DNA of 64,000 nt from Gluconobacter japonicus (GTDB taxonomy: Bacteria; Pseudomonadota; Alphaproteobacteria; Acetobacterales; Acetobacteraceae), in assembly GCF_002723975.1 (NCBI RefSeq), contig NZ_BEWO01000007.1, positions 62,001-126,000 of the forward strand, in the 5' to 3' direction. Each line of letters opens with the position of its first letter. Within the stretch, counting starts at the first letter, position 1. The position numbers and the translations under genes are program-made. Below, piece by piece: positions 1 to 64,000 of the stretch. The notes under the pieces were generated by a model that saw only the letters and a list, made by a program, of their open reading frames with translations, was not told the DNA's origin and made no database searches.

Positions 1-216
1 GTTGTGGATTCAAAAAGTCAGGTCGTGCTGGGTGCGCACATGATTGGCCCGGATTCACCGGAAATCATCCAAGGGCTGGCCATTGCAGTCACAGCAGGTC
101 TGACCAAGCGTGATCTGGACCGCACGATCGGTCTTCACCCTACAAGTGCGGAGGAGTTCGTGACCATGCGGACGCCAACGCGCCATGTTCCTCCTTCCTC
201 CGACAAACAGAACTGA
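1..216 (+). CDS. gor: Glutathione-disulfide reductase, C-terminal end (partial)
   Basis: Only the last 71 codons lie in the window; the frame is open from base 1. The visible part is the dimerisation domain of the class I pyridine nucleotide-disulfide oxidoreductases. It ends with the motif HPTSAEEF at visible residues 46-53, in which His and Glu five residues later form the catalytic acid/base pair contributed across the dimer interface. The following VTMR is typical of glutathione reductases rather than of lipoamide dehydrogenases. The enzyme reduces glutathione disulfide with NADPH in the cytoplasm. gshB, which makes glutathione, lies at 17.8 kb but is not linked to it. The FAD and CXXXXC regions are outside the window, so trypanothione-type relatives cannot be fully excluded. 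Confidence 0.85.
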
Positions 217-291
217 TACTCCGATGGTTCATGACGATCCTTTGCCGCCCCTGAAGATCATGAGCCATCACACAACAGGGCAGGTGCAGGC

Positions 292-2331
292 GTGAAACTC
301 GGTTGGCTGTTTGCGCCGTCCATCACGTCCGTGATGTTCGCCCTGCGCACGACGATTGCTGCTTTGCTGGCGCTTGCGATTGCTCTGTGGATGGAGCTTG
401 GTGAACCGCAATGGGCGGCAATGACGGTCTGGATCGTCGCACAAAACTCTCGTGGAGAAAGTATTTCCAAAGGGCGCTGGCGGCTTGTCGGCACAGTTGT
501 CGGCATGATTACTGCCATCGCCCTGATGGGAATGTTTCCGCAATATCCTTGGCTCTTCCTGCCAGCGCTGGCGATTTGGGTCGGGCTTTGTGCTGGCCTC
601 GCTACGCTGACGCATAACTTCCGGGGGTATGCACTCGTTCTGGCGGGCTATACCTGCACGATTATCGCGCTTGGTGCCGTTAAAGAGCCAGACAATGTGT
701 TCAACATTGCCATGGCCCGCGGGACATATATTTTTCTCGGCGTGATTTGTGAGATGGTCATGGGAATGGTGTTCGTTCCCAATGTGGCGGATCGGGCTCG
801 GGAAGAGCTGCGCAAACGCCTTCAGGCCATTCTTACCAAAGCCAGCGCGGCTCTGACGGATGTTCTGAACCAGAAACCGAACGCTACGGATACGCTTTGT
901 GCGCTGATGGGGTCGCTTCAGGCGTCCAGTGATCAGATCGAGTTCTCCCGCATCGAAATTCGCAGTCAGGGCAATGAAGTCGAACATGCATATGTGACGC
1001 TGGGTCTTGTAGCGCGTGTGCTATCACGCGGGCTTGGCCTCAAGACGCGCATGACATCTGTGTCCCATATTCCGCAGGCGCTCCTTCCGTTCCTGAGGGA
1101 TATGGCGGTGGCGATTGAAGGGCTGCCCGCACGTCTGGAGAGCGATCGACGCGGTATTGCGGCCCTTGTTCAGACCGAGGCTCTGCTGGCGGAATGTCGA
1201 GGGCGGATGCAGGCCGTCCTTCCAAAGGACGATGATGACTCTCTGAACGAAGGCATCATTCTGACGGGTGTTGAGGTCATGATCTCGGATCTCTGTGAAA
1301 CACTCCGTTCTTATCGGGCGAGTGTGGACGGTGCACCGATTTCCGAGCGTCACCGTCTGACCCGCAATACGGACTGGCGAGCAGCCGTCCGAAACGGGGT
1401 GCGGACCATGGCCGCGCTTCTTTTCGGAGCGTATGTCTGGGAAGTGACGGCGTGGCCGCAGGGCAGCGTCTTCCTGACCTTTATTGCAGTGGTCTGTGCC
1501 CGGTTTGCGACTTTTGAAAATACTGTTCTGCTCAGCGCGGCGTTTTTCTATGGAGCCGTTTTTGCGGCATTGGCCAGTATCATTCCTGTTTTTGTCGTGA
1601 TGCCAGTTACAGCCAGTTATGTATTTTTCTGTCTGACAGTCGGCTTCTTCATGATGCTCGGTGGCCTTGCGACCCGTAACCCGGCCACGGCTGTTATGGC
1701 CGCGTCTTACGGAACGTTCTTCCCCTTCCTGCTCGGCATGGACAATCAGGGGCGTATGGATGAGCTGTCCTGGCTCAATACCACCATTGCGCTTCTGCTG
1801 GGTCTTGGGGCCGGTGTGGTGATCTTCCGGGCGGTTCTGCCGTTTACGCCGCGTCGGGCGGCGGAAGTTCTGCGTTATCAGCTCAAGCGCAGTCTGCGGC
1901 GGCTGGCGCTGCCGGGTGTTGTGATGGACGAATATGTCTGGATCAATGACGGTACGCAGAGCATGGAGCGTGCGGTTCGCTTTGCGGGATCTCTGGAGAG
2001 TGACCGTGCGGAAGAAATGCTGCGCGGTACCCTGTCTGTCATGACCGTAGGGCGAAACGTGTTGATGCTGCGAAAGCTGGCCCAGCATGGAAGCCTGCCA
2101 GATACCGCGGTAGCCGCCGTGGATGGACTAATCCGGAATCTGCTACGCCGCAAGTTGCCGCTGACCCATACGGCAGCAACTATCGAGCCGACACTCGCAG
2201 AACTTTATGCACTGGAGCGGGAGTCACAGGACACATCCATCCGGCATGACTTGGTTCTGGCGATTGGATCCCTGCTGATTGTGCAATCGGAACTGCCAAC
2301 CAGCAGAGCATTCCTGAGAGCGACGACCTGA
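292..2331 (+). CDS. FUSC-family inner-membrane exporter (AaeB-like)
   Basis: A 679-residue protein with the two-fold layout of the FUSC/AaeB family. A block of about six hydrophobic segments covers residues 10-170, a soluble helical stretch follows to about 365, a second membrane block covers about 370-520, and a soluble tail ends it. The N-terminal TVWIVAQNSRGESISKGRWRLVGT region matches the family signature in which a Q-x-S-R-G loop follows the second helix. Members export aromatic acids such as p-hydroxybenzoate, or other organic acids, usually with an HlyD-type adaptor. No adaptor gene is next to it here, so the substrate is unknown. The GTG start at 292 is the first in frame and lacks a strong Shine-Dalgarno; ATG codons further in would cut into the first helix. 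Confidence 0.8.
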   Translation: MKLGWLFAPSITSVMFALRTTIAALLALAIALWMELGEPQWAAMTVWIVAQNSRGESISKGRWRLVGTVVGMITAIALMGMFPQYPWLFLPALAIWVGLCAGLATLTHNFRGYALVLAGYTCTIIALGAVKEPDNVFNIAMARGTYIFLGVICEMVMGMVFVPNVADRAREELRKRLQAILTKASAALTDVLNQKPNATDTLCALMGSLQASSDQIEFSRIEIRSQGNEVEHAYVTLGLVARVLSRGLGLKTRMTSVSHIPQALLPFLRDMAVAIEGLPARLESDRRGIAALVQTEALLAECRGRMQAVLPKDDDDSLNEGIILTGVEVMISDLCETLRSYRASVDGAPISERHRLTRNTDWRAAVRNGVRTMAALLFGAYVWEVTAWPQGSVFLTFIAVVCARFATFENTVLLSAAFFYGAVFAALASIIPVFVVMPVTASYVFFCLTVGFFMMLGGLATRNPATAVMAASYGTFFPFLLGMDNQGRMDELSWLNTTIALLLGLGAGVVIFRAVLPFTPRRAAEVLRYQLKRSLRRLALPGVVMDEYVWINDGTQSMERAVRFAGSLESDRAEEMLRGTLSVMTVGRNVLMLRKLAQHGSLPDTAVAAVDGLIRNLLRRKLPLTHTAATIEPTLAELYALERESQDTSIRHDLVLAIGSLLIVQSELPTSRAFLRATT

Positions 2332-2351
2332 AACAGGTCTTGCTGTTCAGG
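2327..2351. terminator. Possible hairpin between convergent genes
   Basis: CCTGAA-A-CAG pairs with CTGTTCAGG around a six-base loop, giving nine pairs with one bulged A. It spans the stop codon of the FUSC gene and lies just before the end of the convergent hydrolase gene. There is no T-run, so it is at best a weak or factor-dependent terminator. Confidence 0.3.
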
Positions 2352-3168
2352 ACGCGAGGAACTTCAGAAGATCCTCGTTGACCTGTTCCGCGTGGGTCAG
2401 GAACAGACCGTGTGGGGCACCATCATATTCCAAGAAGACTGATCCCGGAATCAGATCTGCTGCGCGGCGTCCAGCGATGTCAGCCGGAACGGCGCTGTCG
2501 GCAGTGCCGTGGATGATGAGTGTTGGAATAGTGAACGCCTGAAGGTCACTGCGGAAATCTGTTTTCCCCCATGCATCCACGCAGTCGAGGGTTGCCATCG
2601 GGCTTGCCATGCTGGCCAGCGTGAAAGACCAGTCGAGCACGCCTTCGCTGACCGGATGATGCAGCATGCTCATGCCATAAAAGCCGGGGAGGAAGCTTTT
2701 CAGGAACGCAAAACGGTCCTGACGGATTTCCTGCTTGATTCCGTCGAACACGGAGATATCGACGCCATCCGGATTGTCTGCGGTTTTCAGCAGGAACGGA
2801 ACGATGGATGCCAGAAGCACCGCTTTGGAAATTCTGGCGCGGCCATGGCGGCTCAGATAACGGGCGACTTCACCGCCGCCCATCGAGAAACCGACAAGTG
2901 TTGCGTCCCAGAGGTCGAGCTGTTCCAGAATGACGGCCAGATCGTCTGCCAGAACGTCATAGTTGTAGCAGTTGATGGGGTGGCCTGAGAGACCGAAGCC
3001 GCGACGGTCGTAGGTAATGACACGATATCCGGCTTCAACGAGGGCGAGGGTCTGTTTTTCCCACATATCCCCCGTTAGTGGCCAGCCATGGATGAGAACA
3101 ACGGGGCGGCCTGCGCCCATATCCTTCACATGAAGGCTGGTTCCGTCAGTCGCAGTAATATAGGGCAT
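2347..3168 (-). CDS. Alpha/beta hydrolase (non-haem chloroperoxidase-like)
   Basis: A 273-residue single-domain alpha/beta hydrolase. The nucleophile elbow is GFSMG with Ser95, the oxyanion strand is HGWP at 27-30, and the other members of the triad are probably Asp224 (in GTADSAVP) and His253 (in GAPHG). The sequence style (YDRRGFGLS, DLAVILEQLDL) is that of the cofactor-free haloperoxidase/arylesterase group. The natural substrate of such proteins is rarely known, and haloperoxidation is usually a side activity with peracids. There is no signal peptide, so it is cytoplasmic. The ATG start has GGAGC about seven bases upstream. It converges with the FUSC gene and shows no obvious operon partner. 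Confidence 0.8.
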   Translation of the reverse strand: MPYITATDGTSLHVKDMGAGRPVVLIHGWPLTGDMWEKQTLALVEAGYRVITYDRRGFGLSGHPINCYNYDVLADDLAVILEQLDLWDATLVGFSMGGGEVARYLSRHGRARISKAVLLASIVPFLLKTADNPDGVDISVFDGIKQEIRQDRFAFLKSFLPGFYGMSMLHHPVSEGVLDWSFTLASMASPMATLDCVDAWGKTDFRSDLQAFTIPTLIIHGTADSAVPADIAGRRAADLIPGSVFLEYDGAPHGLFLTHAEQVNEDLLKFLAS

Positions 3169-3253
3169 GGGTTCTGCTCCTCATATGATCTGGCTGGATG
3201 ATACCAGCCGCATCCTGAAAAGCAGAACCCCGCTGTGTCAGATTGGTTGCGTC

Positions 3254-3661
3254 TTACCAGCCGTTGCCGCGAGGGGCCGTCCAGCCGTTTCCGGTCGCAT
3301 CGCCCAACTGCCCGGACTGGGTGTTGTTGCTGCCTTGATAGGCAGAGCCGAACTTGGACAGATTTGCGCCTGTTACGCTGTCACGCTCAACGCCAGCTTC
3401 GTGATCCGGATCAGGACCATGCTCGAATTCAGTGCTTGGGGCATCCTGATATCCGGGCGGGAGAGAACGATGACCACGGGCACGGAAATGCTCGCCGCCA
3501 TTGGTTTTCTGCTGCGTGGATGGAGCCTGCGCCTGTGTGCTGTTCTGTTGAGGGGCGGCATCGTATGGCTGACCAAATGTCGTGGTCTGAGCCTGAGCTA
3601 CCCCGCCCAGCAGGGCGGTTGCCAGCAGAGCGTGGCAGAAAAAGCGGGAAAAGGGCAGCAT
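3254..3661 (-). CDS. Small secreted protein of unknown function
   Basis: A 135-residue protein starting at the ATG at 3661. The start gives a normal Sec signal peptide: MLPFSRFF, a hydrophobic core and a probable cleavage after AQA near residue 24. The mature part is low in hydrophobic residues and rich in Gln, Asn, Gly and Pro, with no cysteine and no domain I recognise. It is probably periplasmic or extracellular and largely disordered. Upstream on its strand is a plausible sigma-70 promoter (TTGAAC, 17 bases, GATTAT). A longer in-frame version with 16 extra N-terminal residues exists, but it would bury the signal peptide. No function is proposed. Confidence 0.6.
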   Translation of the reverse strand: MLPFSRFFCHALLATALLGGVAQAQTTTFGQPYDAAPQQNSTQAQAPSTQQKTNGGEHFRARGHRSLPPGYQDAPSTEFEHGPDPDHEAGVERDSVTGANLSKFGSAYQGSNNTQSGQLGDATGNGWTAPRGNGW

Positions 3662-3737
3662 GGAGTCTGGTCCTGAACCAATCATGGAAATCAACGGCCC
3701 CATCACCATATGGGAAGCAGAACCGCATACTCTCTTT

Positions 3738-3767
3738 TATAATCGGCTCGGTTGGGCTGCGGTTCAA
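3738..3767. promoter_or_regulatory. Divergent promoter region, alkB and secreted-protein gene
   Basis: On the minus strand, TTGAAC (3767-3762) and GATTAT (3744-3739) are 17 bases apart and would drive the secreted-protein gene. On the plus strand, a perfect TATAAT sits at 3738-3743, about 60 bases before alkB, but I see no good -35 box for it. The assignment is by eye only. Confidence 0.4.
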
Positions 3768-3803
3768 GAGTTCTTTTCCCGGATCAGGGAAGCGGGGGAT
3801 GAC

Positions 3804-4460
3804 ATGGAGGATCTCTTTGCGACGCTGAGATGTCGTACCGACCTTGCGGATGGAGCGGTGCTTCTTCCCGGTTTTGCCATATCTTGTGCGGAGCAACTGC
3901 TGGAAGGTATCCGGCATCTTGCTCTTGAAACGCCTTTTCGGATCATGAAAACGCCGGGCGGCCGGCCCCTGTCTGTTGCGACAACCAGTTGTGGGGACTG
4001 TGGCTGGTATACGGACCAGAAGGGATATCGGTATGTGCGGACAGATCCATTAACCGGGAAGCCATGGCCCCAAATGCCAGATATGTTTTTTGAACTGGCC
4101 TGTACCGCAGCAAAAGAGGCTGGTTATCCGGATTTTTCTCCGTCTTCATGTTTGATCAACCGCTATGAGCCGGGGGCAAAGATGGGGCTGCATCAGGATC
4201 GGGATGAGGATGATCTGTCCTCCCCCATCGTTTCGGTCTCTCTTGGGGTTCCGGCCCGCTTTGCGTTTGGTGGTTTATTAAAGACGGACCCGGTGCAACG
4301 GCATGATCTCTTCCATGGAGATGTGGTCGTGTGGGGAGGCATCTCCCGCCTTGCCTGGCATGGGGTTTCGCCCATACGCGAAACATTCCATCCGCAGACA
4401 GGTGCCATGCGTTACAATCTGACTTTTCGCGCTATCAACGCGGCGCTTTTTCAGCCATAA
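3804..4460 (+). CDS. alkB: DNA oxidative demethylase AlkB
   Basis: A 218-residue Fe(II)/2-oxoglutarate dioxygenase that removes 1-methyladenine and 3-methylcytosine lesions from DNA. The iron ligands are His130 and Asp132 in LHQDRDE and His186 in WHGV. RYNLTFR at 203-209 holds the 2-oxoglutarate-binding arginines. Length and sequence follow E. coli AlkB closely (TPGG, TSCG, PWPQMP, CLINRYEPGAKMGLHQD, SVSLG, HGDVVVWGG). I chose the ATG at 3804 because it follows AAGCGGGGG and gives the family length; the frame stays open upstream to 3660 but that part has no family counterpart. There is no ada or alkA gene beside it and no clear SOS box. Confidence 0.93.
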   Translation: MEDLFATLRCRTDLADGAVLLPGFAISCAEQLLEGIRHLALETPFRIMKTPGGRPLSVATTSCGDCGWYTDQKGYRYVRTDPLTGKPWPQMPDMFFELACTAAKEAGYPDFSPSSCLINRYEPGAKMGLHQDRDEDDLSSPIVSVSLGVPARFAFGGLLKTDPVQRHDLFHGDVVVWGGISRLAWHGVSPIRETFHPQTGAMRYNLTFRAINAALFQP

Positions 4461-4508
4461 ACAGCGCCCCGCAATTCTGTTCACTTACTGACCCCCGGAG
4501 GGCATTCA

Positions 4509-5903
4509 ATGCACCCCTCGACCAAGACCCAGACGTCCGACAACACGATGTCATGGTCTCCTGCAAGCTGGCGTTCCCGTCCGATCGTCCAGGCTCCGTC
4601 TTATGAAGACGAAGCTGCGCTTGCCGCTGTCGAGGCACGTCTGCATCGATATCCACCGCTGGTTTTTGCGGGGGAAGCCCGTCGCCTGAAGACACGTCTG
4701 GCCGCAGCCTCCCGTGGAGAGGCCTTCGTGCTTCAGGGCGGCGCCTGCGCTGAGAGCTTTGACGAGTTCACGGCCGATATCGTCCGCGATACGTTCCGCG
4801 TGCTGCTTCAGATGGCCGTGGTTCTGACATTCGCGGCCAAGGTGCCGGTCGTGAAGATTGGGCGTATGGCAGGCCAGTACGCCAAGCCGCGCTCGTCCAA
4901 CACGGAAACGATCAATGGTGTGACGCTGCCGTGTTACCGCGGTGACATCATCAATGGTCCGGAATTCACGGCAGACGCCCGTATTCCTAACCCGGCCCGT
5001 ATGGAGACCGGATACTTCCAGTCGGCTGGCGTGATGAACCTGCTGCGCGCTTTCGCAAATGGCGGTTATGCAAACCTGCATCAGGTTCATAGCTGGAACC
5101 TCGGCTTTGTTGAGCGTTCCCCGCTGGCGGCGCGCTATCGGGATCTGGCTCATCGCATTGATGAGACGCTGTCCTTCATGCGGGCCTGTGGTTTTGACGC
5201 GGCTGCGTCCCAGATTGATGAGACAGAGTTCTATACCTCTCATGAGGCGCTTCTGCTGCCATATGAGCAGGCTCTGACCCGCATCGACAGCACCAGCGGT
5301 GACTACTACGACTGCTCTGCGCACTTCCTGTGGATTGGGGATCGCACCCGTCAGCCGGACGGCGCTCATGTAGAGTTCCTGCGCGGCGTTCAGAACCCGA
5401 TCGGCATCAAGGTTGGTCCGACGACCACGGTTGAGGATCTGGAAAAGCTGCTCGAAATCCTGAACCCGAATGACGAGGCAGGTCGCATCACGCTGATCTC
5501 GCGTATGGGCAAGGACAAGGTGCGCGAGCATCTGCCGCCGCTTCTGGATGCCGTCATCAAGACGGGCCGTACGGTCACATGGCTGTGTGACCCGATGCAC
5601 GGCAACACGACCACGACGTCCAGCAAGGTCAAGACGCGCTCCTTCGAGAGTATTCTTGGTGAGGTCCTTGGCTTCTTCGATGTTTTCGAGGCTGCAGGCC
5701 GTCGTCCGGGCGGTATTCACCTTGAAATGACGGGTCAGGACGTCACCGAATGCATCGGTGGTGCCCAGTGCCTGACGGAGGCCGATCTGGGTGATCGGTA
5801 TGAAACATTCTGTGATCCGCGCCTAAATGCGGAACAGTCGCTTGAAATGGCGTTCCTTCTTGCTCATGAACTGACAGGACGACGAGCAGGAAAGCAGGAA
5901 TGA
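4509..5903 (+). CDS. Class II DAHP synthase
   Basis: 3-deoxy-D-arabino-heptulosonate-7-phosphate synthase, the first step of the shikimate pathway, joining phosphoenolpyruvate and erythrose-4-phosphate. At 464 residues it is the plant-like class II (AroA-II) form, recognised by [31 protein letters not shown] and the [10 protein letters not shown] segment with metal and substrate residues. The ATG has GGAGGG seven bases upstream. Its stop overlaps the start of the next gene (ATGA), so the two are translationally coupled. Class II enzymes are often inhibited by aromatic amino acids or by chorismate mutase partners; no regulatory extension is evident here. Assignment to the family is firm, while the best symbol (aroG or aroH) is a matter of convention. 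Confidence 0.93.
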
Positions 5904-7090
5904 ACTCTTCCGTTTCTCAACGTGCACTAAACCAGTCCAGTGGTGTCCTTGGCCCGCTGGATCGGAAAACAATCGAATCCCGGACGGATGCCTATTTCGG
6001 GCGTACCCGACAAATCGTTGAACATTTCGGGGACTCCCGCGTCACCTACGCGGTGTTCATCCGCCGCCCGGTGATTGCGGCCTGTGGCATTGCCGTCACC
6101 TGGCTTCGCAATGTCGCCAAAGAGCAGGGCTTCGATCTTCACATCCGCGAGGTGTATGAAGAAGGGCAATGGGTTGGAGCCGGTGAGCCCATCCTGTACC
6201 TGACTGGCCCTTTTAGCTGCCTCGCTCCTTTGGAAACACTCTTGCTTCAGCGTCTCGGGGCGTGCTGTGTGGCTGCACATAATGCCTATCAGATGGCCAT
6301 GGCGCTTCCTGATGTCTCGTTTCTGGCCATGGAAGCACGGCATTGTGCCGGTTTCGAAATGCAGGAACAGATGGGTTATGCCGCGGCCGTTGGGTCTCAG
6401 GCCGCCCAGAAGGAAGGTGCTCGTGGTTTCATTGGCAATGCCAATGATGCGACGGCAGGGTTCTTCGGGCAGGATCATGGGCTTGGTACCATGCCGCATG
6501 CCCTGATTGGTTATGCGGGTTCGACCCTGCGCGCTGCCGAAATGTATGTGGATGTTTATCCAAATGATCCGCTGACAATTCTGGTGGACTATTTCGGGCA
6601 GGAAGTGACGGACGCTCTGGAAGTCTGTCGTCGTTTTCCTGAAAAAGCCGCAGCGGGACAGTTGAGTGTCCGCCTCGACACGCATGGTGGCCGCTTCCTG
6701 GAAGGGCTGGACCCACAGTCTTCCTATGCCGTGCTGGAACGCTACACACCGGGTACGATCCGCCGTTATCGTTCGGACGCGGAGCTCCGCGACTTGGTCG
6801 GGACGGGTGTTTCGGCTGCTGCTATCTGGCGCATGCGTGAAGCGCTGGACGAGGCCGGTTTTCCGAAAGTGAAAATCACGGTCTCTTCGGGCTTTAATGC
6901 TTCCAAATGCACCACGATGCGAGATGCTCATGCACCGATCGACGTCGTGGGCAGTGGGTCTTTTATTCCGGATCGCTGGTCCGAGACCTATGCAACGGCG
7001 GACATCGTGGCCTATGACGGCACGCTTCGCGTCAAGGTAGGACGTGAATTTCTGCTGAACAAGGCACGAGCCGAACAGGAGGCCTCATGA
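5900..7090 (+). CDS. Nicotinate phosphoribosyltransferase family protein
   Basis: A 396-residue protein of the NAPRT family, which makes nicotinate mononucleotide from nicotinate and PRPP for NAD salvage. Visible family features are the N-terminal [17 protein letters not shown] segment, a Glu/Arg-rich [10 protein letters not shown] stretch, [12 protein letters not shown] in the place of the GT.AH.. motif, and [12 protein letters not shown] near the C-terminus. Length matches bacterial PncB. The reading frame starts inside the stop of the DAHP synthase gene (ATGA) and its own stop overlaps the next start (ATGA), so the three genes form one tight operon. Linking NAD salvage with aromatic synthesis is unusual, and I have no mechanistic explanation for it. 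The exact base used (nicotinate or a related compound) is not proven by sequence. Confidence 0.75.
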
Positions 7091-7545
7091 GCGACGAACC
7101 CGAAAATACAGGCGCGGGCACTGCGGAGCAGGGGCAGACCTGGAATGTCCGGATCATTGATCTGTCGGGCGCATCCGAGGATGACACCGTTGAAGTTGTG
7201 AAAGACTTCATGGATCTGATGCACGCTAATGCTTATGCCCGCGCCTATGTGCGGGACAGCATCGAGCGTTGCCGGGTTCCGGGTGCGACGAGCAAGGAAG
7301 TTCTGGAAAGCTGGTTTGCGTTCGGTGAGAATGCCGAAGTGGTGGACGCTGGGGAAGATGGCTGGAAGTCTTCCACAGAACTGGAAGATTTTGCCGCCAA
7401 TCCGGCAACGGATATGGAGCGCGACTGGCGTGCCATTGATCCACGCCGTCTGGTGGATGACGATGAAATCGCCGGGCCACCGGATGTTGATGACGAAGAC
7501 GATGATGAGGATGACGAAGACGCTCACGAAGTTATTCGTCACTAA
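7087..7545 (+). CDS. Hypothetical protein with acidic C-terminal tail
   Basis: A 152-residue soluble protein starting in the stop codon of the preceding gene (ATGA overlap). Residues about 18-110 look folded, with the helix EVVKDFMDLMHANAYARAYVRDSIERCR followed in pieces by short conserved-looking turns. The last 35 residues are dominated by Asp and Glu (runs such as DDEDDDEDDEDA), so the protein is strongly acidic. No signal peptide or membrane segment is visible. I do not recognise a characterised family. Position as third gene of the DAHP synthase-NAPRT operon suggests co-expression but gives no function. Confidence 0.65.
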   Translation: MSDEPENTGAGTAEQGQTWNVRIIDLSGASEDDTVEVVKDFMDLMHANAYARAYVRDSIERCRVPGATSKEVLESWFAFGENAEVVDAGEDGWKSSTELEDFAANPATDMERDWRAIDPRRLVDDDEIAGPPDVDDEDDDEDDEDAHEVIRH

Positions 7546-7676
7546 AAGTATTGCTCCTGTATGGCTGGCATGTCAGGGGCAAATGTCTCCTGATCGCAAC
7601 TGCGTCAGAAAGAGGTCTGCTTTCGGGTCGATAAGGGTTCGGGAGTAAAACGCTCATCAGCTCCGAAAGTAGGATC

Positions 7677-8180
7677 TTGCCGCTTATAAAGAACCGAATT
7701 CTGGTCAGCGCCTGTCTGCTGGGTCAGCCTGTTCGATACGATGGCAAGGCAAAGACCCTTCTGCATCCGCTGCTTCAGCAATGGCAGGAAGAGGGACGGC
7801 TGGTTGTGGTCTGTCCGGAGCTTGCAGGTGGGATGCCTGTTCCACGCCCTCCGGCGGAAATTGGGGCACGGCAGGATGGGAAAGATGTTCTTCTGGGCGA
7901 GGTGCGGGTGACTGACACGTCCGGTGCGGATGTAACGGATGCGTTCGTCGCGGGAGCGCGGATTGCCCTGACTGTCGCGCAGGCACAGGGGTGTCGGTTC
8001 GCATTACTTATGGAGGGCAGCCCGTCCTGTGGCAGCCAGATGATCTATGACGGCAGTTTCAGCGGGCAGAAACATGCCGGAGCGGGTGTAACGGCCGCAC
8101 TTCTGCGTCAGAACGGGATTCAGGTTTTCAGTCAGGACACTATTGAAGATCTTGGCGTCGTTTTGCAGCAGGCACTCTGA
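7677..8180 (+). CDS. DUF523 family protein
   Basis: A 167-residue protein with the DUF523 signature: ILVSACLLGQPVRYDG at the N-terminus, VVCPELAGGMPVPRPPAEI in the middle and MEGSPSCG later. The conserved cysteines (in SACLLG, CPE and SPSCG) suggest metal or iron-sulfur binding, as proposed for the family, but no reaction is established. The start is TTG at 7677, directly before the conserved region and with AGGA a few bases upstream; no ATG is available in frame. It stands alone between two operons. Confidence 0.8.
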   Translation: MPLIKNRILVSACLLGQPVRYDGKAKTLLHPLLQQWQEEGRLVVVCPELAGGMPVPRPPAEIGARQDGKDVLLGEVRVTDTSGADVTDAFVAGARIALTVAQAQGCRFALLMEGSPSCGSQMIYDGSFSGQKHAGAGVTAALLRQNGIQVFSQDTIEDLGVVLQQAL

Positions 8181-8226
8181 AAGCCGTGTTCGGGCATTTA
8201 CTACGGATTTGTCATCAACCGCCCGT

Positions 8227-8254
8227 TTGACCCGGCGGCAGGGATGTCTAAATT
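8227..8254 (+). promoter_or_regulatory. Candidate sigma-70 promoter of pepF, possibly leaderless
   Basis: TTGACC (8227-8232) and TAAATT (8249-8254) are 16 bases apart. A start site six or seven bases after the -10 box would fall on or next to the ATG at 8261, so the message may be leaderless. AAAGG directly before the ATG is too close to act as a normal Shine-Dalgarno. Confidence 0.45.
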
Positions 8255-8260
8255 CAAAGG

Positions 8261-10078
8261 ATGAACAGTCAGAATCTCTCCGCGGCCACAGGCCTTTCTG
8301 CTCCTTCAGCCGAGAGCGTGACTCCGCCGCGCTGGGACCTGTCCGATCTGTACGCGTCGCTGGACGATCCTGCGATTGAACAGGATTTCGCGGCTCTGAC
8401 ATCCGCTGCCCGAACATTCAGCGAAACCTGGAAGGGGAAACTGGGACAGGCTGACGGCACCGCGCTGGCCGCTGCTTTTGCCGAGTATGAGCGGATCGAG
8501 GAAGGGCTGGGGCGCATCGGCTCCTTCGCTCAGCTCGGCTTTGCTGCTCATACAACGGATCCGACCTGGGGCCGGTTTACACAGGGTGTGCAGGAACGCG
8601 TCACGGATATTTCTGCTGACCTGTTGTTCTTCTCGCTGGAACTGAACCGTTTTGAAGATGACGTTCTGGCGCGAATCACGACAGCACCTGAGATGGTAAA
8701 ATGGCAGCCGTTCCTGCGGGATCTGCGCGTTTTCCGCCCGTACCAGCTTTCCGATGAGGTTGAGCAGGTTCTGATGGACAAGTCGGTGACGGGGCGCAAT
8801 GCCTGGAACCGACTGTTCGATGAAACCATGGCCAGCCTGACTGTCACGCTTGATGGGGAGACAAAACCCCTCGGCGCGGCGTTCAACACCCTCACGAGTG
8901 CAGAACGCGAAAAGCGCGCTGCGGCTGCGGAGCAGATCAGTGCTGTTCTGGCCGACAATTCCCGTCTTCTGACGATGATTACGAACACGCTCGCCAAGGA
9001 CAAGGCGATCGGGGACAAGCTCCGAGGCTACCCCCGTCCGTCCAGCAGTCGCAACCGTGGCAATATGGTTGAAGACGAAGTTGTGGACGCGCTGGTCAGT
9101 GCTGTTGATGAGGCTTACCCGCGACTGTCTCATCGTTATTACGCGATGAAGGCCAAATGGCTCGGGCTGGAAAAGCTGGAACACTGGGACCGTAATGCGC
9201 CTCTGCCGGGCGTGGCGGATACAGTGATTTCTTGGGAGACTGGTAAGGAAATTGTTCTGAACGCCTATACGGGTTTCGATCCGGCGCTTGGGACATTGGT
9301 AGACCGCTTCCTGATGCATCCGTGGATTGATGCGGAAGCCGCGCCGGGCAAGTCTTCGGGGGCTTTTGCTCATCCGACCGTACCGTCTGTTCATCCCTAT
9401 ATCCTGATGAACTATCATGGCCGCGCCCGTGACGTGATGACGCTGGCTCACGAGCTTGGGCATGGTGTGCACCAGATTCTTGCAGGGCAGAAGCAGGGCT
9501 ATCTGAATTCCGCAACGCCTCTGACACTGGCTGAAACAGCGTCTGTCTTCGGTGAGATGCTGACGTTCCAATCTTTGCTTGATCGGGAAACCGATCCGAA
9601 GCGCCGCCGACATCTTCTGGCGGCGAAAGTGGAGGACATGCTGAATACGGTAGTGCGCCAGATCGCGTTCTATCAGTTTGAAGTGCGCGTGCATGATGAA
9701 CGTGCCAAGGGTGAGCTGTCCGCAGAGCAGCTTGGCGCTATCTGGCGCGATGTGCAGGAACGAAGCCTTGGCCCGGCGTTTCACTTTACGCCGGATTATG
9801 ACGCTTACTGGTCCTACATTCCGCACTTCGTGCATTCGCCATTCTATGTGTATGCCTATGCCTTCGGGGATTGTCTGGTGAACGCGCTGTATGGCGTCTA
9901 TCAGGATCAGCCTGAGGGTTTTGCTGACAAATATCGGACCATGCTCGAAGCTGGCGGAACGCTTCGCCACAAGGAATTACTGGCACCGTTCGGTCTTGAT
10001 GCGACGGATCCGGGTTTCTGGCGTAAAGGACTGGATGTAATCTCGGGTCTGATCGATCAGCTCGAGCAGGAGGGCTGA
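8261..10078 (+). CDS. pepF: M3 family oligoendopeptidase F
   Basis: A 605-residue cytoplasmic zinc metallopeptidase that cleaves oligopeptides. The zinc site is HELGH with His397, Glu398 and His401, and the third ligand is probably Glu425 in LAETASVFGEM. The N-terminal PPRWDLSDLYAS motif and the C-terminal PFYVYAYAFGDCLV stretch are typical of the PepF branch of family M3 rather than of thimet peptidases. Length is normal. The kinase-like gene that follows begins seven bases after the stop, so the two are probably cotranscribed. The start is the first ATG and gives the conserved N-terminus at residue 23. Confidence 0.9.
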   Translation: MNSQNLSAATGLSAPSAESVTPPRWDLSDLYASLDDPAIEQDFAALTSAARTFSETWKGKLGQADGTALAAAFAEYERIEEGLGRIGSFAQLGFAAHTTDPTWGRFTQGVQERVTDISADLLFFSLELNRFEDDVLARITTAPEMVKWQPFLRDLRVFRPYQLSDEVEQVLMDKSVTGRNAWNRLFDETMASLTVTLDGETKPLGAAFNTLTSAEREKRAAAAEQISAVLADNSRLLTMITNTLAKDKAIGDKLRGYPRPSSSRNRGNMVEDEVVDALVSAVDEAYPRLSHRYYAMKAKWLGLEKLEHWDRNAPLPGVADTVISWETGKEIVLNAYTGFDPALGTLVDRFLMHPWIDAEAAPGKSSGAFAHPTVPSVHPYILMNYHGRARDVMTLAHELGHGVHQILAGQKQGYLNSATPLTLAETASVFGEMLTFQSLLDRETDPKRRRHLLAAKVEDMLNTVVRQIAFYQFEVRVHDERAKGELSAEQLGAIWRDVQERSLGPAFHFTPDYDAYWSYIPHFVHSPFYVYAYAFGDCLVNALYGVYQDQPEGFADKYRTMLEAGGTLRHKELLAPFGLDATDPGFWRKGLDVISGLIDQLEQEG

Positions 10079-10085
10079 GGGCACC

Positions 10086-11447
10086 ATGGCGCGCGATCTC
10101 GATAATACCGGTTTGATGGGCGAACTTCGCCGGATGGCTCGGACATCTGGTGCAGTCGGCGGCATCGCTGCGCGCCTGGCTGGAAACCGTCTTGGCATCA
10201 AGACGGACAAGGGTGTTCACGCGGAAGGTCTGAAGTCTTCGCTGGGCAATCTGAAGGGGCCGTTGATGAAGGCGGCCCAGCTTCTTTCCACCATCCCCGG
10301 TGCTCTACCGGATGAGTATGCGGAAGAACTGGCGCATCTTCAGGCCAATGCACCCCCGATGGGCTGGAACTTCGTGCGCCGTCGAATGACGGCGGAACTT
10401 GGGGCCGGCTGGGAAAAGAACTTCCGCTCTTTCAGCCATGATGCCGTAGCAGCGGCGTCTCTGGGGCAGGTGCATCGGGCCCGTCTGGCTGATGGACGCG
10501 AAGTGGCCTGCAAGCTCCAGTACCCGGACATGCAGGGCGCGGTTGATTCCGATCTAAGGCAGTTTCGTGCGGCTCTTGGTGTTTACAAGCGGTTTGAGAC
10601 GACGATCCGTCAGGACGAGGTTTACACCGAATTGTCCGACCGCCTTCGGGAAGAGCTGGATTACCGTCGGGAAGCCAGCCATCTGCGTCTGTATCGGGAC
10701 ATGCTGTCCGAAACCCCAACTGTGACGGTTCCGGCCGCCATTGAAGAACTGTCTACCGGCCGCTTGCTGACCATGGACTGGGTCTCGGGTCGCAGCATGA
10801 AGACGGTGCTGGCGTCTGATGCCGCGCAGGAACAGCGCGATGATATGGCGCGGGCGTTGTTCCGGGCCTGGTATACGCCGGTCTATCGCTATGGCGTCAT
10901 TCACGGTGACCCGCATATGGGCAATTTCACCGTGCGGGATGATTACGGTCTGAACCTGCTGGATTTCGGAGCCGTTCGTATTTTCTCCCCCCGCTTTGTT
11001 GAGGGCGTGGTGGATCTGTTCGCGGCTCTGCGGGACAATGACGAAGATCGGGCCTTCCATGCTTACAGCAAATGGGGCTTTGAAGGGCTTTCCCGCGAAA
11101 CGGCTGCTGTGCTGAATGAATGGGCGCGGTTCTTCTATCGTCCGCTCATGACGGATCGCGTTTGTGCCATGCAGGAGAGCAATGATCCGGCAGAAGCCAA
11201 GCAGGTTCTGGAACGGGTCTATGAAGGGCTGAAGCGTACGGGAGGCGTAAAACTGCCTCGTGAGTTCGTTCTGATGGACCGGTCAGCCATTGGACTGGGC
11301 AGCGCGTTCCTGCGTCTGGGAGCACGTCTGAACTGGCATCAGATGTTCCAGGAGTTGATTGAAGGCTTTGACGTTAATGTTCTTGCTGAGCGTCAGAAAG
11401 AAGCACTCGCTAAAGCCAAGGTTCCTCCAGCGATTTCGTCTCGCTGA
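10086..11447 (+). CDS. UbiB/ABC1/ADCK family atypical kinase
   Basis: A 453-residue member of the ABC1 (AarF/UbiB/ADCK) atypical kinase family. Recognisable elements are KGPLMKAAQLLSTIPGALPDEYAEEL (KxGQ-like motif region, in parts), AAASLGQVHRA for the Ala-rich nucleotide loop, VACKLQYP with the ATP lysine, MDWVSGRSM, HGDPHMGNF for the catalytic loop and LDFGAVR for the metal-binding DFG. UbiB-type proteins support ubiquinone synthesis through an ATPase activity. Unlike E. coli UbiB, no C-terminal membrane helices are seen, which fits the shorter cytosolic ADCK group common in alphaproteobacteria. It follows pepF closely and is closed by a strong terminator. Confidence 0.85.
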   Translation: MARDLDNTGLMGELRRMARTSGAVGGIAARLAGNRLGIKTDKGVHAEGLKSSLGNLKGPLMKAAQLLSTIPGALPDEYAEELAHLQANAPPMGWNFVRRRMTAELGAGWEKNFRSFSHDAVAAASLGQVHRARLADGREVACKLQYPDMQGAVDSDLRQFRAALGVYKRFETTIRQDEVYTELSDRLREELDYRREASHLRLYRDMLSETPTVTVPAAIEELSTGRLLTMDWVSGRSMKTVLASDAAQEQRDDMARALFRAWYTPVYRYGVIHGDPHMGNFTVRDDYGLNLLDFGAVRIFSPRFVEGVVDLFAALRDNDEDRAFHAYSKWGFEGLSRETAAVLNEWARFFYRPLMTDRVCAMQESNDPAEAKQVLERVYEGLKRTGGVKLPREFVLMDRSAIGLGSAFLRLGARLNWHQMFQELIEGFDVNVLAERQKEALAKAKVPPAISSR

Positions 11448-11455
11448 ACCAATTG

Positions 11456-11487
11456 AAAAGGCGCTTCTCTCAGGGAGGCGCCTTTTT
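11456..11487. terminator. Bidirectional intrinsic terminator
   Basis: AAAAGGCGC pairs with GCGCCTTTT, followed by further T residues on the plus strand, and the A-run on the left gives a T-run for the minus strand. It lies between the convergent ends of the kinase gene (11447) and the Lrp-type regulator (11488), so it can serve both. Confidence 0.85.
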
Positions 11488-11976
11488 TCATGGAATGAGG
11501 ATCTCGCTTCCGGTTTTGACGCGGTCCAGCGCAATCAGACTGCGATAGCTGGCAACGGCTTCGTTCTGCGCAAACAGGCGGCGCGTTGTTTCTTCGTATG
11601 TTGTCATGTCCTGTGAGACGATGATCAGCATGAAGCTGACGCCGCCGGTCACATAATAGCATTGCTGGACTTCTGGCGCGGCGCGAAAGAGAGCCTTGGC
11701 CGTATCAACAGTCTGAATCCGTTCGTCCGTCAGCATGACTTCAACAATGGAGGTGATGCCCATCTGAACGGCACGGGCCTCTACTGTGGCGCTGTTGCGG
11801 GTAATGACGCCGGATTTTTCCATGGCGGCAATGCGTCTCTGCACAGCCGCAGCAGACAGATTGACCTTCTCGGCAATCTGGCGCTGCGGCATTTTGTTGT
11901 CTTTCTGAATGATCCGCAGGATGGCGCGGTCAAACGGGTCCAGGGAGCGGGAGGGCGCAGGAGGCTTCTTGGTCAT
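11488..11976 (-). CDS. Lrp/AsnC family transcriptional regulator
   Basis: A 162-residue regulator. The winged helix-turn-helix covers residues about 14-65 (LDPFDRAILRIIQKD, QRQIAEKVNLSAAAVQRRIAAMEKSG in part), and the C-terminal half is the RAM/Lrp ligand domain with VEVMLTD and YYVTGGVSFMLIIV. The start at 11976 gives the usual length; the frame is open further upstream, but that region overlaps the divergent promoter. It is divergent from an EamA-type exporter gene, an arrangement typical of Lrp-type regulators that control amino-acid exporters. A nested inverted repeat lies between the two genes. The effector is unknown. Confidence 0.9.
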   Translation of the reverse strand: MTKKPPAPSRSLDPFDRAILRIIQKDNKMPQRQIAEKVNLSAAAVQRRIAAMEKSGVITRNSATVEARAVQMGITSIVEVMLTDERIQTVDTAKALFRAAPEVQQCYYVTGGVSFMLIIVSQDMTTYEETTRRLFAQNEAVASYRSLIALDRVKTGSEILIP

Positions 11977-11981
11977 GGGAT

Positions 11982-12025
11982 GAGTTTTTGTTGCATTTGA
12001 TCCCCCAATCAAGAGCGCAAAACTC
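11982..12025. promoter_or_regulatory. Nested dyad operator in Lrp/EamA divergent region
   Basis: GAGTTTT (11982-11988) and AAAACTC (12019-12025) form perfect seven-base arms. Inside them, TTGAT (11997-12001) and ATCAA (12008-12012) form a second dyad, the two centres only one base apart. The site sits between the regulator start and the exporter start, where an Lrp-type protein would bind to control both genes. Operator function is inferred from symmetry and position. Confidence 0.5.
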
Positions 12026-12069
12026 GCCGAACCGATGATATGCCTCTCGTCCCCAGAGGAAAGATCATC

Positions 12070-13050
12070 GTGAACACATCGTCGCATCATTCAGACAGAT
12101 CCAGTCAGACCACATTGGGAGTTCTGTGTGGTGCAGGGGCGGGGGCGTTGTGGGGGCTGGTTTTTCTGGCTCCCGAACTGGTGCGGTCTTTTGCGCCTCT
12201 TCAGCTTTCTGTAGGACGGTATCTCGCTTACGGTCTTATCGCCGTCATTCTGAGTGCTCCCCGCTGGAACCGTGTTTTCTACGCCGTCAAATTTCAGGAC
12301 TGGAAAGCCCTGTTCTGGCTCTCTTTGTTTGGCAACACGCTCTATTACGTTCTGGTGTCTTCTGCCGTGCATGCCGGGGGGATTGCCCTGACGTCGCTTG
12401 TGCTGGGGTTCATGCCGGTGGCTGTGACGATCATTGGCAGTCGGGATAAAGGTGCGGTGCCGCTCAGGTCTCTGCTCCCGTCATTAGGATTATGTGCGGC
12501 GGGTGCGGTGTGTATCGGGTGGCAGGCGCTGACCATGCCCTCATCGTCAGGGCAATCCGTGATGGGGTTGGTTTATGCGTTGGCTGCTTTGACGTGCTGG
12601 ACGACCTATGCCGTGTGGAACAGTCGATGCCTGATGCGTCTGCACCATCTTTCGGTGCATGACTGGAATCTGCTGACCGGGCTGGTCACGGGAGGGCAGG
12701 CGGTGGTTCTGTTGCCTATTGCTGTGCTGGTGTCTTCAGGCAGTCACTCCCTGCCGGAATGGGGGCGCTTTGCACTTGTTTCGGCAAGTGTTGCCGTGAT
12801 TGCCTCTTTGTTCGGAAATGCCCTGTGGAACCGAATGTCCCGACTTTTGCCGCTGACCATGACGGGCCAGATGATCCTGTTCGAGACACTGTTTGGTCTG
12901 ACTTACGGATTTTTGTGGGAGCAGCGAGCGCCGCGTGTTCTGGAAATGGCGGCGTTTGCTCTGGTGATCGGGAGCGTTCTTTCCTGCGTTGCCGTTCACC
13001 GCAGGTATTCAGCCCGTGAGACGCTGCCAGTCATGGATCTTGCGGCCTGA
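12070..13050 (+). CDS. EamA/DMT-family transporter
   Basis: A drug/metabolite-type transporter with ten predicted membrane helices in two five-helix repeats. It reads as 326 residues from the GTG at 12070, which is preceded by AGAGGAAAG; an in-frame ATG at 12040 would add ten residues and overlap the operator-promoter region more deeply. The final repeat contains the family pattern around MTGQMILFETLFGLTYGFLWEQ (in parts), typical of EamA exporters. Likely role is export of an amino acid or metabolite across the inner membrane, under the adjacent divergent Lrp-type regulator. Substrate unknown. Confidence 0.8.
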   Translation: MNTSSHHSDRSSQTTLGVLCGAGAGALWGLVFLAPELVRSFAPLQLSVGRYLAYGLIAVILSAPRWNRVFYAVKFQDWKALFWLSLFGNTLYYVLVSSAVHAGGIALTSLVLGFMPVAVTIIGSRDKGAVPLRSLLPSLGLCAAGAVCIGWQALTMPSSSGQSVMGLVYALAALTCWTTYAVWNSRCLMRLHHLSVHDWNLLTGLVTGGQAVVLLPIAVLVSSGSHSLPEWGRFALVSASVAVIASLFGNALWNRMSRLLPLTMTGQMILFETLFGLTYGFLWEQRAPRVLEMAAFALVIGSVLSCVAVHRRYSARETLPVMDLAA

Positions 13051-13091
13051 TGAGTTCTGCTTTTGTCAGTGGATGATCGGGCCAGACAGTC

Positions 13092-13505
13092 TCAGAAGAT
13101 TTCCTTGATGAGATCATTCCCGATACTGAAACCGGCGCCAGCTTCAACGGAACGGGCAAAGCCAGAATTGAGGATATTGGAAAAGAAACTGTTTTCAGCA
13201 GGTTGTTCCACGGCCTGAACAGGAGGCTGTGCTTGATATGGCTGGGGCGAGACATAGGTGTTCTGGCTGTTTGCCGCGCTTTCAAGCGCTGCATGCAATT
13301 GCTGGAGCAGGGTTGTGACCTGTTGCTGCTCGGCCTGAAACGAGAGCGCGACTTCCCGCAGATCCAGTGCCCATTCCCGAGCCTGCATGTCTCCGCTCTG
13401 GGCCGCACTCTGCATCTTGGCGCCTAGCGTCTGGAGAGAATGTGCGGATTGCTGGGCCTGTTCCTGAAGCTGATTGTATGTCTGCTCGATCGCCTGGACG
13501 TCCAT
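13092..13505 (-). CDS. Hypothetical Gln-rich coiled-coil protein
   Basis: A 137-residue soluble protein. Residues 1-75 are Gln/Ala/Leu-rich with heptad-like spacing (QLQEQAQQSAHSLQTLG and similar), so a coiled coil is likely. Residues 80-105 are Pro/Gln-rich and probably disordered. The last 30 residues form a Gly/Ser/Phe tail. There is no signal peptide or recognised domain. It ends 42 bases after the EamA gene, convergent with it, and is divergent from uvrB. Function unknown. Confidence 0.6.
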   Translation of the reverse strand: MDVQAIEQTYNQLQEQAQQSAHSLQTLGAKMQSAAQSGDMQAREWALDLREVALSFQAEQQQVTTLLQQLHAALESAANSQNTYVSPQPYQAQPPVQAVEQPAENSFFSNILNSGFARSVEAGAGFSIGNDLIKEIF

Positions 13506-13634
13506 GATCGGTTTCCCTTCAAAGATACGCGGCCTGAATACGCCCTCTTGGCGAGTCTCTCCATCCTTTTCAGCAATAGAATGACATAAAAATACGCCGC
13601 CGGAACGCCTTCCGTGCTGCTGCGCTCTTGTGAT

Positions 13635-13649
13635 GTTCCCGTTTCTTTC
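13635..13649 (+). promoter_or_regulatory. Near-match to alphaproteobacterial SOS box before uvrB
   Basis: GTTC, seven bases, TTTC differs by one base from the alphaproteobacterial LexA operator GTTC-N7-GTTC and lies 15 bases before the uvrB start. UvrB is SOS-controlled in many bacteria. A single near-match can arise by chance, so this is tentative. Confidence 0.35.
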
Positions 13650-13663
13650 CCATCTTGGATCTC

Positions 13664-15871
13664 ATGGCCAAAAAACCCTCCGCCCTCCGCAATGCGACCG
13701 CAATGCCCATGACGGCATTCATTCCTGAAAAGCAGCCTGCAAAGGCCAAGACGCGGAAGTTCGTGGTCAAGGCGGATTATGAGCCGGCAGGCGATCAGCC
13801 CACGGCCATTTCCGAACTTGTGCAGGGCGTGGAGAATGGGGAGCGCGATCAGGTTCTGCTGGGCGTGACGGGGTCCGGCAAGACGTTCAGCATGGCGAAG
13901 GTCATTGAAGCGACGCAGAAGCCGACGCTCATTCTGGCCCCGAACAAGACTCTCGCTGCGCAGCTTTATGGCGAGATGCGGCAGTTTTTCCCTGATAATG
14001 CCGTCGAATATTTCGTCTCGTACTACGATTACTACCAGCCGGAAGCTTATGTCCCGCGGTCGGACACGTATATTGAGAAAGACAGCCAGATCAACGAGCA
14101 GATTGACCGGATGCGCCATGCGGCCACGCAGGCACTTCTGGAGCGGAATGACGTTATCATCGTTGCATCCGTGTCCTGTATTTATGGTATCGGGTCGGTT
14201 GAGACGTACTCAAAAATGGTGGTCCGGCTTGAGGTCGGTGGTGAGATTGATCGCGAGAAGCTCATCAAGGCCCTTGTCGAACTTCAGTATCGTCGAAATG
14301 ATGCCGGGTTCGAGCGCGGGACGTTCCGGGTGCGTGGAGAGCAGATCGACATTTTCCCGGTCCAGAATGAAGACCGCGCCTGGCGCGTCTCGCTGTTTGG
14401 CGACGAGATTGATCAGATCACCGAGTTTGACCCGCTGACGGGTAACAAAACGGCAGATCTTGCGGAAATCAGCGTTTACGCAAACTCCCATTACGTCACA
14501 CCGCGCCCAACGCTTAATCAGGCGATGATTGGCATCAAGAACGAGCTTCGTAAGCGGCTGGAGGAATTCACGGCTGATGGAAAACTGCTGGAAGCCGAGC
14601 GGCTGTCCCAGCGAACGACCTTCGATCTGGAAATGATCGAGACGACCGGCGCGTGCAAAGGCATCGAGAATTATTCCCGGTATCTGTCTGGCCGTGGGGC
14701 GGGCGATCCACCGCCTACATTGTTCGAATATTTGCCCGAAGATGCGCTTCTTATCGTCGATGAAAGTCACGTTACGGTTCCGCAGATTGGCGGCATGGAG
14801 CGTGGGGACAGGGCTCGGAAATCCGTTCTTTCCGATTATGGGTTCCGTCTTCCGTCCTGCATTGATAACCGGCCATTGGCCTTCGGGGAGTGGAATGCCT
14901 TCCGGCCCCAAAGTATTTTTGTGTCTGCCACGCCGGGCCCATGGGAAATGGAACAGACGGGCGGCGTCTTTGCCGAACAGATCATTCGCCCGACAGGTCT
15001 GATTGACCCGGTCACGATCGTGAAGCCCGTTGAAGGGCAGGTGGATGATCTGCTTCATGAAGCGCGTGAGACGATTGCACAGGGTGGCCGTGTCCTTGTC
15101 ACGACACTGACCAAGCGTATGGCCGAGGATCTGACGGACTATCTGGGCGAAGCCGGGATCAAGGTCCGGTATCTGCATTCTGATGTGGATACACTGGAGC
15201 GGATCGAGATCATTCGGGACCTGCGTCTGGGCGCTTTTGACGTTCTGGTTGGCATTAACCTGCTGCGTGAAGGGTTGGATATTCCAGAATGTGCGCTCGT
15301 CGCCATTTTGGACGCAGACAAGGAAGGCTTCCTGCGCTCACGGACGTCACTGATCCAGACGATTGGTCGTGCCGCCCGTAACGTGGATGGGCGTGTGCTG
15401 CTCTATGCAGACAAGATGACGGACAGCCTGACCTTCGCCATTGAGGAAACGGCTCGACGTCGGACCCGTCAGATGGAATGGAATGAGGCGCACGGCATTA
15501 CGCCGATGACGGTTCGTTCCAAGATTGGCGATGCACTGTCGTCCATCTTCGAGCAGGACTATGTCACGGTCGCGCCTGATGAGGCCGGGGATACCGAGCA
15601 GTTTGTTGGGAAATCCCTGCCTGTCACCATTCAGGAACTTGAAAAGCGGATGCGTGAAGCGGCCGCCAATCTGGACTTTGAACAGGCGGCGCGTTTGCGT
15701 GATGAAGTGCGTCGTCTTGAAGCGATTGATATGGGGCTGGAGCCGCCGCCGGTCGCCACATCGACGGCCGGGAGGCCTGGAGGGGGCAAGAAGCCGAAAG
15801 GTCCGACGCCACTTGGCCCAGGCGGCGGCGGGTATGATCCGGCCAAACGCAAACGTGGCGGTCGTCGCTGA
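13664..15871 (+). CDS. uvrB: Excinuclease ABC subunit B
   Basis: UvrB, the damage-verifying helicase-like subunit of nucleotide excision repair. The frame has [11 protein letters not shown] at the start of the core, the Walker A motif GVTGSGKTF, the beta-hairpin region with [12 protein letters not shown], the DESHVT motif, QTIGRAARN for helicase motif VI, and a C-terminal UVR domain ([23 protein letters not shown], in parts) that binds UvrC. About 35 Gly/Pro/Lys-rich residues follow the UVR domain, a basic disordered tail. I chose the ATG at 13664 over an in-frame TTG three codons upstream. uvrA and uvrC are not in the window. Confidence 0.97.
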
Positions 15872-15936
15872 TCGGGGTATATGGGGCGACCCCGGTTGCC
15901 CATGACCGACCGCCACTATCAGGATTGCAGACTGTC

Positions 15937-16818
15937 ATGATCGAATTGAGCCGCGGTAAGAGCCGCCTGACCATCCTTCCCGAAACGGGAGGCGCCGTGG
16001 GTGTCTGGCAACGGGACGGGAAAGACATTTTTCTGCCAGTCCCGAACGAAGCCCTGACTGCGCAGAAGGGGGAAGCCGTGGGGGCATATCCGCTGATTCC
16101 CTATTCCAACCGGATAGCGAACGGACGTTTTTCATTTAATGGGCAGGATTACGATCTGACCCCCAATATGGGCGATCATCCTCATACGATTCATGGCAAT
16201 GCGTGGGAGCAGGAATGGACGGTCGCCCATCAGGGTGCGAGCCATGCTGTCCTGACGCTGGATCATGTTCCGCAGGACAATGACCGGCAATGGCCCTTCG
16301 CTTATCGCGCGGTTCTGTCCTATCTGCTGACTGACGATGTGCTCGATGTCCACATGGTCGTCGAAAACCGCGATACGGTCGATCAGCCGGTCGGGTTTGG
16401 CTTTCATCCGTTTCTGGCAGCCGAGGGGCTGGCGACACTTTCGTTCGATGCGGAAAAAGTCTGGCTGACTTCACCGGATGGCCTCCCTGTTGAGTCCGTT
16501 CCGTGTGAAGGCGAATGGTCTTTTCACGCTGCAAAGGATGCTCACGCGCGGTCCATTGATAATTGCTTTGCAGGTTTTGGGGGAACGGTCGGGCTTGATC
16601 GTCCGGACGCAGGCGTAAAAGTCTCAGTAGAAGCTGATCCGATCTTTACACACCTAGTCGTTTTTACGTCTCCTGATGGACCTTTCGTCGCTGTGGAACC
16701 GGTGACGAACATGACGGATGCGGTCAATCGACCTGATATTCCGGGCCGGGGGCTGCATATCCTCAAGCCGAAAACGCGGATTGGTGGCCGGATGCGTTTT
16801 CGTGTCGGGGCCGTCTGA
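15937..16818 (+). CDS. Aldose 1-epimerase family protein
   Basis: A 293-residue galactose-mutarotase-like beta-sandwich protein. PLIPYSNRIANGRF, HTIHGNAWEQEW, GFGFHPF and FVAVEPVTNM mark the family; the histidines at HTIHG and GFHP and the late glutamate in VAVEP are the usual catalytic residues. It interconverts anomers of a sugar, but the specific sugar is not determined by sequence. The ATG at 15937 is preferred to an in-frame TTG four codons upstream. Its stop overlaps the greB start by a single base (TGATG), so the two are coupled. Confidence 0.85.
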   Translation: MIELSRGKSRLTILPETGGAVGVWQRDGKDIFLPVPNEALTAQKGEAVGAYPLIPYSNRIANGRFSFNGQDYDLTPNMGDHPHTIHGNAWEQEWTVAHQGASHAVLTLDHVPQDNDRQWPFAYRAVLSYLLTDDVLDVHMVVENRDTVDQPVGFGFHPFLAAEGLATLSFDAEKVWLTSPDGLPVESVPCEGEWSFHAAKDAHARSIDNCFAGFGGTVGLDRPDAGVKVSVEADPIFTHLVVFTSPDGPFVAVEPVTNMTDAVNRPDIPGRGLHILKPKTRIGGRMRFRVGAV

Positions 16819-17318
16819 TGTCTGAAAAGACGCCGCTTTCGCATTACCTGTCACCAAAGGGTGCCGCTGTTATGCGCGCGGAACTCAAGGAACTGGCGCA
16901 GAAGGAGCGGCCTCGTATTGTCGAGATCGTATCCTGGGCGGCCGGGAATGGAGATCGGTCCGAAAACGCGGATTATCAGTACGGCAAGCGTCGTCTGCGT
17001 GAGATTGATCGTCGGTTGCGCTTTCTGGGTAAGCGGCTGGAAAACGCCGTGATCGTCGATCCGGCGGCTCAGACCACGCGTGATCGCGTGTTCTTTGGGG
17101 CAACAGTGACGTATGTCGATGAGGATGACACGGAACATACCGTGACGATTTTGGGTGTGGACGAGTCGGATCTCGTGCGGGGGGAAGTCAGTCTCATTTC
17201 CCCGATTGCACGTGCCCTTATGCGTACCCGCGTTGGGGATGTGGCGATGTTGCAGACGCCACGTGGGCCTGTTGAAATCGAAATCCTGAAAATTACTTAC
17301 CCTGATCTGCAGGACTGA
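16818..17318 (+). CDS. greB: Transcription elongation factor GreB
   Basis: A 166-residue Gre factor that rescues backtracked RNA polymerase by stimulating transcript cleavage. The N-terminal coiled coil carries the acidic tip in GDRSENADYQYGKRRLREIDRRLRFL (split over residues 51-76), whose tyrosine and QYGKR pattern is typical of GreB rather than GreA. The C-terminal FKBP-like domain includes SPIARALM and GD. The start overlaps the epimerase stop. A NUDIX gene follows after ten bases, so the three genes form one unit. Confidence 0.93.
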   Translation: MSEKTPLSHYLSPKGAAVMRAELKELAQKERPRIVEIVSWAAGNGDRSENADYQYGKRRLREIDRRLRFLGKRLENAVIVDPAAQTTRDRVFFGATVTYVDEDDTEHTVTILGVDESDLVRGEVSLISPIARALMRTRVGDVAMLQTPRGPVEIEILKITYPDLQD

Positions 17319-17328
17319 AGAGGCATCT

Positions 17329-17736
17329 GTGCAATCTGAACCTCGCATCGGATGTGGTGCTGCTATTCTCGTTGACGGAAAGCTGCTGCTGATCCGCCGC
17401 AAAAGAGAGCCTGAAGCCGAATGCTGGGGGCTTCCGGGCGGCAAGGTTGATCTCTTTGAACCTGTTGCCCGGGCGGTTGAGCGGGAAGTGGCTGAAGAAC
17501 TCGGCGTTACGATTCACGCCCGACAGATGCTGTGTCTGGTGGAACAGTCGGATCCCGCCGCAGGTACGCACTGGATTGCGCCCGTTTATCTGGTCACCGA
17601 ATTCACAGGCATACCAGCCCTCATGGAGCCTGAAAAACACAGTGCTTTCGGTTGGTTCGCTCTCGGGGAATTGCCCTCTCCACTGACAACGCCGACCATT
17701 CAGGCCGTAGAGGCACTTCACGGGCATCCACGCTAA
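17329..17736 (+). CDS. NUDIX hydrolase
   Basis: A 135-residue NUDIX pyrophosphatase. The NUDIX box GX5EX7REUXEEXGU is intact in GGKVDLFEPVARAVEREVAEELGV (split here: GGKVDLFE, then REVAEELGV, residues about 41-64), including the metal-binding REVAEE. The N-terminal GCGAAILVDGKLLLIRRK is typical of small housekeeping members that clean up modified nucleotides or sugar-nucleotides. The GTG start at 17329 is ten bases after greB. The substrate cannot be told from the sequence. Confidence 0.88.
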   Translation: MQSEPRIGCGAAILVDGKLLLIRRKREPEAECWGLPGGKVDLFEPVARAVEREVAEELGVTIHARQMLCLVEQSDPAAGTHWIAPVYLVTEFTGIPALMEPEKHSAFGWFALGELPSPLTTPTIQAVEALHGHPR

Positions 17737-17766
17737 CAACAGGCTTATGCCCCGGCTTTGAAAAAG

Positions 17767-17804
17767 TTCTTCTGCCCGCTACAGAAGAATTCTCAACGTT
17801 TTTT
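17767..17804 (+). terminator. Hairpin with delayed T-run before gshB
   Basis: TTCTTCTG (17767-17774) pairs with CAGAAGAA (17782-17789); a T-run follows at 17799-17804. It may end the greB-NUDIX transcript. The T-run lies nine bases from the stem, so it is not ideal. Confidence 0.4.
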
Positions 17805-17821
17805 CAGTTGGAGTTTCCGAC

Positions 17822-18799
17822 ATGTCCCGCTCACTCCGGGTTGCCGTACAGATGGACCCGCTAGAACAGGTCAATATCGACGGCGACTCCACTTTTGCCC
17901 TCATGCTTGAAGCGCAGGCGCGTGGACACGAGCTCTGGGTTTATCCTGTTTCCACCCTCAGCCTGACGGAAGGGCAGGGGAAAGGCGGCCGTCTTCAGGC
18001 CCGCGCCCGTCGTGTCGAGGTTCGTCGCGTGCGTGGCGATCATGCGACGTTTGGGGAAGAAGAAATCCTTCCGCTGGGTGAGACGGACGTCATTCTGATG
18101 CGTCAGGATCCCCCGTTCGACATGGGCTACATCACAGCAACGCATATGCTGGAGCATGTTCATGGCGTTGGTGAGGGCCTGTCTCTGGTCGTAAATGATC
18201 CGGTAGCGGTCCGGAATGCGCCGGAAAAGCTGCTGGTGACGCATTTTCCACATCTGATGCCGCCGACACTGGTGGCGTGGGATCCACGGGATATTCTGGC
18301 CTTCCGCGAGAAGCATCAGGACATCATCGTCAAGCCGCTTTACGGCAATGGTGGTGCAGGCATTTTCCGTATCAAGCCTGATGATGAGAACCTGAAGGCC
18401 CTGTTGGAAATGCATTTTGCACGGACCAACGAGCCTCTGATGATCCAGCGCTATGAACCGGCTGTCCGTCAGGGCGACAAGCGCATTATCCTCGTGGACG
18501 GGTACCCGATCGGAGCGATTAACCGTGTTCCCGCAACAGGTGAGGCACGTTCAAACATGCATGTTGGCGGGCGCGCCGAGCGTGTGGACCTGACGGCCCG
18601 GGACAAGGAAATCTGTGAAGCGATTGGCCCGTATCTGCGCGATCACGGTCTGATTTTCACGGGGATCGACGTGATTGGAGACTGGCTGACGGAAATCAAC
18701 GTCACCTCACCAACCGGACTTCAGGAACTCGATCGTTTTGAAGGGATCAATAGCGCCGGTTTGATCTGGGACGCTATTGAACGGCGTTACCCGTCCTGA
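17822..18799 (+). CDS. gshB: Glutathione synthetase
   Basis: A 325-residue ATP-grasp ligase that joins gamma-glutamylcysteine and glycine to make glutathione. Family marks are the N-terminal VAVQMDPLEQVNIDGDSTF, MRQDPPFDMGYI, KPLYGNGGAGIF for the ATP-binding loop, RYEPAVRQGDKRIILVDG and the C-terminal INVTSPTGLQELDRF with metal-binding residues. Length is the normal bacterial size. The ATG follows GGAG at nine bases. gshA is not in the window; gor is at the left edge, too far to be in the same operon. Confidence 0.95.
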   Translation: MSRSLRVAVQMDPLEQVNIDGDSTFALMLEAQARGHELWVYPVSTLSLTEGQGKGGRLQARARRVEVRRVRGDHATFGEEEILPLGETDVILMRQDPPFDMGYITATHMLEHVHGVGEGLSLVVNDPVAVRNAPEKLLVTHFPHLMPPTLVAWDPRDILAFREKHQDIIVKPLYGNGGAGIFRIKPDDENLKALLEMHFARTNEPLMIQRYEPAVRQGDKRIILVDGYPIGAINRVPATGEARSNMHVGGRAERVDLTARDKEICEAIGPYLRDHGLIFTGIDVIGDWLTEINVTSPTGLQELDRFEGINSAGLIWDAIERRYPS

Positions 18800-18812
18800 G
18801 CTGAAGGAAAGG

Positions 18813-18835
18813 CGGCTGAAAGCAGAATTCAGCCG
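18813..18835. terminator. Hairpin between convergent gshB and small membrane gene
   Basis: CGGCTGAA pairs with TTCAGCCG around AGCAGAA, a perfect eight-base stem. On the minus strand it is followed by CCTTTCCTT, on the plus strand by TCACTCTTTG, so the T-tracts are broken. A role as a shared terminator is plausible. Confidence 0.45.
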
Positions 18836-19014
18836 TCACTCTTTGCCTCGGGCTCCGGCTTGTAGCGAATGGGCTCCGGTGGCTCGTCGGAAGCGGGTGG
18901 TTCATCTTTTTCAAATCGGTTTGCAAACCAGGCTACGATCTCTTTGCGAAAATACATGGCGTAGATGCTTGTCCACAGAACAAGGCAAAGCAGGATCAGA
19001 AACACAATCAGCAT
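18829..19014 (-). CDS. Small single-pass membrane protein, unknown
   Basis: A 61-residue protein with one N-terminal membrane helix (residues about 1-21, LIVFLILLCLVLWTSIYAMY in part) and a charged cytoplasmic or periplasmic tail rich in Pro, Glu and Lys. It is convergent with gshB and divergent from the PmtA-like gene. No family recognised. The compact helix plus charged tail is coding-like, but expression is unproven. Confidence 0.5.
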   Translation of the reverse strand: MLIVFLILLCLVLWTSIYAMYFRKEIVAWFANRFEKDEPPASDEPPEPIRYKPEPEAKSDG

Positions 19015-19176
19015 CTGTTGCTTCCAAAATGATGAAAAACGGTCGAGTTAGTGACCATCCGCAACCCGTGTCTTGCCAGATGCATATCCGGAAGGGCAAG
19101 AAGGAGCCAACTGAACTACGTTTCCGGATATGCTCTCCAGTCTTGAGGGGAGCGGACACAGAAGGTCGCATAGAAT

Positions 19177-19857
19177 ATGTCTTCAACCCTCTCCCCGCGT
19201 TCCGCACTGGATGCGGAGGCCGTCAAAGCGGCCTATCGTCGATGGGCCCGCGTTTACGATACTGTTTTTGGCGGTATTTCCGGTTATGGGCGCAAGAGGG
19301 CTGTTGAGGCTGTCAATGCTCTTCCGGGTGAACGGGTACTCGAAGTCGGCGTTGGAACGGGACTCGCCCTGCCGTCCTACACGCCAGAGAAACGGATCAC
19401 CGGCATTGATCTTTCAGAAGACATGCTTGACCGGGCACGGATGCGCGTTCTTCAGGACCGTCTGACGAATGTGGACGATCTTCTGGAAATGGATGCTGAA
19501 GCCACGACTTTTGAAGATGACAGTTTCGATATTGCCGTAGCGATGTTCGTGGCTTCCGTTGTGCCACATCCGGATCGTCTTCTGGCAGAGCTCAAGCGTG
19601 TTGTTCGGCCGGGCGGGCATATCCTGTTTGTAAATCACTTTCTTGCAACGGGTGGATTGCGCCTGACAGTTGAGCGGGGAATGGCCCGTGCATCCCGTTC
19701 ACTGGGCTGGCATCCGGACTTCGCGATCGAGTCTCTTCTTCCCCCGGAAGACCTGAAACGCGCTACTCTGACGCCTGTTCCGCCTGCAGGGCTGTTTACA
19801 CTCGTGACATTGCCGCAATGCGAGAGTAAAAGCGACGCCGCAGCCCTGGTCGCCTGA
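19177..19857 (+). CDS. PmtA-like phosphatidylethanolamine N-methyltransferase
   Basis: A 226-residue class I SAM-dependent methyltransferase. Motif I is VLEVGVGTGLALP (residues about 53-65), motif II is ITGIDLSEDMLDRAR, and post-I motifs run through FDIAVAMFVASVVPHPD and VVRPGGHILFVNHF. The pattern, including the N-terminal YRRWARVYDTVFG, is that of the Rhodobacter-type Pmt enzymes that convert phosphatidylethanolamine to phosphatidylcholine. Acetic acid bacteria use this lipid for tolerance to acid, which fits. Other small-molecule methyltransferases share the fold, so the lipid role is inferred from resemblance. Confidence 0.75.
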   Translation: MSSTLSPRSALDAEAVKAAYRRWARVYDTVFGGISGYGRKRAVEAVNALPGERVLEVGVGTGLALPSYTPEKRITGIDLSEDMLDRARMRVLQDRLTNVDDLLEMDAEATTFEDDSFDIAVAMFVASVVPHPDRLLAELKRVVRPGGHILFVNHFLATGGLRLTVERGMARASRSLGWHPDFAIESLLPPEDLKRATLTPVPPAGLFTLVTLPQCESKSDAAALVA

Positions 19858-19916
19858 TCGGCGTATGGTTCCGGTATAACCGGCGCCGAGTATTCCGACG
19901 CTCGCTGCGGTATTCC

Positions 19917-21116
19917 TTGGCAGGGACCGACTACGCGATCATGACTTATCAGGCCTTCGACTCTACCCCCGTTCTTTCCAACAGACGGATCGGAACATCC
20001 TTCATTCTGCTGGCGCTGTTTGCCGGTCTGCTGGGTGGGTCGTTGGCGTTGCCATTTCTTCAGACACATCCGACAGCAGGGCTCGCGTTCTGCCACGGGA
20101 TTCTGATGGCATTTTTTGTGATTTGTCCGGCTGCGCTCGGCGGGTTTGGCCAATGGCTGCTTCCTGCCGAGCTGGGGACGGACAGAACCACGCTTCCTGC
20201 TTTCAGTCTGGCCGGTTTCGGTTTTCTGTCTTCGGGCGTTGTCCTGCTGCCGTTGCAACCTCTTCTTGCTCTTGCACTTTGGGCCGTCGGCGTTCTTGCG
20301 CTCGCAGTGGATATCATCACGACTGTCCTCGAGGGCCGGACGCGCCTTTTTCGTACGCTGTCTCCACTTGCCTGGTCTATGTTGGCCACGGCTTCAGGTG
20401 TGACGATTGTGGCCCCAACGCTTGCGGCTGTTGTGACCCGCATGCTGATCAATGATGCCCCTGACAGTGCGGCTCAGGGTCTGATCGGGATGCTCCATCT
20501 TCCTGAGACGGCGTTGATGCTGACGCCTGCTCTTGGTCTGGTGTGCCATCTTCTGATGCCGCGTCCGGATACGAATAATTTTTCAGGCCGCGTTGCGCCT
20601 TATGTGTTCGGATGTATGGCCGTTCTGGGACCGCTCTGCTGGATGGATAGTCTTTTCGGCGGAATGTCGGGTCTCTCCCAGAGCAGCCTTGTCACTCTGA
20701 CGCAGTTTCTTCCGTCTTTTGTGCTTGTGGGGGCACTTTGCGTAGATGTTTGGAAGCAGAAGCGCGCCCTGGACGGTACAACGCTTTGGGCGCTGGGAAG
20801 CCTCGTTCTTTTCTCCGCGGGCTGGATTGCGGAGTTCATGCCGGGGCATGCGCTCGATCATACGGCTGCGGCATTCGGCGGTGTGATGGCACTTTGTGGC
20901 GGGTTCTATGCCTGGATGATGCGCCTTCTGCCAGATCATATTCCTGCGCCTCTCAGCCGCCTTCATGCAGGCCTGACGTTTGTCGGGGCTCTTTGCTCCC
21001 TGACGCCGGTTTTGATGCCTGTCGGTGAAGGACTGATGGGTCTTAGTCTGCTGACATTCGGGCTGCTGGGACTGTTCCTGATCAGGGAGACCGGGCGTGC
21101 CCGGGTCAGAGCATGA
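19917..21116 (+). CDS. Degenerate cytochrome c oxidase subunit I homologue
   Basis: A 399-residue integral membrane protein that aligns along most of its length with subunit I of haem-copper oxidases (usually about 550 residues). Clear matches are CHGILMAFFVICPAALGGFG (low-spin haem His region), DIITTVLEGRTRLFRTLSPLAWS, and LPETALMLTPALGLVCHL for the HPEVYI helix. The active site is gone: the CuB histidine before PE is Leu, the cross-linked Tyr is Ala, the His-His pair is Asp-Ser (CWMDSLF), and the late HFH pair reads DHT. It therefore cannot form a normal binuclear centre. The start may be downstream of 19917; an ATG at 19941 gives MTYQAFD. It overlaps ctaB (ATGA) and keeps the alphaproteobacterial order ctaD-ctaB-coxF. 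Confidence 0.8.
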   Translation: MAGTDYAIMTYQAFDSTPVLSNRRIGTSFILLALFAGLLGGSLALPFLQTHPTAGLAFCHGILMAFFVICPAALGGFGQWLLPAELGTDRTTLPAFSLAGFGFLSSGVVLLPLQPLLALALWAVGVLALAVDIITTVLEGRTRLFRTLSPLAWSMLATASGVTIVAPTLAAVVTRMLINDAPDSAAQGLIGMLHLPETALMLTPALGLVCHLLMPRPDTNNFSGRVAPYVFGCMAVLGPLCWMDSLFGGMSGLSQSSLVTLTQFLPSFVLVGALCVDVWKQKRALDGTTLWALGSLVLFSAGWIAEFMPGHALDHTAAAFGGVMALCGGFYAWMMRLLPDHIPAPLSRLHAGLTFVGALCSLTPVLMPVGEGLMGLSLLTFGLLGLFLIRETGRARVRA

Positions 21117-22060
21117 GCGAGACAACCCCTCTAGCCCCGTCGGGGCTTTTTTCTGTTCTGGGCGCTGACGGCGACTCGTCTTTGAAGGACTGGCTTGCGC
21201 TCCTGAAACCACGCGTCATCTCACTCGTGGTCTTTACGGGCGCAGCAGGCATGGCGGTTGCGCCACGATGGCCTTCCATCCCCATCGGGATCATTACCAT
21301 CCTGTGTATCTGCATTGGGGCAGGAGCCGCCGGTGCGATCAACATGTGGTACGACCGCGATATCGACGCGATTATGAAGCGTACGAATGTCCGACCTATC
21401 CCAGACGGACGGATGCCAGCCGATAGTGCGCTGATCTACGGCGTGGTGCTGTCAGTGCTGTCTGTGCTGGTGCTTTGGCTCGCAACCAATGCTCTGGCCG
21501 CTGGTATTCTGGCTTTCTCGATCTTTTTCTACAGCGTGATCTATACGATGTGGCTCAAGCGAAGCACGCCACAGAATATCGTTATTGGCGGCGCGGCGGG
21601 CGCATTCCCACCCATGATTGGCTGGGCTGCAACCATGAATTCCATGGCTGTTTTGCCGGTCGCCATGTTTGCCATCGTGTTCCTGTGGACGCCACCGCAT
21701 TTCTGGTCCCTGTCGTTGTATGCCTGCAAGGATTACGACAAAGCCGGGATTCCGATGCTACCGGTCGTCAAAGGCGCGCGACACACACGCTGGCAAATCC
21801 TGCTCTACACATTCATTTTGACGGCTGTTTCTCTGGTTCCGTCTTTCGTCCATGAATGTGGGCTGTTCTACACGGTTACAACCAGCCTGCTTGATCTGGG
21901 CTTTATTCTCTGCGCGGTTCGTGTGCTGTTGGATCAGCAGGACGCTCAGGGCGTCAGCCTTACGAAAGACAAGCCAGCACGGTTCGCGTTCCGCTACTCG
22001 CTGGCGTATCTGTTTTTTCTGTTCTGTGGCTTGTTGGTGGATCGGGTGCTGCTGTCATGA
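21113..22060 (+). CDS. ctaB: Haem O synthase (protohaem IX farnesyltransferase)
   Basis: A 315-residue UbiA-superfamily prenyltransferase with about nine membrane helices. The prenyl-diphosphate site is NMWYDRDIDAIMKRT (N-x2-D-x3-D), the second acidic loop is DYDKAGIPMLPVV, and the start motif is LLKPRVISLVVFTG. It converts haem B to haem O for a bo3-type ubiquinol oxidase. No ctaA (haem A synthase) is present in the window, and haem O alone suffices for bo3 oxidases, the main terminal oxidase of acetic acid bacteria. It is coupled by ATGA overlaps to the dead subunit I gene before it and to the CoxF-like peptide after it. Confidence 0.95.
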   Translation: MSETTPLAPSGLFSVLGADGDSSLKDWLALLKPRVISLVVFTGAAGMAVAPRWPSIPIGIITILCICIGAGAAGAINMWYDRDIDAIMKRTNVRPIPDGRMPADSALIYGVVLSVLSVLVLWLATNALAAGILAFSIFFYSVIYTMWLKRSTPQNIVIGGAAGAFPPMIGWAATMNSMAVLPVAMFAIVFLWTPPHFWSLSLYACKDYDKAGIPMLPVVKGARHTRWQILLYTFILTAVSLVPSFVHECGLFYTVTTSLLDLGFILCAVRVLLDQQDAQGVSLTKDKPARFAFRYSLAYLFFLFCGLLVDRVLLS

Positions 22061-22173
22061 AAACAACAACCCATCTTGCCGCCAAGCGGCGTCAAAGCCG
22101 GATCGTGGGAATTGCAGGAGGGGTTATCACCCTCGCTGCAATCTTTTACGTGATTACCCTGATCCGCTTCTGA
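22057..22173 (+). CDS. CoxF-like 38-residue membrane peptide
   Basis: A 38-codon frame starting at the ATG that overlaps the ctaB stop (ATGA). The peptide has a basic head (AAKRRQSR), then one membrane helix (IVGIAGGVITLAAIFYVITL) and a short RF end. This layout, length and position directly after ctaB match the small CoxF protein found between ctaB and ctaG in alphaproteobacterial aa3-oxidase operons. Here no ctaG or ctaE follows. It is probably a relic kept with ctaB, or a small partner of CtaB. It is short, but the exact coupling and the composition argue for a real gene. Confidence 0.6.
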   Translation: MKTTTHLAAKRRQSRIVGIAGGVITLAAIFYVITLIRF

Positions 22174-22180
22174 GGAAGTT

Positions 22181-22208
22181 TCTCAGCCACCCTGCTGGAT
22201 GGCTGAGA
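22181..22208. terminator. Hairpin at convergent ends of coxF-like and Tim44-like genes
   Basis: TCTCAGCCA pairs with TGGCTGAGA across a ten-base loop. It lies over the last codons of the Tim44-like gene and just after the CoxF-like stop. No clear T-run on either strand, so the assignment is weak. Confidence 0.3.
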
Positions 22209-23088
22209 GGATCCAGTTTCCGCGCCCGTCAGCGCGAACAAACGTCCAGAGTTCCGTGACTGTAACCGGCTCGGTCGAACTGCCGTCAATGACATTACCA
22301 AACGAGTCTGTCGTCACGTCGGTCATTGAATACTGCATGGCGACTGTGGCGTAGGTCAGGTTGCGTTCACGCCAGGCTTCCGAAAGGTCACCCCGCAGGA
22401 AGCGGACGTTGGAAACGATATTCCGTGCGCCACGGCTCGCCAGATCGGACAACTGTTCGTTGAAGTAGCCTGCCATTTCCGGCGTTGTCATGGACGACAG
22501 GGCGCGCATGTTCTGTGCGCTCCAGGCAGACTGGATGTCGAGCAGCAGACGCTGGAAGCTGGTGTAATCGTCGTTGCTCAGCGTCACTGGCGCATTGCCG
22601 CTGGCTGCACCAAAGGGCGTGGCAGCAGATGAACCGGAGGCGCCCTGACGGCGGTTAAACAGGCGCAGAACGAACATGATTAGCGCGCCAATCACGAAAA
22701 CCTGGAACAGGAAGCCGAGGATCGACGTCCCGCCTGTCATACCCCCAAAGAAACCGTGCCCACTCAGCATTCCAAAAAGCCCAGCCCCCAGTAGACCGCC
22801 TGCAAAGCCCGTCATGAACGGGTGGCGGTTGGGGAAAGAGGGACGGTACCCTGGTGTCATGGGCGCCATAGGGCGAGGGGCGGCGGACTGGGCACCGTAG
22901 TTGGACTGCGGCGTCATGGTCCGGTCCATCGGGCGTGTCCAGCTCGGCGTAATGGAGGTCCGGGGAGGCGCGCTCCAGGTACGGGATCCACGGCTGCCCA
23001 TGGACGACCCTCCACCCGGACGGGCATCAGCGGAACCCAGCACACAGAGAAGTGCACAGGCGATAGAGAAAAGACGAAAATTACGCAT
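22183..23088 (-). CDS. Tim44-like domain protein, membrane-anchored
   Basis: A 301-residue protein. It has an N-terminal signal peptide ending near ADA (residue 22), a Ser/Pro/Arg-rich low-complexity region to about 85, a Gly/Phe-rich hydrophobic part with one or two membrane segments at about 90-145, and a C-terminal Tim44-like domain from about 175 (SFQRLLLDIQSAWSAQNM, MTTPEMAGYFNEQLSDL, VTELWTFVR). The fold is shared with mitochondrial Tim44 and mL45; in bacteria the role is unclear, probably at the membrane. The ATG at 23088 overlaps the stop of pmbA (TGATG); a TTG one codon earlier is possible. Confidence 0.75.
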   Translation of the reverse strand: MRNFRLFSIACALLCVLGSADARPGGGSSMGSRGSRTWSAPPRTSITPSWTRPMDRTMTPQSNYGAQSAAPRPMAPMTPGYRPSFPNRHPFMTGFAGGLLGAGLFGMLSGHGFFGGMTGGTSILGFLFQVFVIGALIMFVLRLFNRRQGASGSSAATPFGAASGNAPVTLSNDDYTSFQRLLLDIQSAWSAQNMRALSSMTTPEMAGYFNEQLSDLASRGARNIVSNVRFLRGDLSEAWRERNLTYATVAMQYSMTDVTTDSFGNVIDGSSTEPVTVTELWTFVRADGRGNWILSAIQQGG

Positions 23089-24422
23089 CAAAGTCCTGCA
23101 ATGCTCATGCCATCAATCCGGATGCTCGGCGCATTCACGCTGTTCCGGAAGGAAAGATCACTGGCTGGAACCATCCGGGTGAACATGTCCCGCAGATTCC
23201 CGGCAATCGTGAGTTCCGCTACCGGCTCAGCAAGTTCACCGTTGCGGATCATGAAGCCGGAAGCCCCACGGCTGTAATCCCCCGTCAGCATATTGACGGA
23301 CGACCCCATGAGTTCCGTAACCAGAATCCCTTCCTTTATATCGGAACGCAGTTCAATGGCGGAAAGATCACCCGGTGCAAGATGAAGATTTGTCACACTT
23401 GGACTTGGCGGCCCCGAAACGCCCCGGCTGGCCCGACCATTTGAACGCAGGTCCAACTGGCGGGCGCTCCGTGAGTCCAGCAGCCATGTTTGCAAAACAC
23501 CGTCGATGACGAGATCCAGAACATTGGCTGCACAGCCTTCCCCATCGAATGGACGCGAAGCAGGACCGCGGACAAGGCGTGGATTGTCCCTGACCGTCAG
23601 ACCTGTGCTGAGGATTTGTGTCCCCATTGCTTCTTTTAGGAAGGACGTACCGCGCGCAATCGACGCACCATTGATCGCGCTGACCAGATGTCCGAGCAGA
23701 CTGGAGGAAACGCGGGGATCATAGATGACGTCATAAGTGCCGGTTTTGGGGCGGCTTGGATTGATGCGGGCAACAGCGCGTTCACCAGCGAGGCGCCCAA
23801 CGCTCTCAGGCGCGTCCAGATCTTCCAGATGGACGGTGCTGTGATACGCGTAATCGTGCTGCATGGACACCCCTTCGCCCGCAAGAACGCTGGCGCTGAG
23901 GGAGTGGCCGGTGCGGCTGTAGCTGCCCATGAAGCCAGCGGACGTGCCTAAGGCAATCACAGTGCGGCCGTGTCCGACGGATGCGCCGTTAGTGTTGGTG
24001 ACGCCTGATACCGCCAGAGCGGCCTCCTCGGCTTCTCGGGCGCGGCTCAACAGGGTGTCCATATCTGGTGATGCCGTGTCGGACAGATCTAGCCCTTCAG
24101 CATCGAAATGCCCGATCATGGCGTCAGGAGCTACCCCTCCAAAGCGGTCTTCCGGCACCACCAGCGCCATGGCGCAGGCCTGTTCTGCCAAGCGATCAAA
24201 CTCAGCATCATCCAGCACGCTTGTCGAAACGGAAGCTGCTTTCTGGCCACGGAAAACCCGCAGACCGAGGGCTACGCTTTCAGAGCGCTCGATGCCTTCG
24301 GGAATGCCTTTCCGCACCATGGCGGACTCGGATTCGTTCCGGATGAAAATGGCGTCGGCATGGTCGGCGCCGTGACGTTTTGCCGCAGCAAGAAGGGCTT
24401 CAACGTGACGGGTTGTACTCAT
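23088..24422 (-). CDS. pmbA: TldE/PmbA-type metallopeptidase component
   Basis: A 444-residue protein of the TldD/PmbA (U62) family. In E. coli, TldE (PmbA) pairs with TldD to degrade unfolded peptides, including microcin precursors; TldD carries the zinc site and TldE is the non-catalytic partner. Visible marks are AIFIRNESESAMVRKG, ALGLRVFRGQKAASVSTS, GCAANVLDLVIDG and the C-terminal MGSSVNMLTGDYSRGASGFM. The HEXXXH motif of TldD is absent, as expected. It overlaps the M16 peptidase stop at its start (ATGA) and the Tim44-like gene at its end. tldD is not in the window. Confidence 0.88.
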   Translation of the reverse strand: MSTTRHVEALLAAAKRHGADHADAIFIRNESESAMVRKGIPEGIERSESVALGLRVFRGQKAASVSTSVLDDAEFDRLAEQACAMALVVPEDRFGGVAPDAMIGHFDAEGLDLSDTASPDMDTLLSRAREAEEAALAVSGVTNTNGASVGHGRTVIALGTSAGFMGSYSRTGHSLSASVLAGEGVSMQHDYAYHSTVHLEDLDAPESVGRLAGERAVARINPSRPKTGTYDVIYDPRVSSSLLGHLVSAINGASIARGTSFLKEAMGTQILSTGLTVRDNPRLVRGPASRPFDGEGCAANVLDLVIDGVLQTWLLDSRSARQLDLRSNGRASRGVSGPPSPSVTNLHLAPGDLSAIELRSDIKEGILVTELMGSSVNMLTGDYSRGASGFMIRNGELAEPVAELTIAGNLRDMFTRMVPASDLSFRNSVNAPSIRIDGMSIAGL

Positions 24423-25684
24423 GCGGCAAGCCTCGCGGTGATGTCGTCCATCGTCGGCATGTTCTTGACCGGACCGATGGCGGTGAAGGTTGGTGTGCCA
24501 GCGAAGATTTCGCGGGCGACGCGCAGGATGTCCTCTTCCGTCACGGCATCAATCTTTCCGACCGTTTCGGTTACGGTGACAGGGCGGCCATGGATCTGGA
24601 TCTGGCGAGCGAGCTGTTTACAGCGGCTGCCTGTGCTTTCCAGAGACATCAGCAGAGAAGATTTAAGCTGTGCGCGGGCACGGGAGAGTTCTTCCGCTGT
24701 CAGGCCATCCTGAAGGCGCTTGAGTTCGTCGATCATGACCGGGACAAGCTCGGCCGTCTCGGCTTCACCAGTGCCTGCGTAGAGGCCGAACAGTCCGCTG
24801 TCGCTGAAGGGGGAGGCGAAAGAATAAACGCTGTATACTAGGCCACGGCGTTCCCGGATTTCCTGGAACAGACGTGAAGACATGCCGCCACCCAGAAGGG
24901 TGGAGAGGATCATAACCGCGTAATGATCGGGGTGGTGATAGCTCACGGACGGGAAGCCCATGACCAGATGGGCCTGATCCAGTTCGCGTGTCGTGCGCAG
25001 GTCACCACCCGCATAAGCTGCTCCACGAGGGCGCGGCGTCTGATGCGTTGGAAGGTCCCGGAAGTGCTCTTTTACCAGATCGACAACCTGCTGATGATGC
25101 AGGTTTCCGGCGGCGGCGATGGTGATGTTGTGCGTGGTATAGTGCTCACGCATGTAGCCCATCAGTGTCTCACGTGTCATGCCTGAGACGAGCTGTTCTG
25201 TACCGAGTGTCGGGCGACCCATGGGCTGTTCCGGGAAAGCGCGTTCCTGAAACTGGTCGAAGATGATGTCATCCGGCGTGTCATTCGCCTGACCGATTTC
25301 CTGAAGGATCACGCCGCGTTCACGCTCGATTTCGGCATCCAGAAACGTGCTGTGCGTCAGGATATCGCCGATGATGTCCACGCCGAGAGCCAGATCTTCT
25401 TTAAGAAGTTTGACGTAGTAGGCTGTGGTTTCACGGGCGGTATAGGCATTGATGTAACCGCCGACATTCTCGATTTCCTCAGCAATACGGGAGGCAGAGC
25501 GGCGTTCGGTTCCTTTGAAAGCCATGTGTTCAAGAAAATGGGACACACCGTTGTTTTCGGCGGTCTCGTCACGGGTGCCAATCGAGACATATGCCCCGAA
25601 CGAGATCGTCTCAACGCGATCCATGCGTTCCGTAATGATGGTCAGACCGTTGTCGAGCGTAGTGACTTCAATCGTATCGGGCAT
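24419..25684 (-). CDS. M16 family zinc peptidase (processing-peptidase-like)
   Basis: A 421-residue metallopeptidase. The inverted zinc motif HFLEH is at residues about 47-51 (SHFLEHMAFKGT), with the downstream glutamate around residue 125 in ERERGVILQEI. The C-terminal half has the second M16 domain. The sequence is of the single-chain group related to the beta subunit of mitochondrial processing peptidase and common in alphaproteobacteria. There is no signal peptide, so it is likely cytoplasmic; substrates are unknown. It is first in a coupled trio with pmbA and the Tim44-like gene. Confidence 0.88.
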   Translation of the reverse strand: MPDTIEVTTLDNGLTIITERMDRVETISFGAYVSIGTRDETAENNGVSHFLEHMAFKGTERRSASRIAEEIENVGGYINAYTARETTAYYVKLLKEDLALGVDIIGDILTHSTFLDAEIERERGVILQEIGQANDTPDDIIFDQFQERAFPEQPMGRPTLGTEQLVSGMTRETLMGYMREHYTTHNITIAAAGNLHHQQVVDLVKEHFRDLPTHQTPRPRGAAYAGGDLRTTRELDQAHLVMGFPSVSYHHPDHYAVMILSTLLGGGMSSRLFQEIRERRGLVYSVYSFASPFSDSGLFGLYAGTGEAETAELVPVMIDELKRLQDGLTAEELSRARAQLKSSLLMSLESTGSRCKQLARQIQIHGRPVTVTETVGKIDAVTEEDILRVAREIFAGTPTFTAIGPVKNMPTMDDITARLAA

Positions 25685-25701
25685 GAGTTTCCGTAAGTCA
25701 T

Positions 25702-25733
25702 AAAAAGACAGGCTCCCTGAGATGGGGAGCCTG
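25702..25733 (-). terminator. Intrinsic terminator after thrC
   Basis: CAGGCTCCC pairs with GGGAGCCTG in a nine-base stem with a seven-base loop; on the minus strand it is followed by TCTTTTTA. It separates thrC (ends 25751) from the M16 peptidase gene downstream. Confidence 0.75.
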
Positions 25734-25750
25734 CGGGAAGGAACAAGGTA

Positions 25751-27151
25751 TTAGTGGCTTTTGAGATGGGTACGGACCGCATCCTGAATGCCAGTGATCT
25801 GACTGCTCATCGTGTCATAGCGTTCCGGACGCTCGAAAAGATCAGCCAGATGTGGAGGCAGGGCAGCTCTGATGCCGGTCGCTGAGAAGACTGCATCCGG
25901 GAATTTGGCGGGATGAGCCGTCGCGGCGGCGATCATCGGAATACCGGGTTCCTGAAAGCGTTTGCCGACAGCCAGACCGATGGCCGTATGCGGATCAGCC
26001 AGATAGAGGCTCTCATCATAGAAATGACGCATGGCTTCGCTGGTCTGCTCATCATTGAGCGTCATACCATCGAAGACGTCTTTCATGCGCGTCCAGGCAT
26101 CATGCGGAACAGCCATACGGCCAGTTTCGCGGAACTCTCTCATGATCGCAGCGCAACGCGTTGGGTTACGGTCCAGAAGTTCGAACAGGAGGCGTTCGAA
26201 GTTGGACGAAACCTGAATATCCATCGACGGCGACAGGCTGGGCTCAACCGTGCGGACGCTCATGTCGTTTTCCAGAAGGAAGCGCGTGAGAATGTCGTTG
26301 CGGTTTGATCCGATGCACAAACGGCGGATGGGGAGGCCCATCTGGCGGGCAGCCCATGCCGCAAGCACATTACCGAAATTGCCAGTCGGAACGGAGAAAG
26401 ACACTTCCCGATCTGGCGCGCCGAGAGCCAGCGCTGCACGGACGTAATAGGGAATCTGTGCGGCGATACGTGCCCAGTTGATGGAATTGACGGCGGACAG
26501 GGAGACTTCGTCCCGGAACGGCTGGTCGGCGAAGAGCGCCTTGACGATATTCTGACAGGTATCGAAGTCACCTTCGACAGCAATATTCAGAATGTTGTCG
26601 TCCGGTACAGTCGTCATCTGGCGACGTTGGACTTCCGAGGTGCGACCCTTCGGGTGGAGAATCACAACCGAGAGGCGTTCACGGCCTCGGCAGGCTTCAA
26701 TGGCAGCCGAACCGGTATCGCCGGATGTTGCGCCGACGATCGTGACCTTCTGGTTTCGCTGGGTCAGAACATGGTCGAACAGGCGGCCAAGCATCTGCAT
26801 CGCCATATCTTTGAAGGCGAGCGTCGGACCATGGAACAGTTCGAGCGAGAACAGATCCTGCTCGACTTCGCAAAGCGGTGCTACGGCCGCGTGATCGAAA
26901 CCGGCATAGGCATCCCGGGCCATATCGCGCAGGGTATCGCGATCAATGGCACCTTCAGAGAACAGGGAAATGACTTCAGCCGTCAGATCTGCGTAGGACA
27001 GGGAGCGCCAGTCCCGGAATGTCTGGGGGCTGATTTTGGGCCATGTCTCCGGCATGTAGAGACCGCCGTCTCCAGCAAGGCCGGCAAGCAGAATGTCGGA
27101 AAAGTTGGGGGCGTCGGCGGTCAGGTCGCCGCGAGTAGATCGGTAGCGCAT
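25751..27151 (-). CDS. thrC: Threonine synthase
   Basis: A 466-residue PLP enzyme that converts O-phosphohomoserine to threonine. It begins with the family motif MRYRSTRG and GGLYMPETWP, has the PLP lysine in GPTLAFKDMAMQMLG (Lys near residue 115), and VGATSGDTGSAAIEA for the phosphate-binding loop, then SVPTGNFGNVLAAW. Length is that of the long bacterial class (type 2, as in E. coli-like ThrC). It stands alone, closed by a terminator. The homoserine kinase and dehydrogenase genes are not in the window. Confidence 0.95.
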   Translation of the reverse strand: MRYRSTRGDLTADAPNFSDILLAGLAGDGGLYMPETWPKISPQTFRDWRSLSYADLTAEVISLFSEGAIDRDTLRDMARDAYAGFDHAAVAPLCEVEQDLFSLELFHGPTLAFKDMAMQMLGRLFDHVLTQRNQKVTIVGATSGDTGSAAIEACRGRERLSVVILHPKGRTSEVQRRQMTTVPDDNILNIAVEGDFDTCQNIVKALFADQPFRDEVSLSAVNSINWARIAAQIPYYVRAALALGAPDREVSFSVPTGNFGNVLAAWAARQMGLPIRRLCIGSNRNDILTRFLLENDMSVRTVEPSLSPSMDIQVSSNFERLLFELLDRNPTRCAAIMREFRETGRMAVPHDAWTRMKDVFDGMTLNDEQTSEAMRHFYDESLYLADPHTAIGLAVGKRFQEPGIPMIAAATAHPAKFPDAVFSATGIRAALPPHLADLFERPERYDTMSSQITGIQDAVRTHLKSH

Positions 27152-27173
27152 GCCGCCTTTATATCACGACCTT

Positions 27174-28166
27174 CTATGGCAAGGCGATGCGAAGAATGTG
27201 CGGTTTTCCATCTTCTGATGTCAGAACACTGACCTCATGATCGCCTGAAACCGCCAGTGCCCCAGCATCAAGAAGACGTTTGTCCCGAAGAAGGATCAGC
27301 GGATTGCGGTCGCTACCGAATTTCAGCAATGCCCCATCAGTGATGTCAGACATATAGAAAATATTGTCTGCGGACAGGGTGAGACCGCCCAGGCTAGGTG
27401 TGTCACGCCATTCAACAATCCCATCAAGTTGTTCCACGGGCGTGAAAGCCGGGTCGGTAAGAAGGGCGCTGCCAATACGATAAAGGGGACCACAGGCTGG
27501 CATATAGAACAGCCACTGGCCTTTGGCATCCAGCGCTAGAAACCGCACATTTCCGCCTGTCAGCGGATGATTGTCAGGACCATTGGTTATCTGGTCGTTC
27601 CGTTTAAGGGGGCGGCGACCTGTTACGGAGGGATCATAGGGAAGAAAACGCTGCGCCTTGCCGTCTTTGAGGGCCACTACAACGAGAGCAGCCTGTCCTT
27701 CATCGGTCAGATAAGCGTAATTTCCATCGACCTGAATGGCCGTGAAACGGCTGTCTGCGCTATGGGCACCTTGAAGAGGAATTGTTTGAAGCAGTTTTCC
27801 GTCTGAGGATAACTGAACGAATGCGGCTTCTGGGGAGGCAGCAAGTCCCCAAAAAATGCTGTCTTGTTTGGTGAGCGCGGAAAGAGGCGGAATTTTTGCT
27901 CTTTCAGCCCCACTCTCAGGAAACGGATGTTCCTGATTGGCCGAATCGATGAGGACAGGCCGCCCATCTACATCCAGCCCCAGGAGAGACAGGGCATTAT
28001 GTCGCGTCAAGGCTGTCAGCCGCACATTCTCAAGTTGGACATCCGTCGTAATCTTTGCTGTCTGAGGAGCGTCTTTCCACGGATGATCGGCATACGCAGG
28101 AAAAGCGAACAGACAGGACGTTCCCAGAAGAACGGCGGAGACGGAATGTAGAAGCCAGCTTTTCAT
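27174..28166 (-). CDS. Major royal jelly/Yellow-type secreted protein
   Basis: A 330-residue exported protein. From the ATG at 28166 it has a signal peptide (MKSWLLHSVSAVLLGT, cleavage near AYADHP at about residue 27). The rest shows repeated beta-propeller-like blades of the bacterial major royal jelly protein/Yellow family: LLGLDVDGRPVLID, AIQVDGNYAYLTDEGQAALVV, NNGPDNHPLTGG-like loop, PLYRIGSALL and GLTLSADNIFYMSDI. Bacterial members resemble gluconolactonase-type propellers and dopachrome-converting proteins, but the reaction is not known. Two earlier ATGs exist in frame; they would put a charged extension before the signal peptide. Confidence 0.72.
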   Translation of the reverse strand: MKSWLLHSVSAVLLGTSCLFAFPAYADHPWKDAPQTAKITTDVQLENVRLTALTRHNALSLLGLDVDGRPVLIDSANQEHPFPESGAERAKIPPLSALTKQDSIFWGLAASPEAAFVQLSSDGKLLQTIPLQGAHSADSRFTAIQVDGNYAYLTDEGQAALVVVALKDGKAQRFLPYDPSVTGRRPLKRNDQITNGPDNHPLTGGNVRFLALDAKGQWLFYMPACGPLYRIGSALLTDPAFTPVEQLDGIVEWRDTPSLGGLTLSADNIFYMSDITDGALLKFGSDRNPLILLRDKRLLDAGALAVSGDHEVSVLTSEDGKPHILRIALP

Positions 28167-28215
28167 GGTTCGAGACATCGGCCTGTCTGGAAAATTTGAC
28201 AAGACCGAAAAGGGA

Positions 28216-28572
28216 TTAATTCTCCAGTGTCAGCTCTGAGCAGGCTTTGTCAGTAAACTTCGCACTTGGAGAAGATGAGCCTGCTTTTTCCGGAATGCGG
28301 GAATCCTGGTTTGTTGGGCGCGGCGCTGGGCGCGGATTGGATAGCCAGGGGGCATGTTCATGCTCCACAGGGAAAAGAACAGCCGCATGCATCAGGAGAG
28401 CGGAATCGATGGTCTGGCATTCAATGGACCAGCGTTGATCGGGCATACGGGAAATGTAGTGCCCTGACGCAGTTTGTCTGACTTCAATCGGGAAGGTTCG
28501 TGTCGTCATACCCTGACGGACTGTCGCGAAAACCAGGCCGGGAACATTGCCTGTCCGTTGTTCAAGATGCAT
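28216..28572 (-). CDS. Hypothetical protein
   Basis: A 118-residue soluble protein with no recognised domain. Residues 1-70 look folded (VFATVRQGMTTRTFPIEVRQ, RWSIECQTIDSALLMHAA), and the rest is Pro/Ser-rich and probably disordered. GAGG lies about nine bases before the ATG. It starts divergently from the TPR gene at 28726 and ends 50 bases before the royal-jelly-type gene start, so it may be cotranscribed with it. Confidence 0.5.
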   Translation of the reverse strand: MHLEQRTGNVPGLVFATVRQGMTTRTFPIEVRQTASGHYISRMPDQRWSIECQTIDSALLMHAAVLFPVEHEHAPWLSNPRPAPRPTNQDSRIPEKAGSSSPSAKFTDKACSELTLEN

Positions 28573-28725
28573 GGTCAGACGCCTCTGATTGTCTTGTTCA
28601 CACGCACCATGCTGTCCAAAGACTGAATACTTCGTTAACGGCTTTTAATATTCACCGGATATATCGGTACGTTGTGACGGAGATGTACCGGCTCTTCTTT
28701 CTCCTTCCGGTTTGACGGAAACACG

Positions 28726-30414
28726 ATGCGCAGCCTTTCTTCTGATCCCACCCGATATGCTTTTAAGTTCTTTGCGCGGGGAGATCTGAGCGAAGCGGCG
28801 CGCTGTTTCCAGGATATTCTGACGTCTGATCCGACGCAGCCGGATGCTTTGCATGGTATGGCCTGTCTGGCGCGTGCCAACGGCCGAAACGCTGTGGCGA
28901 TTGCGCTGTGTGGAAAGGCTCTTAAAGCGGCTGAGGGCCTCCCGGCATCCCGGCTGGCCCGTATTCATCTCACGATGGGTCTGGCCTTAATGGCGGAAGG
29001 TCATTCGGAGCCTGCACGTGCTGCTCTTGTGGTGGCTCAAACGCTTCAGCCTTCTGATCCGCGTACGTTGGCGGCTCTTGGTGAAGCGTTGCTGCTTCTG
29101 GGGCGGAGAGACGAGGCGAAAGAGGCCTTTGGAGAAGCGGTCAGACTTGCTTCAGATGATACGGGTTATCTGATGAGGCTGGGGCAGATTTATCTTGAGG
29201 ATGGTCAGGGGGAGCAAGCTGTTATCTACTTTGAAACAGTCACGCGCCGCTGTGCACAGGACGGACGGGCCTGGGCAAATCTCGGAGCCGTTCTGTTCGG
29301 GCTCGGGCAGTATGGAGAGGCGCGGGAAACTTTACTGCGGGCCTGTGAACTGGGGCCGCGAACGGCGGAGACTCTGAATAATTTTGGTCTTGTTCTGATG
29401 GCGCTGGGAGATTTGCCACAGGCGCGATCCATTCTCGAAGAGGCGCTGTCGCTTCGACCGGAGGATGGCCGTGTTGCCAACAGTCTGGGTACGGTTCTCA
29501 TGGAAATGGATGAGGATACCGTAGCGGGAGCGCTTTTTAGGGCTGTTATGGAGCGCGAGAGCGGTTTTGACCGGGAGCAGGCACGCTTTAACCATGCGAC
29601 ACTTCTTCTGGGTCAGGGCGTTTTTGCTCAGGGATGGAAGGAATTTGAAAGCCGCCATTCTCTGTTGGGATATAGGCCTCAGGTTTCCGCCTGGGATGGT
29701 TCCCCCGGGGAAGAACCGATTGCGGTCACGGCGGAGCAGGGGCTGGGTGATAGCGTGCAGTTTCTGCGGCTTCTGAGGGAAGCTGCAAAGCGCCGCCCTT
29801 TGAGGCTTCAGTTCCCGGCTGCTGATGTTGTGTCTTTCATGCCTCAACTGGGGGCATCCCGAATTCTGGATCGCCAGGGCCCGGTAGAGAGCGAAGTCAG
29901 TCTTCTCAGCTTGCCGTTTGTTCTGGGTGTTCAGGGCGCACCAGACCAAAAGCCTTATCTTGAAACAGGTTTGGACCCGGTACCGAAGACGATTGGTGTG
30001 TGTTGGGCGGGCAATCCATCATACCGCTTTGATTCGAGACGTTCGTTGAAGCCAGAGTGGCTGGACCCGTTGAGAGACGTTTCAGGCTTGAGATTCGTGT
30101 CTCTTCAGCGGGGAGAATGTCCGGACTGGATGGAAAAGGTCGATCTCTCGACTTTGCGGGCTCTGACACGTGCTGTCAGCCAATGCGAACTGGTGATCAG
30201 CGTTGATACGTTGGTTGCTCATGTTGCGGGGGCGACAGGCCGCCCTCTTTGGCTTCTCAATCGGCGAGGAGGAGACTGGCGTTGGAAAGATGTGTCCTGG
30301 TACCAGAATGTTCGACAGTTTCGGCCTGACGGATTTCTGCCTGAGGACTGGCCACTCGTTATTGAACGAGTGGCCGAAGCCCTTAGAGTGTGGGAGCGGC
30401 AGCCGACTTCTTGA
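28726..30414 (+). CDS. TPR protein with glycosyltransferase-9-like C-terminus
   Basis: A 562-residue protein. Residues about 15-290 hold seven or more tetratricopeptide repeats (YAFKFFARGDLSEAARCF, ALGEALLLLGRRDEAKEAFGEA, NLGAVLFGLGQYGEARETL, NNFGLVLMALGDLPQARSIL). Residues about 300-560 resemble the ADP-heptose/GT9-like domain often fused to TPRs (AEQGLGDSVQFLR, IGVCWAGNPSYRFDSRRS, VISVDTLVAHVAGATGRPLWLLN). Such proteins are soluble and of unknown substrate. No signal peptide is present. Its last 32 bases overlap the convergent end of glnD. Confidence 0.8.
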   Translation: MRSLSSDPTRYAFKFFARGDLSEAARCFQDILTSDPTQPDALHGMACLARANGRNAVAIALCGKALKAAEGLPASRLARIHLTMGLALMAEGHSEPARAALVVAQTLQPSDPRTLAALGEALLLLGRRDEAKEAFGEAVRLASDDTGYLMRLGQIYLEDGQGEQAVIYFETVTRRCAQDGRAWANLGAVLFGLGQYGEARETLLRACELGPRTAETLNNFGLVLMALGDLPQARSILEEALSLRPEDGRVANSLGTVLMEMDEDTVAGALFRAVMERESGFDREQARFNHATLLLGQGVFAQGWKEFESRHSLLGYRPQVSAWDGSPGEEPIAVTAEQGLGDSVQFLRLLREAAKRRPLRLQFPAADVVSFMPQLGASRILDRQGPVESEVSLLSLPFVLGVQGAPDQKPYLETGLDPVPKTIGVCWAGNPSYRFDSRRSLKPEWLDPLRDVSGLRFVSLQRGECPDWMEKVDLSTLRALTRAVSQCELVISVDTLVAHVAGATGRPLWLLNRRGGDWRWKDVSWYQNVRQFRPDGFLPEDWPLVIERVAEALRVWERQPTS

Positions 30415-33229
30415 CAGGGAGTGGTGTCAGTGAAGACAGCAGGGAGTCACGGATATGGGCCAGTCGAGCCGGGTCCGTGATTTTCATGCCCAGAAGATCG
30501 CGGACGTAGAAGACGTCCACGGCGCGCATCCCGTAAGTCGTAATATGGGCCGAGGAAATCTGAAGGGATTGCTGGCTCAGGGTCCGCGTAATGTCATGGA
30601 GCAGGCCTGGTCTGTCACGGCCATTGATTTCAATGACGGTATGACGGTCTGAGGCTGTGTTATCCATGACCACTCGGGGCGGAACATGAATGGCGCGCAT
30701 CCGGCGCGATGCGCCACGGTGGCGGGCTTCGGCAATTCCCTTTTCCAGATCCAGACGACCAGACAGAGCCTGCTCAACGAGATGATTCAGACGACCAAGC
30801 TGGTGCGGGTCTTCGAAAGAGCATCCATCTGCGTCCTGAACCCAGAACGTGTCCAGAGCCATCCCGTCGCTGAGCGTGTGAATTCGGGCGTCTACGATGG
30901 AAGCGCCGGCAACGGCGAGGGCTCCGGCGATCTGTGAAAACAGGCCCGGATGATCAGCGCAGAGCACGGTCAGCTCCGTCACGCCACGGTCCGGAATGGG
31001 ATAAGCTTCTACCGTAACGGGAGAGCGATAGCGGTCCGAATCGTGGATCATGCGGGCGTGGCGCATGTGCGTGTCGGTATCGAAGCCCAGCCAGTAGCTT
31101 GGGTAGCCGAGGGACAGGAAGTGTTCGACGCTGCTCTCGGGCAGGAGCGGGGTCAGGCCGTCGCGGGCAAGTTCGCGGGCATGGCTGACGCGTCCATCCT
31201 GTTCCGTAGCGGCCAGTCCGCCTTCCAGAACTTCGGCAACACGGGAAAACAGTTCGCGCAGCAGCGTTGCTTTCCAGGCGTTCCAGACTTTCGGGCTGAC
31301 GGCGCGCATGTCTGCGATGGTTAGCAGGAGCAGGAGGCGCAGGCGTTCCGGAGACTGGATGGTGTCCGCGAGATCCAGAATGGTGCGTGGATCGTCGATG
31401 TCACGGGTGAAGGCTGTCTGCGAGAGCAGGAGATGATGCAGGACCAGCCAGGAAACGGTGTCTGTTTCTTCCGGATCAAGGCCAAGCTGCGGGCAGATTG
31501 TGAGTGCCAGCTCCGCTCCGAGTTCCGAATGATCACCGCCACGGCCTTTGGCGATGTCATGCAGAAGAACGGCGACATACAGGGCACGACGGGAGCGTAG
31601 ATCCTTGGCCAAGGCATAAGCCAGCGGAATTTCATCCGCCATGTGCCCCGCTTCGATCTGCCCCATCATGCGGACGGCCTCGATGATGTGCTCGTCCACC
31701 GTATAGATATGATAGCTGTCGAACTGCATCTGCCCGACAACGCGGGACCAGTCTGGCAGCAAACGTCCGAGCAGGCCGGTTTCGTTCAGAATGGGGAGCC
31801 AGAACGGAACATTTTTCGTCTCATCCGCACTGGGTTCGCAGAGCAGGTTCAGGAAGATCTGAGCCGTTTCCGGATCATCCCGAAGTTCGACCGCATGACG
31901 TTCGTTGCGAATGAGTTGCTGGATGGCGAGGGGGTGAAGTTCCAGATCGTGGCGACGGGCACAATCCAGCATGCGGAACATGTCACGCGGATTTTTCGCG
32001 AACGTCACGGGTTCGACAGGGCACAGACGCCCCGCAATGCGCTCGAAGCCTTCAGGTCCGGCCAGGGTTTCCGGCTGGGTGTCGCTGGCCTGATCCTGAA
32101 GGCGCATCAGGACGATGGGCTGAAGCACATGCGTCAGACGCATGACATCACGGGCCGTCAGGAAATAGTGGCGCATGAAGCGCTCGACACCACGCTGACG
32201 ACCGTGTGTCGCATAGCCCATGCGACCACCGATGACGGGTTGAACATCGAAGGTCAGACGTTCTTCAGCACGGCCGGTGATGTAGTGAAGATGCAGGCGG
32301 ACCGTCCAGAAAAAATCCCACGCACGCCGGGCGCGGTGGGTTTCACGGTTAGTCAGGAGGCCAAAGGAAATGAAGGACGGTGTGGGCACAGCTTCGGCTG
32401 GGGCTGCCGTCTGGTCAACCGTCGTAATCGCGCAGCCAAGGGCGGCGCGGCCCATCCAGTTCAAGGTCTGGAGGTCTCTCAGGCCGCCACGACCTTCCTT
32501 GATGTTGGGCTCCACCATGTACGGATTGTCGCCAAAGCGGCGGTGACGAAGTTCGCGCTCTTCAATTTTGCCGCGTACGAAATCGCATAGCGTATCGTTC
32601 TGAAGATCGGCACCAAGGGCAGAGCGCAGGTCACGGGCGAGGGTACGATCTCCGTAAAGTGGACGCAGATCCAACAGGGCCGTACGGATCGTCAGATCTT
32701 CCGCGACGTCCTTGATGCAGGCGCTGATGGAGCGGGTGGCATGGCCGACGCGCAGACCGAGATCCCATAGGGCGTAGAGAATGAACTCGATTCGGATCGT
32801 GAGGGCAGCGGATGCGTCTTCCGGAATCAGGAAGAGAATATCGATGTCACTGAAAGGCGCGAGAAGGCCCGCACCATAACCGCCTGTCGCACAGAGACAG
32901 AGCGGTTCGTCGGATGCGCCGTCCTGCCGGGCCGACAGGTCTGCCAAGGCGTAGACAACGCTGTCTGCCTGAGCCGCAAGGGCACGTGCGGCTGCGATAC
33001 CGGAGATCTGGCGGGTTTCAAACCGCTGACGGATGGCCGCGTGGCCGTTGCCAAGGTGGCGACGGAGGACGGAGAGAACATCTTCACGGGATGTCTGCCC
33101 CTGGGCTGCAGCATTCTGGAGAGCTGCTTGCAGCGACGGGGTCATGGCTTTGCGGTCAGACAGGGTCGTATCCGTATCGTCAGCGAAAGGGGAAGGATGA
33201 CTTTCGCCCCAGAAACCCGCTTTTTTCAA
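30383..33229 (-). CDS. glnD: Bifunctional PII uridylyltransferase/uridylyl-removing enzyme
   Basis: A 948-residue GlnD, the nitrogen sensor that uridylylates PII proteins when glutamine is low. Order of domains: nucleotidyltransferase with GGYGAGLLAPFSDIDILFL (motif at 116-134; the Arg usual after GGYG is Ala here), a linker domain, the HD domain with VAVLLHDIAKGRGGDHSE, and two C-terminal ACT domains (ELTVLCADHPGLFSQIAGAL and VIEINGRDRPGLLHDITRTL, each shown in part). The TTG start at 33229 overlaps the mutS stop (TTGA) and has GGAG upstream, which suggests translational coupling; the first ATG is 28 codons later. The 3' end overlaps the TPR gene. Confidence 0.93.
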   Translation of the reverse strand: MKKAGFWGESHPSPFADDTDTTLSDRKAMTPSLQAALQNAAAQGQTSREDVLSVLRRHLGNGHAAIRQRFETRQISGIAAARALAAQADSVVYALADLSARQDGASDEPLCLCATGGYGAGLLAPFSDIDILFLIPEDASAALTIRIEFILYALWDLGLRVGHATRSISACIKDVAEDLTIRTALLDLRPLYGDRTLARDLRSALGADLQNDTLCDFVRGKIEERELRHRRFGDNPYMVEPNIKEGRGGLRDLQTLNWMGRAALGCAITTVDQTAAPAEAVPTPSFISFGLLTNRETHRARRAWDFFWTVRLHLHYITGRAEERLTFDVQPVIGGRMGYATHGRQRGVERFMRHYFLTARDVMRLTHVLQPIVLMRLQDQASDTQPETLAGPEGFERIAGRLCPVEPVTFAKNPRDMFRMLDCARRHDLELHPLAIQQLIRNERHAVELRDDPETAQIFLNLLCEPSADETKNVPFWLPILNETGLLGRLLPDWSRVVGQMQFDSYHIYTVDEHIIEAVRMMGQIEAGHMADEIPLAYALAKDLRSRRALYVAVLLHDIAKGRGGDHSELGAELALTICPQLGLDPEETDTVSWLVLHHLLLSQTAFTRDIDDPRTILDLADTIQSPERLRLLLLLTIADMRAVSPKVWNAWKATLLRELFSRVAEVLEGGLAATEQDGRVSHARELARDGLTPLLPESSVEHFLSLGYPSYWLGFDTDTHMRHARMIHDSDRYRSPVTVEAYPIPDRGVTELTVLCADHPGLFSQIAGALAVAGASIVDARIHTLSDGMALDTFWVQDADGCSFEDPHQLGRLNHLVEQALSGRLDLEKGIAEARHRGASRRMRAIHVPPRVVMDNTASDRHTVIEINGRDRPGLLHDITRTLSQQSLQISSAHITTYGMRAVDVFYVRDLLGMKITDPARLAHIRDSLLSSLTPLPVKKSAAAPTL

Positions 33230-35856
33230 GTCCTGTCTCCTGAGGCGAGGCGTTTAAGTTCATATAATGCCGCTAATGCTTCCCGGGGAGAGAGTTCATC
33301 GGGATTTAGCGTTGTGAGTGCTTCCAGGGCGGGCGATTGTGGCTCTGATGTCTCACTGGCCGGGTCTGGTGTGTCCGCCACGGCTTCAAATAATGGCAGG
33401 GAAGAGCGTGCTTCGGCCTGTTCACGTTCGAATGTTGCTAGCAGGCGCGAGGCACGATTGACGACCGACTGCGGGATGCCTGCAAGCTTGGCGACATGCA
33501 GCCCCCAGCTTTTCCGTGCCGATCCGGGGCGGACTTCATGCTGGAAGATGACTTCGCCGCGCCATTCCTTCACGGCCATGGTGTAAGGTGCGAGACGAGG
33601 AAGAAACTCCGTCAATGCACCGAGTTCATGGAAATGCGTGGCGAAGATTGTGCGGGAGCCGAGTTGCGTATGGAGCGCTTCAAGCGTGGCCCAGGCGATG
33701 GAAAGACCGTCCAGCGTGGCCGTGCCCCGACCAATTTCATCGACGACGACGAGGGATTTCGGTCCGGCCTGATTGAGAATGGCGGCGGTCTCGGTCATTT
33801 CAACCATGAAGGTCGAGCGCCCTCGAGCGAGATCATCCGCGCCACCGACGCGGGAAAACAGCCGGTCCACAACGCCGATTCTGGCGCTTTTTGCGGGTAC
33901 AGGCAGTCCGGCCTGCGCCATGATGACGGCCAGTGCTGTCTGGCGGAGGAAGGTTGATTTGCCGGCCATGTTTGGGCCGGTGAGGAGCATGGCGCGATGT
34001 TCAGGCGGTAGCTTGCAGTCATTGGGAATGAAGCGTGCGTCTGCACTTCCTGATTCTGCCAATGCGGCTTCTACAACGGGATGGCGACAGGCGACGAGTT
34101 CAAAATCGGTCCCGTCTGTGACGTCCGGGCGGCACCATGATCCGCCTTCGGACAAAAGCGCGCAGGAGCGCAGGACGTCTGCCAACGCCAGAAATTCCGC
34201 CACTTCGTCCAGAGCAGGGGTCTGGAGAATATGCGTGCAAAGCTCGGCAAAGAGGCGGCGTTCCAAGGCGCTCGCTTTGTCGGCGGCTTCCAGAATGGCG
34301 CGGTCCAAAGCAGCGAGTTCTTCCGTTGAAAAACGGGCGAGGCTGGCCGTACCCTGACGGAAGGACAGTTCGGGCCGGTCTTTCAGCTTCGCACCGGCGG
34401 CGGACGGCACTTCGATGACATAGCCGAGCTGGGCGTGATGGCGGATCTTCAGATTGCCGATGCCGTATTCTTCCGACAGTCGCCCCTGAAGGGCAGCGAC
34501 AATCCGCCGGCTCTCGTCCCGGAGCGTGCGATAACGATCCAGTTCTTCATTAAATCCGGCAGCAATGAACCCGCCATCTTCAATACGGGCCGGGAGATCT
34601 TCGGCAACAGCAGCTTTCAGGCGATCGAGGAGGGTGTCTGCCCTGCCATATAATCCGGCTGTTAGAGTACGGATCAGCGTTGGGGTTTGTTCGTCGCAAA
34701 CGGGCTGCAATAAGCCGGTGAGATCATCTGCGGCGATCAGCGTGTCCCGAATGGCGGCAAGGTCACGGGGCTGGCCGCGCCCGGCAGACAGGCGCCCAAG
34801 AGCGCGTGCCGGATCGGGGGTGCGTTTAAGAATGTCACCCAGCGATCCCACGAGGCCCGGTATGGACTGGAGCCACAGCCAGGCGTTTTGTCGGTCCGTA
34901 ATCTGTTGGGCGTTGGTGAGCGGCGAGGACAGCCATTGTGAAAGAAGGCGTGAGCCGGCGGCTGTAGCCGTGTGGGAGACGACGCCAAAGAGACTGTACT
35001 TCGTTTCGCCATCGCGGGTGCGGAGAATGTCGAGGCTCGCGCGGGTGGCCGGGTCGATTCCCAGAACGCCGCTGACACCCTGTGGGATGGGGCGGGACAG
35101 GCGTGGAAGCGCACCGGCCTGACTGCGTTGAACGTAATTCAGAGCCATGGCACAGGCGATGGCCTGCTCGTCCGGGAAGTCTCCCAGCGCATCCAGTTGG
35201 GCGACGCCATAGGCGCGGGCGATCAGAGTGCGGGCACTATCTATGGTCGGCGGGACGGCAACCGGCGCCAGACGGCTCGCATAGTCAGAGGGAATGAGTT
35301 CCGGATCGGACAGAACTTCCGCTGCATCGAGCCGGGCCATGAGTTCTGGCAATGCGGCTTCGGGAACGGATGTTGTTTCGAAAGCCCCGGTCGAAATATC
35401 GATCCAGGCGGCGCCGATCATGCTGGAACGGCGCGTTCCGGATCGGGCAATGGCCAGCAGAAGATTGGCCCGTCCGGCTTCCAGCAGTTCGTCTTCGGTC
35501 AGGGTGCCGGGGGTGACGACGCGGACGATGGCGCGGGGGAGTGGGCCTTTCTGGCCCTTTTGCGGAGACTGTGTCTGTTCGGCGACGGCGACGCGGAAGC
35601 CGCGGCGGATCAGGCGGGACAGATAGGCTGGCGCGGCGGCGACGGGCACACCGCACATTGGAATCGGCTCGCCATTGTGGTTGCCACGGGCTGTCAGAGC
35701 GATATCGAGCGCCATGGCTGCTGCCTGCGCGTCCCCGAAGAACAACTCGTAGAAATCCCCCATGCGGAAGAACAGCAGAGCATCCGGCTCCTGATGCTTC
35801 AGGTCAAACCACTGAGCCATGGAGGGCGTGGCATTCGCAGCAGAAGGCAGGGGCAT
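33226..35856 (-). CDS. mutS: DNA mismatch repair protein MutS
   Basis: An 876-residue MutS. The mismatch-reading motif is in DALLFFRMGDFYELFFGDA (Phe-x-Glu, here FYE), followed by the connector, lever and clamp domains. The ATPase has Walker A LLTGPNMAGKSTFLRQ, Walker B LVVVDEIGRGTATLDG and the ATHFHEL motif. It recognises mispairs and recruits MutL. The stop overlaps the glnD start. The ATG at 35856 lacks a good Shine-Dalgarno, and another in-frame ATG 12 codons later (35820) would still leave the mismatch motif intact. Confidence 0.96.
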   Translation of the reverse strand: MPLPSAANATPSMAQWFDLKHQEPDALLFFRMGDFYELFFGDAQAAAMALDIALTARGNHNGEPIPMCGVPVAAAPAYLSRLIRRGFRVAVAEQTQSPQKGQKGPLPRAIVRVVTPGTLTEDELLEAGRANLLLAIARSGTRRSSMIGAAWIDISTGAFETTSVPEAALPELMARLDAAEVLSDPELIPSDYASRLAPVAVPPTIDSARTLIARAYGVAQLDALGDFPDEQAIACAMALNYVQRSQAGALPRLSRPIPQGVSGVLGIDPATRASLDILRTRDGETKYSLFGVVSHTATAAGSRLLSQWLSSPLTNAQQITDRQNAWLWLQSIPGLVGSLGDILKRTPDPARALGRLSAGRGQPRDLAAIRDTLIAADDLTGLLQPVCDEQTPTLIRTLTAGLYGRADTLLDRLKAAVAEDLPARIEDGGFIAAGFNEELDRYRTLRDESRRIVAALQGRLSEEYGIGNLKIRHHAQLGYVIEVPSAAGAKLKDRPELSFRQGTASLARFSTEELAALDRAILEAADKASALERRLFAELCTHILQTPALDEVAEFLALADVLRSCALLSEGGSWCRPDVTDGTDFELVACRHPVVEAALAESGSADARFIPNDCKLPPEHRAMLLTGPNMAGKSTFLRQTALAVIMAQAGLPVPAKSARIGVVDRLFSRVGGADDLARGRSTFMVEMTETAAILNQAGPKSLVVVDEIGRGTATLDGLSIAWATLEALHTQLGSRTIFATHFHELGALTEFLPRLAPYTMAVKEWRGEVIFQHEVRPGSARKSWGLHVAKLAGIPQSVVNRASRLLATFEREQAEARSSLPLFEAVADTPDPASETSEPQSPALEALTTLNPDELSPREALAALYELKRLASGDRT

Positions 35857-35917
35857 GAACGTGCCGATGGGTCCAGTCTCCGGTAGTGAAAGGGGAGGGG
35901 CGGGAAACTACCCTGTC

Positions 35918-35941
35918 CCTGCCGGTGTGTGAACCGGCAGG
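35918..35941 (-). terminator. Hairpin between murJ and mutS
   Basis: CCTGCCGGT pairs with ACCGGCAGG around GTGTGA, a perfect nine-base stem between the murJ stop and the mutS start on the minus strand. No T-run follows, so it may be a processing or pausing hairpin. Confidence 0.4.
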
Positions 35942-35950
35942 ATGACTCTC

Positions 35951-37507
35951 TCAGCGAGTGCGGCGTCGGGCGATGCGCGTTTGCAACGCCGCGGCTGCAT
36001 CCCGGAGTTTCACGACCTTCAGGGCGTCGAGGGAGATGGCATACACTACGCCGCCAAAAATGATTAGCGCGCCAAGCATCCCCAGACGCCAGACACCGTG
36101 CCAGTTTGGCAGATCGGGAGCGACGAATTTCTGGGCGGCGGCAACCCACAGACCCATCATGATGGCCGCTCCGACGATACGTGTGACGCGACTCTTCAGG
36201 CGGGGATCGGGTTTGAAAACGTTACGACGACGAAGAAGGACGGCCAGAATGGCGACGTTGACGAGTGCGGCGATCGTGCTGGCCAACGGAGGGCCGACAT
36301 GGGCGAGCGGTTTGTACAGTGCTAGATTGAGAACAAGGTTCAGGGCAAGTGTGAAGAAGCCGATGCGGACTGGCGTGCTGGTGTCGCCCTCTGCAAAGAA
36401 GCCCGGTGAAAAGACCTTGATGAGCACGAAGGCAGGCAGTCCGAGCGCATAGGCACGGAGCGACTGTGCAGATTTCATAGCGTCTGCAACCGTGAAATGC
36501 CCGTAGCTGAAGAGGCCAGCCATGATGGACGGTGCAAGCGCAATCAGCCCGACGGTAGCGGGTAGCGTCAGGAGGAGCGCGTAATCAAGGGCCCGGTTCA
36601 GGCTGGTGTGAAGGGAAACACGATCCTTGTTCGCGACATGACGGGTCAGAAGCGGCAGGAGCGTTGTGCCAGCCGCTGCGCCCAGAACGCCAAGGGGAAG
36701 CTGGTTGATTCGATCTGCGAAGTACAGGATGGAGGGAGACCCGACCGGCAGGCGGGTAGAAATGATGGTGTCTACCATCAGGTTCATCTGGGTCACGCCA
36801 GACCCGACAAGGCCCGGCCCCATGCGGCGCAGCAGGGCGCGGATATCCTGTGAAAAACTCGGGCGGATCAGATGTGGAGCAACTCCGGCCCGATGAGCGG
36901 CCCAGTAGAGCGCGCCAAGCTGCACAACGCCGGAAATCGTCACGCCCCAGGCGCTTGTGAAGGCAACATTGTGCCAGACATATGCGCCCAGGAAGATGGC
37001 GGCGATGCCAATGATGTTGAAACTCAGATAGGCAGCGGAAGCAGCACCGAATTTTCCAAGACCATTCAGTACGCCGGACACAAGAGCCGCCGCACAGATC
37101 ATAATCATATAAGGGAAGGTGATCTGCGTCAGTGTCAGGGCCAGTGCGAAACGCTCGCCCTGGAAGCCTGGGGCCAGAATTGAAATGATGAGCGGCATGA
37201 ACAATTCGCAGAGAACCGTCAGAATCACGAGCCATGCGATAAGGGCCGAAAGGGCTTGTCCCGCGAAACGCAGGGCAGCCGCTCGGCCTTCTGTTTCATA
37301 TTTCGCTGTGAACATTGGCACGAAGGCGGCATTGAACGCACCCTCGCCAAAGAGGCGCCGGAACATGTTGGGCAGACGCAGGGAGACCAGATACGCGTCC
37401 TGCACCGGGCCTGCGCCCAGGAACGCTGCGAGAAGCTGGTCACGGATCAGGCCCAGAACACGCGAAAGCATGGTCCAGCTGCCAACAGTCAGGAAATTGC
37501 GAAGCAT
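35951..37507 (-). CDS. murJ: Lipid II flippase MurJ
   Basis: A 518-residue polytopic membrane protein of the MOP superfamily, with about 14 helices. It moves lipid II across the inner membrane for peptidoglycan synthesis. MLRNFLTVGSWTMLSRVLGLIRD at the N-terminus and GAFNAAFVPMFTAKYE (both in part) are the MurJ signature; the Arg in LIRD and the Arg/Glu pairs of the central cavity are present. It lies upstream of mutS-glnD on the same strand with a hairpin in between, an order seen in other alphaproteobacteria. Confidence 0.95.
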   Translation of the reverse strand: MLRNFLTVGSWTMLSRVLGLIRDQLLAAFLGAGPVQDAYLVSLRLPNMFRRLFGEGAFNAAFVPMFTAKYETEGRAAALRFAGQALSALIAWLVILTVLCELFMPLIISILAPGFQGERFALALTLTQITFPYMIMICAAALVSGVLNGLGKFGAASAAYLSFNIIGIAAIFLGAYVWHNVAFTSAWGVTISGVVQLGALYWAAHRAGVAPHLIRPSFSQDIRALLRRMGPGLVGSGVTQMNLMVDTIISTRLPVGSPSILYFADRINQLPLGVLGAAAGTTLLPLLTRHVANKDRVSLHTSLNRALDYALLLTLPATVGLIALAPSIMAGLFSYGHFTVADAMKSAQSLRAYALGLPAFVLIKVFSPGFFAEGDTSTPVRIGFFTLALNLVLNLALYKPLAHVGPPLASTIAALVNVAILAVLLRRRNVFKPDPRLKSRVTRIVGAAIMMGLWVAAAQKFVAPDLPNWHGVWRLGMLGALIIFGGVVYAISLDALKVVKLRDAAAALQTRIARRRTR

Positions 37508-37571
37508 TTCCCGTCTCTAGCCTATCCCGTCAGCAGGTAACATATCCTCCTGAGGGCAGAAGGAACGATTT

Positions 37572-37808
37572 TTATCGCAGAACGGTTTCCCGGGCGTACA
37601 GCTTCTCGGAAGGGCGGGTCATGCTCGGGCGAACAGCAGCCAGCCCGATGCAGAGCAGGACGATTTCCAGAGTCAACATGACACTGGCCCAGAAGATGCC
37701 GGGAAGGCCCAGAAAGCTTGAGACGTGATGGGCAACAGACGGCGTGAGTGCCCCGAGAGCGGCAACGACCAGTAGCGGCAGAATAGGGCGCAGAACAGAC
37801 ACCGTCAT
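37572..37808 (-). CDS. Small two-helix membrane protein, unknown
   Basis: A 78-residue protein with two hydrophobic segments at about 7-25 and 37-60, and a basic C-terminal tail (RPSMTRPSEKLYARETVLR in part). The ATG has AGGAGG five bases upstream, the best Shine-Dalgarno in this area, so it is very likely translated. It lies between murJ and the divergent DUF4112 gene. No family recognised. Confidence 0.6.
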   Translation of the reverse strand: MTVSVLRPILPLLVVAALGALTPSVAHHVSSFLGLPGIFWASVMLTLEIVLLCIGLAAVRPSMTRPSEKLYARETVLR

Positions 37809-37913
37809 GACAAGCCTCCTGTCATATTGCTGTCATGAAGCTGGCGTTTTTGAGTGCATGGCGTCAAGGAAAAAGACGCAACTTCCGATCCCGTTGCTGT
37901 GTTGTTTTGTATC

Positions 37914-38366
37914 ATGACCAAAACTTCGTTCACTACGTCTCCCTCCAGCACCGAAGACCTCATGCAGAAGTTGGAGAAGTTGAGGCGCCTTGCCTGGATT
38001 TTGAATGCTGCGGTGCGCATTCCCGGTCTGCGCCTGCGGGCGGGTGCAGATACGATTCTGGGCCTTGTTCCGGGTGGGCTTGCGTTTGGAACGCTTCTTT
38101 CACTTTACATCGTGTGGGAAGGCCATCGGATGGGCGTTGGAAGGCGCATTGTTCGCAAGATGCTGCTGAATGTCGGAATCGAAGCGGCTGTTGGTGTGGT
38201 GCCGCTTCTTGGAGATGTGTTTGATACTGTCTTCAAGGCTGATCTCCGGAATGTTGCGCTAATTGAAGAGGTTCTTGCGCGGACGAGATTCCGGAATAAT
38301 GCGGGATCAGTGATCGAGAAGAATCCGGCGGACGGACTCTTCTACCCGTCCCGAAGTCGGTTTTGA
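37914..38366 (+). CDS. DUF4112 domain protein
   Basis: A 150-residue membrane protein of the DUF4112 family. The marks are AVRIPGLRLRAGADTILGLVPG near residues 35-57, a membrane helix, and VGVVPLLGDVFDTVFKADLRN. The GDxxD-like LGDVFD segment is conserved in the family; function unknown. I chose the ATG at 37914; the frame stays open 20 codons further up without family similarity. Its end overlaps the convergent glutathione peroxidase gene by 60 bases. Confidence 0.78.
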   Translation: MTKTSFTTSPSSTEDLMQKLEKLRRLAWILNAAVRIPGLRLRAGADTILGLVPGGLAFGTLLSLYIVWEGHRMGVGRRIVRKMLLNVGIEAAVGVVPLLGDVFDTVFKADLRNVALIEEVLARTRFRNNAGSVIEKNPADGLFYPSRSRF

Positions 38367-38801
38367 CAGCGGCGTGAACCAGCGGGTGAGATTACCGTCA
38401 CGGCCGATCAGATATTTGTAGAAATTCCAGCGTGGGCGCGAAAGGAAGCCACCCTCCTGACGAAGCCACTGGAAAAGGGGAATGGCTTCTGGTCCTTTCA
38501 CATGAGCCTTTGCGGCCATGGGGAAAGTCACGCCATAATTCCGATAGCAGAATGTTTTAATTTCTTCCGCTGATCCTGGTTCCTGCTCGCCAAAATCATT
38601 TGACGGGACGCCAAGAACCATCAGTCCATCAGGTTTGTCTCGCCCGTAGAGAGACCAGAGATGTTGCAGGTCTTCATATTGAGGCGTGAAACCACATTTT
38701 GATGCTGTATTGACCACCAGAAGTGGGCGGCCACGATAGGCGGAGAGGTCGATGGTTTCACCTGACAGGCCCGGCAGGTGGAAGTCATAGGCGCAGGACA
38801 T
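38307..38801 (-). CDS. Glutathione peroxidase family protein
   Basis: A 164-residue thiol peroxidase of the Gpx/BtuE family. The catalytic Cys36 sits in NTASKCGFTPQY, the middle motif reads VPSNDFGEQEPG and the third is RWNFYKYLIGRDG. It reduces hydroperoxides with thioredoxin or glutathione. The start at 38801 follows GAGAGGGAG and gives normal length; the open frame further up has no family match. No signal peptide, so cytoplasmic. It is convergent and overlapping with the DUF4112 gene. Confidence 0.9.
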   Translation of the reverse strand: MSCAYDFHLPGLSGETIDLSAYRGRPLLVVNTASKCGFTPQYEDLQHLWSLYGRDKPDGLMVLGVPSNDFGEQEPGSAEEIKTFCYRNYGVTFPMAAKAHVKGPEAIPLFQWLRQEGGFLSRPRWNFYKYLIGRDGNLTRWFTPLSKPTSGRVEESVRRILLDH

Positions 38802-38929
38802 GGGTTTCTCCCTCTCGTTTTGAATGAGTGTAATGGCATAACGCGTCGGACGCGAGAGGAGGGCTGGACACGGCGCTGTCATGCAGACAGTTTGGGAACC
38901 GTTCTGTCTCTGAAAGGGAGCTTCTGTTC

Positions 38930-40135
38930 GTGATCCTGCGCGTCCTGATCGGCATGGCCGGTCTTCTTTGTCTTGGCGCGCTGTTTTCTACGAACCGTCG
39001 GGCAATCGACTGGGCTTTCGTTCTGCGGGCACTCGCTTTGCAGGTTGCCATTGCTGCCGTGATCCTCTGGGTTCCGATGGGCGCGCATCTTCTGCATTTG
39101 GTTTCTGATGGTATTACAAAAGTGCTGTCTTACGGCGACCAGGGAAGCGCTTTTCTGTTTGGTGGGCTCGTTGGGCCCAGAATGGCGGATGTGCTGGGCA
39201 ATGGTGGCTTTGTTTTTGCCCTGAAAGTTCTGCCTGAAATCGTTTATGTCGCGGCCCTTCTGGCGCTGTTGCAGCACTGGGGCGTTCTCCAGTTTTTGTC
39301 CCGACTGATTGGTGGGGGGCTTGCCAAGATTTTGCGAACCACCCGGATTGAATCTTTCTCCGCAGTTCTGACGATTTTTCTCGGGCAAAGCGAAATGCCC
39401 ATCGTGCTTCAGAGTTGTCTGGCTGGATTGTCGATGGGAGAACTGGCGACCGTTCTGTGTAGCGGGACGTCCTCTATCGCGGGGTCCGTACTGGCCGGGT
39501 ATGCGTCTCTGGGTGTGCCGATGGAGAACCTGCTCGCAGCGTCTGCCATGGCTATTCCGGGTGGTATACTGTTTTCCCGGGTGCTGTTCCCCGGTCCGCG
39601 GCATGCCAGCACGGAAATTGCCGGGGCCGATCATGGCCATCACAGCATGTTCGAGGCTTTGGCCGAAGGCGCGATGAACGGGGCCAGGATTGCCGTTGCC
39701 GTTGGTGCGGTTCTCATTGCGTTTGTGGGAATTATTGCGCTGACAGATGGGCTGCTCGCCATGGTTGGGCTGTCTCTGTCCCGCATTCTGGGAATGGTTT
39801 TCGCGCCTTTCGCATGGCTGATCGGGGTTCCTTGGGCGGAATGCAATGTCGCGGGTGGCCTGTTGGGTCAGAAAATCGCGTTCAATGAGTTTGTGGCTTA
39901 CGTGAATCTGTCGCCGATGATCCAAGCGCATGCTCTGTCTCACAGAACCATTACGATCCTGTCTTTTGCGCTGTGTGGGTTTGCTAATATTTCCACGATT
40001 GGAATTCTGATCGGCGCGTTCGGGAGTGCGGAACCACGTCGACGGACGGATGTAGCGAAGCTGGCTGTCCGGGCAGTTGTGGCTGGAACGTTTTCCAATG
40101 CGATGAGTGCAGTGATTGCGGGACTGTTTGTTTGA
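38930..40135 (+). CDS. CNT-family nucleoside transporter (NupC-like)
   Basis: A 401-residue concentrative nucleoside transporter. Typical segments are GDQGSAFLFGGLVG, FALKVLPEIVYVAALLALLQHWG (in part), FLGQSEMPIVLQ, and the CSGTSSIAGSVLAGYASLGVP stretch that carries nucleoside and cation ligands in this family. NLSPMIQAHALSHRTITILSFALCGFANISTIGI (in part) is the C-terminal signature. It imports nucleosides with H+ or Na+. Start is GTG at 38930, just before the first helix. No nucleoside-catabolism gene lies beside it. Confidence 0.88.
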   Translation: MILRVLIGMAGLLCLGALFSTNRRAIDWAFVLRALALQVAIAAVILWVPMGAHLLHLVSDGITKVLSYGDQGSAFLFGGLVGPRMADVLGNGGFVFALKVLPEIVYVAALLALLQHWGVLQFLSRLIGGGLAKILRTTRIESFSAVLTIFLGQSEMPIVLQSCLAGLSMGELATVLCSGTSSIAGSVLAGYASLGVPMENLLAASAMAIPGGILFSRVLFPGPRHASTEIAGADHGHHSMFEALAEGAMNGARIAVAVGAVLIAFVGIIALTDGLLAMVGLSLSRILGMVFAPFAWLIGVPWAECNVAGGLLGQKIAFNEFVAYVNLSPMIQAHALSHRTITILSFALCGFANISTIGILIGAFGSAEPRRRTDVAKLAVRAVVAGTFSNAMSAVIAGLFV

Positions 40136-40165
40136 CGCGGCTTCTGGAGACGGGCTTCAGAGGCG

Positions 40166-40357
40166 TTAGGGCTCTATCGACTTTTTGCTGAAAAAGAACG
40201 TTATCCATAAGGATGGTGCACCAATAGCGATGCATTCCCAGAAAAGGGAATTGCCGAACAAATTTTCTTTTGTCGCGACGAAGTCCAGCACACTGATGCT
40301 TATTCCAAGCAGAAAGAAAACGAGTGTCGTCAGGAAAGCGTGCCATGAGGCTTTCAT
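40166..40357 (-). CDS. Small two-helix membrane protein, unknown
   Basis: A 63-residue frame with two hydrophobic stretches (LTTLVFFLLGISISVLDFVA and ECIAIGAPSLWITFFF) joined by a short charged loop. It starts 27 bases after the gpsA stop on the same strand, so it may be the last gene of the tsaD-rlmJ-gpsA run. The AT content is higher than around it. No family recognised. Confidence 0.45.
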   Translation of the reverse strand: MKASWHAFLTTLVFFLLGISISVLDFVATKENLFGNSLFWECIAIGAPSLWITFFFSKKSIEP

Positions 40358-40384
40358 GTTTATCCCTGAACCTGAAAGAGATTT

Positions 40385-41362
40385 CTATTCCACCGTTGGC
40401 GGGCGATCGAGCAGGAGGGACCGGGCTTCGTCGATCGTCAGCTTCTCTGACAGCAGATGCGTCACGGTTTCGATGATAGGCACCTGAACGTTCAGGCTCT
40501 GCGCCAGAGCCACGAGTGCCGGAGCTGTCAGAACACCCTCAGCCACGGTCGTGCGGGAGGCGAGGATGTCCGTCAGTGAGCGTCCTTCCCCAAGTTCGAT
40601 GCCCAGGCTGTAGTTTCGTGACCCACGGCCAGTGCAGGTCAGGATCAGATCGCCAACGCCGGAGAGGCCTGCGAGGGTGGATGCCCGACCGCCGAGCGCT
40701 TCCGCCAGACGGGCGATTTCTGCGACAGCGCGTGTGATGAGGGCGGCGCGTCCATTCTCACCAAGCCCCGCGCCGATGACGATGCCTGCCCCTATCGCCA
40801 CAACGTTCTTTGCAGCTCCGGCAAGCTGTACACCGGCAATGTCATCACTGGCATAGAGGCGGAATGACGAGGAATTAAGCTGACTGGCCAGATGCTGGGC
40901 AAGCGGCAGATCCGCACTGGCGAGCGTTGCGGCAGCGGGCAGGCCTTGGGCGACTTCAATGGCGAAATTCGGGCCGGAAAGGACGGCTGTTGGCCGACCG
41001 GGCATGGTTTCGGCGAGAACATCAAGGGGGAGAAGGGATGTGCCCTGTTCCAGTCCTTTGCAACAGGTGATGACGGGTATTCCGGGGGTTAAAGATTGCT
41101 CCAGTGAGGTCGAGACCTGCCGTGCGGTTTGAACAGGGACGACCAGAAGGACCAGATCGGCCTGTGTGGGAAATTCTCCCGTGACGTGCACTGTATCGGG
41201 CAGGCGGATACCGGGCAGGCGAGGGAGTTCCCGAACATCGGGGGCAACAGGCGAACGCATCCATAGTGTCACATTCGCCCCTGTCCGTGCTGCGGTACAG
41301 GCGAGCGCCGTTCCCCAGGCACCTGCTCCGATGACGGCGATATGGCGATCCGTCATGCTCAT
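40385..41362 (-). CDS. gpsA: Glycerol-3-phosphate dehydrogenase [NAD(P)+]
   Basis: A 325-residue cytoplasmic enzyme that makes sn-glycerol-3-phosphate from dihydroxyacetone phosphate for phospholipids. The Rossmann motif is VIGAGAWGTALA at residues about 9-20; other marks are CCKGLEQGT, SGPNFAIEVAQGLPAA, AAKNVVAIGAGI with the catalytic Lys, and GVGDLILTCTGRGSRNYSLG (in part). The start ATG overlaps the rlmJ stop. It sits with tsaD as in many alphaproteobacteria. Confidence 0.95.
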   Translation of the reverse strand: MSMTDRHIAVIGAGAWGTALACTAARTGANVTLWMRSPVAPDVRELPRLPGIRLPDTVHVTGEFPTQADLVLLVVPVQTARQVSTSLEQSLTPGIPVITCCKGLEQGTSLLPLDVLAETMPGRPTAVLSGPNFAIEVAQGLPAAATLASADLPLAQHLASQLNSSSFRLYASDDIAGVQLAGAAKNVVAIGAGIVIGAGLGENGRAALITRAVAEIARLAEALGGRASTLAGLSGVGDLILTCTGRGSRNYSLGIELGEGRSLTDILASRTTVAEGVLTAPALVALAQSLNVQVPIIETVTHLLSEKLTIDEARSLLLDRPPTVE

Positions 41363-42183
41363 TCTTCGGCCAGTCGTTCGATATGCACCTGCATGTCTTC
41401 CCGATCCTCTGTAGCCAGTCCGGTTTTCATAGCCTCCAGAACTGTGCGGGCCTCGTTCTCAAACCCATATGGGGCGTTCACGACCAGCATTCCACATCCA
41501 TTCAGGCGAGAGGGGTCGAGGGCGGGGCGCAACAGGAATTCACAGGCGATGATGTCTCGGATGCCAGCATCGGTCAGGGCATTGTAGAAGGCGCGGACGG
41601 GTGTGCGATGTTTGATCGGATACCAGACCGCCACGATCCCGGCGCGGAAGCGATTGCGGATAAGTGAAACGGCCTGCGCGCATTGCTGGAAATCATCCAG
41701 CTTTTCAAACGGGGGATCGATCAGGACCAGACCGCGCTTCAAATGCTTCGGTGGCAGGAGTGCGCGTAGGGCCTCGTAGCCATTGCGATGATGGATGGAG
41801 ACCTGTGGGTCATCCCGGAACAGACGACGCAGAGGGCGAACGTCTTCCGGGTGCAGTTCGCAGGCGATGAGTTCATCCTGCGGGCGCAGGACGTGGCGTG
41901 TGAAAGCCGGGGAGCCGGGATACAGCCCGAGATCCCGTACGGCTGCCAGATACTCCTGAAGCGCAGGGTCTTCCGAACCTTCCAGGAGGCCGATCCCTGT
42001 TTTCCACTCGCCGGTTTTCTGGGCTTCCTCGGAAGAGAGGTCGTATTGTCCGCAGCCGGCATGTGTGTCCAGAACGCAGAACCCTGCCGGTTTGCGGGCG
42101 AGGGCTTTCAGAAGGACCAGAAGGATCGCGTGTTTGATGCAGTCCGCGAAGTTTCCCGCGTGGTAGGCGTGGCGGTAGTTCAA
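41359..42183 (-). CDS. rlmJ: 23S rRNA (adenine-2030-N6)-methyltransferase RlmJ
   Basis: A 274-residue SAM-dependent methyltransferase that modifies A2030 in 23S rRNA. It opens with MNYRHAYHAGNFADCIKHAIL, has DTHAGCGQYDL for the SAM site and the catalytic RGLVLIDPPFE (DPPF) near residue 160. Length matches E. coli RlmJ. It lies between tsaD and gpsA; the stop overlaps the gpsA start (ATGA) and the start is 24 bases after tsaD. Confidence 0.92.
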   Translation of the reverse strand: MNYRHAYHAGNFADCIKHAILLVLLKALARKPAGFCVLDTHAGCGQYDLSSEEAQKTGEWKTGIGLLEGSEDPALQEYLAAVRDLGLYPGSPAFTRHVLRPQDELIACELHPEDVRPLRRLFRDDPQVSIHHRNGYEALRALLPPKHLKRGLVLIDPPFEKLDDFQQCAQAVSLIRNRFRAGIVAVWYPIKHRTPVRAFYNALTDAGIRDIIACEFLLRPALDPSRLNGCGMLVVNAPYGFENEARTVLEAMKTGLATEDREDMQVHIERLAEE

Positions 42184-42207
42184 GGGTTCTGTATTCCGGC
42201 TTGGGGG

Positions 42208-43281
42208 TCAGGACAATGCGGTGGCGGGCTGGCGTTCCGAAAGAGGCCAGCGGGGACGTGCGGCGACGTCGATTTCGTGTGGCTGTTCGCCTGCATGCAG
42301 ACGTTCCAGGGCGGCCCAGCCGATCATGACGGCGTTATCCGTGCAGAGGCGTAGGGGCGGTGCGATAAAGGGGATGCCATGATGGTCGGCAACAGCTTCG
42401 AGCGCGCTGCGTAGCGTGCGGTTCGCCGCGACCCCTCCGGCCACGACAAGGGCCGTGGAATGCGGCGCCATGGTGAGCGCGTGTTCCGCACGATCTGCCA
42501 TGACGTCGGCAACGGCGCGCTGAAAGGATGCGGCAACATCAGCGGCGAACTGGCGGGGGAGTGCGCCGGAACCCTGCGGTTCGATAAGACGGCTGACGGC
42601 GGTTTTCAGACCAGAGAACGAGAAGTCGCATCCCTCGCGTCCTTTGAGCGGACGGGGCAGGGCGAAGGCATCATCCCGGCCTTCTGCGGCGAGTTTTTCA
42701 AGAGCGGGTCCGCCGGGCCAGCCGAGGCCGAGCATTTTGGCAACTTTGTCGAAAGCCTCACCAGCGGCATCGTCAATGGTGCCTCCGAGGCGAATGTATT
42801 GCCCGGTCTTCTCCACGGAAATGCACTGGCAATGGCCGCCAGAGACCAGCATCGTCAGAAATGGGAACTTAAGGTTAGCGTCAAGCGCGGGCAGTCGTGC
42901 CGTCAGGACATGGCCTTCGATGTGATTGACCGCGATGAAGGGGCGCCCGAGGGCAAGAGCCAGACCTTTTGCATAGGAACTGCCGACAATCAGGCCACCG
43001 ATCAGGCCGGGTCCGGTTGTTCCTGCAAAGGTGTCGATGTCTGCCAGTGTGAGGGAGGCCTTGGCGAGAACGGACTGAACCAGTGCGGGCAGGGCATCCA
43101 GATGCGCACGAGCTGCAATTTCGGGAACAACGCCACCCAGAATGGCATGATCGTTCTGGGAGAGGACACCTTCGGCCAGAATGGTGCCATCATAGGCAAG
43201 AATGGCGCAGGCGGTGTCATCACAGGACGTTTCGATCGCCAGAAGCGGGCGCAATGCAGCAGGGTCGGACATGCCATGCAT
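42208..43281 (-). CDS. tsaD: tRNA N6-threonylcarbamoyladenosine synthase subunit TsaD
   Basis: TsaD transfers the threonylcarbamoyl group to A37 of ANN-decoding tRNAs, together with TsaB and TsaE. Marks: LLAIETSCDDTACAIL at the N-terminus, the metal-binding HIEGH in VNHIEGHVLTARL, LVSGGHCQ, and VAGGVAANRTLR. Two ATGs at 43281 and 43272 are possible starts; GAGAGAGA lies about 12 bases before the first, giving 357 residues. The frame stays open further up, into the divergent hemC region, without similarity. tsaD divergent from hemC is a conserved alphaproteobacterial arrangement. Confidence 0.93.
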   Translation of the reverse strand: MHGMSDPAALRPLLAIETSCDDTACAILAYDGTILAEGVLSQNDHAILGGVVPEIAARAHLDALPALVQSVLAKASLTLADIDTFAGTTGPGLIGGLIVGSSYAKGLALALGRPFIAVNHIEGHVLTARLPALDANLKFPFLTMLVSGGHCQCISVEKTGQYIRLGGTIDDAAGEAFDKVAKMLGLGWPGGPALEKLAAEGRDDAFALPRPLKGREGCDFSFSGLKTAVSRLIEPQGSGALPRQFAADVAASFQRAVADVMADRAEHALTMAPHSTALVVAGGVAANRTLRSALEAVADHHGIPFIAPPLRLCTDNAVMIGWAALERLHAGEQPHEIDVAARPRWPLSERQPATALS

Positions 43282-43339
43282 TATGACCGAGTCTCTCTCA
43301 TCATGACAGCCCCGCGTGAATGAGCTAAAGCTGCCGTCC

Positions 43340-44389
43340 ATGAATGCTTCCGTCCTGTCTTCCGACGCCCTCCAAAAGGTCGCGGCGGAAGCCGTCCGCC
43401 GATCTCATGCCGCCAGCCCCTCCGGTCAGCGCAAACTCCCGCTCAGAGTTGGCTCACGCGCCTCTCCGCTGGCGCTCTGGCAGACACGGACATTCCTGAC
43501 CCGTTTGACGCGATTTTGCCCGGTCCTGCGCGACATGGGAGCGTTTCAGGAGCATCAGATCAGCACTGAGGGCGACCGTAATCTTACGCAGCGCCTGGCG
43601 GAAATTGGTGGCAAAGGTCTGTTCGCCAAGGAAATTCACGAAGCACTTGTGGCTGGACGGATTGATTTTGCGGTTCACAGCCTCAAGGATCTTGAAACAA
43701 ATCTGCCTCCCGGTCTTGTTCTGGCCTGTACGCTGAAGCGGGAAGATGCGCGTGATGCGATCATCCTTCGTGATCGGACGCTCAAGGTCGATCCATCTGA
43801 TCCGTATGCCTGCTTGCCAGAAGGTGCTCTGATTGGTTGTGCGTCTGTGCGTCGTCAGGCCCAAATGCTGAGTCGCCGGCCGGATCTGCGGTTCGGATTG
43901 CTGCGAGGGAATGTTCAGACCCGCCTGGACAAGCTTCAGGCTGGCGCTTGTGATGCTACGCTTCTGGCACTTGCTGGTCTGCGCCGTCTCGGGATGGAAG
44001 ACCGCGTTGATATCGTACTCGAGCCGGATCAAATGCTGCCTGCTGCGGGGCAGGGCATTGTGGGTGTGACGGTGCGTGAGAGTGATACGGAACTGCGTGA
44101 ACTGCTGTCCGCGATCGAAGATCCGGAAGCCCGGGCTGTTTCGACGGCGGAGCGCGCTCTTCTGGCTGAGCTTGATGGCTCCTGCCGGACACCGATTGGC
44201 GGTTATGCTCGCATCGAAAATGGCGTTCTGAAGCTGACTGGTATGATCGCCAGTGAAGATGGAACATTCCTGATTCGTCGCGAAATTGCTGGCGCGCCGT
44301 TGGAGGCCGCCCGCATGGGAACGGAACTGGCCGAGGAACTGCGCCGGGATACGCCTGCTGCCATTTTCGCTGAGATGATCCGCGCCTGA
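43340..44389 (+). CDS. hemC: Hydroxymethylbilane synthase
   Basis: Porphobilinogen deaminase, which joins four porphobilinogens into hydroxymethylbilane in haem synthesis. The core begins LPLRVGSRASPLALWQT; GGKGLFAKEIHEAL, FAVHSLKDLET and RRQAQMLSRRPDLRF (substrate arginines) follow; the dipyrromethane cysteine lies in DGSCRTPIGGYA. I favour the ATG at 43340 (349 residues); a GTG at 43316 is in frame. Residues before the core (about 30) are a variable extension. hemD follows after two bases, so hemC and hemD are an operon. Confidence 0.94.
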   Translation: MNASVLSSDALQKVAAEAVRRSHAASPSGQRKLPLRVGSRASPLALWQTRTFLTRLTRFCPVLRDMGAFQEHQISTEGDRNLTQRLAEIGGKGLFAKEIHEALVAGRIDFAVHSLKDLETNLPPGLVLACTLKREDARDAIILRDRTLKVDPSDPYACLPEGALIGCASVRRQAQMLSRRPDLRFGLLRGNVQTRLDKLQAGACDATLLALAGLRRLGMEDRVDIVLEPDQMLPAAGQGIVGVTVRESDTELRELLSAIEDPEARAVSTAERALLAELDGSCRTPIGGYARIENGVLKLTGMIASEDGTFLIRREIAGAPLEAARMGTELAEELRRDTPAAIFAEMIRA

Positions 44390-44391
44390 CC

Positions 44392-45057
44392 ATGAAGCGA
44401 CAGGCCGTTCTTGTAACGCGTCCTGAACCGGGTCTGACGGGCACGCTGGAGGATGTCCGGCGTCTTGGATGGAACGCGATCGCCTGTCCAATGCTGGATG
44501 TTCGGGCTTATGCGCCTATAGCGGTGCGGGAATGTGTTGCTGTCGCTATTACCAGTGCGAATGCACTGGTCGCGCTGCAGGACTGGCCGCGCGATCAGCG
44601 TATTGTCGCTGTGGGCTCAAGCACCGCTGCCCGTGCTCGCGATATGGGATTTCAATGGGTCGAGGCGGCAGATGGTGATGCGTGTTCTCTCGCTGCGTAT
44701 TGCCATAGTCATAATCTGACCGGTCCCTCACTCCTGCTGGCTTGCGGCGAAGGCTACGGGCTGGATCTTGCAGAAGAACTGAATGCATCCCGGGTGAGCG
44801 TTTATGGCGTGACCAAAAATGTCAGGCTTACGGATGCCGCTCGGGAGGCCCTGTTGAGGCACGAAGCCGAGGCCGTTGTTTTTTATTCCGGAAAAACGGC
44901 AGACGCCTTCATGGAGGCGCTGGATGAACAGGACAGGAAAAGTCTGTCCGGGGTGAGGGCGCTCTGTCTGTCAGAGGCCATCGCTGCACGCCTGACCGAA
45001 AAGAACTGGCGTGCAGTGGAGTGGCCCGATCCGCTGGAACGGCTCGGGCCTTACTGA
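44392..45057 (+). CDS. hemD: Uroporphyrinogen-III synthase
   Basis: A 221-residue HemD, the cyclising step after HemC. Sequence conservation in this family is low; recognisable parts are the start VLVTRPEPGLTGTL, the ITSANALVAL loop, VGSSTAARARDMGF and the VVFYSGKTADAF strand-loop. The position two bases after hemC and the length settle the assignment. It ends convergently with secB, with a tiny CTGATC-GAAA-GATCAG hairpin between them. Confidence 0.88.
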   Translation: MKRQAVLVTRPEPGLTGTLEDVRRLGWNAIACPMLDVRAYAPIAVRECVAVAITSANALVALQDWPRDQRIVAVGSSTAARARDMGFQWVEAADGDACSLAAYCHSHNLTGPSLLLACGEGYGLDLAEELNASRVSVYGVTKNVRLTDAAREALLRHEAEAVVFYSGKTADAFMEALDEQDRKSLSGVRALCLSEAIAARLTEKNWRAVEWPDPLERLGPY

Positions 45058-45065
45058 TCGAAAGA

Positions 45066-45590
45066 TCAGGCTTCGCCAGCTGGCTCCGGGAACTGCTGGG
45101 CGCGCTTGGCCTGCCACAGGGCCACGAAGTCGATCGGCTGCAGAACCACCGGCGGGAAACCACCGTCACGGGTGACGTCGCTGATGATGGAGCGCACATA
45201 CGGGAAGATCAGACGCGGAACTTCAACCAGCAGGATCGGCTCGACGAGTTCCTGCGGGGCGTTGCCCAGCGTCACGATAGCGGCGTAGGTCAGTTCGGCG
45301 ATGAACACCGTGCGGCCAGCCTTGCCACCTTCTTCTGCTGCGGGTTCAGCAGCTTCGGCGCGGACGGCCAGAGCCACTTCATAAACCGGCTGCTCTTCTT
45401 CGAGGCGGTTTGCCTGAACGTCGATGTTGACGGAAATCTGTGGGGCGGAGCGAAGCGTTGCGAAAATGGAAGCGCCAGCCGGGACTTCGAAGGACAGGTC
45501 CTTCGTGTACTGCAGGTTGACAGCAAGCGGCATCTGCGGCGGAGCGCCGTCAAGATTTTGCGTGGCGTTGTCGTTGATGGTCTCGGACAT
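45066..45590 (-). CDS. secB: Protein-export chaperone SecB
   Basis: A 174-residue SecB, the tetrameric chaperone that keeps preproteins unfolded and hands them to SecA. The core motif PLAVNLQYTKDLSFEVP and the C-terminal FPYVRSIISDVTRDGGFPPV (in part) are diagnostic. The ATG at 45590 gives the normal N-terminus; the longer open frame upstream does not resemble SecB. It is divergent from a Tim44-like gene, an order conserved in many alphaproteobacteria. Confidence 0.95.
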   Translation of the reverse strand: MSETINDNATQNLDGAPPQMPLAVNLQYTKDLSFEVPAGASIFATLRSAPQISVNIDVQANRLEEEQPVYEVALAVRAEAAEPAAEEGGKAGRTVFIAELTYAAIVTLGNAPQELVEPILLVEVPRLIFPYVRSIISDVTRDGGFPPVVLQPIDFVALWQAKRAQQFPEPAGEA

Positions 45591-45771
45591 AAAACGGTCT
45601 CCCGATCCGCGAGGCGGATAGCAATGGAACGATTGCGATACAGTGGCGGTAGCATGATGTGTCATGCACGCCAAGACAGGCTTCCTGCATGCATGAGGTT
45701 GAGATTGGGCCGCGGTCGCCCTATCTGTAAGAGAATAGAAACCTTAACGATCTGCGTGAAACATAACCTTC

Positions 45772-46530
45772 ATGTCTTCTGACGACATTCATCTCCCGTC
45801 CGCCCTGATCGGTCATACTGGCCACGACTTTCCCTGGGACATCGTGGTGCTGGCCGTTCTGGCGGTTGCGTTGGGTTTCCGGCTTTATCGCGTGCTGGGA
45901 CGTCGTATCGGGATGCAGGGTGTACGTCAGGCACGCCCCCCTGTGTTCCCGGGAGCGGCAGGACAGGCTCAGACGCGCCAGACGCCACCGCCTCTTCCGG
46001 CCGCTGCCGGACAGGGGCAAGCCGAGCCTGCTGCTCAGGTCGATTATGACATTCCCGCACCAGCTACGCGTGTGGGGGGTATTTTGGGGCAGATGACGCA
46101 GCTTGATGGTAGTTTCACGCCGCAGGGCTTCCTGAAAGACGCCGAGACTATTTTCCGTCAGGTGGTTCCGGCTTTCGCTGCTGGAGACCGGGCGGCACTG
46201 TCAGGGCTGATGACACCGGAGACAGAAGAGGCGTTTCTGGCTGCGATTAACGCACGAACGGAAGCCGGTGAGACGCAGCGTAGTGATCTTCGTGGTATCG
46301 ACAGCATGGCTATTCTGGATGCGATGCTTGTTGCCGGGGACGCCAATACGCAGACCGGTCGAATCGAAGTACGGATTGTGTCGCGTCAGGTGAACATGTT
46401 GACGGATCGTCAGGGCGAGCCAGTACAGGGCACGGATGCCGTGACCGAGTTCCATGATCTGTGGCTGTTCGAACGCGAGTTTGGGGCCTCTGGAACACAA
46501 TGGCGTCTGGCGGCATCCTGTCCGGCCTGA
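45772..46530 (+). CDS. Tim44/TimA-like membrane protein
   Basis: A 252-residue protein with one membrane helix at about 22-40 (WDIVVLAVLAVALGFRLY), a Pro/Gln/Ala-rich linker to about 95, and a Tim44-like domain after it (GFLKDAETIFRQVVPAFAAGDRAAL, LMTPETEEAFLAAI, VTEFHDLWLFEREFG, each in part). This is the alphaproteobacterial TimA type, placed between secB and mltA as usual. It is an inner-membrane protein of poorly known role, possibly linked to the translocon or to membrane proteins. A second Tim44-like protein lies at 22.2-23.1 kb. Confidence 0.85.
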   Translation: MSSDDIHLPSALIGHTGHDFPWDIVVLAVLAVALGFRLYRVLGRRIGMQGVRQARPPVFPGAAGQAQTRQTPPPLPAAAGQGQAEPAAQVDYDIPAPATRVGGILGQMTQLDGSFTPQGFLKDAETIFRQVVPAFAAGDRAALSGLMTPETEEAFLAAINARTEAGETQRSDLRGIDSMAILDAMLVAGDANTQTGRIEVRIVSRQVNMLTDRQGEPVQGTDAVTEFHDLWLFEREFGASGTQWRLAASCPA

Positions 46531-46545
46531 TTATATACGCGCATC

Positions 46546-47691
46546 ATGAAAAAACTGCTGACACTGGTTGCGCTTGCCTTCGTGGCGGGCTGCGCCACAC
46601 AGAATGAGACATCCGCTCCCCTTTCCCTGACAGCGACCAGCTTTGATGCTCTCGCAGGCTGGGAAAGGGAGAATTTTTCCTCTCTTCTGCCTGTTCTGCG
46701 GCAGAACTGTCATCGGGTCATGCAGCTTTCGCCAGAAACCTCTTTGGGGGGCGCGGACGAACTGCCCTATGGCCGGGAAGCGGGGAACTGGTCTGCAGCC
46801 TGTGCGGCTCTTGAGACCACGACGGATGCCCGGAGCTATGTTCAGACATGGTTCCAGCCTTATGCTGTTGATGGAAATGCCTTCTACACAGGCTATTTCG
46901 AGCCACAGATCGAAGCCTCTCTGACACGCGGTGGCCCCTATCAAACCCCGGTTTACGGGCGGCCCAAAGATCTTGTTCGCACTAAGGCTACCAATGGTCA
47001 GATGGTTACTGGGCGCTGGGACAATGGTCAGTTCAAATCATATTATGATCGTGCCCAAATTGACCAGGGCGCGCTGGACGGGCAGGGGTTGGAAATTGCC
47101 TGGCTGAAAAGTCCGGTGGACCTGTTTTTCCTGCAAATTCAGGGATCGGGTCGATTGCTTCTTCCTGATGGTTCCCAGATCCGGATGAGTTACGACGGGA
47201 AGAACGGTCAGCCTTATGTGCCGCTGGGCCGTGTTTTGGTTCAGGATAACGAATTGGCGTCCTCGGCCGTCAGCATGGACAGCATCCGCGGCTGGCTGGA
47301 AGCGCATCCGGATCGCATGATGGCAATGATGGAGCGTAATCCGAATTACGTTTTTTTCCGTCGCGATGATGGCAGTCTTGCTCAGGGCGCAACTGGGGCT
47401 TTTGGCGTGCCGCTGACGGCTGGTCGGTCTGTTGCTGTTGACCGGTCTGTTATTCCGTTCGCGACCCCGCTCTGGATCGAGACGAAATTGCCGGATGCCA
47501 AAGGTCAGCCTGCGCCATGGCAGCATCTGGTCTTTGCACAGGATATCGGGACGGACATTAAAGGCGCAGGGCGGGCCGATCTGTTTACCGGATGGGGTGC
47601 TTTTGCCCAGTATGTGGCCGGTAATCTGCATGAAGGGGGCAGGATGGTTGTTCTGCTGCCACGTCCTCCTGCGGATTCCTCGGCCCCATGA
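46546..47691 (+). CDS. mltA: Membrane-bound lytic murein transglycosylase A
   Basis: A 381-residue lipoprotein that cleaves peptidoglycan glycan chains. The signal ends in the lipobox VAGC with Cys16. The MltA domain covers about 95-270 (GNAFYTGYFEPQIEASL, PVYGRP, FLQIQGSGRLLLPDG) and the 3D domain lies near the C-terminus, with the catalytic Asp probably in AQDIGTDIKGAGRADLF. Its stop overlaps the start of the DNA methyltransferase gene (ATGA). In many alphaproteobacteria smr follows mltA directly; here smr is 12.6 kb away, beyond the methyltransferase, a peroxidase and the CRISPR locus. Confidence 0.94.
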   Translation: MKKLLTLVALAFVAGCATQNETSAPLSLTATSFDALAGWERENFSSLLPVLRQNCHRVMQLSPETSLGGADELPYGREAGNWSAACAALETTTDARSYVQTWFQPYAVDGNAFYTGYFEPQIEASLTRGGPYQTPVYGRPKDLVRTKATNGQMVTGRWDNGQFKSYYDRAQIDQGALDGQGLEIAWLKSPVDLFFLQIQGSGRLLLPDGSQIRMSYDGKNGQPYVPLGRVLVQDNELASSAVSMDSIRGWLEAHPDRMMAMMERNPNYVFFRRDDGSLAQGATGAFGVPLTAGRSVAVDRSVIPFATPLWIETKLPDAKGQPAPWQHLVFAQDIGTDIKGAGRADLFTGWGAFAQYVAGNLHEGGRMVVLLPRPPADSSAP

Positions 47692-48518
47692 TCCGTAGCC
47701 GCCGGGAGACGCTCGGCGCCCATACGATGATCCGTGGAGACTGCACGACCGTTCTGCGGCGGATGCCGTCGCAGAGTGTCGATATTGTCGTCACATCCCC
47801 GCCGTATAATCTGGGTATCGAGTACCGCACTTATCAGGACCAGTTGCCTGAAGATGCCTATCTGGACTGGATGGAAGACGTCTGTGCCAGCGTGAAGCGG
47901 ATCATGAAGGATGATGGATCGTTCTTCCTGAATATCGCGGGCTCATCATCTCAGCCCTGGCTTCCGTTTGAACTGATGTCCCGGTTGCGGAAGCTGTTCG
48001 TGCTCCAGAACCATATCACCTGGATCAAGTCAATTTCGGTGGGTGAGATCACGTACGGGCATTTCAAGCCTTTGAATTCGCCGCGCTTCGTGAACCGGAA
48101 CCATGAGCACATCTTCCATCTGACCAAGAAGGGCGACGTGAAAGTGGCTCGGCTGGATGCGGGCGTCCCCTTTACGGACAAGAGCAATATCTCCCGTAGG
48201 CAGCACGAGATGGACCGGCGCTGTCGTGGCGATACGTGGTTTATTCCTTATGAAACAGTTCGGAGTCGTAAAGAAAAGTTCAGCCATCCGGGCACGTTTC
48301 CCATCGCGCTACCGGAAGCCTGTATCCGTCTGCATGGTCTGAAGCCTGGCGGTGTATTGCTTGACCCGTTTATGGGCGTGGGCACGAGCCTGATTGCCGC
48401 AGAACGCAAGGGGCTGTCGGGTATCGGGGTCGAGAAAGATACGCGTTACGTCAACATTGCACGCAAGCGTCTGCGGGCTGCCATTGGCACGCCGGAGGAA
48501 GACTGGGAGGACGAATGA
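47688..48518 (+). CDS. Solitary beta-class DNA methyltransferase
   Basis: A 276-residue amino-methyltransferase. The catalytic motif TSPPY is at 36-40 and the SAM motif DPFMGVGT at 226-233, the order of the beta class, with a target-recognition part between. TSPPY is used by both N6-adenine and N4-cytosine enzymes, so the product is undecided. No restriction endonuclease or specificity gene is nearby, so it looks like an orphan enzyme. It is not CcrM-like: CcrM has DPPYNLQL and a C-terminal extension. It is coupled to mltA by an ATGA overlap. The true start may be the second Met (residue 14), just before the SAM-site strand. Confidence 0.85.
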   Translation: MIRSRRETLGAHTMIRGDCTTVLRRMPSQSVDIVVTSPPYNLGIEYRTYQDQLPEDAYLDWMEDVCASVKRIMKDDGSFFLNIAGSSSQPWLPFELMSRLRKLFVLQNHITWIKSISVGEITYGHFKPLNSPRFVNRNHEHIFHLTKKGDVKVARLDAGVPFTDKSNISRRQHEMDRRCRGDTWFIPYETVRSRKEKFSHPGTFPIALPEACIRLHGLKPGGVLLDPFMGVGTSLIAAERKGLSGIGVEKDTRYVNIARKRLRAAIGTPEEDWEDE

Positions 48519-48583
48519 TCGGTCAGACCTGTGTGTCTGACAGGATCAATCGTTTTGACTTCTTCTGTTACAGTCTCCAAATC

Positions 48584-48597
48584 TCACGATATCGTGA
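48584..48597 (+). promoter_or_regulatory. Perfect 14-base palindrome before the peroxidase gene
   Basis: TCACGAT-ATCGTGA is a perfect dyad 18 bases before the GTG start and directly before the GAGGAG ribosome-binding site. A TTGACT hexamer at 48555-48560 could be a -35 box with a weak -10 at about 48578-48584, so the dyad would overlap the transcription start, the usual place for a repressor. The regulator is unknown. Confidence 0.45.
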
Positions 48598-48614
48598 CAG
48601 TGAGGAGATTTGCG

Positions 48615-50075
48615 GTGCGTCGCAGCACACTTACCAAAGGAATTGCCGGTCTGGTGGCACTGGGCGTTGTCGCCTGGGGCGGTACAGTCACCTATCTTGA
48701 GCATTTCGATCATGCTGGCGCGCCCAAGCTTCCAGCCAATAGCCCGACACGTCATGACCCTGTTGCCATGACGGCGTTTGCAGCTTTTCAGGAAGTGCGC
48801 TGTGATTACTGTCACACGCGGAATGCCGATCTTCCGTTCTATTTCAAACTCCCGCTGGCCAATCAGATCATGAACCGGGATCTGGAACAGGGGCAGCGTC
48901 ACTTTGAATTTGCGCCGATCATCGAAGCGTTCCAGCAAGGCAAGCCGCCTTCCGTTGAACAGCTTTCGCGTATCGAAGAAGTCATTGTACAGAACCGGAT
49001 GCCACCGGCCGCTTATCTCACGATGCATCCGCACGCTCACCTGAACGAGAAGCAGCGTGCGGATATTCTGAAATGGGTGCGTGACCAGCGCGAGCGTTAT
49101 TATGCCAGCACGGATGTGGCGCCGCAGTTTCGTGGTGAAGTCATTCAGCCGATCCCGGAAACAATTGCCGTGGACTGGAAGAAGGCCGAACTGGGCCGTA
49201 CCCTGTTCTTTGACAAGCAGCTTTCCGGCAACGGCCAGCTTAACTGTGCAAGCTGCCATGGTCTGGACAAGGGCGGCGTGGACAATCAGACGACTGCGAC
49301 TGGCATCAACGGCCAGACCGGCCCGATCAATGTGCCGACGGTTTATAACTCCGTCTTCAATATCGGGCAGTTCTGGAATGGTCGTGCCAAGGATCTGGCC
49401 GAGCAGGCTGCTGGCCCGGTCATGAACCCGCTGGAAATGGGGTCGCATGACTGGACTGCTGTGGCGGATCGCGTGCGGGCAGAGCCGGGTTATTCGGATC
49501 AGTTCACGGCTGTTTACGGGTCTGACGATGTTACCAAGAACACCGTGACCGATGCGATTGCCGAGTATGAAAAGACGCTGATTACGCCTGATAGCCGCTT
49601 TGACCTGTACCTGAAAGGCAAGGCAGACGCGATTACGGCGCAGGAAAAGCGCGGCTATGAGCGCTTCAAGGCGATTGGCTGCTCAGGGTGCCATAGTGGT
49701 GTTGCGGTTGGTGGGGATGCCTACGAAATTCTGGGCCTGGAAGGGCCATATTTCGAAGACCGTCACAGCAAGCTGACGGCTGCGGATGATGGACGCTTCT
49801 CGTTCACCAACAATCCGTCTGATCGTGAACGCTTCAAGGTGCCGAACCTGCGGAACGTTGAACTGACCGGTCCTTGGTTCCATGACGGATCAGCAAAAAC
49901 ACTGGATGCTGCTGTGCGTGCCATGGCACGTTACGAAACGCCGGATCATGATATTACCGACCAGGATGTTGCAGACATCGTGGCGTTCCTGAAGACCCTG
50001 ACGGGCAAGTATCAAGGGATTCCGCTCAAGGATGTTCCTGCTGATGCCCCGCTGCGGGCGGCGCAGGCGAACTGA
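48615..50075 (+). CDS. Trihaem cytochrome c peroxidase/quinol peroxidase
   Basis: A 486-residue membrane-anchored haem protein. After an N-terminal anchor helix (residues about 8-25) it has an extra haem domain with CDYCH (Cys63), then the dihaem peroxidase part with CASCH (Cys211) and CSGCH (Cys356), and a late MARYETPDHDIT segment. The three-haem layout is that of the YhjA/quinol-peroxidase group, which takes electrons from quinol and reduces hydrogen peroxide in the periplasm. This fits a bacterium that lacks a working cytochrome c oxidase. The GTG start is preferred because GAGGAG lies seven bases before it. It is closed by a strong terminator. Confidence 0.9.
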   Translation: MRRSTLTKGIAGLVALGVVAWGGTVTYLEHFDHAGAPKLPANSPTRHDPVAMTAFAAFQEVRCDYCHTRNADLPFYFKLPLANQIMNRDLEQGQRHFEFAPIIEAFQQGKPPSVEQLSRIEEVIVQNRMPPAAYLTMHPHAHLNEKQRADILKWVRDQRERYYASTDVAPQFRGEVIQPIPETIAVDWKKAELGRTLFFDKQLSGNGQLNCASCHGLDKGGVDNQTTATGINGQTGPINVPTVYNSVFNIGQFWNGRAKDLAEQAAGPVMNPLEMGSHDWTAVADRVRAEPGYSDQFTAVYGSDDVTKNTVTDAIAEYEKTLITPDSRFDLYLKGKADAITAQEKRGYERFKAIGCSGCHSGVAVGGDAYEILGLEGPYFEDRHSKLTAADDGRFSFTNNPSDRERFKVPNLRNVELTGPWFHDGSAKTLDAAVRAMARYETPDHDITDQDVADIVAFLKTLTGKYQGIPLKDVPADAPLRAAQAN

Positions 50076-50089
50076 TTAGGTGTTGAGAG

Positions 50090-50122
50090 AAAACGGCCTC
50101 GGAGTGATCCGGAGCCGTTTTT
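50090..50122. terminator. Bidirectional intrinsic terminator
   Basis: AAAACGG pairs with CCGTTTT, with further pairs inside (CGG/CCG) around AGTGAT, followed by T. It lies between the convergent peroxidase gene and the small gene at 50131, and the A-run on the left also gives a T-run for the minus strand. Confidence 0.8.
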
Positions 50123-50130
50123 GATTCTGG

Positions 50131-50337
50131 CTAGTCTTCGTTCAGTTTTCGATCTGCGGCACGGTCAATTTCATCCCGCTCTTCCGGTGTGAGAAGCCCC
50201 CGTTCTAACTCCTGCGTAGCGCGGGCTTTCGCATTGCGTGCTCGTGCCTTGGTATCGACAGGATAGGCCCGTTTTTCAGGGAGCCCGAATTCATCGTCAG
50301 GTAGGCTGTCCCGTTCTTCTTTTGTGAGTTTGCTCAT
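50131..50337 (-). CDS. Small charged cytoplasmic protein, unknown
   Basis: A 68-residue, highly charged protein (MSKLTKEERDSLPDDEFGLP at the start, then Arg/Ala/Lys-rich helices). It resembles the small stress-type proteins with a DDEFALP-like N-terminus that occur in many alphaproteobacteria, of unknown role. The ATG at 50337 has AGGAGACATCCC upstream. It lies between the peroxidase terminator and the distal end of the CRISPR array. Confidence 0.6.
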   Translation of the reverse strand: MSKLTKEERDSLPDDEFGLPEKRAYPVDTKARARNAKARATQELERGLLTPEERDEIDRAADRKLNED

Positions 50338-50412
50338 GGGATGTCTCCTTGTCTGCAAGGGTATGTGGGACGGGCAGTAAGGTTTGTGCAGGTATTACAG
50401 ATCTGGTTCTGA

Positions 50413-50807
50413 CGCTTTATCCTCGCGTGTGCGGGGAACACCCAGCCAGGTGAAGCGTGTTCACGACAGTAGCCGGTTCATCCCCGCGTGTGCGGGGAAC
50501 ACCCCACTCAGAGAGAAACTTGTCCTTGATGCGGCGGTTCATCCCCGCATGTGCGGGGAACACGAGACCGCAGCCTGTTTGATATAGTTGGGTTCCGGTT
50601 CATCCCCGCATGTGCGGGGAACACCCCGAGTCTCATTATCAAGAGAAGTGAAACGCCGGTTCATCCCCGCATGTGCGGGGAACACAGTCAAACGTTACGC
50701 CTAAACTCGGCATTGTTCGGTTCATCCCCGCATGTGCGGGGAACACGTTTTCGGCCCAACAGGTAACGGTAAATCCGTCGGTTCATCCCCGCATGTGCGG
50801 GGAACAC
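50413..50807 (-). CRISPR. Type I-E CRISPR array, seven repeats, six spacers
   Basis: Seven 29-base repeats start at 50413, 50474, 50535, 50596, 50657, 50718 and 50779, exactly 61 bases apart, with six 32-base spacers. Read on the minus strand the repeat is GTGTTCCCCGC-ACAT-GCGGGGATGAACCG, with the CCCCGC/GCGGGG hairpin and AUGAACCG handle expected for Cas6e, close to the E. coli type I-E repeat. The last repeat (50413-50441) has four changes from consensus, and the two distal repeats read GCGTGT (plus strand) where the others read GCATGT. Degeneration at the cas-distal end and the AT-rich leader next to cas2 show that transcription and spacer addition run from right to left. Confidence 0.97.
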
Positions 50808-50878
50808 TCTTGTGTGCAAGTTTATGATTAAGAAGGGAATTTTTCCACTTCAAAAAGCTACCGATTTTCAAAGGGTTT
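50808..50878 (-). promoter_or_regulatory. CRISPR leader
   Basis: A 71-base AT-rich stretch between the cas2 stop and the first repeat on the minus strand. It contains TTGAAG and, 17 bases on, TAATCA, a possible promoter for the array. Position and composition are those of type I-E leaders, which direct new spacers to the first repeat. Confidence 0.8.
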
Positions 50879-52154
<1,276 letters not shown>

Positions 52155-52160
52155 GATGTC

Positions 52161-52877
52161 TTACCAGGCCCGCCGGATGAGCATCAGGCCGCAGCCGAAG
52201 CTCTTGGCTCGTCCGAGGCCATTGCGCAGGCTGGTCAGAAAAAGCTCAGGGTCTGTGACGGTCAGGATGCCTTCGAACTCCATGACGCCAAAGGTTGCAG
52301 GTTTCTGCTGAAGCGTTCGGGGGATGACAACGGTATCGTAGCTGTCCACCCGTGGAGGGACGGGAAGCGAGAAGCCTCTCTCCTGCGCCTGGCGTGTGAG
52401 CCATGCTGCGCCAGCGTCCTGAACAAGGGCGAGGCGGGCTTCGGCGCGCAGGGTTGATTTGCCACTTTCTGATGGTTGTTTGCCAGGAATATGGTGCAGC
52501 GCATCCATGACAACATCATGTCGCTTGCCCCGCTTCTGACCGGGGAGAGCACGGCTGATGGTGGCGTTGGCACGGAGTCTGAACTCTAACTGATCGCCGG
52601 GGCGCAGATTGGGTTCAAACGGTCGGGGTTCGTCGATTTCGAACAGGCCGTGTGGGTCTGCGGGTGGACGTTCGGACAGGATATAGAAGTTGCCCGGCTC
52701 CTCCTGTCTCCACAAAAAATCCCTGTTTCGCTCGGGGGTGTCTCCGAACAACGCCCAGATTAAGTGATGTCCGCTTTTGATCTGGGCGCTGGCGTCGTGT
52801 GGCAGGAGAAGGCTGGACAGGGCCGAAAGCGCCTGACTGTCCCGCCTCAGACGTGCCCGGGAGAGGTAGAGCGACAT
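52161..52877 (-). CDS. cas6e: Cas6e CRISPR RNA endoribonuclease
   Basis: A 238-residue Cas6e (Cse3/CasE), which cuts the repeat hairpin and stays bound to the crRNA 3' end as a Cascade subunit. MSLYLSRARL at the N-terminus, the AQIKSGHHLIWALFGD segment with the catalytic His near residue 35, and the C-terminal GLGRAKSFGCGLMLIRR (Gly-rich loop) are the family marks. The ATG overlaps the cas5e stop (TGATG). At about 40 residues longer than E. coli Cas6e, it still has all landmarks. It is the expected processor of the crRNA-like element between cas3 and cas8e. Confidence 0.95.
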   Translation of the reverse strand: MSLYLSRARLRRDSQALSALSSLLLPHDASAQIKSGHHLIWALFGDTPERNRDFLWRQEEPGNFYILSERPPADPHGLFEIDEPRPFEPNLRPGDQLEFRLRANATISRALPGQKRGKRHDVVMDALHHIPGKQPSESGKSTLRAEARLALVQDAGAAWLTRQAQERGFSLPVPPRVDSYDTVVIPRTLQQKPATFGVMEFEGILTVTDPELFLTSLRNGLGRAKSFGCGLMLIRRAW

Positions 52878-53737
52878 CACAGAACCGGTACCGTCATGAC
52901 GGCCTCCTCTCTCAGGTCAAACTGCCAGCGGGTTCGGGAGCGTGGCTGGTCTCTGCGGAAGACGGTCTGGACGGTGTCATCAGGCGCGCCATGGGTTTCG
53001 GCATCCTGTTGATCCATGACGATCATGTGCCGCATTGTGTGTTCGGGGTTCTGGTCCGGCGTGGTTGCAAGGCGATCCCACTCAGCCCAGTGCCTGCGGT
53101 TCGGAGCCGTTCGGGCCAGTGCATGACGCAGGGTTGTGCTTTCCTGAGGCGCTGTTGGGGAAGAAGATGAACGTCCGATCGACACTCTGCTTTCAGGGCC
53201 ATGCCGATAGCGGTCGCGCAGTGCGGAAACGGCAGTGTCATGGCTCTGGAGGTCAGGAGCCAGGGGCAGACCAAGCGGGCAGGATTTGCGCCCCAGATAT
53301 GGTGTGAAAGCCGGTTCATGCATGGCCTGTGCCAGAGTTTCCAAAGACCATGGGGGTGTTTCGCTGCGTTGCCACAGGGCGCCGAGATGCCAGCTTCCGG
53401 CCCTGTAGTCCCGTCGGGAGAGCGTTGTATTCAGGTCTGAGACCGCAAGTTCCTGAGCGCGGGTGTAAAAGCGCGTATTCCGCTGGGCGGATGGCATCTG
53501 GGCCGTGTGGAAGTCCGTCAGCAACTGGCCGGGAGCGTGGCAGAGAAGCGCCAGACCGTAATCGCGCGCCAGATCGTCCTGGCGGAGGTCTTCCCGCGTC
53601 AGGCCCAGGCAGGCGGCGACCAGTCCCAGAACAGCCGAGCGAGCCGGGCGATCAAACCCGTCCCGCCGTTCCCCGACTGCCACGCCGCCAAAGGCTGAGA
53701 GCGGCGCAACGAGGGCGAAGGTCAGATAGCGTGGCAT
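52877..53737 (-). CDS. cas5e: Cas5e Cascade subunit
   Basis: A 286-residue Cas5e (CasD), which binds the 5' handle of the crRNA. LTFALVAPLSAFGGVAVGERR and RPARSAVLGLVAACLGL are the family N-terminal motifs, TRFYTRAQELAVSDL and RRDYRAGSWHLGALW follow. It is somewhat longer than E. coli CasD (224) because of an Arg/Ser-rich C-terminal part. It starts five bases after cas7e and overlaps cas6e. Confidence 0.94.
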   Translation of the reverse strand: MPRYLTFALVAPLSAFGGVAVGERRDGFDRPARSAVLGLVAACLGLTREDLRQDDLARDYGLALLCHAPGQLLTDFHTAQMPSAQRNTRFYTRAQELAVSDLNTTLSRRDYRAGSWHLGALWQRSETPPWSLETLAQAMHEPAFTPYLGRKSCPLGLPLAPDLQSHDTAVSALRDRYRHGPESRVSIGRSSSSPTAPQESTTLRHALARTAPNRRHWAEWDRLATTPDQNPEHTMRHMIVMDQQDAETHGAPDDTVQTVFRRDQPRSRTRWQFDLREEAVMTVPVL

Positions 53738-53742
53738 GAAAG

Positions 53743-54792
53743 TCAGGCCTTCTGCGCGAAGGTGACGATCTCTTCCAGTGTTCCATCGCCGCCCAGTACC
53801 AGCTCAGCCTGTGCGTCAGAACCGGGGCCGTAAGCCTTGTTGAGTTGATCCCGGAAAGTTTTGAGTTGGGCGATGGAAGCGCCCACGATGTCTGTGCCGG
53901 TGACTGGCTGGGCGAAGGCCCCAGCCAGTGTGCGCGGCTGCTGGTTGCCTTTTTCAGCCAGAATGTAATGGGCGCGGGCATGGGCGGCGAAGCTGTTCTG
54001 TTTGCCGCTGGGGGCGACGGTTGCGGCTGCTCGTGTCAGAGCGCCGAGCGTGGCGGCGGCGAGTGTGCCATCGTCTTCTTCGCCAAGATTGGTCTTCAGA
54101 AGATCCCTGTTGATGCACAGATACAGGTAGAACACACCTGACCCGAACCCGGCTTCACCCAGAAAGCCTGCGCCTGCATCTTCGGAGGACGTCTTCAGAT
54201 CATCAACGGCGGTATAGTAGTCGTCTTCAATGGAGACTTTGTGCGTTGTGATGGCGTGAGCCACCTGCGCTGCGGCTTCGCGATTGAAGGAAGGATTGTC
54301 TGCCAGCATACGCCCGAAGAGGGCGATGTCTGCGGCGGTATCAGCCCGCAGGAGCACGGAGGCTGCTTCTTTCTTTGGGTCGATCTTTTCACCACCCGCC
54401 ATGCGATCTGCCAGTTCCAGAGCGGCTGCCTTCTCACGAGGGGAAATGAAGGCAAGCTGTTCGATCGCGGTTGAAGTTTCTTCCTTTTTGAGTTTGCCGA
54501 AGATACTTGCGACTTCACGGGCAATCTTGGTGGCTTTTTTAGTGTCCTGACCTGCTGCAATCAGATGATCCAGAATGTCCTGTCCCATGCGCTGGGTGCG
54601 CTTGCCAAGATGGTGTTCAAGCGTTGCTTCAAAGGCTTCAGAAGTCCGCCATGCACGCTTGAGGGCTTGTGAAGACAGTCGAAGCCTGTTGGCTCCCCCG
54701 ACCATGGCCGTCTTGGGGCGGCCCAGATCATCCCGGTTCAGGTTGGACGGGGGGAAGAACGTCAGAAGGTGAAGCTGAAGAAAACGGCTCAT
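53743..54792 (-). CDS. cas7e: Cas7e Cascade backbone subunit
   Basis: A 349-residue Cas7e (CasC/Cse4), six copies of which form the crRNA-binding backbone of Cascade. The start MSRFLQLHLLTFFPPSNLNRDD, then GRPKTAMVGGANRLRLSSQALKRAWR (shown in part), and the C-terminal YGPGSDAQAELVLGGDGTLE are characteristic. Length is close to E. coli CasC (363). It lies 11 bases after cse2 in the operon. Confidence 0.96.
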   Translation of the reverse strand: MSRFLQLHLLTFFPPSNLNRDDLGRPKTAMVGGANRLRLSSQALKRAWRTSEAFEATLEHHLGKRTQRMGQDILDHLIAAGQDTKKATKIAREVASIFGKLKKEETSTAIEQLAFISPREKAAALELADRMAGGEKIDPKKEAASVLLRADTAADIALFGRMLADNPSFNREAAAQVAHAITTHKVSIEDDYYTAVDDLKTSSEDAGAGFLGEAGFGSGVFYLYLCINRDLLKTNLGEEDDGTLAAATLGALTRAAATVAPSGKQNSFAAHARAHYILAEKGNQQPRTLAGAFAQPVTGTDIVGASIAQLKTFRDQLNKAYGPGSDAQAELVLGGDGTLEEIVTFAQKA

Positions 54793-54803
54793 GGGAAATG
54801 TCC

Positions 54804-55412
54804 TTATCGGGCGTCGGCGGGAAGGGCGGAGAGGGGATTCTGAGAGCCAATGCCCCAGTAGTCATGCACCCAGCGGGTGCGGATACGGTCTGCGGCGGCA
54901 TCTTCTGCCGGCCAGCGAAGAAGGGAGTGTGCCAGATCGCGGATGTTGAGCGGTGCGTTGGCCAGGCGCACAAGGCGGCGGAAAGCTGTCAGACACTCTT
55001 CTGGATCGCGGGTTTCCAGCAGCTTTTCCAATCGATTGGGTTTGAATCTTGCGGAGGTTGCCACTTCATTCGGGGAGCCGCCGAAGTCTGTTGGTCCGAC
55101 TTCCCGGGCAACGGCATTTCGAAAAGCCTTTTGGCCGTCCGGTGCTTTTGGCGTGGGTGTTTCTGTCCGAACATGCGCGAGCACGCCCATCGTGAGAGCC
55201 AGCGCGGGCAACTCCTCGGGGGACGGAGCGGTTGGGAACTGACGCACCAGAGAGGCGAACGCGGGTTCCATCATGATATCCCAGACAGAGCCGCATCGCC
55301 GCAGGCGCGCGCTAACGGCGCGCCGACCACCCGTTTGAAGATCAGGATTGGTCGGATACAGGTCTCGCCACCATGTCACGAAGGTTTCGGTTGTTTCCTT
55401 ATCAAGACGCAT
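54804..55412 (-). CDS. cse2: Cse2 (CasB) small Cascade subunit
   Basis: A 202-residue Cse2, the all-helical small subunit present twice in Cascade that stabilises the displaced strand. ETFVTWWRDLYPTNPDLQTGGRRAVSARLRR (in part) at the N-terminus, and LARLRRLV-like helix FRRLVRLANAPLNIRDLAHSL near residue 145, fit the family. Its start overlaps the end of cas8e by 11 bases. Confidence 0.93.
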   Translation of the reverse strand: MRLDKETTETFVTWWRDLYPTNPDLQTGGRRAVSARLRRCGSVWDIMMEPAFASLVRQFPTAPSPEELPALALTMGVLAHVRTETPTPKAPDGQKAFRNAVAREVGPTDFGGSPNEVATSARFKPNRLEKLLETRDPEECLTAFRRLVRLANAPLNIRDLAHSLLRWPAEDAAADRIRTRWVHDYWGIGSQNPLSALPADAR

Positions 55413-57030
55413 GGTTTGTCCCGTTCTTTTTGGGGGCTTTGGGCGGAAGCGGCTGCTTCAGGAACTCGAAAAGCTGCTTCCCGTCTTTGGAGTGTCCGTA
55501 CAGGGTGCTGATGAGCCAGCGACGGCCGTTCCCAATCTGAATACATTCCTGAATGTCCGTATCCGGCGTAGCGGGAGCGTATTCGTCAAACAGATCCAGC
55601 GCGACACGACGGAGATCTGCCAACCAGTCATGGCAGGTCTGGTCCTGTGCCGCTGTCGGGTTCTGGCTGTATTGGGTCAGATGCTCGAAAAATGCTGGTT
55701 CCGTGCGGTTCCAGAACTCTTCGCGCAGGCAGGTGAAAAGAGACGCATCCAATTTGACCGTCGCTCCTGCCGAGAACAGAGCAGCGCGTACGGTTGAGCG
55801 AAGGGTATCGGCCACGAGGGTGGAGGCCTGAACAAGCCTGCGTGCCATGTCGTCAACGAGGAGTTGGTCTTCAGGCGTGGCGGCCCGGGGGAGAGGAAAA
55901 TGGCTTTCGGCAAAGCTGCGGAGCTTCATGTTGTCGAAATCTGCGCCGCCCGCGAAAAAGCGATCCATCGGGCGGGGAGTGTCGCCATCGTCCAGATCTG
56001 GCTGGCGGTCATTGATCCAGGTGCGGATGGCTGGCGCTTCAAAAGATGTTTCTGTCGGGACCACTAATCCAAGCCAGTGCCGGTACCGAATGCCGCCCGG
56101 TTGCGGATGCTGGAACAGGAGTTCCTTGTCCTTCCCCGGACGGTAGGTTGGCGTCAGGGGGTGACGGGGCGCCCAGTAGTTGTAGTTGGCGCCATAAGGG
56201 CGCTGACACCACCCTGTTGCCTGAACGTCGTCCGGCTCATCCGTGATGTCACACCGGGCATTGGGTTGCTCTTCAAAATTGAACCGGATCCGACGTGGCA
56301 TTCCCCACCAGGCCTGTAAGGGGTGCGCATTCAGGTCTGGAAGGATTTCAAGGTTTTTCTCTGAGGTCAGCGTTGGGACCAGCCAAGGGAAAACTTTGGG
56401 CAGATCTGCTTCGCTGGGTGGAGTGCCCAGTGGCACGTTGGCCCAGCACCGATGCCAAAGCGCGTCATGGTCGGATGGGGTTACGAATGTGATAAGGGGG
56501 CCTCCTCCGCGAAGGCCGGTCCGGTTTCCTTTGCCGCCTGAGGGGGCCCAGGACTGCATGGTGTAGAGCGCTATGGCTGCTGCTGGACGCCCCATGCGCT
56601 GCACGCGGTTTCTATGGTTGAGAAGATCCATGTTCTTCTTGATCGTCTGCTCGCCGGGGGCTTCGAACAGAAGGCGCTCAATGGGTTCGCTACCATTTGA
56701 GAGGGGCTCGAAATCCTGGAGGAAACGGGGGCCAGAACCATCCAGATTGAAGGCTTTCCGCATAGGCTCAAATGCGGCTTCCAAGTCCTCCGGTGTGGGA
56801 GGGGTGCGCCAGAGAGTACGCCATTTCCGTTCAGTGGCGGGCGGGAAAGCCGTTGCCAATAGCCCGATCAGGAATTCGATACTGGCAATCTGGAAGTCAA
56901 CGCGGGGCCAATCGAAGTCAACAACTGGATCGGTCTCAATATTTTCGACAATCTGGGAAGGACGGATAATCTCCGTCTTTTCGGATCTTCGTCGGATTGG
57001 AATCCAGGATGTTTTTATCAAATCAAACAT
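55402..57030 (-). CDS. cas8e: Cas8e (Cse1/CasA) large Cascade subunit
   Basis: A 542-residue Cse1, which reads the PAM and recruits Cas3. FDLIKTSWIPIRRRSEKTEIIRPSQI (in part) at the N-terminus, FQIASIEFLIGLLATAF, and the C-terminal four-helix bundle (LARRLVQASTLVADTLRSTV in part) are family features. The ATG follows the stop of the small membrane-peptide gene directly (TAAATG), so it is translated by coupling or read-through of ribosomes. The sequence GGKGNRTGLRGGGPL resembles the L1-type loop region of E. coli Cse1. Confidence 0.95.
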   Translation of the reverse strand: MFDLIKTSWIPIRRRSEKTEIIRPSQIVENIETDPVVDFDWPRVDFQIASIEFLIGLLATAFPPATERKWRTLWRTPPTPEDLEAAFEPMRKAFNLDGSGPRFLQDFEPLSNGSEPIERLLFEAPGEQTIKKNMDLLNHRNRVQRMGRPAAAIALYTMQSWAPSGGKGNRTGLRGGGPLITFVTPSDHDALWHRCWANVPLGTPPSEADLPKVFPWLVPTLTSEKNLEILPDLNAHPLQAWWGMPRRIRFNFEEQPNARCDITDEPDDVQATGWCQRPYGANYNYWAPRHPLTPTYRPGKDKELLFQHPQPGGIRYRHWLGLVVPTETSFEAPAIRTWINDRQPDLDDGDTPRPMDRFFAGGADFDNMKLRSFAESHFPLPRAATPEDQLLVDDMARRLVQASTLVADTLRSTVRAALFSAGATVKLDASLFTCLREEFWNRTEPAFFEHLTQYSQNPTAAQDQTCHDWLADLRRVALDLFDEYAPATPDTDIQECIQIGNGRRWLISTLYGHSKDGKQLFEFLKQPLPPKAPKKNGTNHAS

Positions 57031-57276
57031 TTATGAAATTCCGTGAGTATGAAAAATTACGGAGATATTCGCGCTTATTTTGATAGTAGAAACATATGCT
57101 TCCAAAGCATGGAAGGTCAGAAAGAGAATACTGATTGGGATTAGGATATAAAGCAAATGGAAGAGAGAATATTTTTGCGAAACAGGGGGTAAAGGCGTTA
57201 AGCTGGATAGCGGCTTCCTTCCTGATCTTTCCTCTTGAAGGATGTGATGGAAGGTCGTTTCAGATGCGGGGTGCAT
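57031..57276 (-). CDS. Small membrane peptide at the head of the Cascade operon
   Basis: An 81-residue frame starting at the ATG at 57276, which has AAGGAG six bases before it. The stop TAA is followed at once by the cas8e ATG. Residues 1-40 are soluble and polar; about 43-63 form one strong membrane helix (FHLLYILIPISILFLTFHAL); the tail has Ser/Ile/Lys residues. The coding region is visibly AT-rich compared with the cas genes around it. I know no cas family with this form. Position, ribosome-binding site and the stop-start junction argue that it is translated. Possible roles include a membrane sensor, an ancillary Cas protein or a toxin guarded by Cascade; none is demonstrated. Confidence 0.6.
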   Translation of the reverse strand: MHPASETTFHHILQEERSGRKPLSSLTPLPPVSQKYSLFHLLYILIPISILFLTFHALEAYVSTIKISANISVIFHTHGIS

Positions 57277-57385
57277 AAAATCTCCTTGTGTTTGCGGGGG
57301 TGGTTCAGCGTAGAGGCTGAAATCAAAGCTGAGCCACCTCATTTCCGAAAGGTGACAGAACAAACCCTAGAAAGCAATATTGATA

Positions 57386-57408
57386 ATCCATGGTAGAAAA
57401 TAGAACTT
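57386..57408 (-). promoter_or_regulatory. Predicted Cascade target site (PAM plus seed) before Cascade operon
   Basis: Read on the minus strand, AAG (57408-57406) is followed by TTCTATTT-T-CTACC-A-TGGAT (57405-57386). The same 20 positions begin the spacer-like sequence at 57472-57453, with mismatches only at positions 9 and 15. AAG is the canonical type I-E PAM, and positions 1-8 (the seed) match fully. Beyond position 20 the match disappears. Such partial matches allow binding but not cleavage by Cascade-Cas3. The site lies about 110 bases before the small ORF, in the region where the cas8e operon promoter must be. Confidence 0.6.
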
Positions 57409-57434
57409 AAAAAATATCCCCGCTTTCGCGGGGA
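57409..57434 (-). terminator. Terminator formed by degenerate repeat downstream of cas3
   Basis: On the minus strand CCCCGC-GAAA-GCGGGG (57433-57418) forms a six to seven base-pair stem with a GNRA tetraloop and is followed by ATATTTTTT (57417-57409). This is a good intrinsic terminator for the cas3 transcript and would set the 3' end of the crRNA-like RNA. Confidence 0.7.
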
Positions 57435-57501
57435 ACGCGGGTTAAAGCACCTATCCAAGGTAGGAAATAGAACGGTTCATCCCCGCTTATGCGGGGAACA
57501 T
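57410..57501 (-). ncRNA. crRNA-like element between cas3 and cas8e (CreR-type candidate)
   Basis: Two degenerate copies of the array repeat flank one 34-base spacer-like stretch (57439-57472). Repeat B (57473-57501) matches the array repeat except for the loop (ATAA) and first base; its CCCCGC/GCGGGG stem and ATGAACCG handle are intact, so Cas6e should cut it. Repeat A (57410-57438) keeps the stem but has a GAAA loop and a T-run in place of the handle. The spacer-like part begins with a full seed match to the adjacent DNA with an AAG PAM. Layout and partial complementarity are those of CreA/CreR RNAs, which guide Cascade to repress a nearby promoter. It would be made from the 3' end of the cas3 message. 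Confidence 0.6.
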
Positions 57502-60162
57502 TAACCCAGTGGCTTTATGATACTGGAGTCTCAAAGCATTGTCATCTTTGTCGCAGGCGGTCCCTTCAAATCCACCTTCCTCCGCCGCAAACAGAACAAG
57601 GACCAGAATGTCGTTCACGGCCTCCCGCTCCCAGCGGGGCCAGCAGGCACGGGCGGTTTCAATGGCGGTTTGTAGGCCTTCCGGGGGAGAGCAGGATGTC
57701 AGGCGTCTGCGGGCCACGCGGATTTCAGAGAGTGCCCATGCCCGTGCGGGATCGTCGTCGTCTGCGTAAGGGCGAATGATGCCGTTTTTGAGAAGCGCAA
57801 GGCGGACCACAACTGTTGGATCGGTTTCCAGTCGTGTGCGGGCCTGCAGGTCGGTATCCCATTGGCCTGTTCCGGGATCATAGGGCTCGCCCGTTTTCAG
57901 AACCGTCTGTCGTCCCAACCCCTGGGCGCCGATATTTTTGCCCTGCGTGGTGAGCATTTCTTTTTCAAGCGCAGCGGGAACGCTGTCAGGGGATGTTGAG
58001 TCTGCAACCTCTTCAATGATCGGACGAACGTCTTCGGGGGTTCGGAGAATATTGCGTGAAAATAGCGCGCGAGCCGTGCGCCAGAGCAGGGCAGGATCTC
58101 GATAAACGGCCGCTGTTCCGGGCAGGACACGGCGGATCCAGTTTGCATCCGGATCCGAAACAGGGGGCGGGGAAATAATATCCAGTTGCGGGGAACTGAG
58201 GGGGCGATTGCTGCGATGATGACGCCAGAGGCGCCCCGCTCTCTGGATCAGGAGATCAGCGGGGGCAAGGTCCGTAATGAGGGCATCAAAATCCACGTCC
58301 AGAGACTGTTCCAGGATTTGCGAAGAAACGAGAACGCCAGTCCTTTCTTCGGGGGACGACTGTTTGCCAAACTTCCGAAGAATGTCCTGCTCGATTGCAA
58401 GTCGGTCCACCATGGCGAAACGGGCGTGGAACAGTTGAACTTTCACGCCTCTGGCACGAAGGGCTTCGGCACTTGCGATGGCGTCATCAACGGTATTGCG
58501 GATCCATGCAATGGCAGCGCCGGTGCTAGCGAGGTTCATAATACGGGCTTCAGCTTCGTCCGGGTCTGAAAGCCGGTTGATTGTAACGGTTCTGCCCAGC
58601 CCGGGACGTGGTTCACAGGGCGTTTCCATAGGGGGAGCGGTTGTCGAGACCAGTGTGGTCAGAGGGTAATGCGTGTCCTGCAGAGTCGTTCCGGGCAGAC
58701 CCAGTCCTTTGCGGAATGCGTTCACCAGTGTGGTTCTGAGGGCATGGGACAGGGTTGCGGAGAGAAGGATGACTGAGCCGCCACGAGAGGCGTGAAGAGT
58801 CAGAAGTTCCTTCATTTCCTCAGTCATGTATGGGTCAAAGCTGTGAATTTCGTCACAGCACAGGATCTTGTTGCTTAGTCCCTGCCGTCGGACGGTCGTG
58901 TAACGGACGGGCAGGACGGCCATGAGAGCCTGGTCGATGGTGCCGATACCGACCTGCGCCAGCAGCGCGCGCCGGTTCTCCGAGGCCAGCCATTCGGAAC
59001 AGGCGGCCTCGCCGGGTTGCTTCTGATGCTCTGGCGTTGAAAAAGACGGTTTTTCCGAAAGGATTGTTTGCGTGAACCGCTCTGAAAGGCGGGCTTTTCC
59101 GTGTGCGAGCGCAAGGGATGGCCGATCCAGGGGATGAAACATTTTCCCGTATGCCGCAGCGACACGATCAAACATTGCATTGGCTGTTGCCATGGTTGGA
59201 AGAGCCAGAAAAAGTCCGCTGGCGTGGCCGCGTGCAATCAGCCGATGGGACAGAATCAGGGCCGCTTCCGTTTTGCCGCTCCCGGTCATGTCTTCAATGA
59301 CGATGAGCGTTGGTCCATCAGGAAGTGGGACGGTTTCAGCCCAGTGCTGCAATGGGGAGAGGGCGTGCTTTTCGAGGTGGGGCAGAAGAGTCTTTGCTGT
59401 CTGGAAAGGCGTGGTGCGAACAGACCCAAGTCCTGCCTGTAGAACGGCCTTCTGGGCCTGGGGCAGGGCTTTGTTCCAGAAATAGGCGGAGGGGTCTTTC
59501 AGGTCCTGGGGGTTGATATAGGGAAACCATGTATGGTTTGAACCAATCCAGTCTGCTATCGGGAGATATTCCGCGAGGCGCCAGGCGAGACTGTCCATGG
59601 CTGCTTCCGTGATGTCTTCCGGGAAGGGGGGCGGCTGGAAAAGAGAGGCCATGACGGTCAGGAAGGATTGGGCTGCTTCCAGAGTTTTTTCTCCAAGAGA
59701 CATCAGGTTTGCAGGACGTTGGTAGGCTCGGCTGACCGGTTTGCCATGATGACCGGCAACCCCTGTGAAAATCCGGAGTTTTTCCGTTACTGACCAGTCC
59801 GGGAAAAGGGTTCGCAACACGGGGTGAGTACTGAGTTGTCCCAGAAGCTGTAAGCCCGCAGCATCGTGTCGTGGACCTGGAGGGAGGGCGGCGGGAGTAT
59901 GGCCAAGAGCTGCAGGCCAGAGGTCCGGGCGGAGGAACTGGAAGGTTGCTCCCAGTTTGCCGATGTCATGCAGGCTGGCGAGAAAGCCTAGAAGCCGCCG
60001 ATCCAGAGGTTGATGATTGATAAGAGGGAGCATGCTTTCCGGCAGGCTAATCGCAACGGCTGCCACATCCAGGCAATGTGCGAGGACAGGATGCATGGGG
60101 TGGAGAGCCCCGGTTTGCATGTCTGTTTTGGCCCAGAACTGAGCCAGATCCGTCATATCCAT
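57487..60162 (-). CDS. cas3: Cas3 helicase-nuclease (type I-E)
   Basis: An 891-residue Cas3 that nicks, unwinds and degrades DNA bound by Cascade. The HD nuclease has His21/His24-type residues in GALHPMHPVLAHCLDV and LASLHDIGKLGATFQ (His65-Asp66). The SF2 helicase has Walker A EDMTGSGKTEAALIL (about 290-300), the DEIH box in CCDEIHSFDP, LLSATLSHAL and QRAGRLWRHHR. Length matches E. coli Cas3 (888). The last four codons (MFPA) and the TAA stop are supplied by a CRISPR repeat copy; the stop lies in the hairpin loop. The gene is separated from the Cascade operon by about 210 bases that hold the crRNA-like element. Confidence 0.96.
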   Translation of the reverse strand: MDMTDLAQFWAKTDMQTGALHPMHPVLAHCLDVAAVAISLPESMLPLINHQPLDRRLLGFLASLHDIGKLGATFQFLRPDLWPAALGHTPAALPPGPRHDAAGLQLLGQLSTHPVLRTLFPDWSVTEKLRIFTGVAGHHGKPVSRAYQRPANLMSLGEKTLEAAQSFLTVMASLFQPPPFPEDITEAAMDSLAWRLAEYLPIADWIGSNHTWFPYINPQDLKDPSAYFWNKALPQAQKAVLQAGLGSVRTTPFQTAKTLLPHLEKHALSPLQHWAETVPLPDGPTLIVIEDMTGSGKTEAALILSHRLIARGHASGLFLALPTMATANAMFDRVAAAYGKMFHPLDRPSLALAHGKARLSERFTQTILSEKPSFSTPEHQKQPGEAACSEWLASENRRALLAQVGIGTIDQALMAVLPVRYTTVRRQGLSNKILCCDEIHSFDPYMTEEMKELLTLHASRGGSVILLSATLSHALRTTLVNAFRKGLGLPGTTLQDTHYPLTTLVSTTAPPMETPCEPRPGLGRTVTINRLSDPDEAEARIMNLASTGAAIAWIRNTVDDAIASAEALRARGVKVQLFHARFAMVDRLAIEQDILRKFGKQSSPEERTGVLVSSQILEQSLDVDFDALITDLAPADLLIQRAGRLWRHHRSNRPLSSPQLDIISPPPVSDPDANWIRRVLPGTAAVYRDPALLWRTARALFSRNILRTPEDVRPIIEEVADSTSPDSVPAALEKEMLTTQGKNIGAQGLGRQTVLKTGEPYDPGTGQWDTDLQARTRLETDPTVVVRLALLKNGIIRPYADDDDPARAWALSEIRVARRRLTSCSPPEGLQTAIETARACWPRWEREAVNDILVLVLFAAEEGGFEGTACDKDDNALRLQYHKATGLMFPA

Positions 60163-60322
60163 TCAATCATGCTCCCATCCGGTCATATCAGACGGGATTG
60201 TCTCCGATGAGGCAAGGTCAGGAAATTTGGCCTTTGCCATTGTTCGAGAGCCATGGAAGCAGTTACACGTTTCGCAGGTTTGTGCGGGTTGCGCGATCAG
60301 GGTCGGTTCAGAGGAAACATGC

Positions 60323-60901
60323 GTGGCAAAACGGGTTTTGAAGGAGGAGGAAGTGGCTTTGTGGCGCATGGTCGTGCGCGATATTGCTCCCATGCATCCT
60401 GCTCGCGCGAAGCCTGAGCCGCAGCCCGTTTCCCAGAAGATCAAGGAAGACCCAAAGCCGATGAAGGCTCTGTCGGCCGCTGTGACGGTGCCGGAAAGGG
60501 AGTTGTCTTTTGGGGCGATGCTTGCGCGCCCGGTGGTTCGCCGGACCCGAGCGCAGGATCTCCGCATTGGGGTTCGTGCACCCGGGCTGGATGATACGAG
60601 TTGGAAGCGTCTTTCGCGTGGCAATCTCAAGGTCGATGCCAAGCTGGATCTGCATGGGTATATTGTTCAGGACGCTTTTGATCGCCTGATCGAGTTCATG
60701 CATCGCGCCAAGGCCAGAAACTGGCGTTGTGTCGAGGTTGTGACCGGGCTGGGAAGTGGAGCGACGAGCGGCCTGATCCGTCGTGAACTGCCGCTGTGGC
60801 TTCAGAGGGCGGATATTCGCCCGATGGTGCTTGCTGTTGTGCATCCGCACGCCGCCAATCATGGCTCCGTGCGGATTTTGCTGCGTACGAAACGGAAGTA
60901 G
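60323..60901 (+). CDS. Smr domain protein
   Basis: A 192-residue protein with a C-terminal Smr domain (KLDLHGYIVQDAFDRLIEFM, VVTGLGSGATSGLIRREL, with the LDLHG and TGLG motifs). Proteins of this kind are small nucleases related to the MutS2 C-terminus; newer work links Smr domains to cleavage of mRNA at collided ribosomes. The GTG start at 60323 has GAGGAAA before it and gives the usual N-terminus (KRVLKEEEVALWRMVVRDI). The upstream extension of the frame is not similar to the family. In other alphaproteobacteria it lies right after mltA; here the CRISPR locus is in between. Confidence 0.85.
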   Translation: MAKRVLKEEEVALWRMVVRDIAPMHPARAKPEPQPVSQKIKEDPKPMKALSAAVTVPERELSFGAMLARPVVRRTRAQDLRIGVRAPGLDDTSWKRLSRGNLKVDAKLDLHGYIVQDAFDRLIEFMHRAKARNWRCVEVVTGLGSGATSGLIRRELPLWLQRADIRPMVLAVVHPHAANHGSVRILLRTKRK

Positions 60902-60904
60902 ATT

Positions 60905-61996
60905 TCAGATCGGGCGTGTTTCCTGCCCCAGTCTCCAGCGCGGTGTGTTCATGGCAATCCAGCGCCTCAGGGCGAGGATAGCTCCTATGTCTGGTGTGGC
61001 GCGGGACAGGAAGGGAGCAGCGTTATCACCGGCAGCCAGCATGAAATGGTGTTTTTCTGCCCAGCGGTGCACGGTCGGATCAACAGCCGCATCCCAACAG
61101 GCTTTCTGCCAGCTTTTGACCAAATCAGGCGGCGTCAACATGGGAAGTGCCACAGTCAGGGCTGTATAGGTGCTGGCCGAGACTGCCTGCCATGCTCTGT
61201 AGAGCGCGCCTTCTGGCGGGCGCCTCCGGGCCTGCTGATAGGCCTCAAGGAAGTTCGGAATGCTGTTTGCGCTTGTCTCGGCCAGATCGCCTGTATGATA
61301 AAGCGGGACCGTGTCTGGGGGCAGTTTGGCCAGAATGTCCTCAACCGGAACCCCGAGTGTGTAGGGAAGAAGCTGCACGGCATCGACCTGGTTGTTGGCC
61401 AACGCGTCCAGCGCATCCTCCGTGCGAACAAAGCCGGAAACAGGGATGGGGCGCAGACCCAGCAGGGTCAGGCCCAGCAATGCATCAAGTTCCGTCCCTG
61501 TTGGCCGTGACACGGCGAGACGAACAGGATGATCGTGGAAAAAGCCTTTGAGGCGGCTTTTAAGAGTTTTGTGCAGTTCTGCCCGGGCAATGACCACCGT
61601 TGTGGTGTGAGCCGTCAGCAGGGGCGTCCATCGGGTAAAATCATAATGGACGCGTGAATCGCCCGTGAGTGAGGCCAGCAGAACACTTCCCGGTGCAATC
61701 AGGGCTGTGCTGCCATCGGGGGCCGTATTGGCGTCAAAGAGGTTTGCCGCCCGTACACCATCCTGACCGATGTCAGGTGTGATTTCGAGTGGTGCATCCA
61801 GGCCTAGCGTATGAGAAATGACGCCCGCGGCCAGTTCTGCAAACTGACCCTGTATGGAGGCCAGTGTTCCACCAAGGAGGAGGCGGGCATCAGAAATATC
61901 TGCGGCCTGAGCCCCCGCCAACGGTATGGCGCTTCCGGCACCGAGCAGGGCCAGCCCTTTCAGGCAGTCACGGCGGGTCGGAGAATGGGGCATCAC
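60905..61996 (-). CDS. Tat-exported TctC/Bug-like substrate-binding protein
   Basis: A 363-residue periplasmic protein. The N-terminus has a twin-arginine signal ([20 protein letters not shown], cleavage near AQA at about residue 31). The rest resembles the Bug/TctC binding proteins: [34 protein letters not shown] (in part), [17 protein letters not shown] and [23 protein letters not shown]. Such proteins usually serve tripartite tricarboxylate transporters, but no TctA/TctB genes are here; stand-alone members are common and may act in sensing. Its start overlaps the hemF stop (ATGA), so it is translated from the hemF message. Ligand unknown. Confidence 0.7.
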
Positions 61997-62910
61997 GGCC
62001 AGCGGACTTCCGGTGGCATGCTCATCAGGATTGCTTCCGTGTTGCCGCCTGTTTTCAGGCCAAACAGGGTTCCGCGATCATGGAGCAGATTGAATTCGAC
62101 GTAGCGACCACGGCGAATGAGCTGGGCTTCCCGGTCTGCTTCTGTCCAGGGATTGAACATGCGACGGCGGACCACGGCGGGGTAGGCGTCGTGGAAAGCC
62201 ATCCCCACGTCCTTTGTGAAGGCAAAGTCGCCTTCCAGGCTGCCGGTCGAGAACTGATCGTAGAAGATGCCACCCAGGCCGCGGGGTTCGTCACGGTGAT
62301 GGAGATGGAAGTAGCGGTCACACCATTCCTTGAAGCGCGGATAGTGTTCCGGATCATGCTTGTTGCACGCGGCTTCAAACATCTTGTGGAAGTAGTCCGC
62401 GTCACTGCGGGCTTCGGCGCTGTCAGGGAACATTGGCGTAATGTCGCCACCGCCGCCAAACCAGCCCTTGGTCGTGATGATCATGCGCGTATTGAAATGC
62501 GCGGCACTGACATGGGGATTGCAGGGGTGCGCGACGAGAGAAACGCCTGTTGCAAAGAAGCGTGGGTCTTCCGATGCACCGGGAATGTTTTTGCGGAATT
62601 CGGGAGAGAACTCACCCCAGACCGTGGAGACGTTGACGCCCACTTTCTCGAAGACACGGCCCCGCATGACGGACATGACGCCACCGCCACCTTCCGGTCG
62701 GCTCCATGCGGTACGGGTGAAGCGACCGGCTTCCGTGCGGTCCCGGAGAACCTGTGAGCAACCTTCGACGGCCTCGTCTTCGAGTTGCTCGTAGGACGCG
62801 CAGATCCGGTCCCGGAGAGTTTCAAACCAGGCTTTCGCCTCACGCTTTAGCGTATCATGAGGCACATCCGGGCGAACGAGTTCAGCAAAATCGGGGCTGA
62901 TCTGGTCCAT
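61993..62910 (-). CDS. hemF: Oxygen-dependent coproporphyrinogen-III oxidase
   Basis: A 305-residue HemF that converts coproporphyrinogen III to protoporphyrinogen IX with oxygen. Diagnostic parts are [42 protein letters not shown] with active-site His, [34 protein letters not shown] and [18 protein letters not shown] (each in part). The ATG at 62910 follows GGGAGAG and fits the family; an in-frame start 18 bases up is less likely. The oxygen-dependent form suits an obligate aerobe. hemC and hemD are at 43-45 kb, unlinked. Confidence 0.95.
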
Positions 62911-63167
62911 TTTTCTCTCCCCTACCATCCTGGGTACAAAATCACGTTACGTGGGATGTCCTAGCAAATCGCGCTTGATACGAACAGTTGGTTGGTTGCA
63001 TGTCTGCTGCGGCTCTGTGGCGTGATGATGGCAGAGAGTGTCTTGCCGCTTCGTAAATATGAAACCGTTTTTTGCACCGGGCTGAGCAGCAGAGGCTTGC
63101 GCAGGACTTCGGTCTCGTGTTCCTGAACGATCCTCAAACATGTTCATCAGGGGCGGATTGAACACTC
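62911..63167. other. Divergent intergenic region hemF/mtnP
   Basis: This 257-base gap between hemF (minus) and mtnP (plus) contains the promoters of both by position. I see no convincing -35/-10 pair, riboswitch fold or repeat. A 72-codon minus-strand frame here has no family or ribosome-binding-site support and was not annotated. Confidence 0.5.
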
Positions 63168-64000
63168 ATGTCTTCGGAAACAGAAATTCAGCCGGTTATC
63201 GGCGTCATCGGCGGCTCTGGCCTGTATGATATTGATGGTCTGGAAAACAAGGAATGGCGCCGGGTTGAAACGCCCTGGGGCGAAACATCCGACGAACTGC
63301 TTTTCGGAACGTTCGAAGGCGTAAAATGCGTCTTCCTGCCGCGTCATGGTCGTGGGCATCCGATCCCGCCGTCACGTCTTAACTTTCGTGCAAATATTGA
63401 CGCTCTGAAGCGCTCGGGTGTGACGGATATTCTGTCGCTCTCAGCTGTGGGTTCTTTGAAAGAAGAATTGCCACCGGGCCGTTTCGTGCTCGTCGATCAG
63501 TTCATTGATCGCAGCTTTGCGCGCGAAAAGAGCTTCTTTGAGACGGGATGTGTGGCGCATGTTGGCATGGCTGATCCGGTCTCCGGACGTCTGCTGGATG
63601 TTTTGGAAGCGGAGTCCCGCAAGCTCGATATTCCGGTGACGCGCGGTGGCACTTACATCGTCATGGAAGGCCCGCAGTTCTCAACGCGTGCCGAGAGTGA
63701 GCTTTATCGGTCCTGGGGGTGTTCGGTCGTGGGCATGACCAACATGCCGGAAGCGAAACTCGCCCGTGAAGCCGAGATGACCTATGCGACGGTTGCGATG
63801 GTCACGGATTATGACTGCTGGCACACCGAGCATGACAGTGTCACGGTCGAGGCTGTTGTGAAGGTCATGAAGGGGAATGCGGATAATGCCCGTCGCCTCG
63901 TGAAGGCTGTGATTCCCGTTCTGGGGCAGAAGCGCCCGCTGGATCTTTCCGCCGAGCGTGCGCTCGATTTTGCGATCATTACTGCGCCTGAAAAGCGTGA
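63168..64000 (+). CDS. mtnP: S-methyl-5'-thioadenosine phosphorylase (partial)
   Basis: The first 277 codons of MtnP are in the window and the frame is still open at the right edge. The enzyme phosphorolyses methylthioadenosine to adenine and 5-methylthioribose-1-phosphate in methionine salvage and polyamine recycling. Marks: IGVIGGSGLYDIDGLE, FLPRHGRGHPIPPS, LSLSAVGSLKEELPPG, YIVMEGPQFSTRAES, VVGMTNMPEAKLAREAE and the TDYDCWH motif. These last residues separate MtnP from purine-nucleoside phosphorylase. The ATG at 63168 is the only good start before the core. Confidence 0.94.
   Translation, partial: MSSETEIQPVIGVIGGSGLYDIDGLENKEWRRVETPWGETSDELLFGTFEGVKCVFLPRHGRGHPIPPSRLNFRANIDALKRSGVTDILSLSAVGSLKEELPPGRFVLVDQFIDRSFAREKSFFETGCVAHVGMADPVSGRLLDVLEAESRKLDIPVTRGGTYIVMEGPQFSTRAESELYRSWGCSVVGMTNMPEAKLAREAEMTYATVAMVTDYDCWHTEHDSVTVEAVVKVMKGNADNARRLVKAVIPVLGQKRPLDLSAERALDFAIITAPEKR

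What the first reader, a model, noticed from the sequence alone, without database searches (positions are those of the whole stretch)
57381..57501. Hidden crRNA-like regulator (CreR/CreA-type) built from the end of cas3 and aimed at the Cascade operon
Seen directly: two degenerate type I-E repeats flank a 34-base spacer-like sequence between cas3 and the Cascade operon. The predicted guide (minus strand from 57472) starts TTCTATTTCCTACCTTGGAT. The DNA just past the second repeat (57405 down to 57386) matches 18 of these 20 positions, with positions 1-8 perfect, and is preceded by AAG, the canonical type I-E PAM. Matching stops after position 20. Known: CreA/CreR RNAs are crRNA-like RNAs with partial complementarity that make Cascade bind and repress a promoter (of a toxin, or of cas genes) without cleavage. 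Inference: Cas6e frees this guide from the cas3 transcript, and Cascade then blocks its own operon, giving feedback on Cascade level and on crRNA loading. The match and PAM would be hard to explain as a dead array remnant.
Basis: partly seen in the sequence, partly recalled or inferred. Interest (0 to 1): 0.93.

Follow-up and report, generated by a model that had tools for sequence, protein, structure and literature searches.

The report
Self-targeting CRISPR guide beside cas genes
Overlapping the end of the cas3 gene, this bacterium carries a small built-in CRISPR guide whose partly matching target lies just upstream of the CRISPR effector genes, and comparison with related bacteria shows guide and target changing together, so it very probably acts as a switch rather than being a dead leftover.

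Summary
Confirmed: two degenerate type I-E repeats (57501-57473, 57438-57410, minus strand) flank a 34-nt spacer, and an AAG-preceded site at 57405-57386 matches 18 of its first 20 bases. Chance and dead remnant are disfavoured. Of 25 loci with such a repeat at the cas3 end, 20 hold a PAM-plus-seed target before cas8e, against 7 of 574 cross-pairings. In 18 non-duplicate systems mismatches fall at positions 6 (14), 12 (15) and 18 (13) but never 7: the every-sixth-base rule of Cascade. Between the window and Gluconobacter thailandicus, guide and target changed together at five positions. What the guide controls is less certain. Several relatives have, between target and cas8e, a stem-loop, Shine-Dalgarno and mini-ORF with rare codons at 7-8, like a CreT toxin; others have the target near cas8e and no mini-ORF. 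The window keeps stem-loop and Shine-Dalgarno, but its 81-codon ORF lacks that codon pair and shows no protein selection (dN/dS 0.96). Best reading: a CreA/CreR-type guide, probably a CreTA module that lost its toxin and now represses the Cascade-operon leader. CreR in type I-E is already reported.

The parts
57473..57501 (-). First degenerate repeat (psiR1): hairpin plus 8-nt 5' handle ATGAACCG; overlaps the end of cas3 (stop TAA 57489-57487 lies in the hairpin loop)
57439..57472 (-). Guide (psiS), 34 nt
57410..57438 (-). Second degenerate repeat (psiR2): 3' hairpin running into a T-run, also terminator-like
57406..57408 (-). PAM AAG of the target
57386..57405 (-). Target, 18 of 20 matches to the guide (mismatches 9 and 15)
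57299..57338 (-). 5' stem-loop of the leader (moderate support: 6 of 200 shuffles fold as well), at the place where relatives have a stem-loop before their mini-ORF
57282..57287 (-). Shine-Dalgarno AAGGAG in the position of the relatives' mini-ORF
57031..57276 (-). 81-codon ORF directly before the cas8e ATG; no rare codon pair at codons 7-8; dN/dS 0.96 against L034; function undetermined
57517..57545 (-). Sigma-70-like candidate promoter inside cas3 (ATGACA, 17 nt, TATCAT), 10 of 12, also in L034; not discriminating, loci without the element score 5 to 10
57487..60162 (-). cas3
55402..57030 (-). cas8e (cse1/casA), first gene of the Cascade operon
50879..55412 (-). cse2, cas7e, cas5e, cas6e, cas1e, cas2e
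50413..50807 (-). CRISPR array of the system, 7 repeats with spacing 61

Best explanation
The 57501-57410 element is a CreA/CreR-type guide. Its RNA is cut by Cas6e (inferred) and loaded into Cascade. Cascade binds AAG + 57405-57386 through 18 matching bases (15 if bases 6, 12 and 18 are flipped out), probably too few for Cas3 cleavage, and blocks the promoter region just downstream, which leads through a 5' stem-loop leader into the cas8e operon. In several relatives the same arrangement sits over a CreT-like mini-ORF; in Gluconobacter that place holds an ORF without the rare codon pair. The most likely output here is therefore feedback repression of the leader and Cascade operon (CreR-like), derived from a CreTA module. 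Shown by sequence comparison: guide, target, PAM, co-evolution, six-base periodicity in the family. Inferred: processing, binding, repression, promoter, CreTA ancestry.
For: 25 of 73 loci with a located cas3 stop have a handle-like 8-mer behind a stem at the cas3 end (23 if the duplicates L011 and L077 are left out); 20 of the 25 have PAM + identical bases 1-5 downstream, against 7 of 574 cross-pairs with different seeds. The target was chosen on positions 1-5 only; mismatches then fall at position 6 14/18, 12 15/18, 18 13/18, against 7 0/18, 8 3, 9 3, 10 2, 11 3 (29/36 vs 27/162, Fisher p 3.6e-13; one locus per seed cluster, 14 loci, 23/28 vs 20/126, p 3.0e-11). Every sixth base is not paired in Cascade (passages of PMC13122317 and PMC5904413). 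Within the genus, guide and target changed to the same new base at positions 8, 10, 13, 16 and 17. AAG + 5 seed bases suffice for E. coli Cascade binding, maximal affinity needs no more than an 18-bp match, robust interference needs at least 18-25 bp (PMC5904413 passages). TTGA motifs are enriched at offsets 19-39 from the target start, 10 in 378 positions vs 5 in 1905 further on (the offset range was chosen after seeing the data). All five Cascade genes and cas3 are present. Relatives with the target close to cas8e and no mini-ORF exist: L014 75 nt, L025 119 and L068 96 nt (mini-ORF absence by eye).
Against: No RNA or binding data. No convincing sigma-70 promoter after the target in the window or in L034 (7 of 12, reached by 88% and 98% of shuffles); only 4 of 18 systems (L006, L043, L055, L087) have one that at most 4% of shuffles reach. 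The target lies 376 nt before cas8e, so cas8e could have its own promoter. The window pair is atypical: it matches at 6, 12 and 18 and mismatches at 9 and 15. In L023 the repeat stays but no target is recognisable; L007 and L071 have a non-canonical PAM. An 18-of-20 match is at the lower edge of what supports interference in E. coli. Only two Gluconobacter loci were available, and 24 of 26 genomes of the genus gave no cas8e match at all.
Confidence: 0.7

Rival explanations
1. CreTA (or CrePA): the target promoter drives a toxic RNA or small toxin in the leader (57345-57031), and Cascade keeps it silent, making the CRISPR system addictive.
For: Several relatives carry target, stem-loop, Shine-Dalgarno and mini-ORF in the same place. 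In 9 mini-ORFs of at least 8 codons, codons 7 and 8 have mean usage percentiles 0.01 and 0.02 and both rank as rarest in 5 of 9 (permutation 0 of 200000). Tandem AGA/AGG/ATA occurs in L006, L008, L017, L031, L065, L087 and in L023. The window keeps stem-loop, AAGGAG and ATG 129 nt after the target. The 81-codon ORF has no indel against L034 and contains a hydrophobic stretch.
Against: The window ORF has ACG ACC at codons 7-8, neither rare (18 and 27 per thousand). The ORF shows no protein selection (dN/dS 0.96); one Pfam match far below its cut-off. In L034 the Shine-Dalgarno is weaker (AAAGAG; no SD-linked start listed). Systems with the target but no SD-linked start listed: L014, L028, L034, L055 of 18; L059 and L080 have very short ORFs without rare codons.
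Confidence: 0.2
2. Dead array remnant or chance duplication: the target was copied by local duplication and nothing is regulated.
For: In this genome guide and target are 18/20 alike at 67 nt spacing and match even at 6, 12 and 18, as a recent copy would.
Against: The PAM sits exactly before the target, the same arrangement recurs in 20 of 25 loci with many different guides, mismatches follow the Cascade period, five paired changes within the genus.
Confidence: 0.05
3. The repeated 20-mer is a pair of binding sites for a transcription factor.
For: Two similar sites upstream of an operon.
Against: The sequence differs between lineages while each pair stays matched; AAG or ATG precedes the target, the repeat handle precedes the guide; mismatches are six-periodic.
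Confidence: 0.02
4. The RNA acts by antisense pairing with the cas8e leader.
For: Small RNA next to a leader.
Against: Guide and downstream transcript are alike in sense, not complementary, so they cannot pair there.
Confidence: 0.01

Closest known systems
CreR (cas-regulating RNA), reported for types I-B, I-E and V-A
   Same: crRNA-like guide with partial complementarity to a site upstream of its own cas operon; Cascade as predicted repressor (mLife 2026 review PMC13131331, one passage; Toxins 2025 review PMC12737573, passages; PMC12948488, one passage).
   Different: The window has a 376-nt stretch with CreT-like anatomy between target and cas8e. The primary CreR paper did not appear in the searches, so details and species could not be compared.
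CreTA / CreA of Acinetobacter type I-F (PMC10097628, passages)
   Same: Located in the cas3-csy1 intergenic region; two degenerate repeats; 17 of 20 bases pair, except the 6th, 11th and 18th; mini-ORF with Shine-Dalgarno downstream of the target.
   Different: Type I-E here; psiR1 overlaps the cas3 end; the mini-ORF in relatives lies in the direction of the guide (there divergent); the window itself has no recognisable CreT.
CreTA of Haloarcula hispanica and Halobacterium hubeiense (PMC8501985, passages and one section)
   Same: Most creA genes have two diverged repeats; CreT with mini-ORF, tandem rare codons (AGA AGA or AUA AUA) and a stem-loop; strong Shine-Dalgarno in H. hispanica.
   Different: There the ORFs have four or six codons and, in H. 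hispanica, the AGA codons follow the start directly; in the type I-E relatives found here the rare pair mostly sits at codons 7-8 (L087: 4-5).

Membership tests
CreR / CreA guide (crRNA-like regulatory RNA) | One or two degenerate CRISPR repeats outside the array flanking a spacer-like sequence | tested here: met
CreR / CreA guide (crRNA-like regulatory RNA) | Partial complementarity next to a PAM, kept in relatives | tested here: met
   (20 of 25 loci)
CreR / CreA guide (crRNA-like regulatory RNA) | Processed RNA with 8-nt handle made by Cas6 | not testable with these tools
   needs small-RNA sequencing
CreR | Target in the promoter region of the cas operon, which it represses | tested here: inconclusive
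   Target lies upstream of cas8e; a TTGA motif is enriched at a fixed distance in the 18 systems but no promoter is recognisable in the window
CreTA | CreT minigene: strong Shine-Dalgarno, start, tandem rare codons, stem-loop | tested here: not met
   Window keeps stem-loop, Shine-Dalgarno and ATG but has no rare codon pair at 7-8; met in several relatives
CrePA | Protein toxin repressed by a CreA-guided effector | tested here: inconclusive
   81-codon ORF open without indels in both Gluconobacter loci but dN/dS 0.96; no Pfam match above cut-off
Canonical type I-E array | Near-identical repeats, 32-nt spacers, foreign targets | tested here: not met
   Diverged repeats, 34-nt spacer, self target with PAM

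The most novel reading that the evidence does not exclude
Alphaproteobacterial type I-E systems (a good part of the Acetobacteraceae ones, also Haematobacter in Rhodobacterales and one further family) share an inherited Cascade-controlled module at the cas3 end. Its toxin is a mini-ORF that traps ribosomes or rare tRNAs at codons 7-8. Lineages pass from toxin-antitoxin (CreTA) through a toxin-free feedback regulator (CreR) to loss; the window is caught after toxin loss, with the guide-target pair renewed in step.
Probability: 0.45. Interest if true: 0.78.

Novelty: new member of a known kind. Interest (0 to 1): 0.62.

Why it matters
It gives sequence-level evidence, over many lineages, that Cascade is used as a gene regulator in type I-E systems: natural guide-target pairs drift at the bases Cascade does not read. 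It also suggests a testable path between toxin control and cas feedback within one bacterial family, and a simple way to find hidden modules of this kind (scan the cas3-cas8e gap for a repeat handle, then for PAM plus seed).

Tried and rejected
Protein reading of the leader ORF: dN/dS 0.96 against L034, only a Pfam match far below cut-off, no plasmid match; within the genus 3 of 26 genomes match, the window's own, G022, and G014 with a weak match holding four stops. Not adopted, not excluded.

Promoter inside cas3 for the guide: 10 of 12 in the window and L034, but the 20 loci with the element score 6 to 10 and loci without it 5 to 10. Not used as evidence.

Generic promoter score after the targets: mean 7.7 against 7.1 in shuffles, weak; only the TTGA position is clearly enriched, in a range chosen after seeing the data.

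Second genomic site: judged chance. Rfam: no match. Plasmid searches: cas3 or cas8e pieces only, at 65-84% identity in the rows shown; no match to the element itself.

Wider phylum: of 27 loci L093-L119 only L107 passed the PAM + seed rule, with 13 mismatches in 20 and no period, so chance. L082, from another family, looks like a further case by eye (AAG, mismatches 5, 6, 18; sequence) but was not counted. L038 (ATG, mismatches 3, 12, 16) and L068 (AAG, mismatches 6, 12, 14) came only from the relaxed search and are in no statistic.

Rows dropped: one search left out L001, L002, L004, L005, L024, L029, L083 (repeats of other loci, fragments or lacking upstream sequence) and five loci without a usable cas8e start; 80 remained, some from the same genome. 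18 systems remain from 20 hits after removing L011 (near-copy of L010) and L077 (same as L014). For L087, which has two hits, the first by position was used. The codon statistic uses 9 of the 18 systems, those with a Shine-Dalgarno-linked start and at least 8 codons; codon usage came from the cas3 and cas8e stretches of each locus, not from whole genomes. I picked those starts by hand after seeing the sequences, which favours the result. Left out: L003, L013 (stop at codon 2), L014, L028, L034, L055, L059, L080, L087.

Full report
The element. The window is part of a 3.16-Mb genome (G000). G022, a genome of the same genus, has a contig of the same length (64,695) as Gluconobacter thailandicus F149-1 NZ_BANH01000013.1 and the same 91% cas8e match, so the window is very probably Gluconobacter. 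The type I-E genes lie on the minus strand: cas3 60162-57487, cas8e 57030-55402, then cse2, cas7e, cas5e, cas6e, cas1e, cas2e, and an array of seven repeats at 50413-50807. Between cas3 and cas8e lie psiR1 (57501-57473), a 34-nt guide, psiR2 (57438-57410), AAG and the target 57405-57386. The cas3 stop TAA lies in the psiR1 loop. The two-hairpin RNA folds better than 200 of 200 shuffles (z -3.67). psiR2 runs into a T-run and is one of 3 terminator-like sites in 600 bases, where shuffles give 0.7.

Chance. The best match of the 20-nt guide in 2000 shuffles of the downstream region was 16; observed 18. In the genome only guide and target match the first 14 bases with at most one mismatch.

Relatives. 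With the window's cas8e as query, 60 of 397 genomes of the family and 62 of 395 of the order (overlapping sets) have a match; with family TIGR02547, 12 of 385 of the class (8 over the cut-off) and 33 of 398 of the phylum (24 over the cut-off). From the loci fetched up to, 80 could be analysed, 73 of them with a located cas3 stop; a few come from the same genome and two are enterobacterial. 25 of 73 have a handle-like 8-mer behind a stem at the cas3 end; their cas3-cas8e gap has median 366 nt, against 97.5 nt in the other 48. In 13 of the 25 the cas3 stop is the TGA of the handle itself.

Guide and target. With the rule PAM (AAG, ATG, AGG or GAG) plus identical bases 1-5, 20 of the 25 have a target downstream; cross-pairing guides with other such loci of a different seed gives 7 of 574. 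A looser first control, with shared seeds and doubtful handles included, gave 198 of 4108. Of the five without a strict hit, L025 and L079 have AAG with one mismatch in bases 1-5, L007 and L071 have weak pairing with AAT, and L023 has none. The guides differ between lineages, with two shared seeds (TTCTA in L003 and L034; TCTTG in L027, L028, L031, L065), yet each fits its own site. Named members are Gluconobacter thailandicus F149-1 (L034), Roseomonas marmotae plasmid p1318-5 (L077) and Haematobacter massiliensis plasmid pOT1-4 (L080), the last in Rhodobacterales. Acetobacter pasteurianus pAPA01-011 (L076) and Roseomonas mucosa p1-AD3 (L078) have short gaps of 61 and 88 nt and no such element.

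The six-base signature. Because targets were chosen on bases 1-5 only, positions from 6 on were not selected for. Over 18 non-duplicate systems the mismatches are: position 6 14, 7 0, 8 3, 9 3, 10 2, 11 3, 12 15, 13 2, 14 3, 15 5, 16 6, 17 7, 18 13. Positions 6 and 12 against 7-11 and 13-16: 29/36 vs 27/162, Fisher p 3.6e-13; about 20,000 within-row permutations gave none as extreme. With one locus per seed cluster, 14 loci: 23/28 vs 20/126, p 3.0e-11. The seven chance cross-hits, a small sample, have mismatches 6, 3, 6, 7, 5, 7, 1 of 7 at positions 6-12, no such pattern. Cascade does not pair every sixth base (passages in PMC13122317, and PMC5904413; the latter adds that position 6 can still contribute for some guides). 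This argues for selection on Cascade binding to DNA rather than for a protein-binding site or antisense RNA. The window itself does not show the signature: it matches at 6, 12 and 18 and differs at 9 and 15. Between the window and L034, however, guide and target both changed to the same new base at 8, 10, 13, 16 and 17; at 11, 19 and 20 both changed but to different bases; at 6, 12, 15 and 18 only the target changed. A recent renewal of one copy from the other would explain the window's pattern; that is inference.

Why no cleavage. Passages of PMC5904413 state for E. coli that AAG plus 5 seed bases suffice for binding, that maximal affinity needs no more than an 18-bp match, and that robust interference and priming need at least 18 to 25 bp. 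The window's match ends at position 20 with two mismatches, so binding with little or no cleavage is expected; this is close to the border and untested.

What is controlled. In many of the 18 systems the region after the target shows, in order, a TTGA motif at offsets 19-39 (9 of 18 systems; 10 in 378 positions against 5 in 1905 further on), a GC-rich stem-loop (by eye), a Shine-Dalgarno, and a start codon 96-165 nt after the target (14 of 18 systems including the window; none listed for L014, L028, L034, L055). Several then have a short ORF followed by another stem-loop. In 9 mini-ORFs of at least 8 codons, codons 7 and 8 have mean usage percentiles of 0.01 and 0.02; both rank as rarest in 5 of 9, and ranks are 1 and 4, 1 and 2, 1 and 2, 3 and 3 in the rest; permutation 0 of 200000 (starts picked by hand). 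Tandem AGA, AGG or ATA codons occur in L006, L008, L017, L031 and L065 at codons 7-8, in L087 at 4-5, and in L023 at 7-8 of a 54-codon ORF in a locus without recognisable target. L059 and L080 have ORFs of 3 and 5 codons, stop included, without rare codons. The arrangement resembles CreT: PMC8501985 (passages and one section) names for H. hispanica a strong Shine-Dalgarno, an efficient start, two consecutive AGA codons and a stable stem-loop. Other relatives have the target near cas8e and no such ORF: L014/L077 at 75 nt, L068 at 96 nt and L025 at 119 nt (absence judged by eye in the sequences). Four loci of genus g31 show three states: L031 with mini-ORF, L068 without, L066 and L067 with no element; four other g31 loci (L070-L073) have a more distant cas8e and were not resolved, except that L071 has the repeat with an AAT-preceded weak match.

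The window's leader. It keeps a stem-loop (57338-57299; 6 of 200 shuffles fold as well), AAGGAG and an ATG 129 nt after the target, but the ORF runs 81 codons to the cas8e start, codons 7-8 are not rare, and dN/dS against L034 is 0.96 with no indel in 246 nt. No convincing sigma-70 promoter is seen after the target in the window or in L034. I therefore read the window as a CreR-like regulator probably derived from CreTA, with CreTA or a protein toxin as live alternatives.

Literature. CreR in types I-B, I-E and V-A is stated in a passage of PMC13131331; CreR is described in passages of PMC12737573 and PMC12948488. The primary CreR paper and the first CreTA paper did not appear in the listings; I know them only by recall and through these reviews. 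In the main texts of PMC8501985, PMC9458426 and PMC10097628 the words Acetobacter and Gluconobacter do not occur, and a search for CreTA with CRISPR and Acetobacter listed four papers, judged off-topic from titles and abstract openings. This does not show that these loci are unpublished, because primary papers and supplements were not readable.

Verdict. Guide, target, PAM and co-evolution: well supported. Cascade-mediated repression: very likely by inference. Feedback on the Cascade operon: most likely output, about 0.7 for the whole statement. The kind is known; the family-wide pattern and the rare-codon mini-ORFs in relatives are the more novel part.

Noticed in passing
L006, L008, L017, L031, L065, L023: CreT-like ORFs with tandem rare codons (AGA AGA or ATA ATA) at codons 7-8, between the guide's target region and cas8e (L023: 54-codon ORF, no recognisable target).
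   Followed up: partly
L013, about 127 nt after the target: Mini-ORF resembling that of L017 but with a stop at codon 2 and ATA AGA at the place of codons 7-8; perhaps a disabled toxin, perhaps read from an inner start.
   Followed up: no
window 57105-57031: The last 75 nt before cas8e have about 5 differences to L034 (counted by eye) against 45 in the 246-nt ORF as a whole; a cas8e promoter or translation control element may lie there.
   Followed up: partly
L082 (G659), about 238 nt before cas8e: Likely further guide and target in another alphaproteobacterial family: AAG, mismatches 5, 6, 18, found by eye (sequence).
   Followed up: no
L120:1262-1278 (G000:C1:92061-92077): AAG-preceded partial match to the window's guide (positions 1-8 and 11-15) at the overlap of two convergent ORFs; probably chance.
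   Followed up: yes
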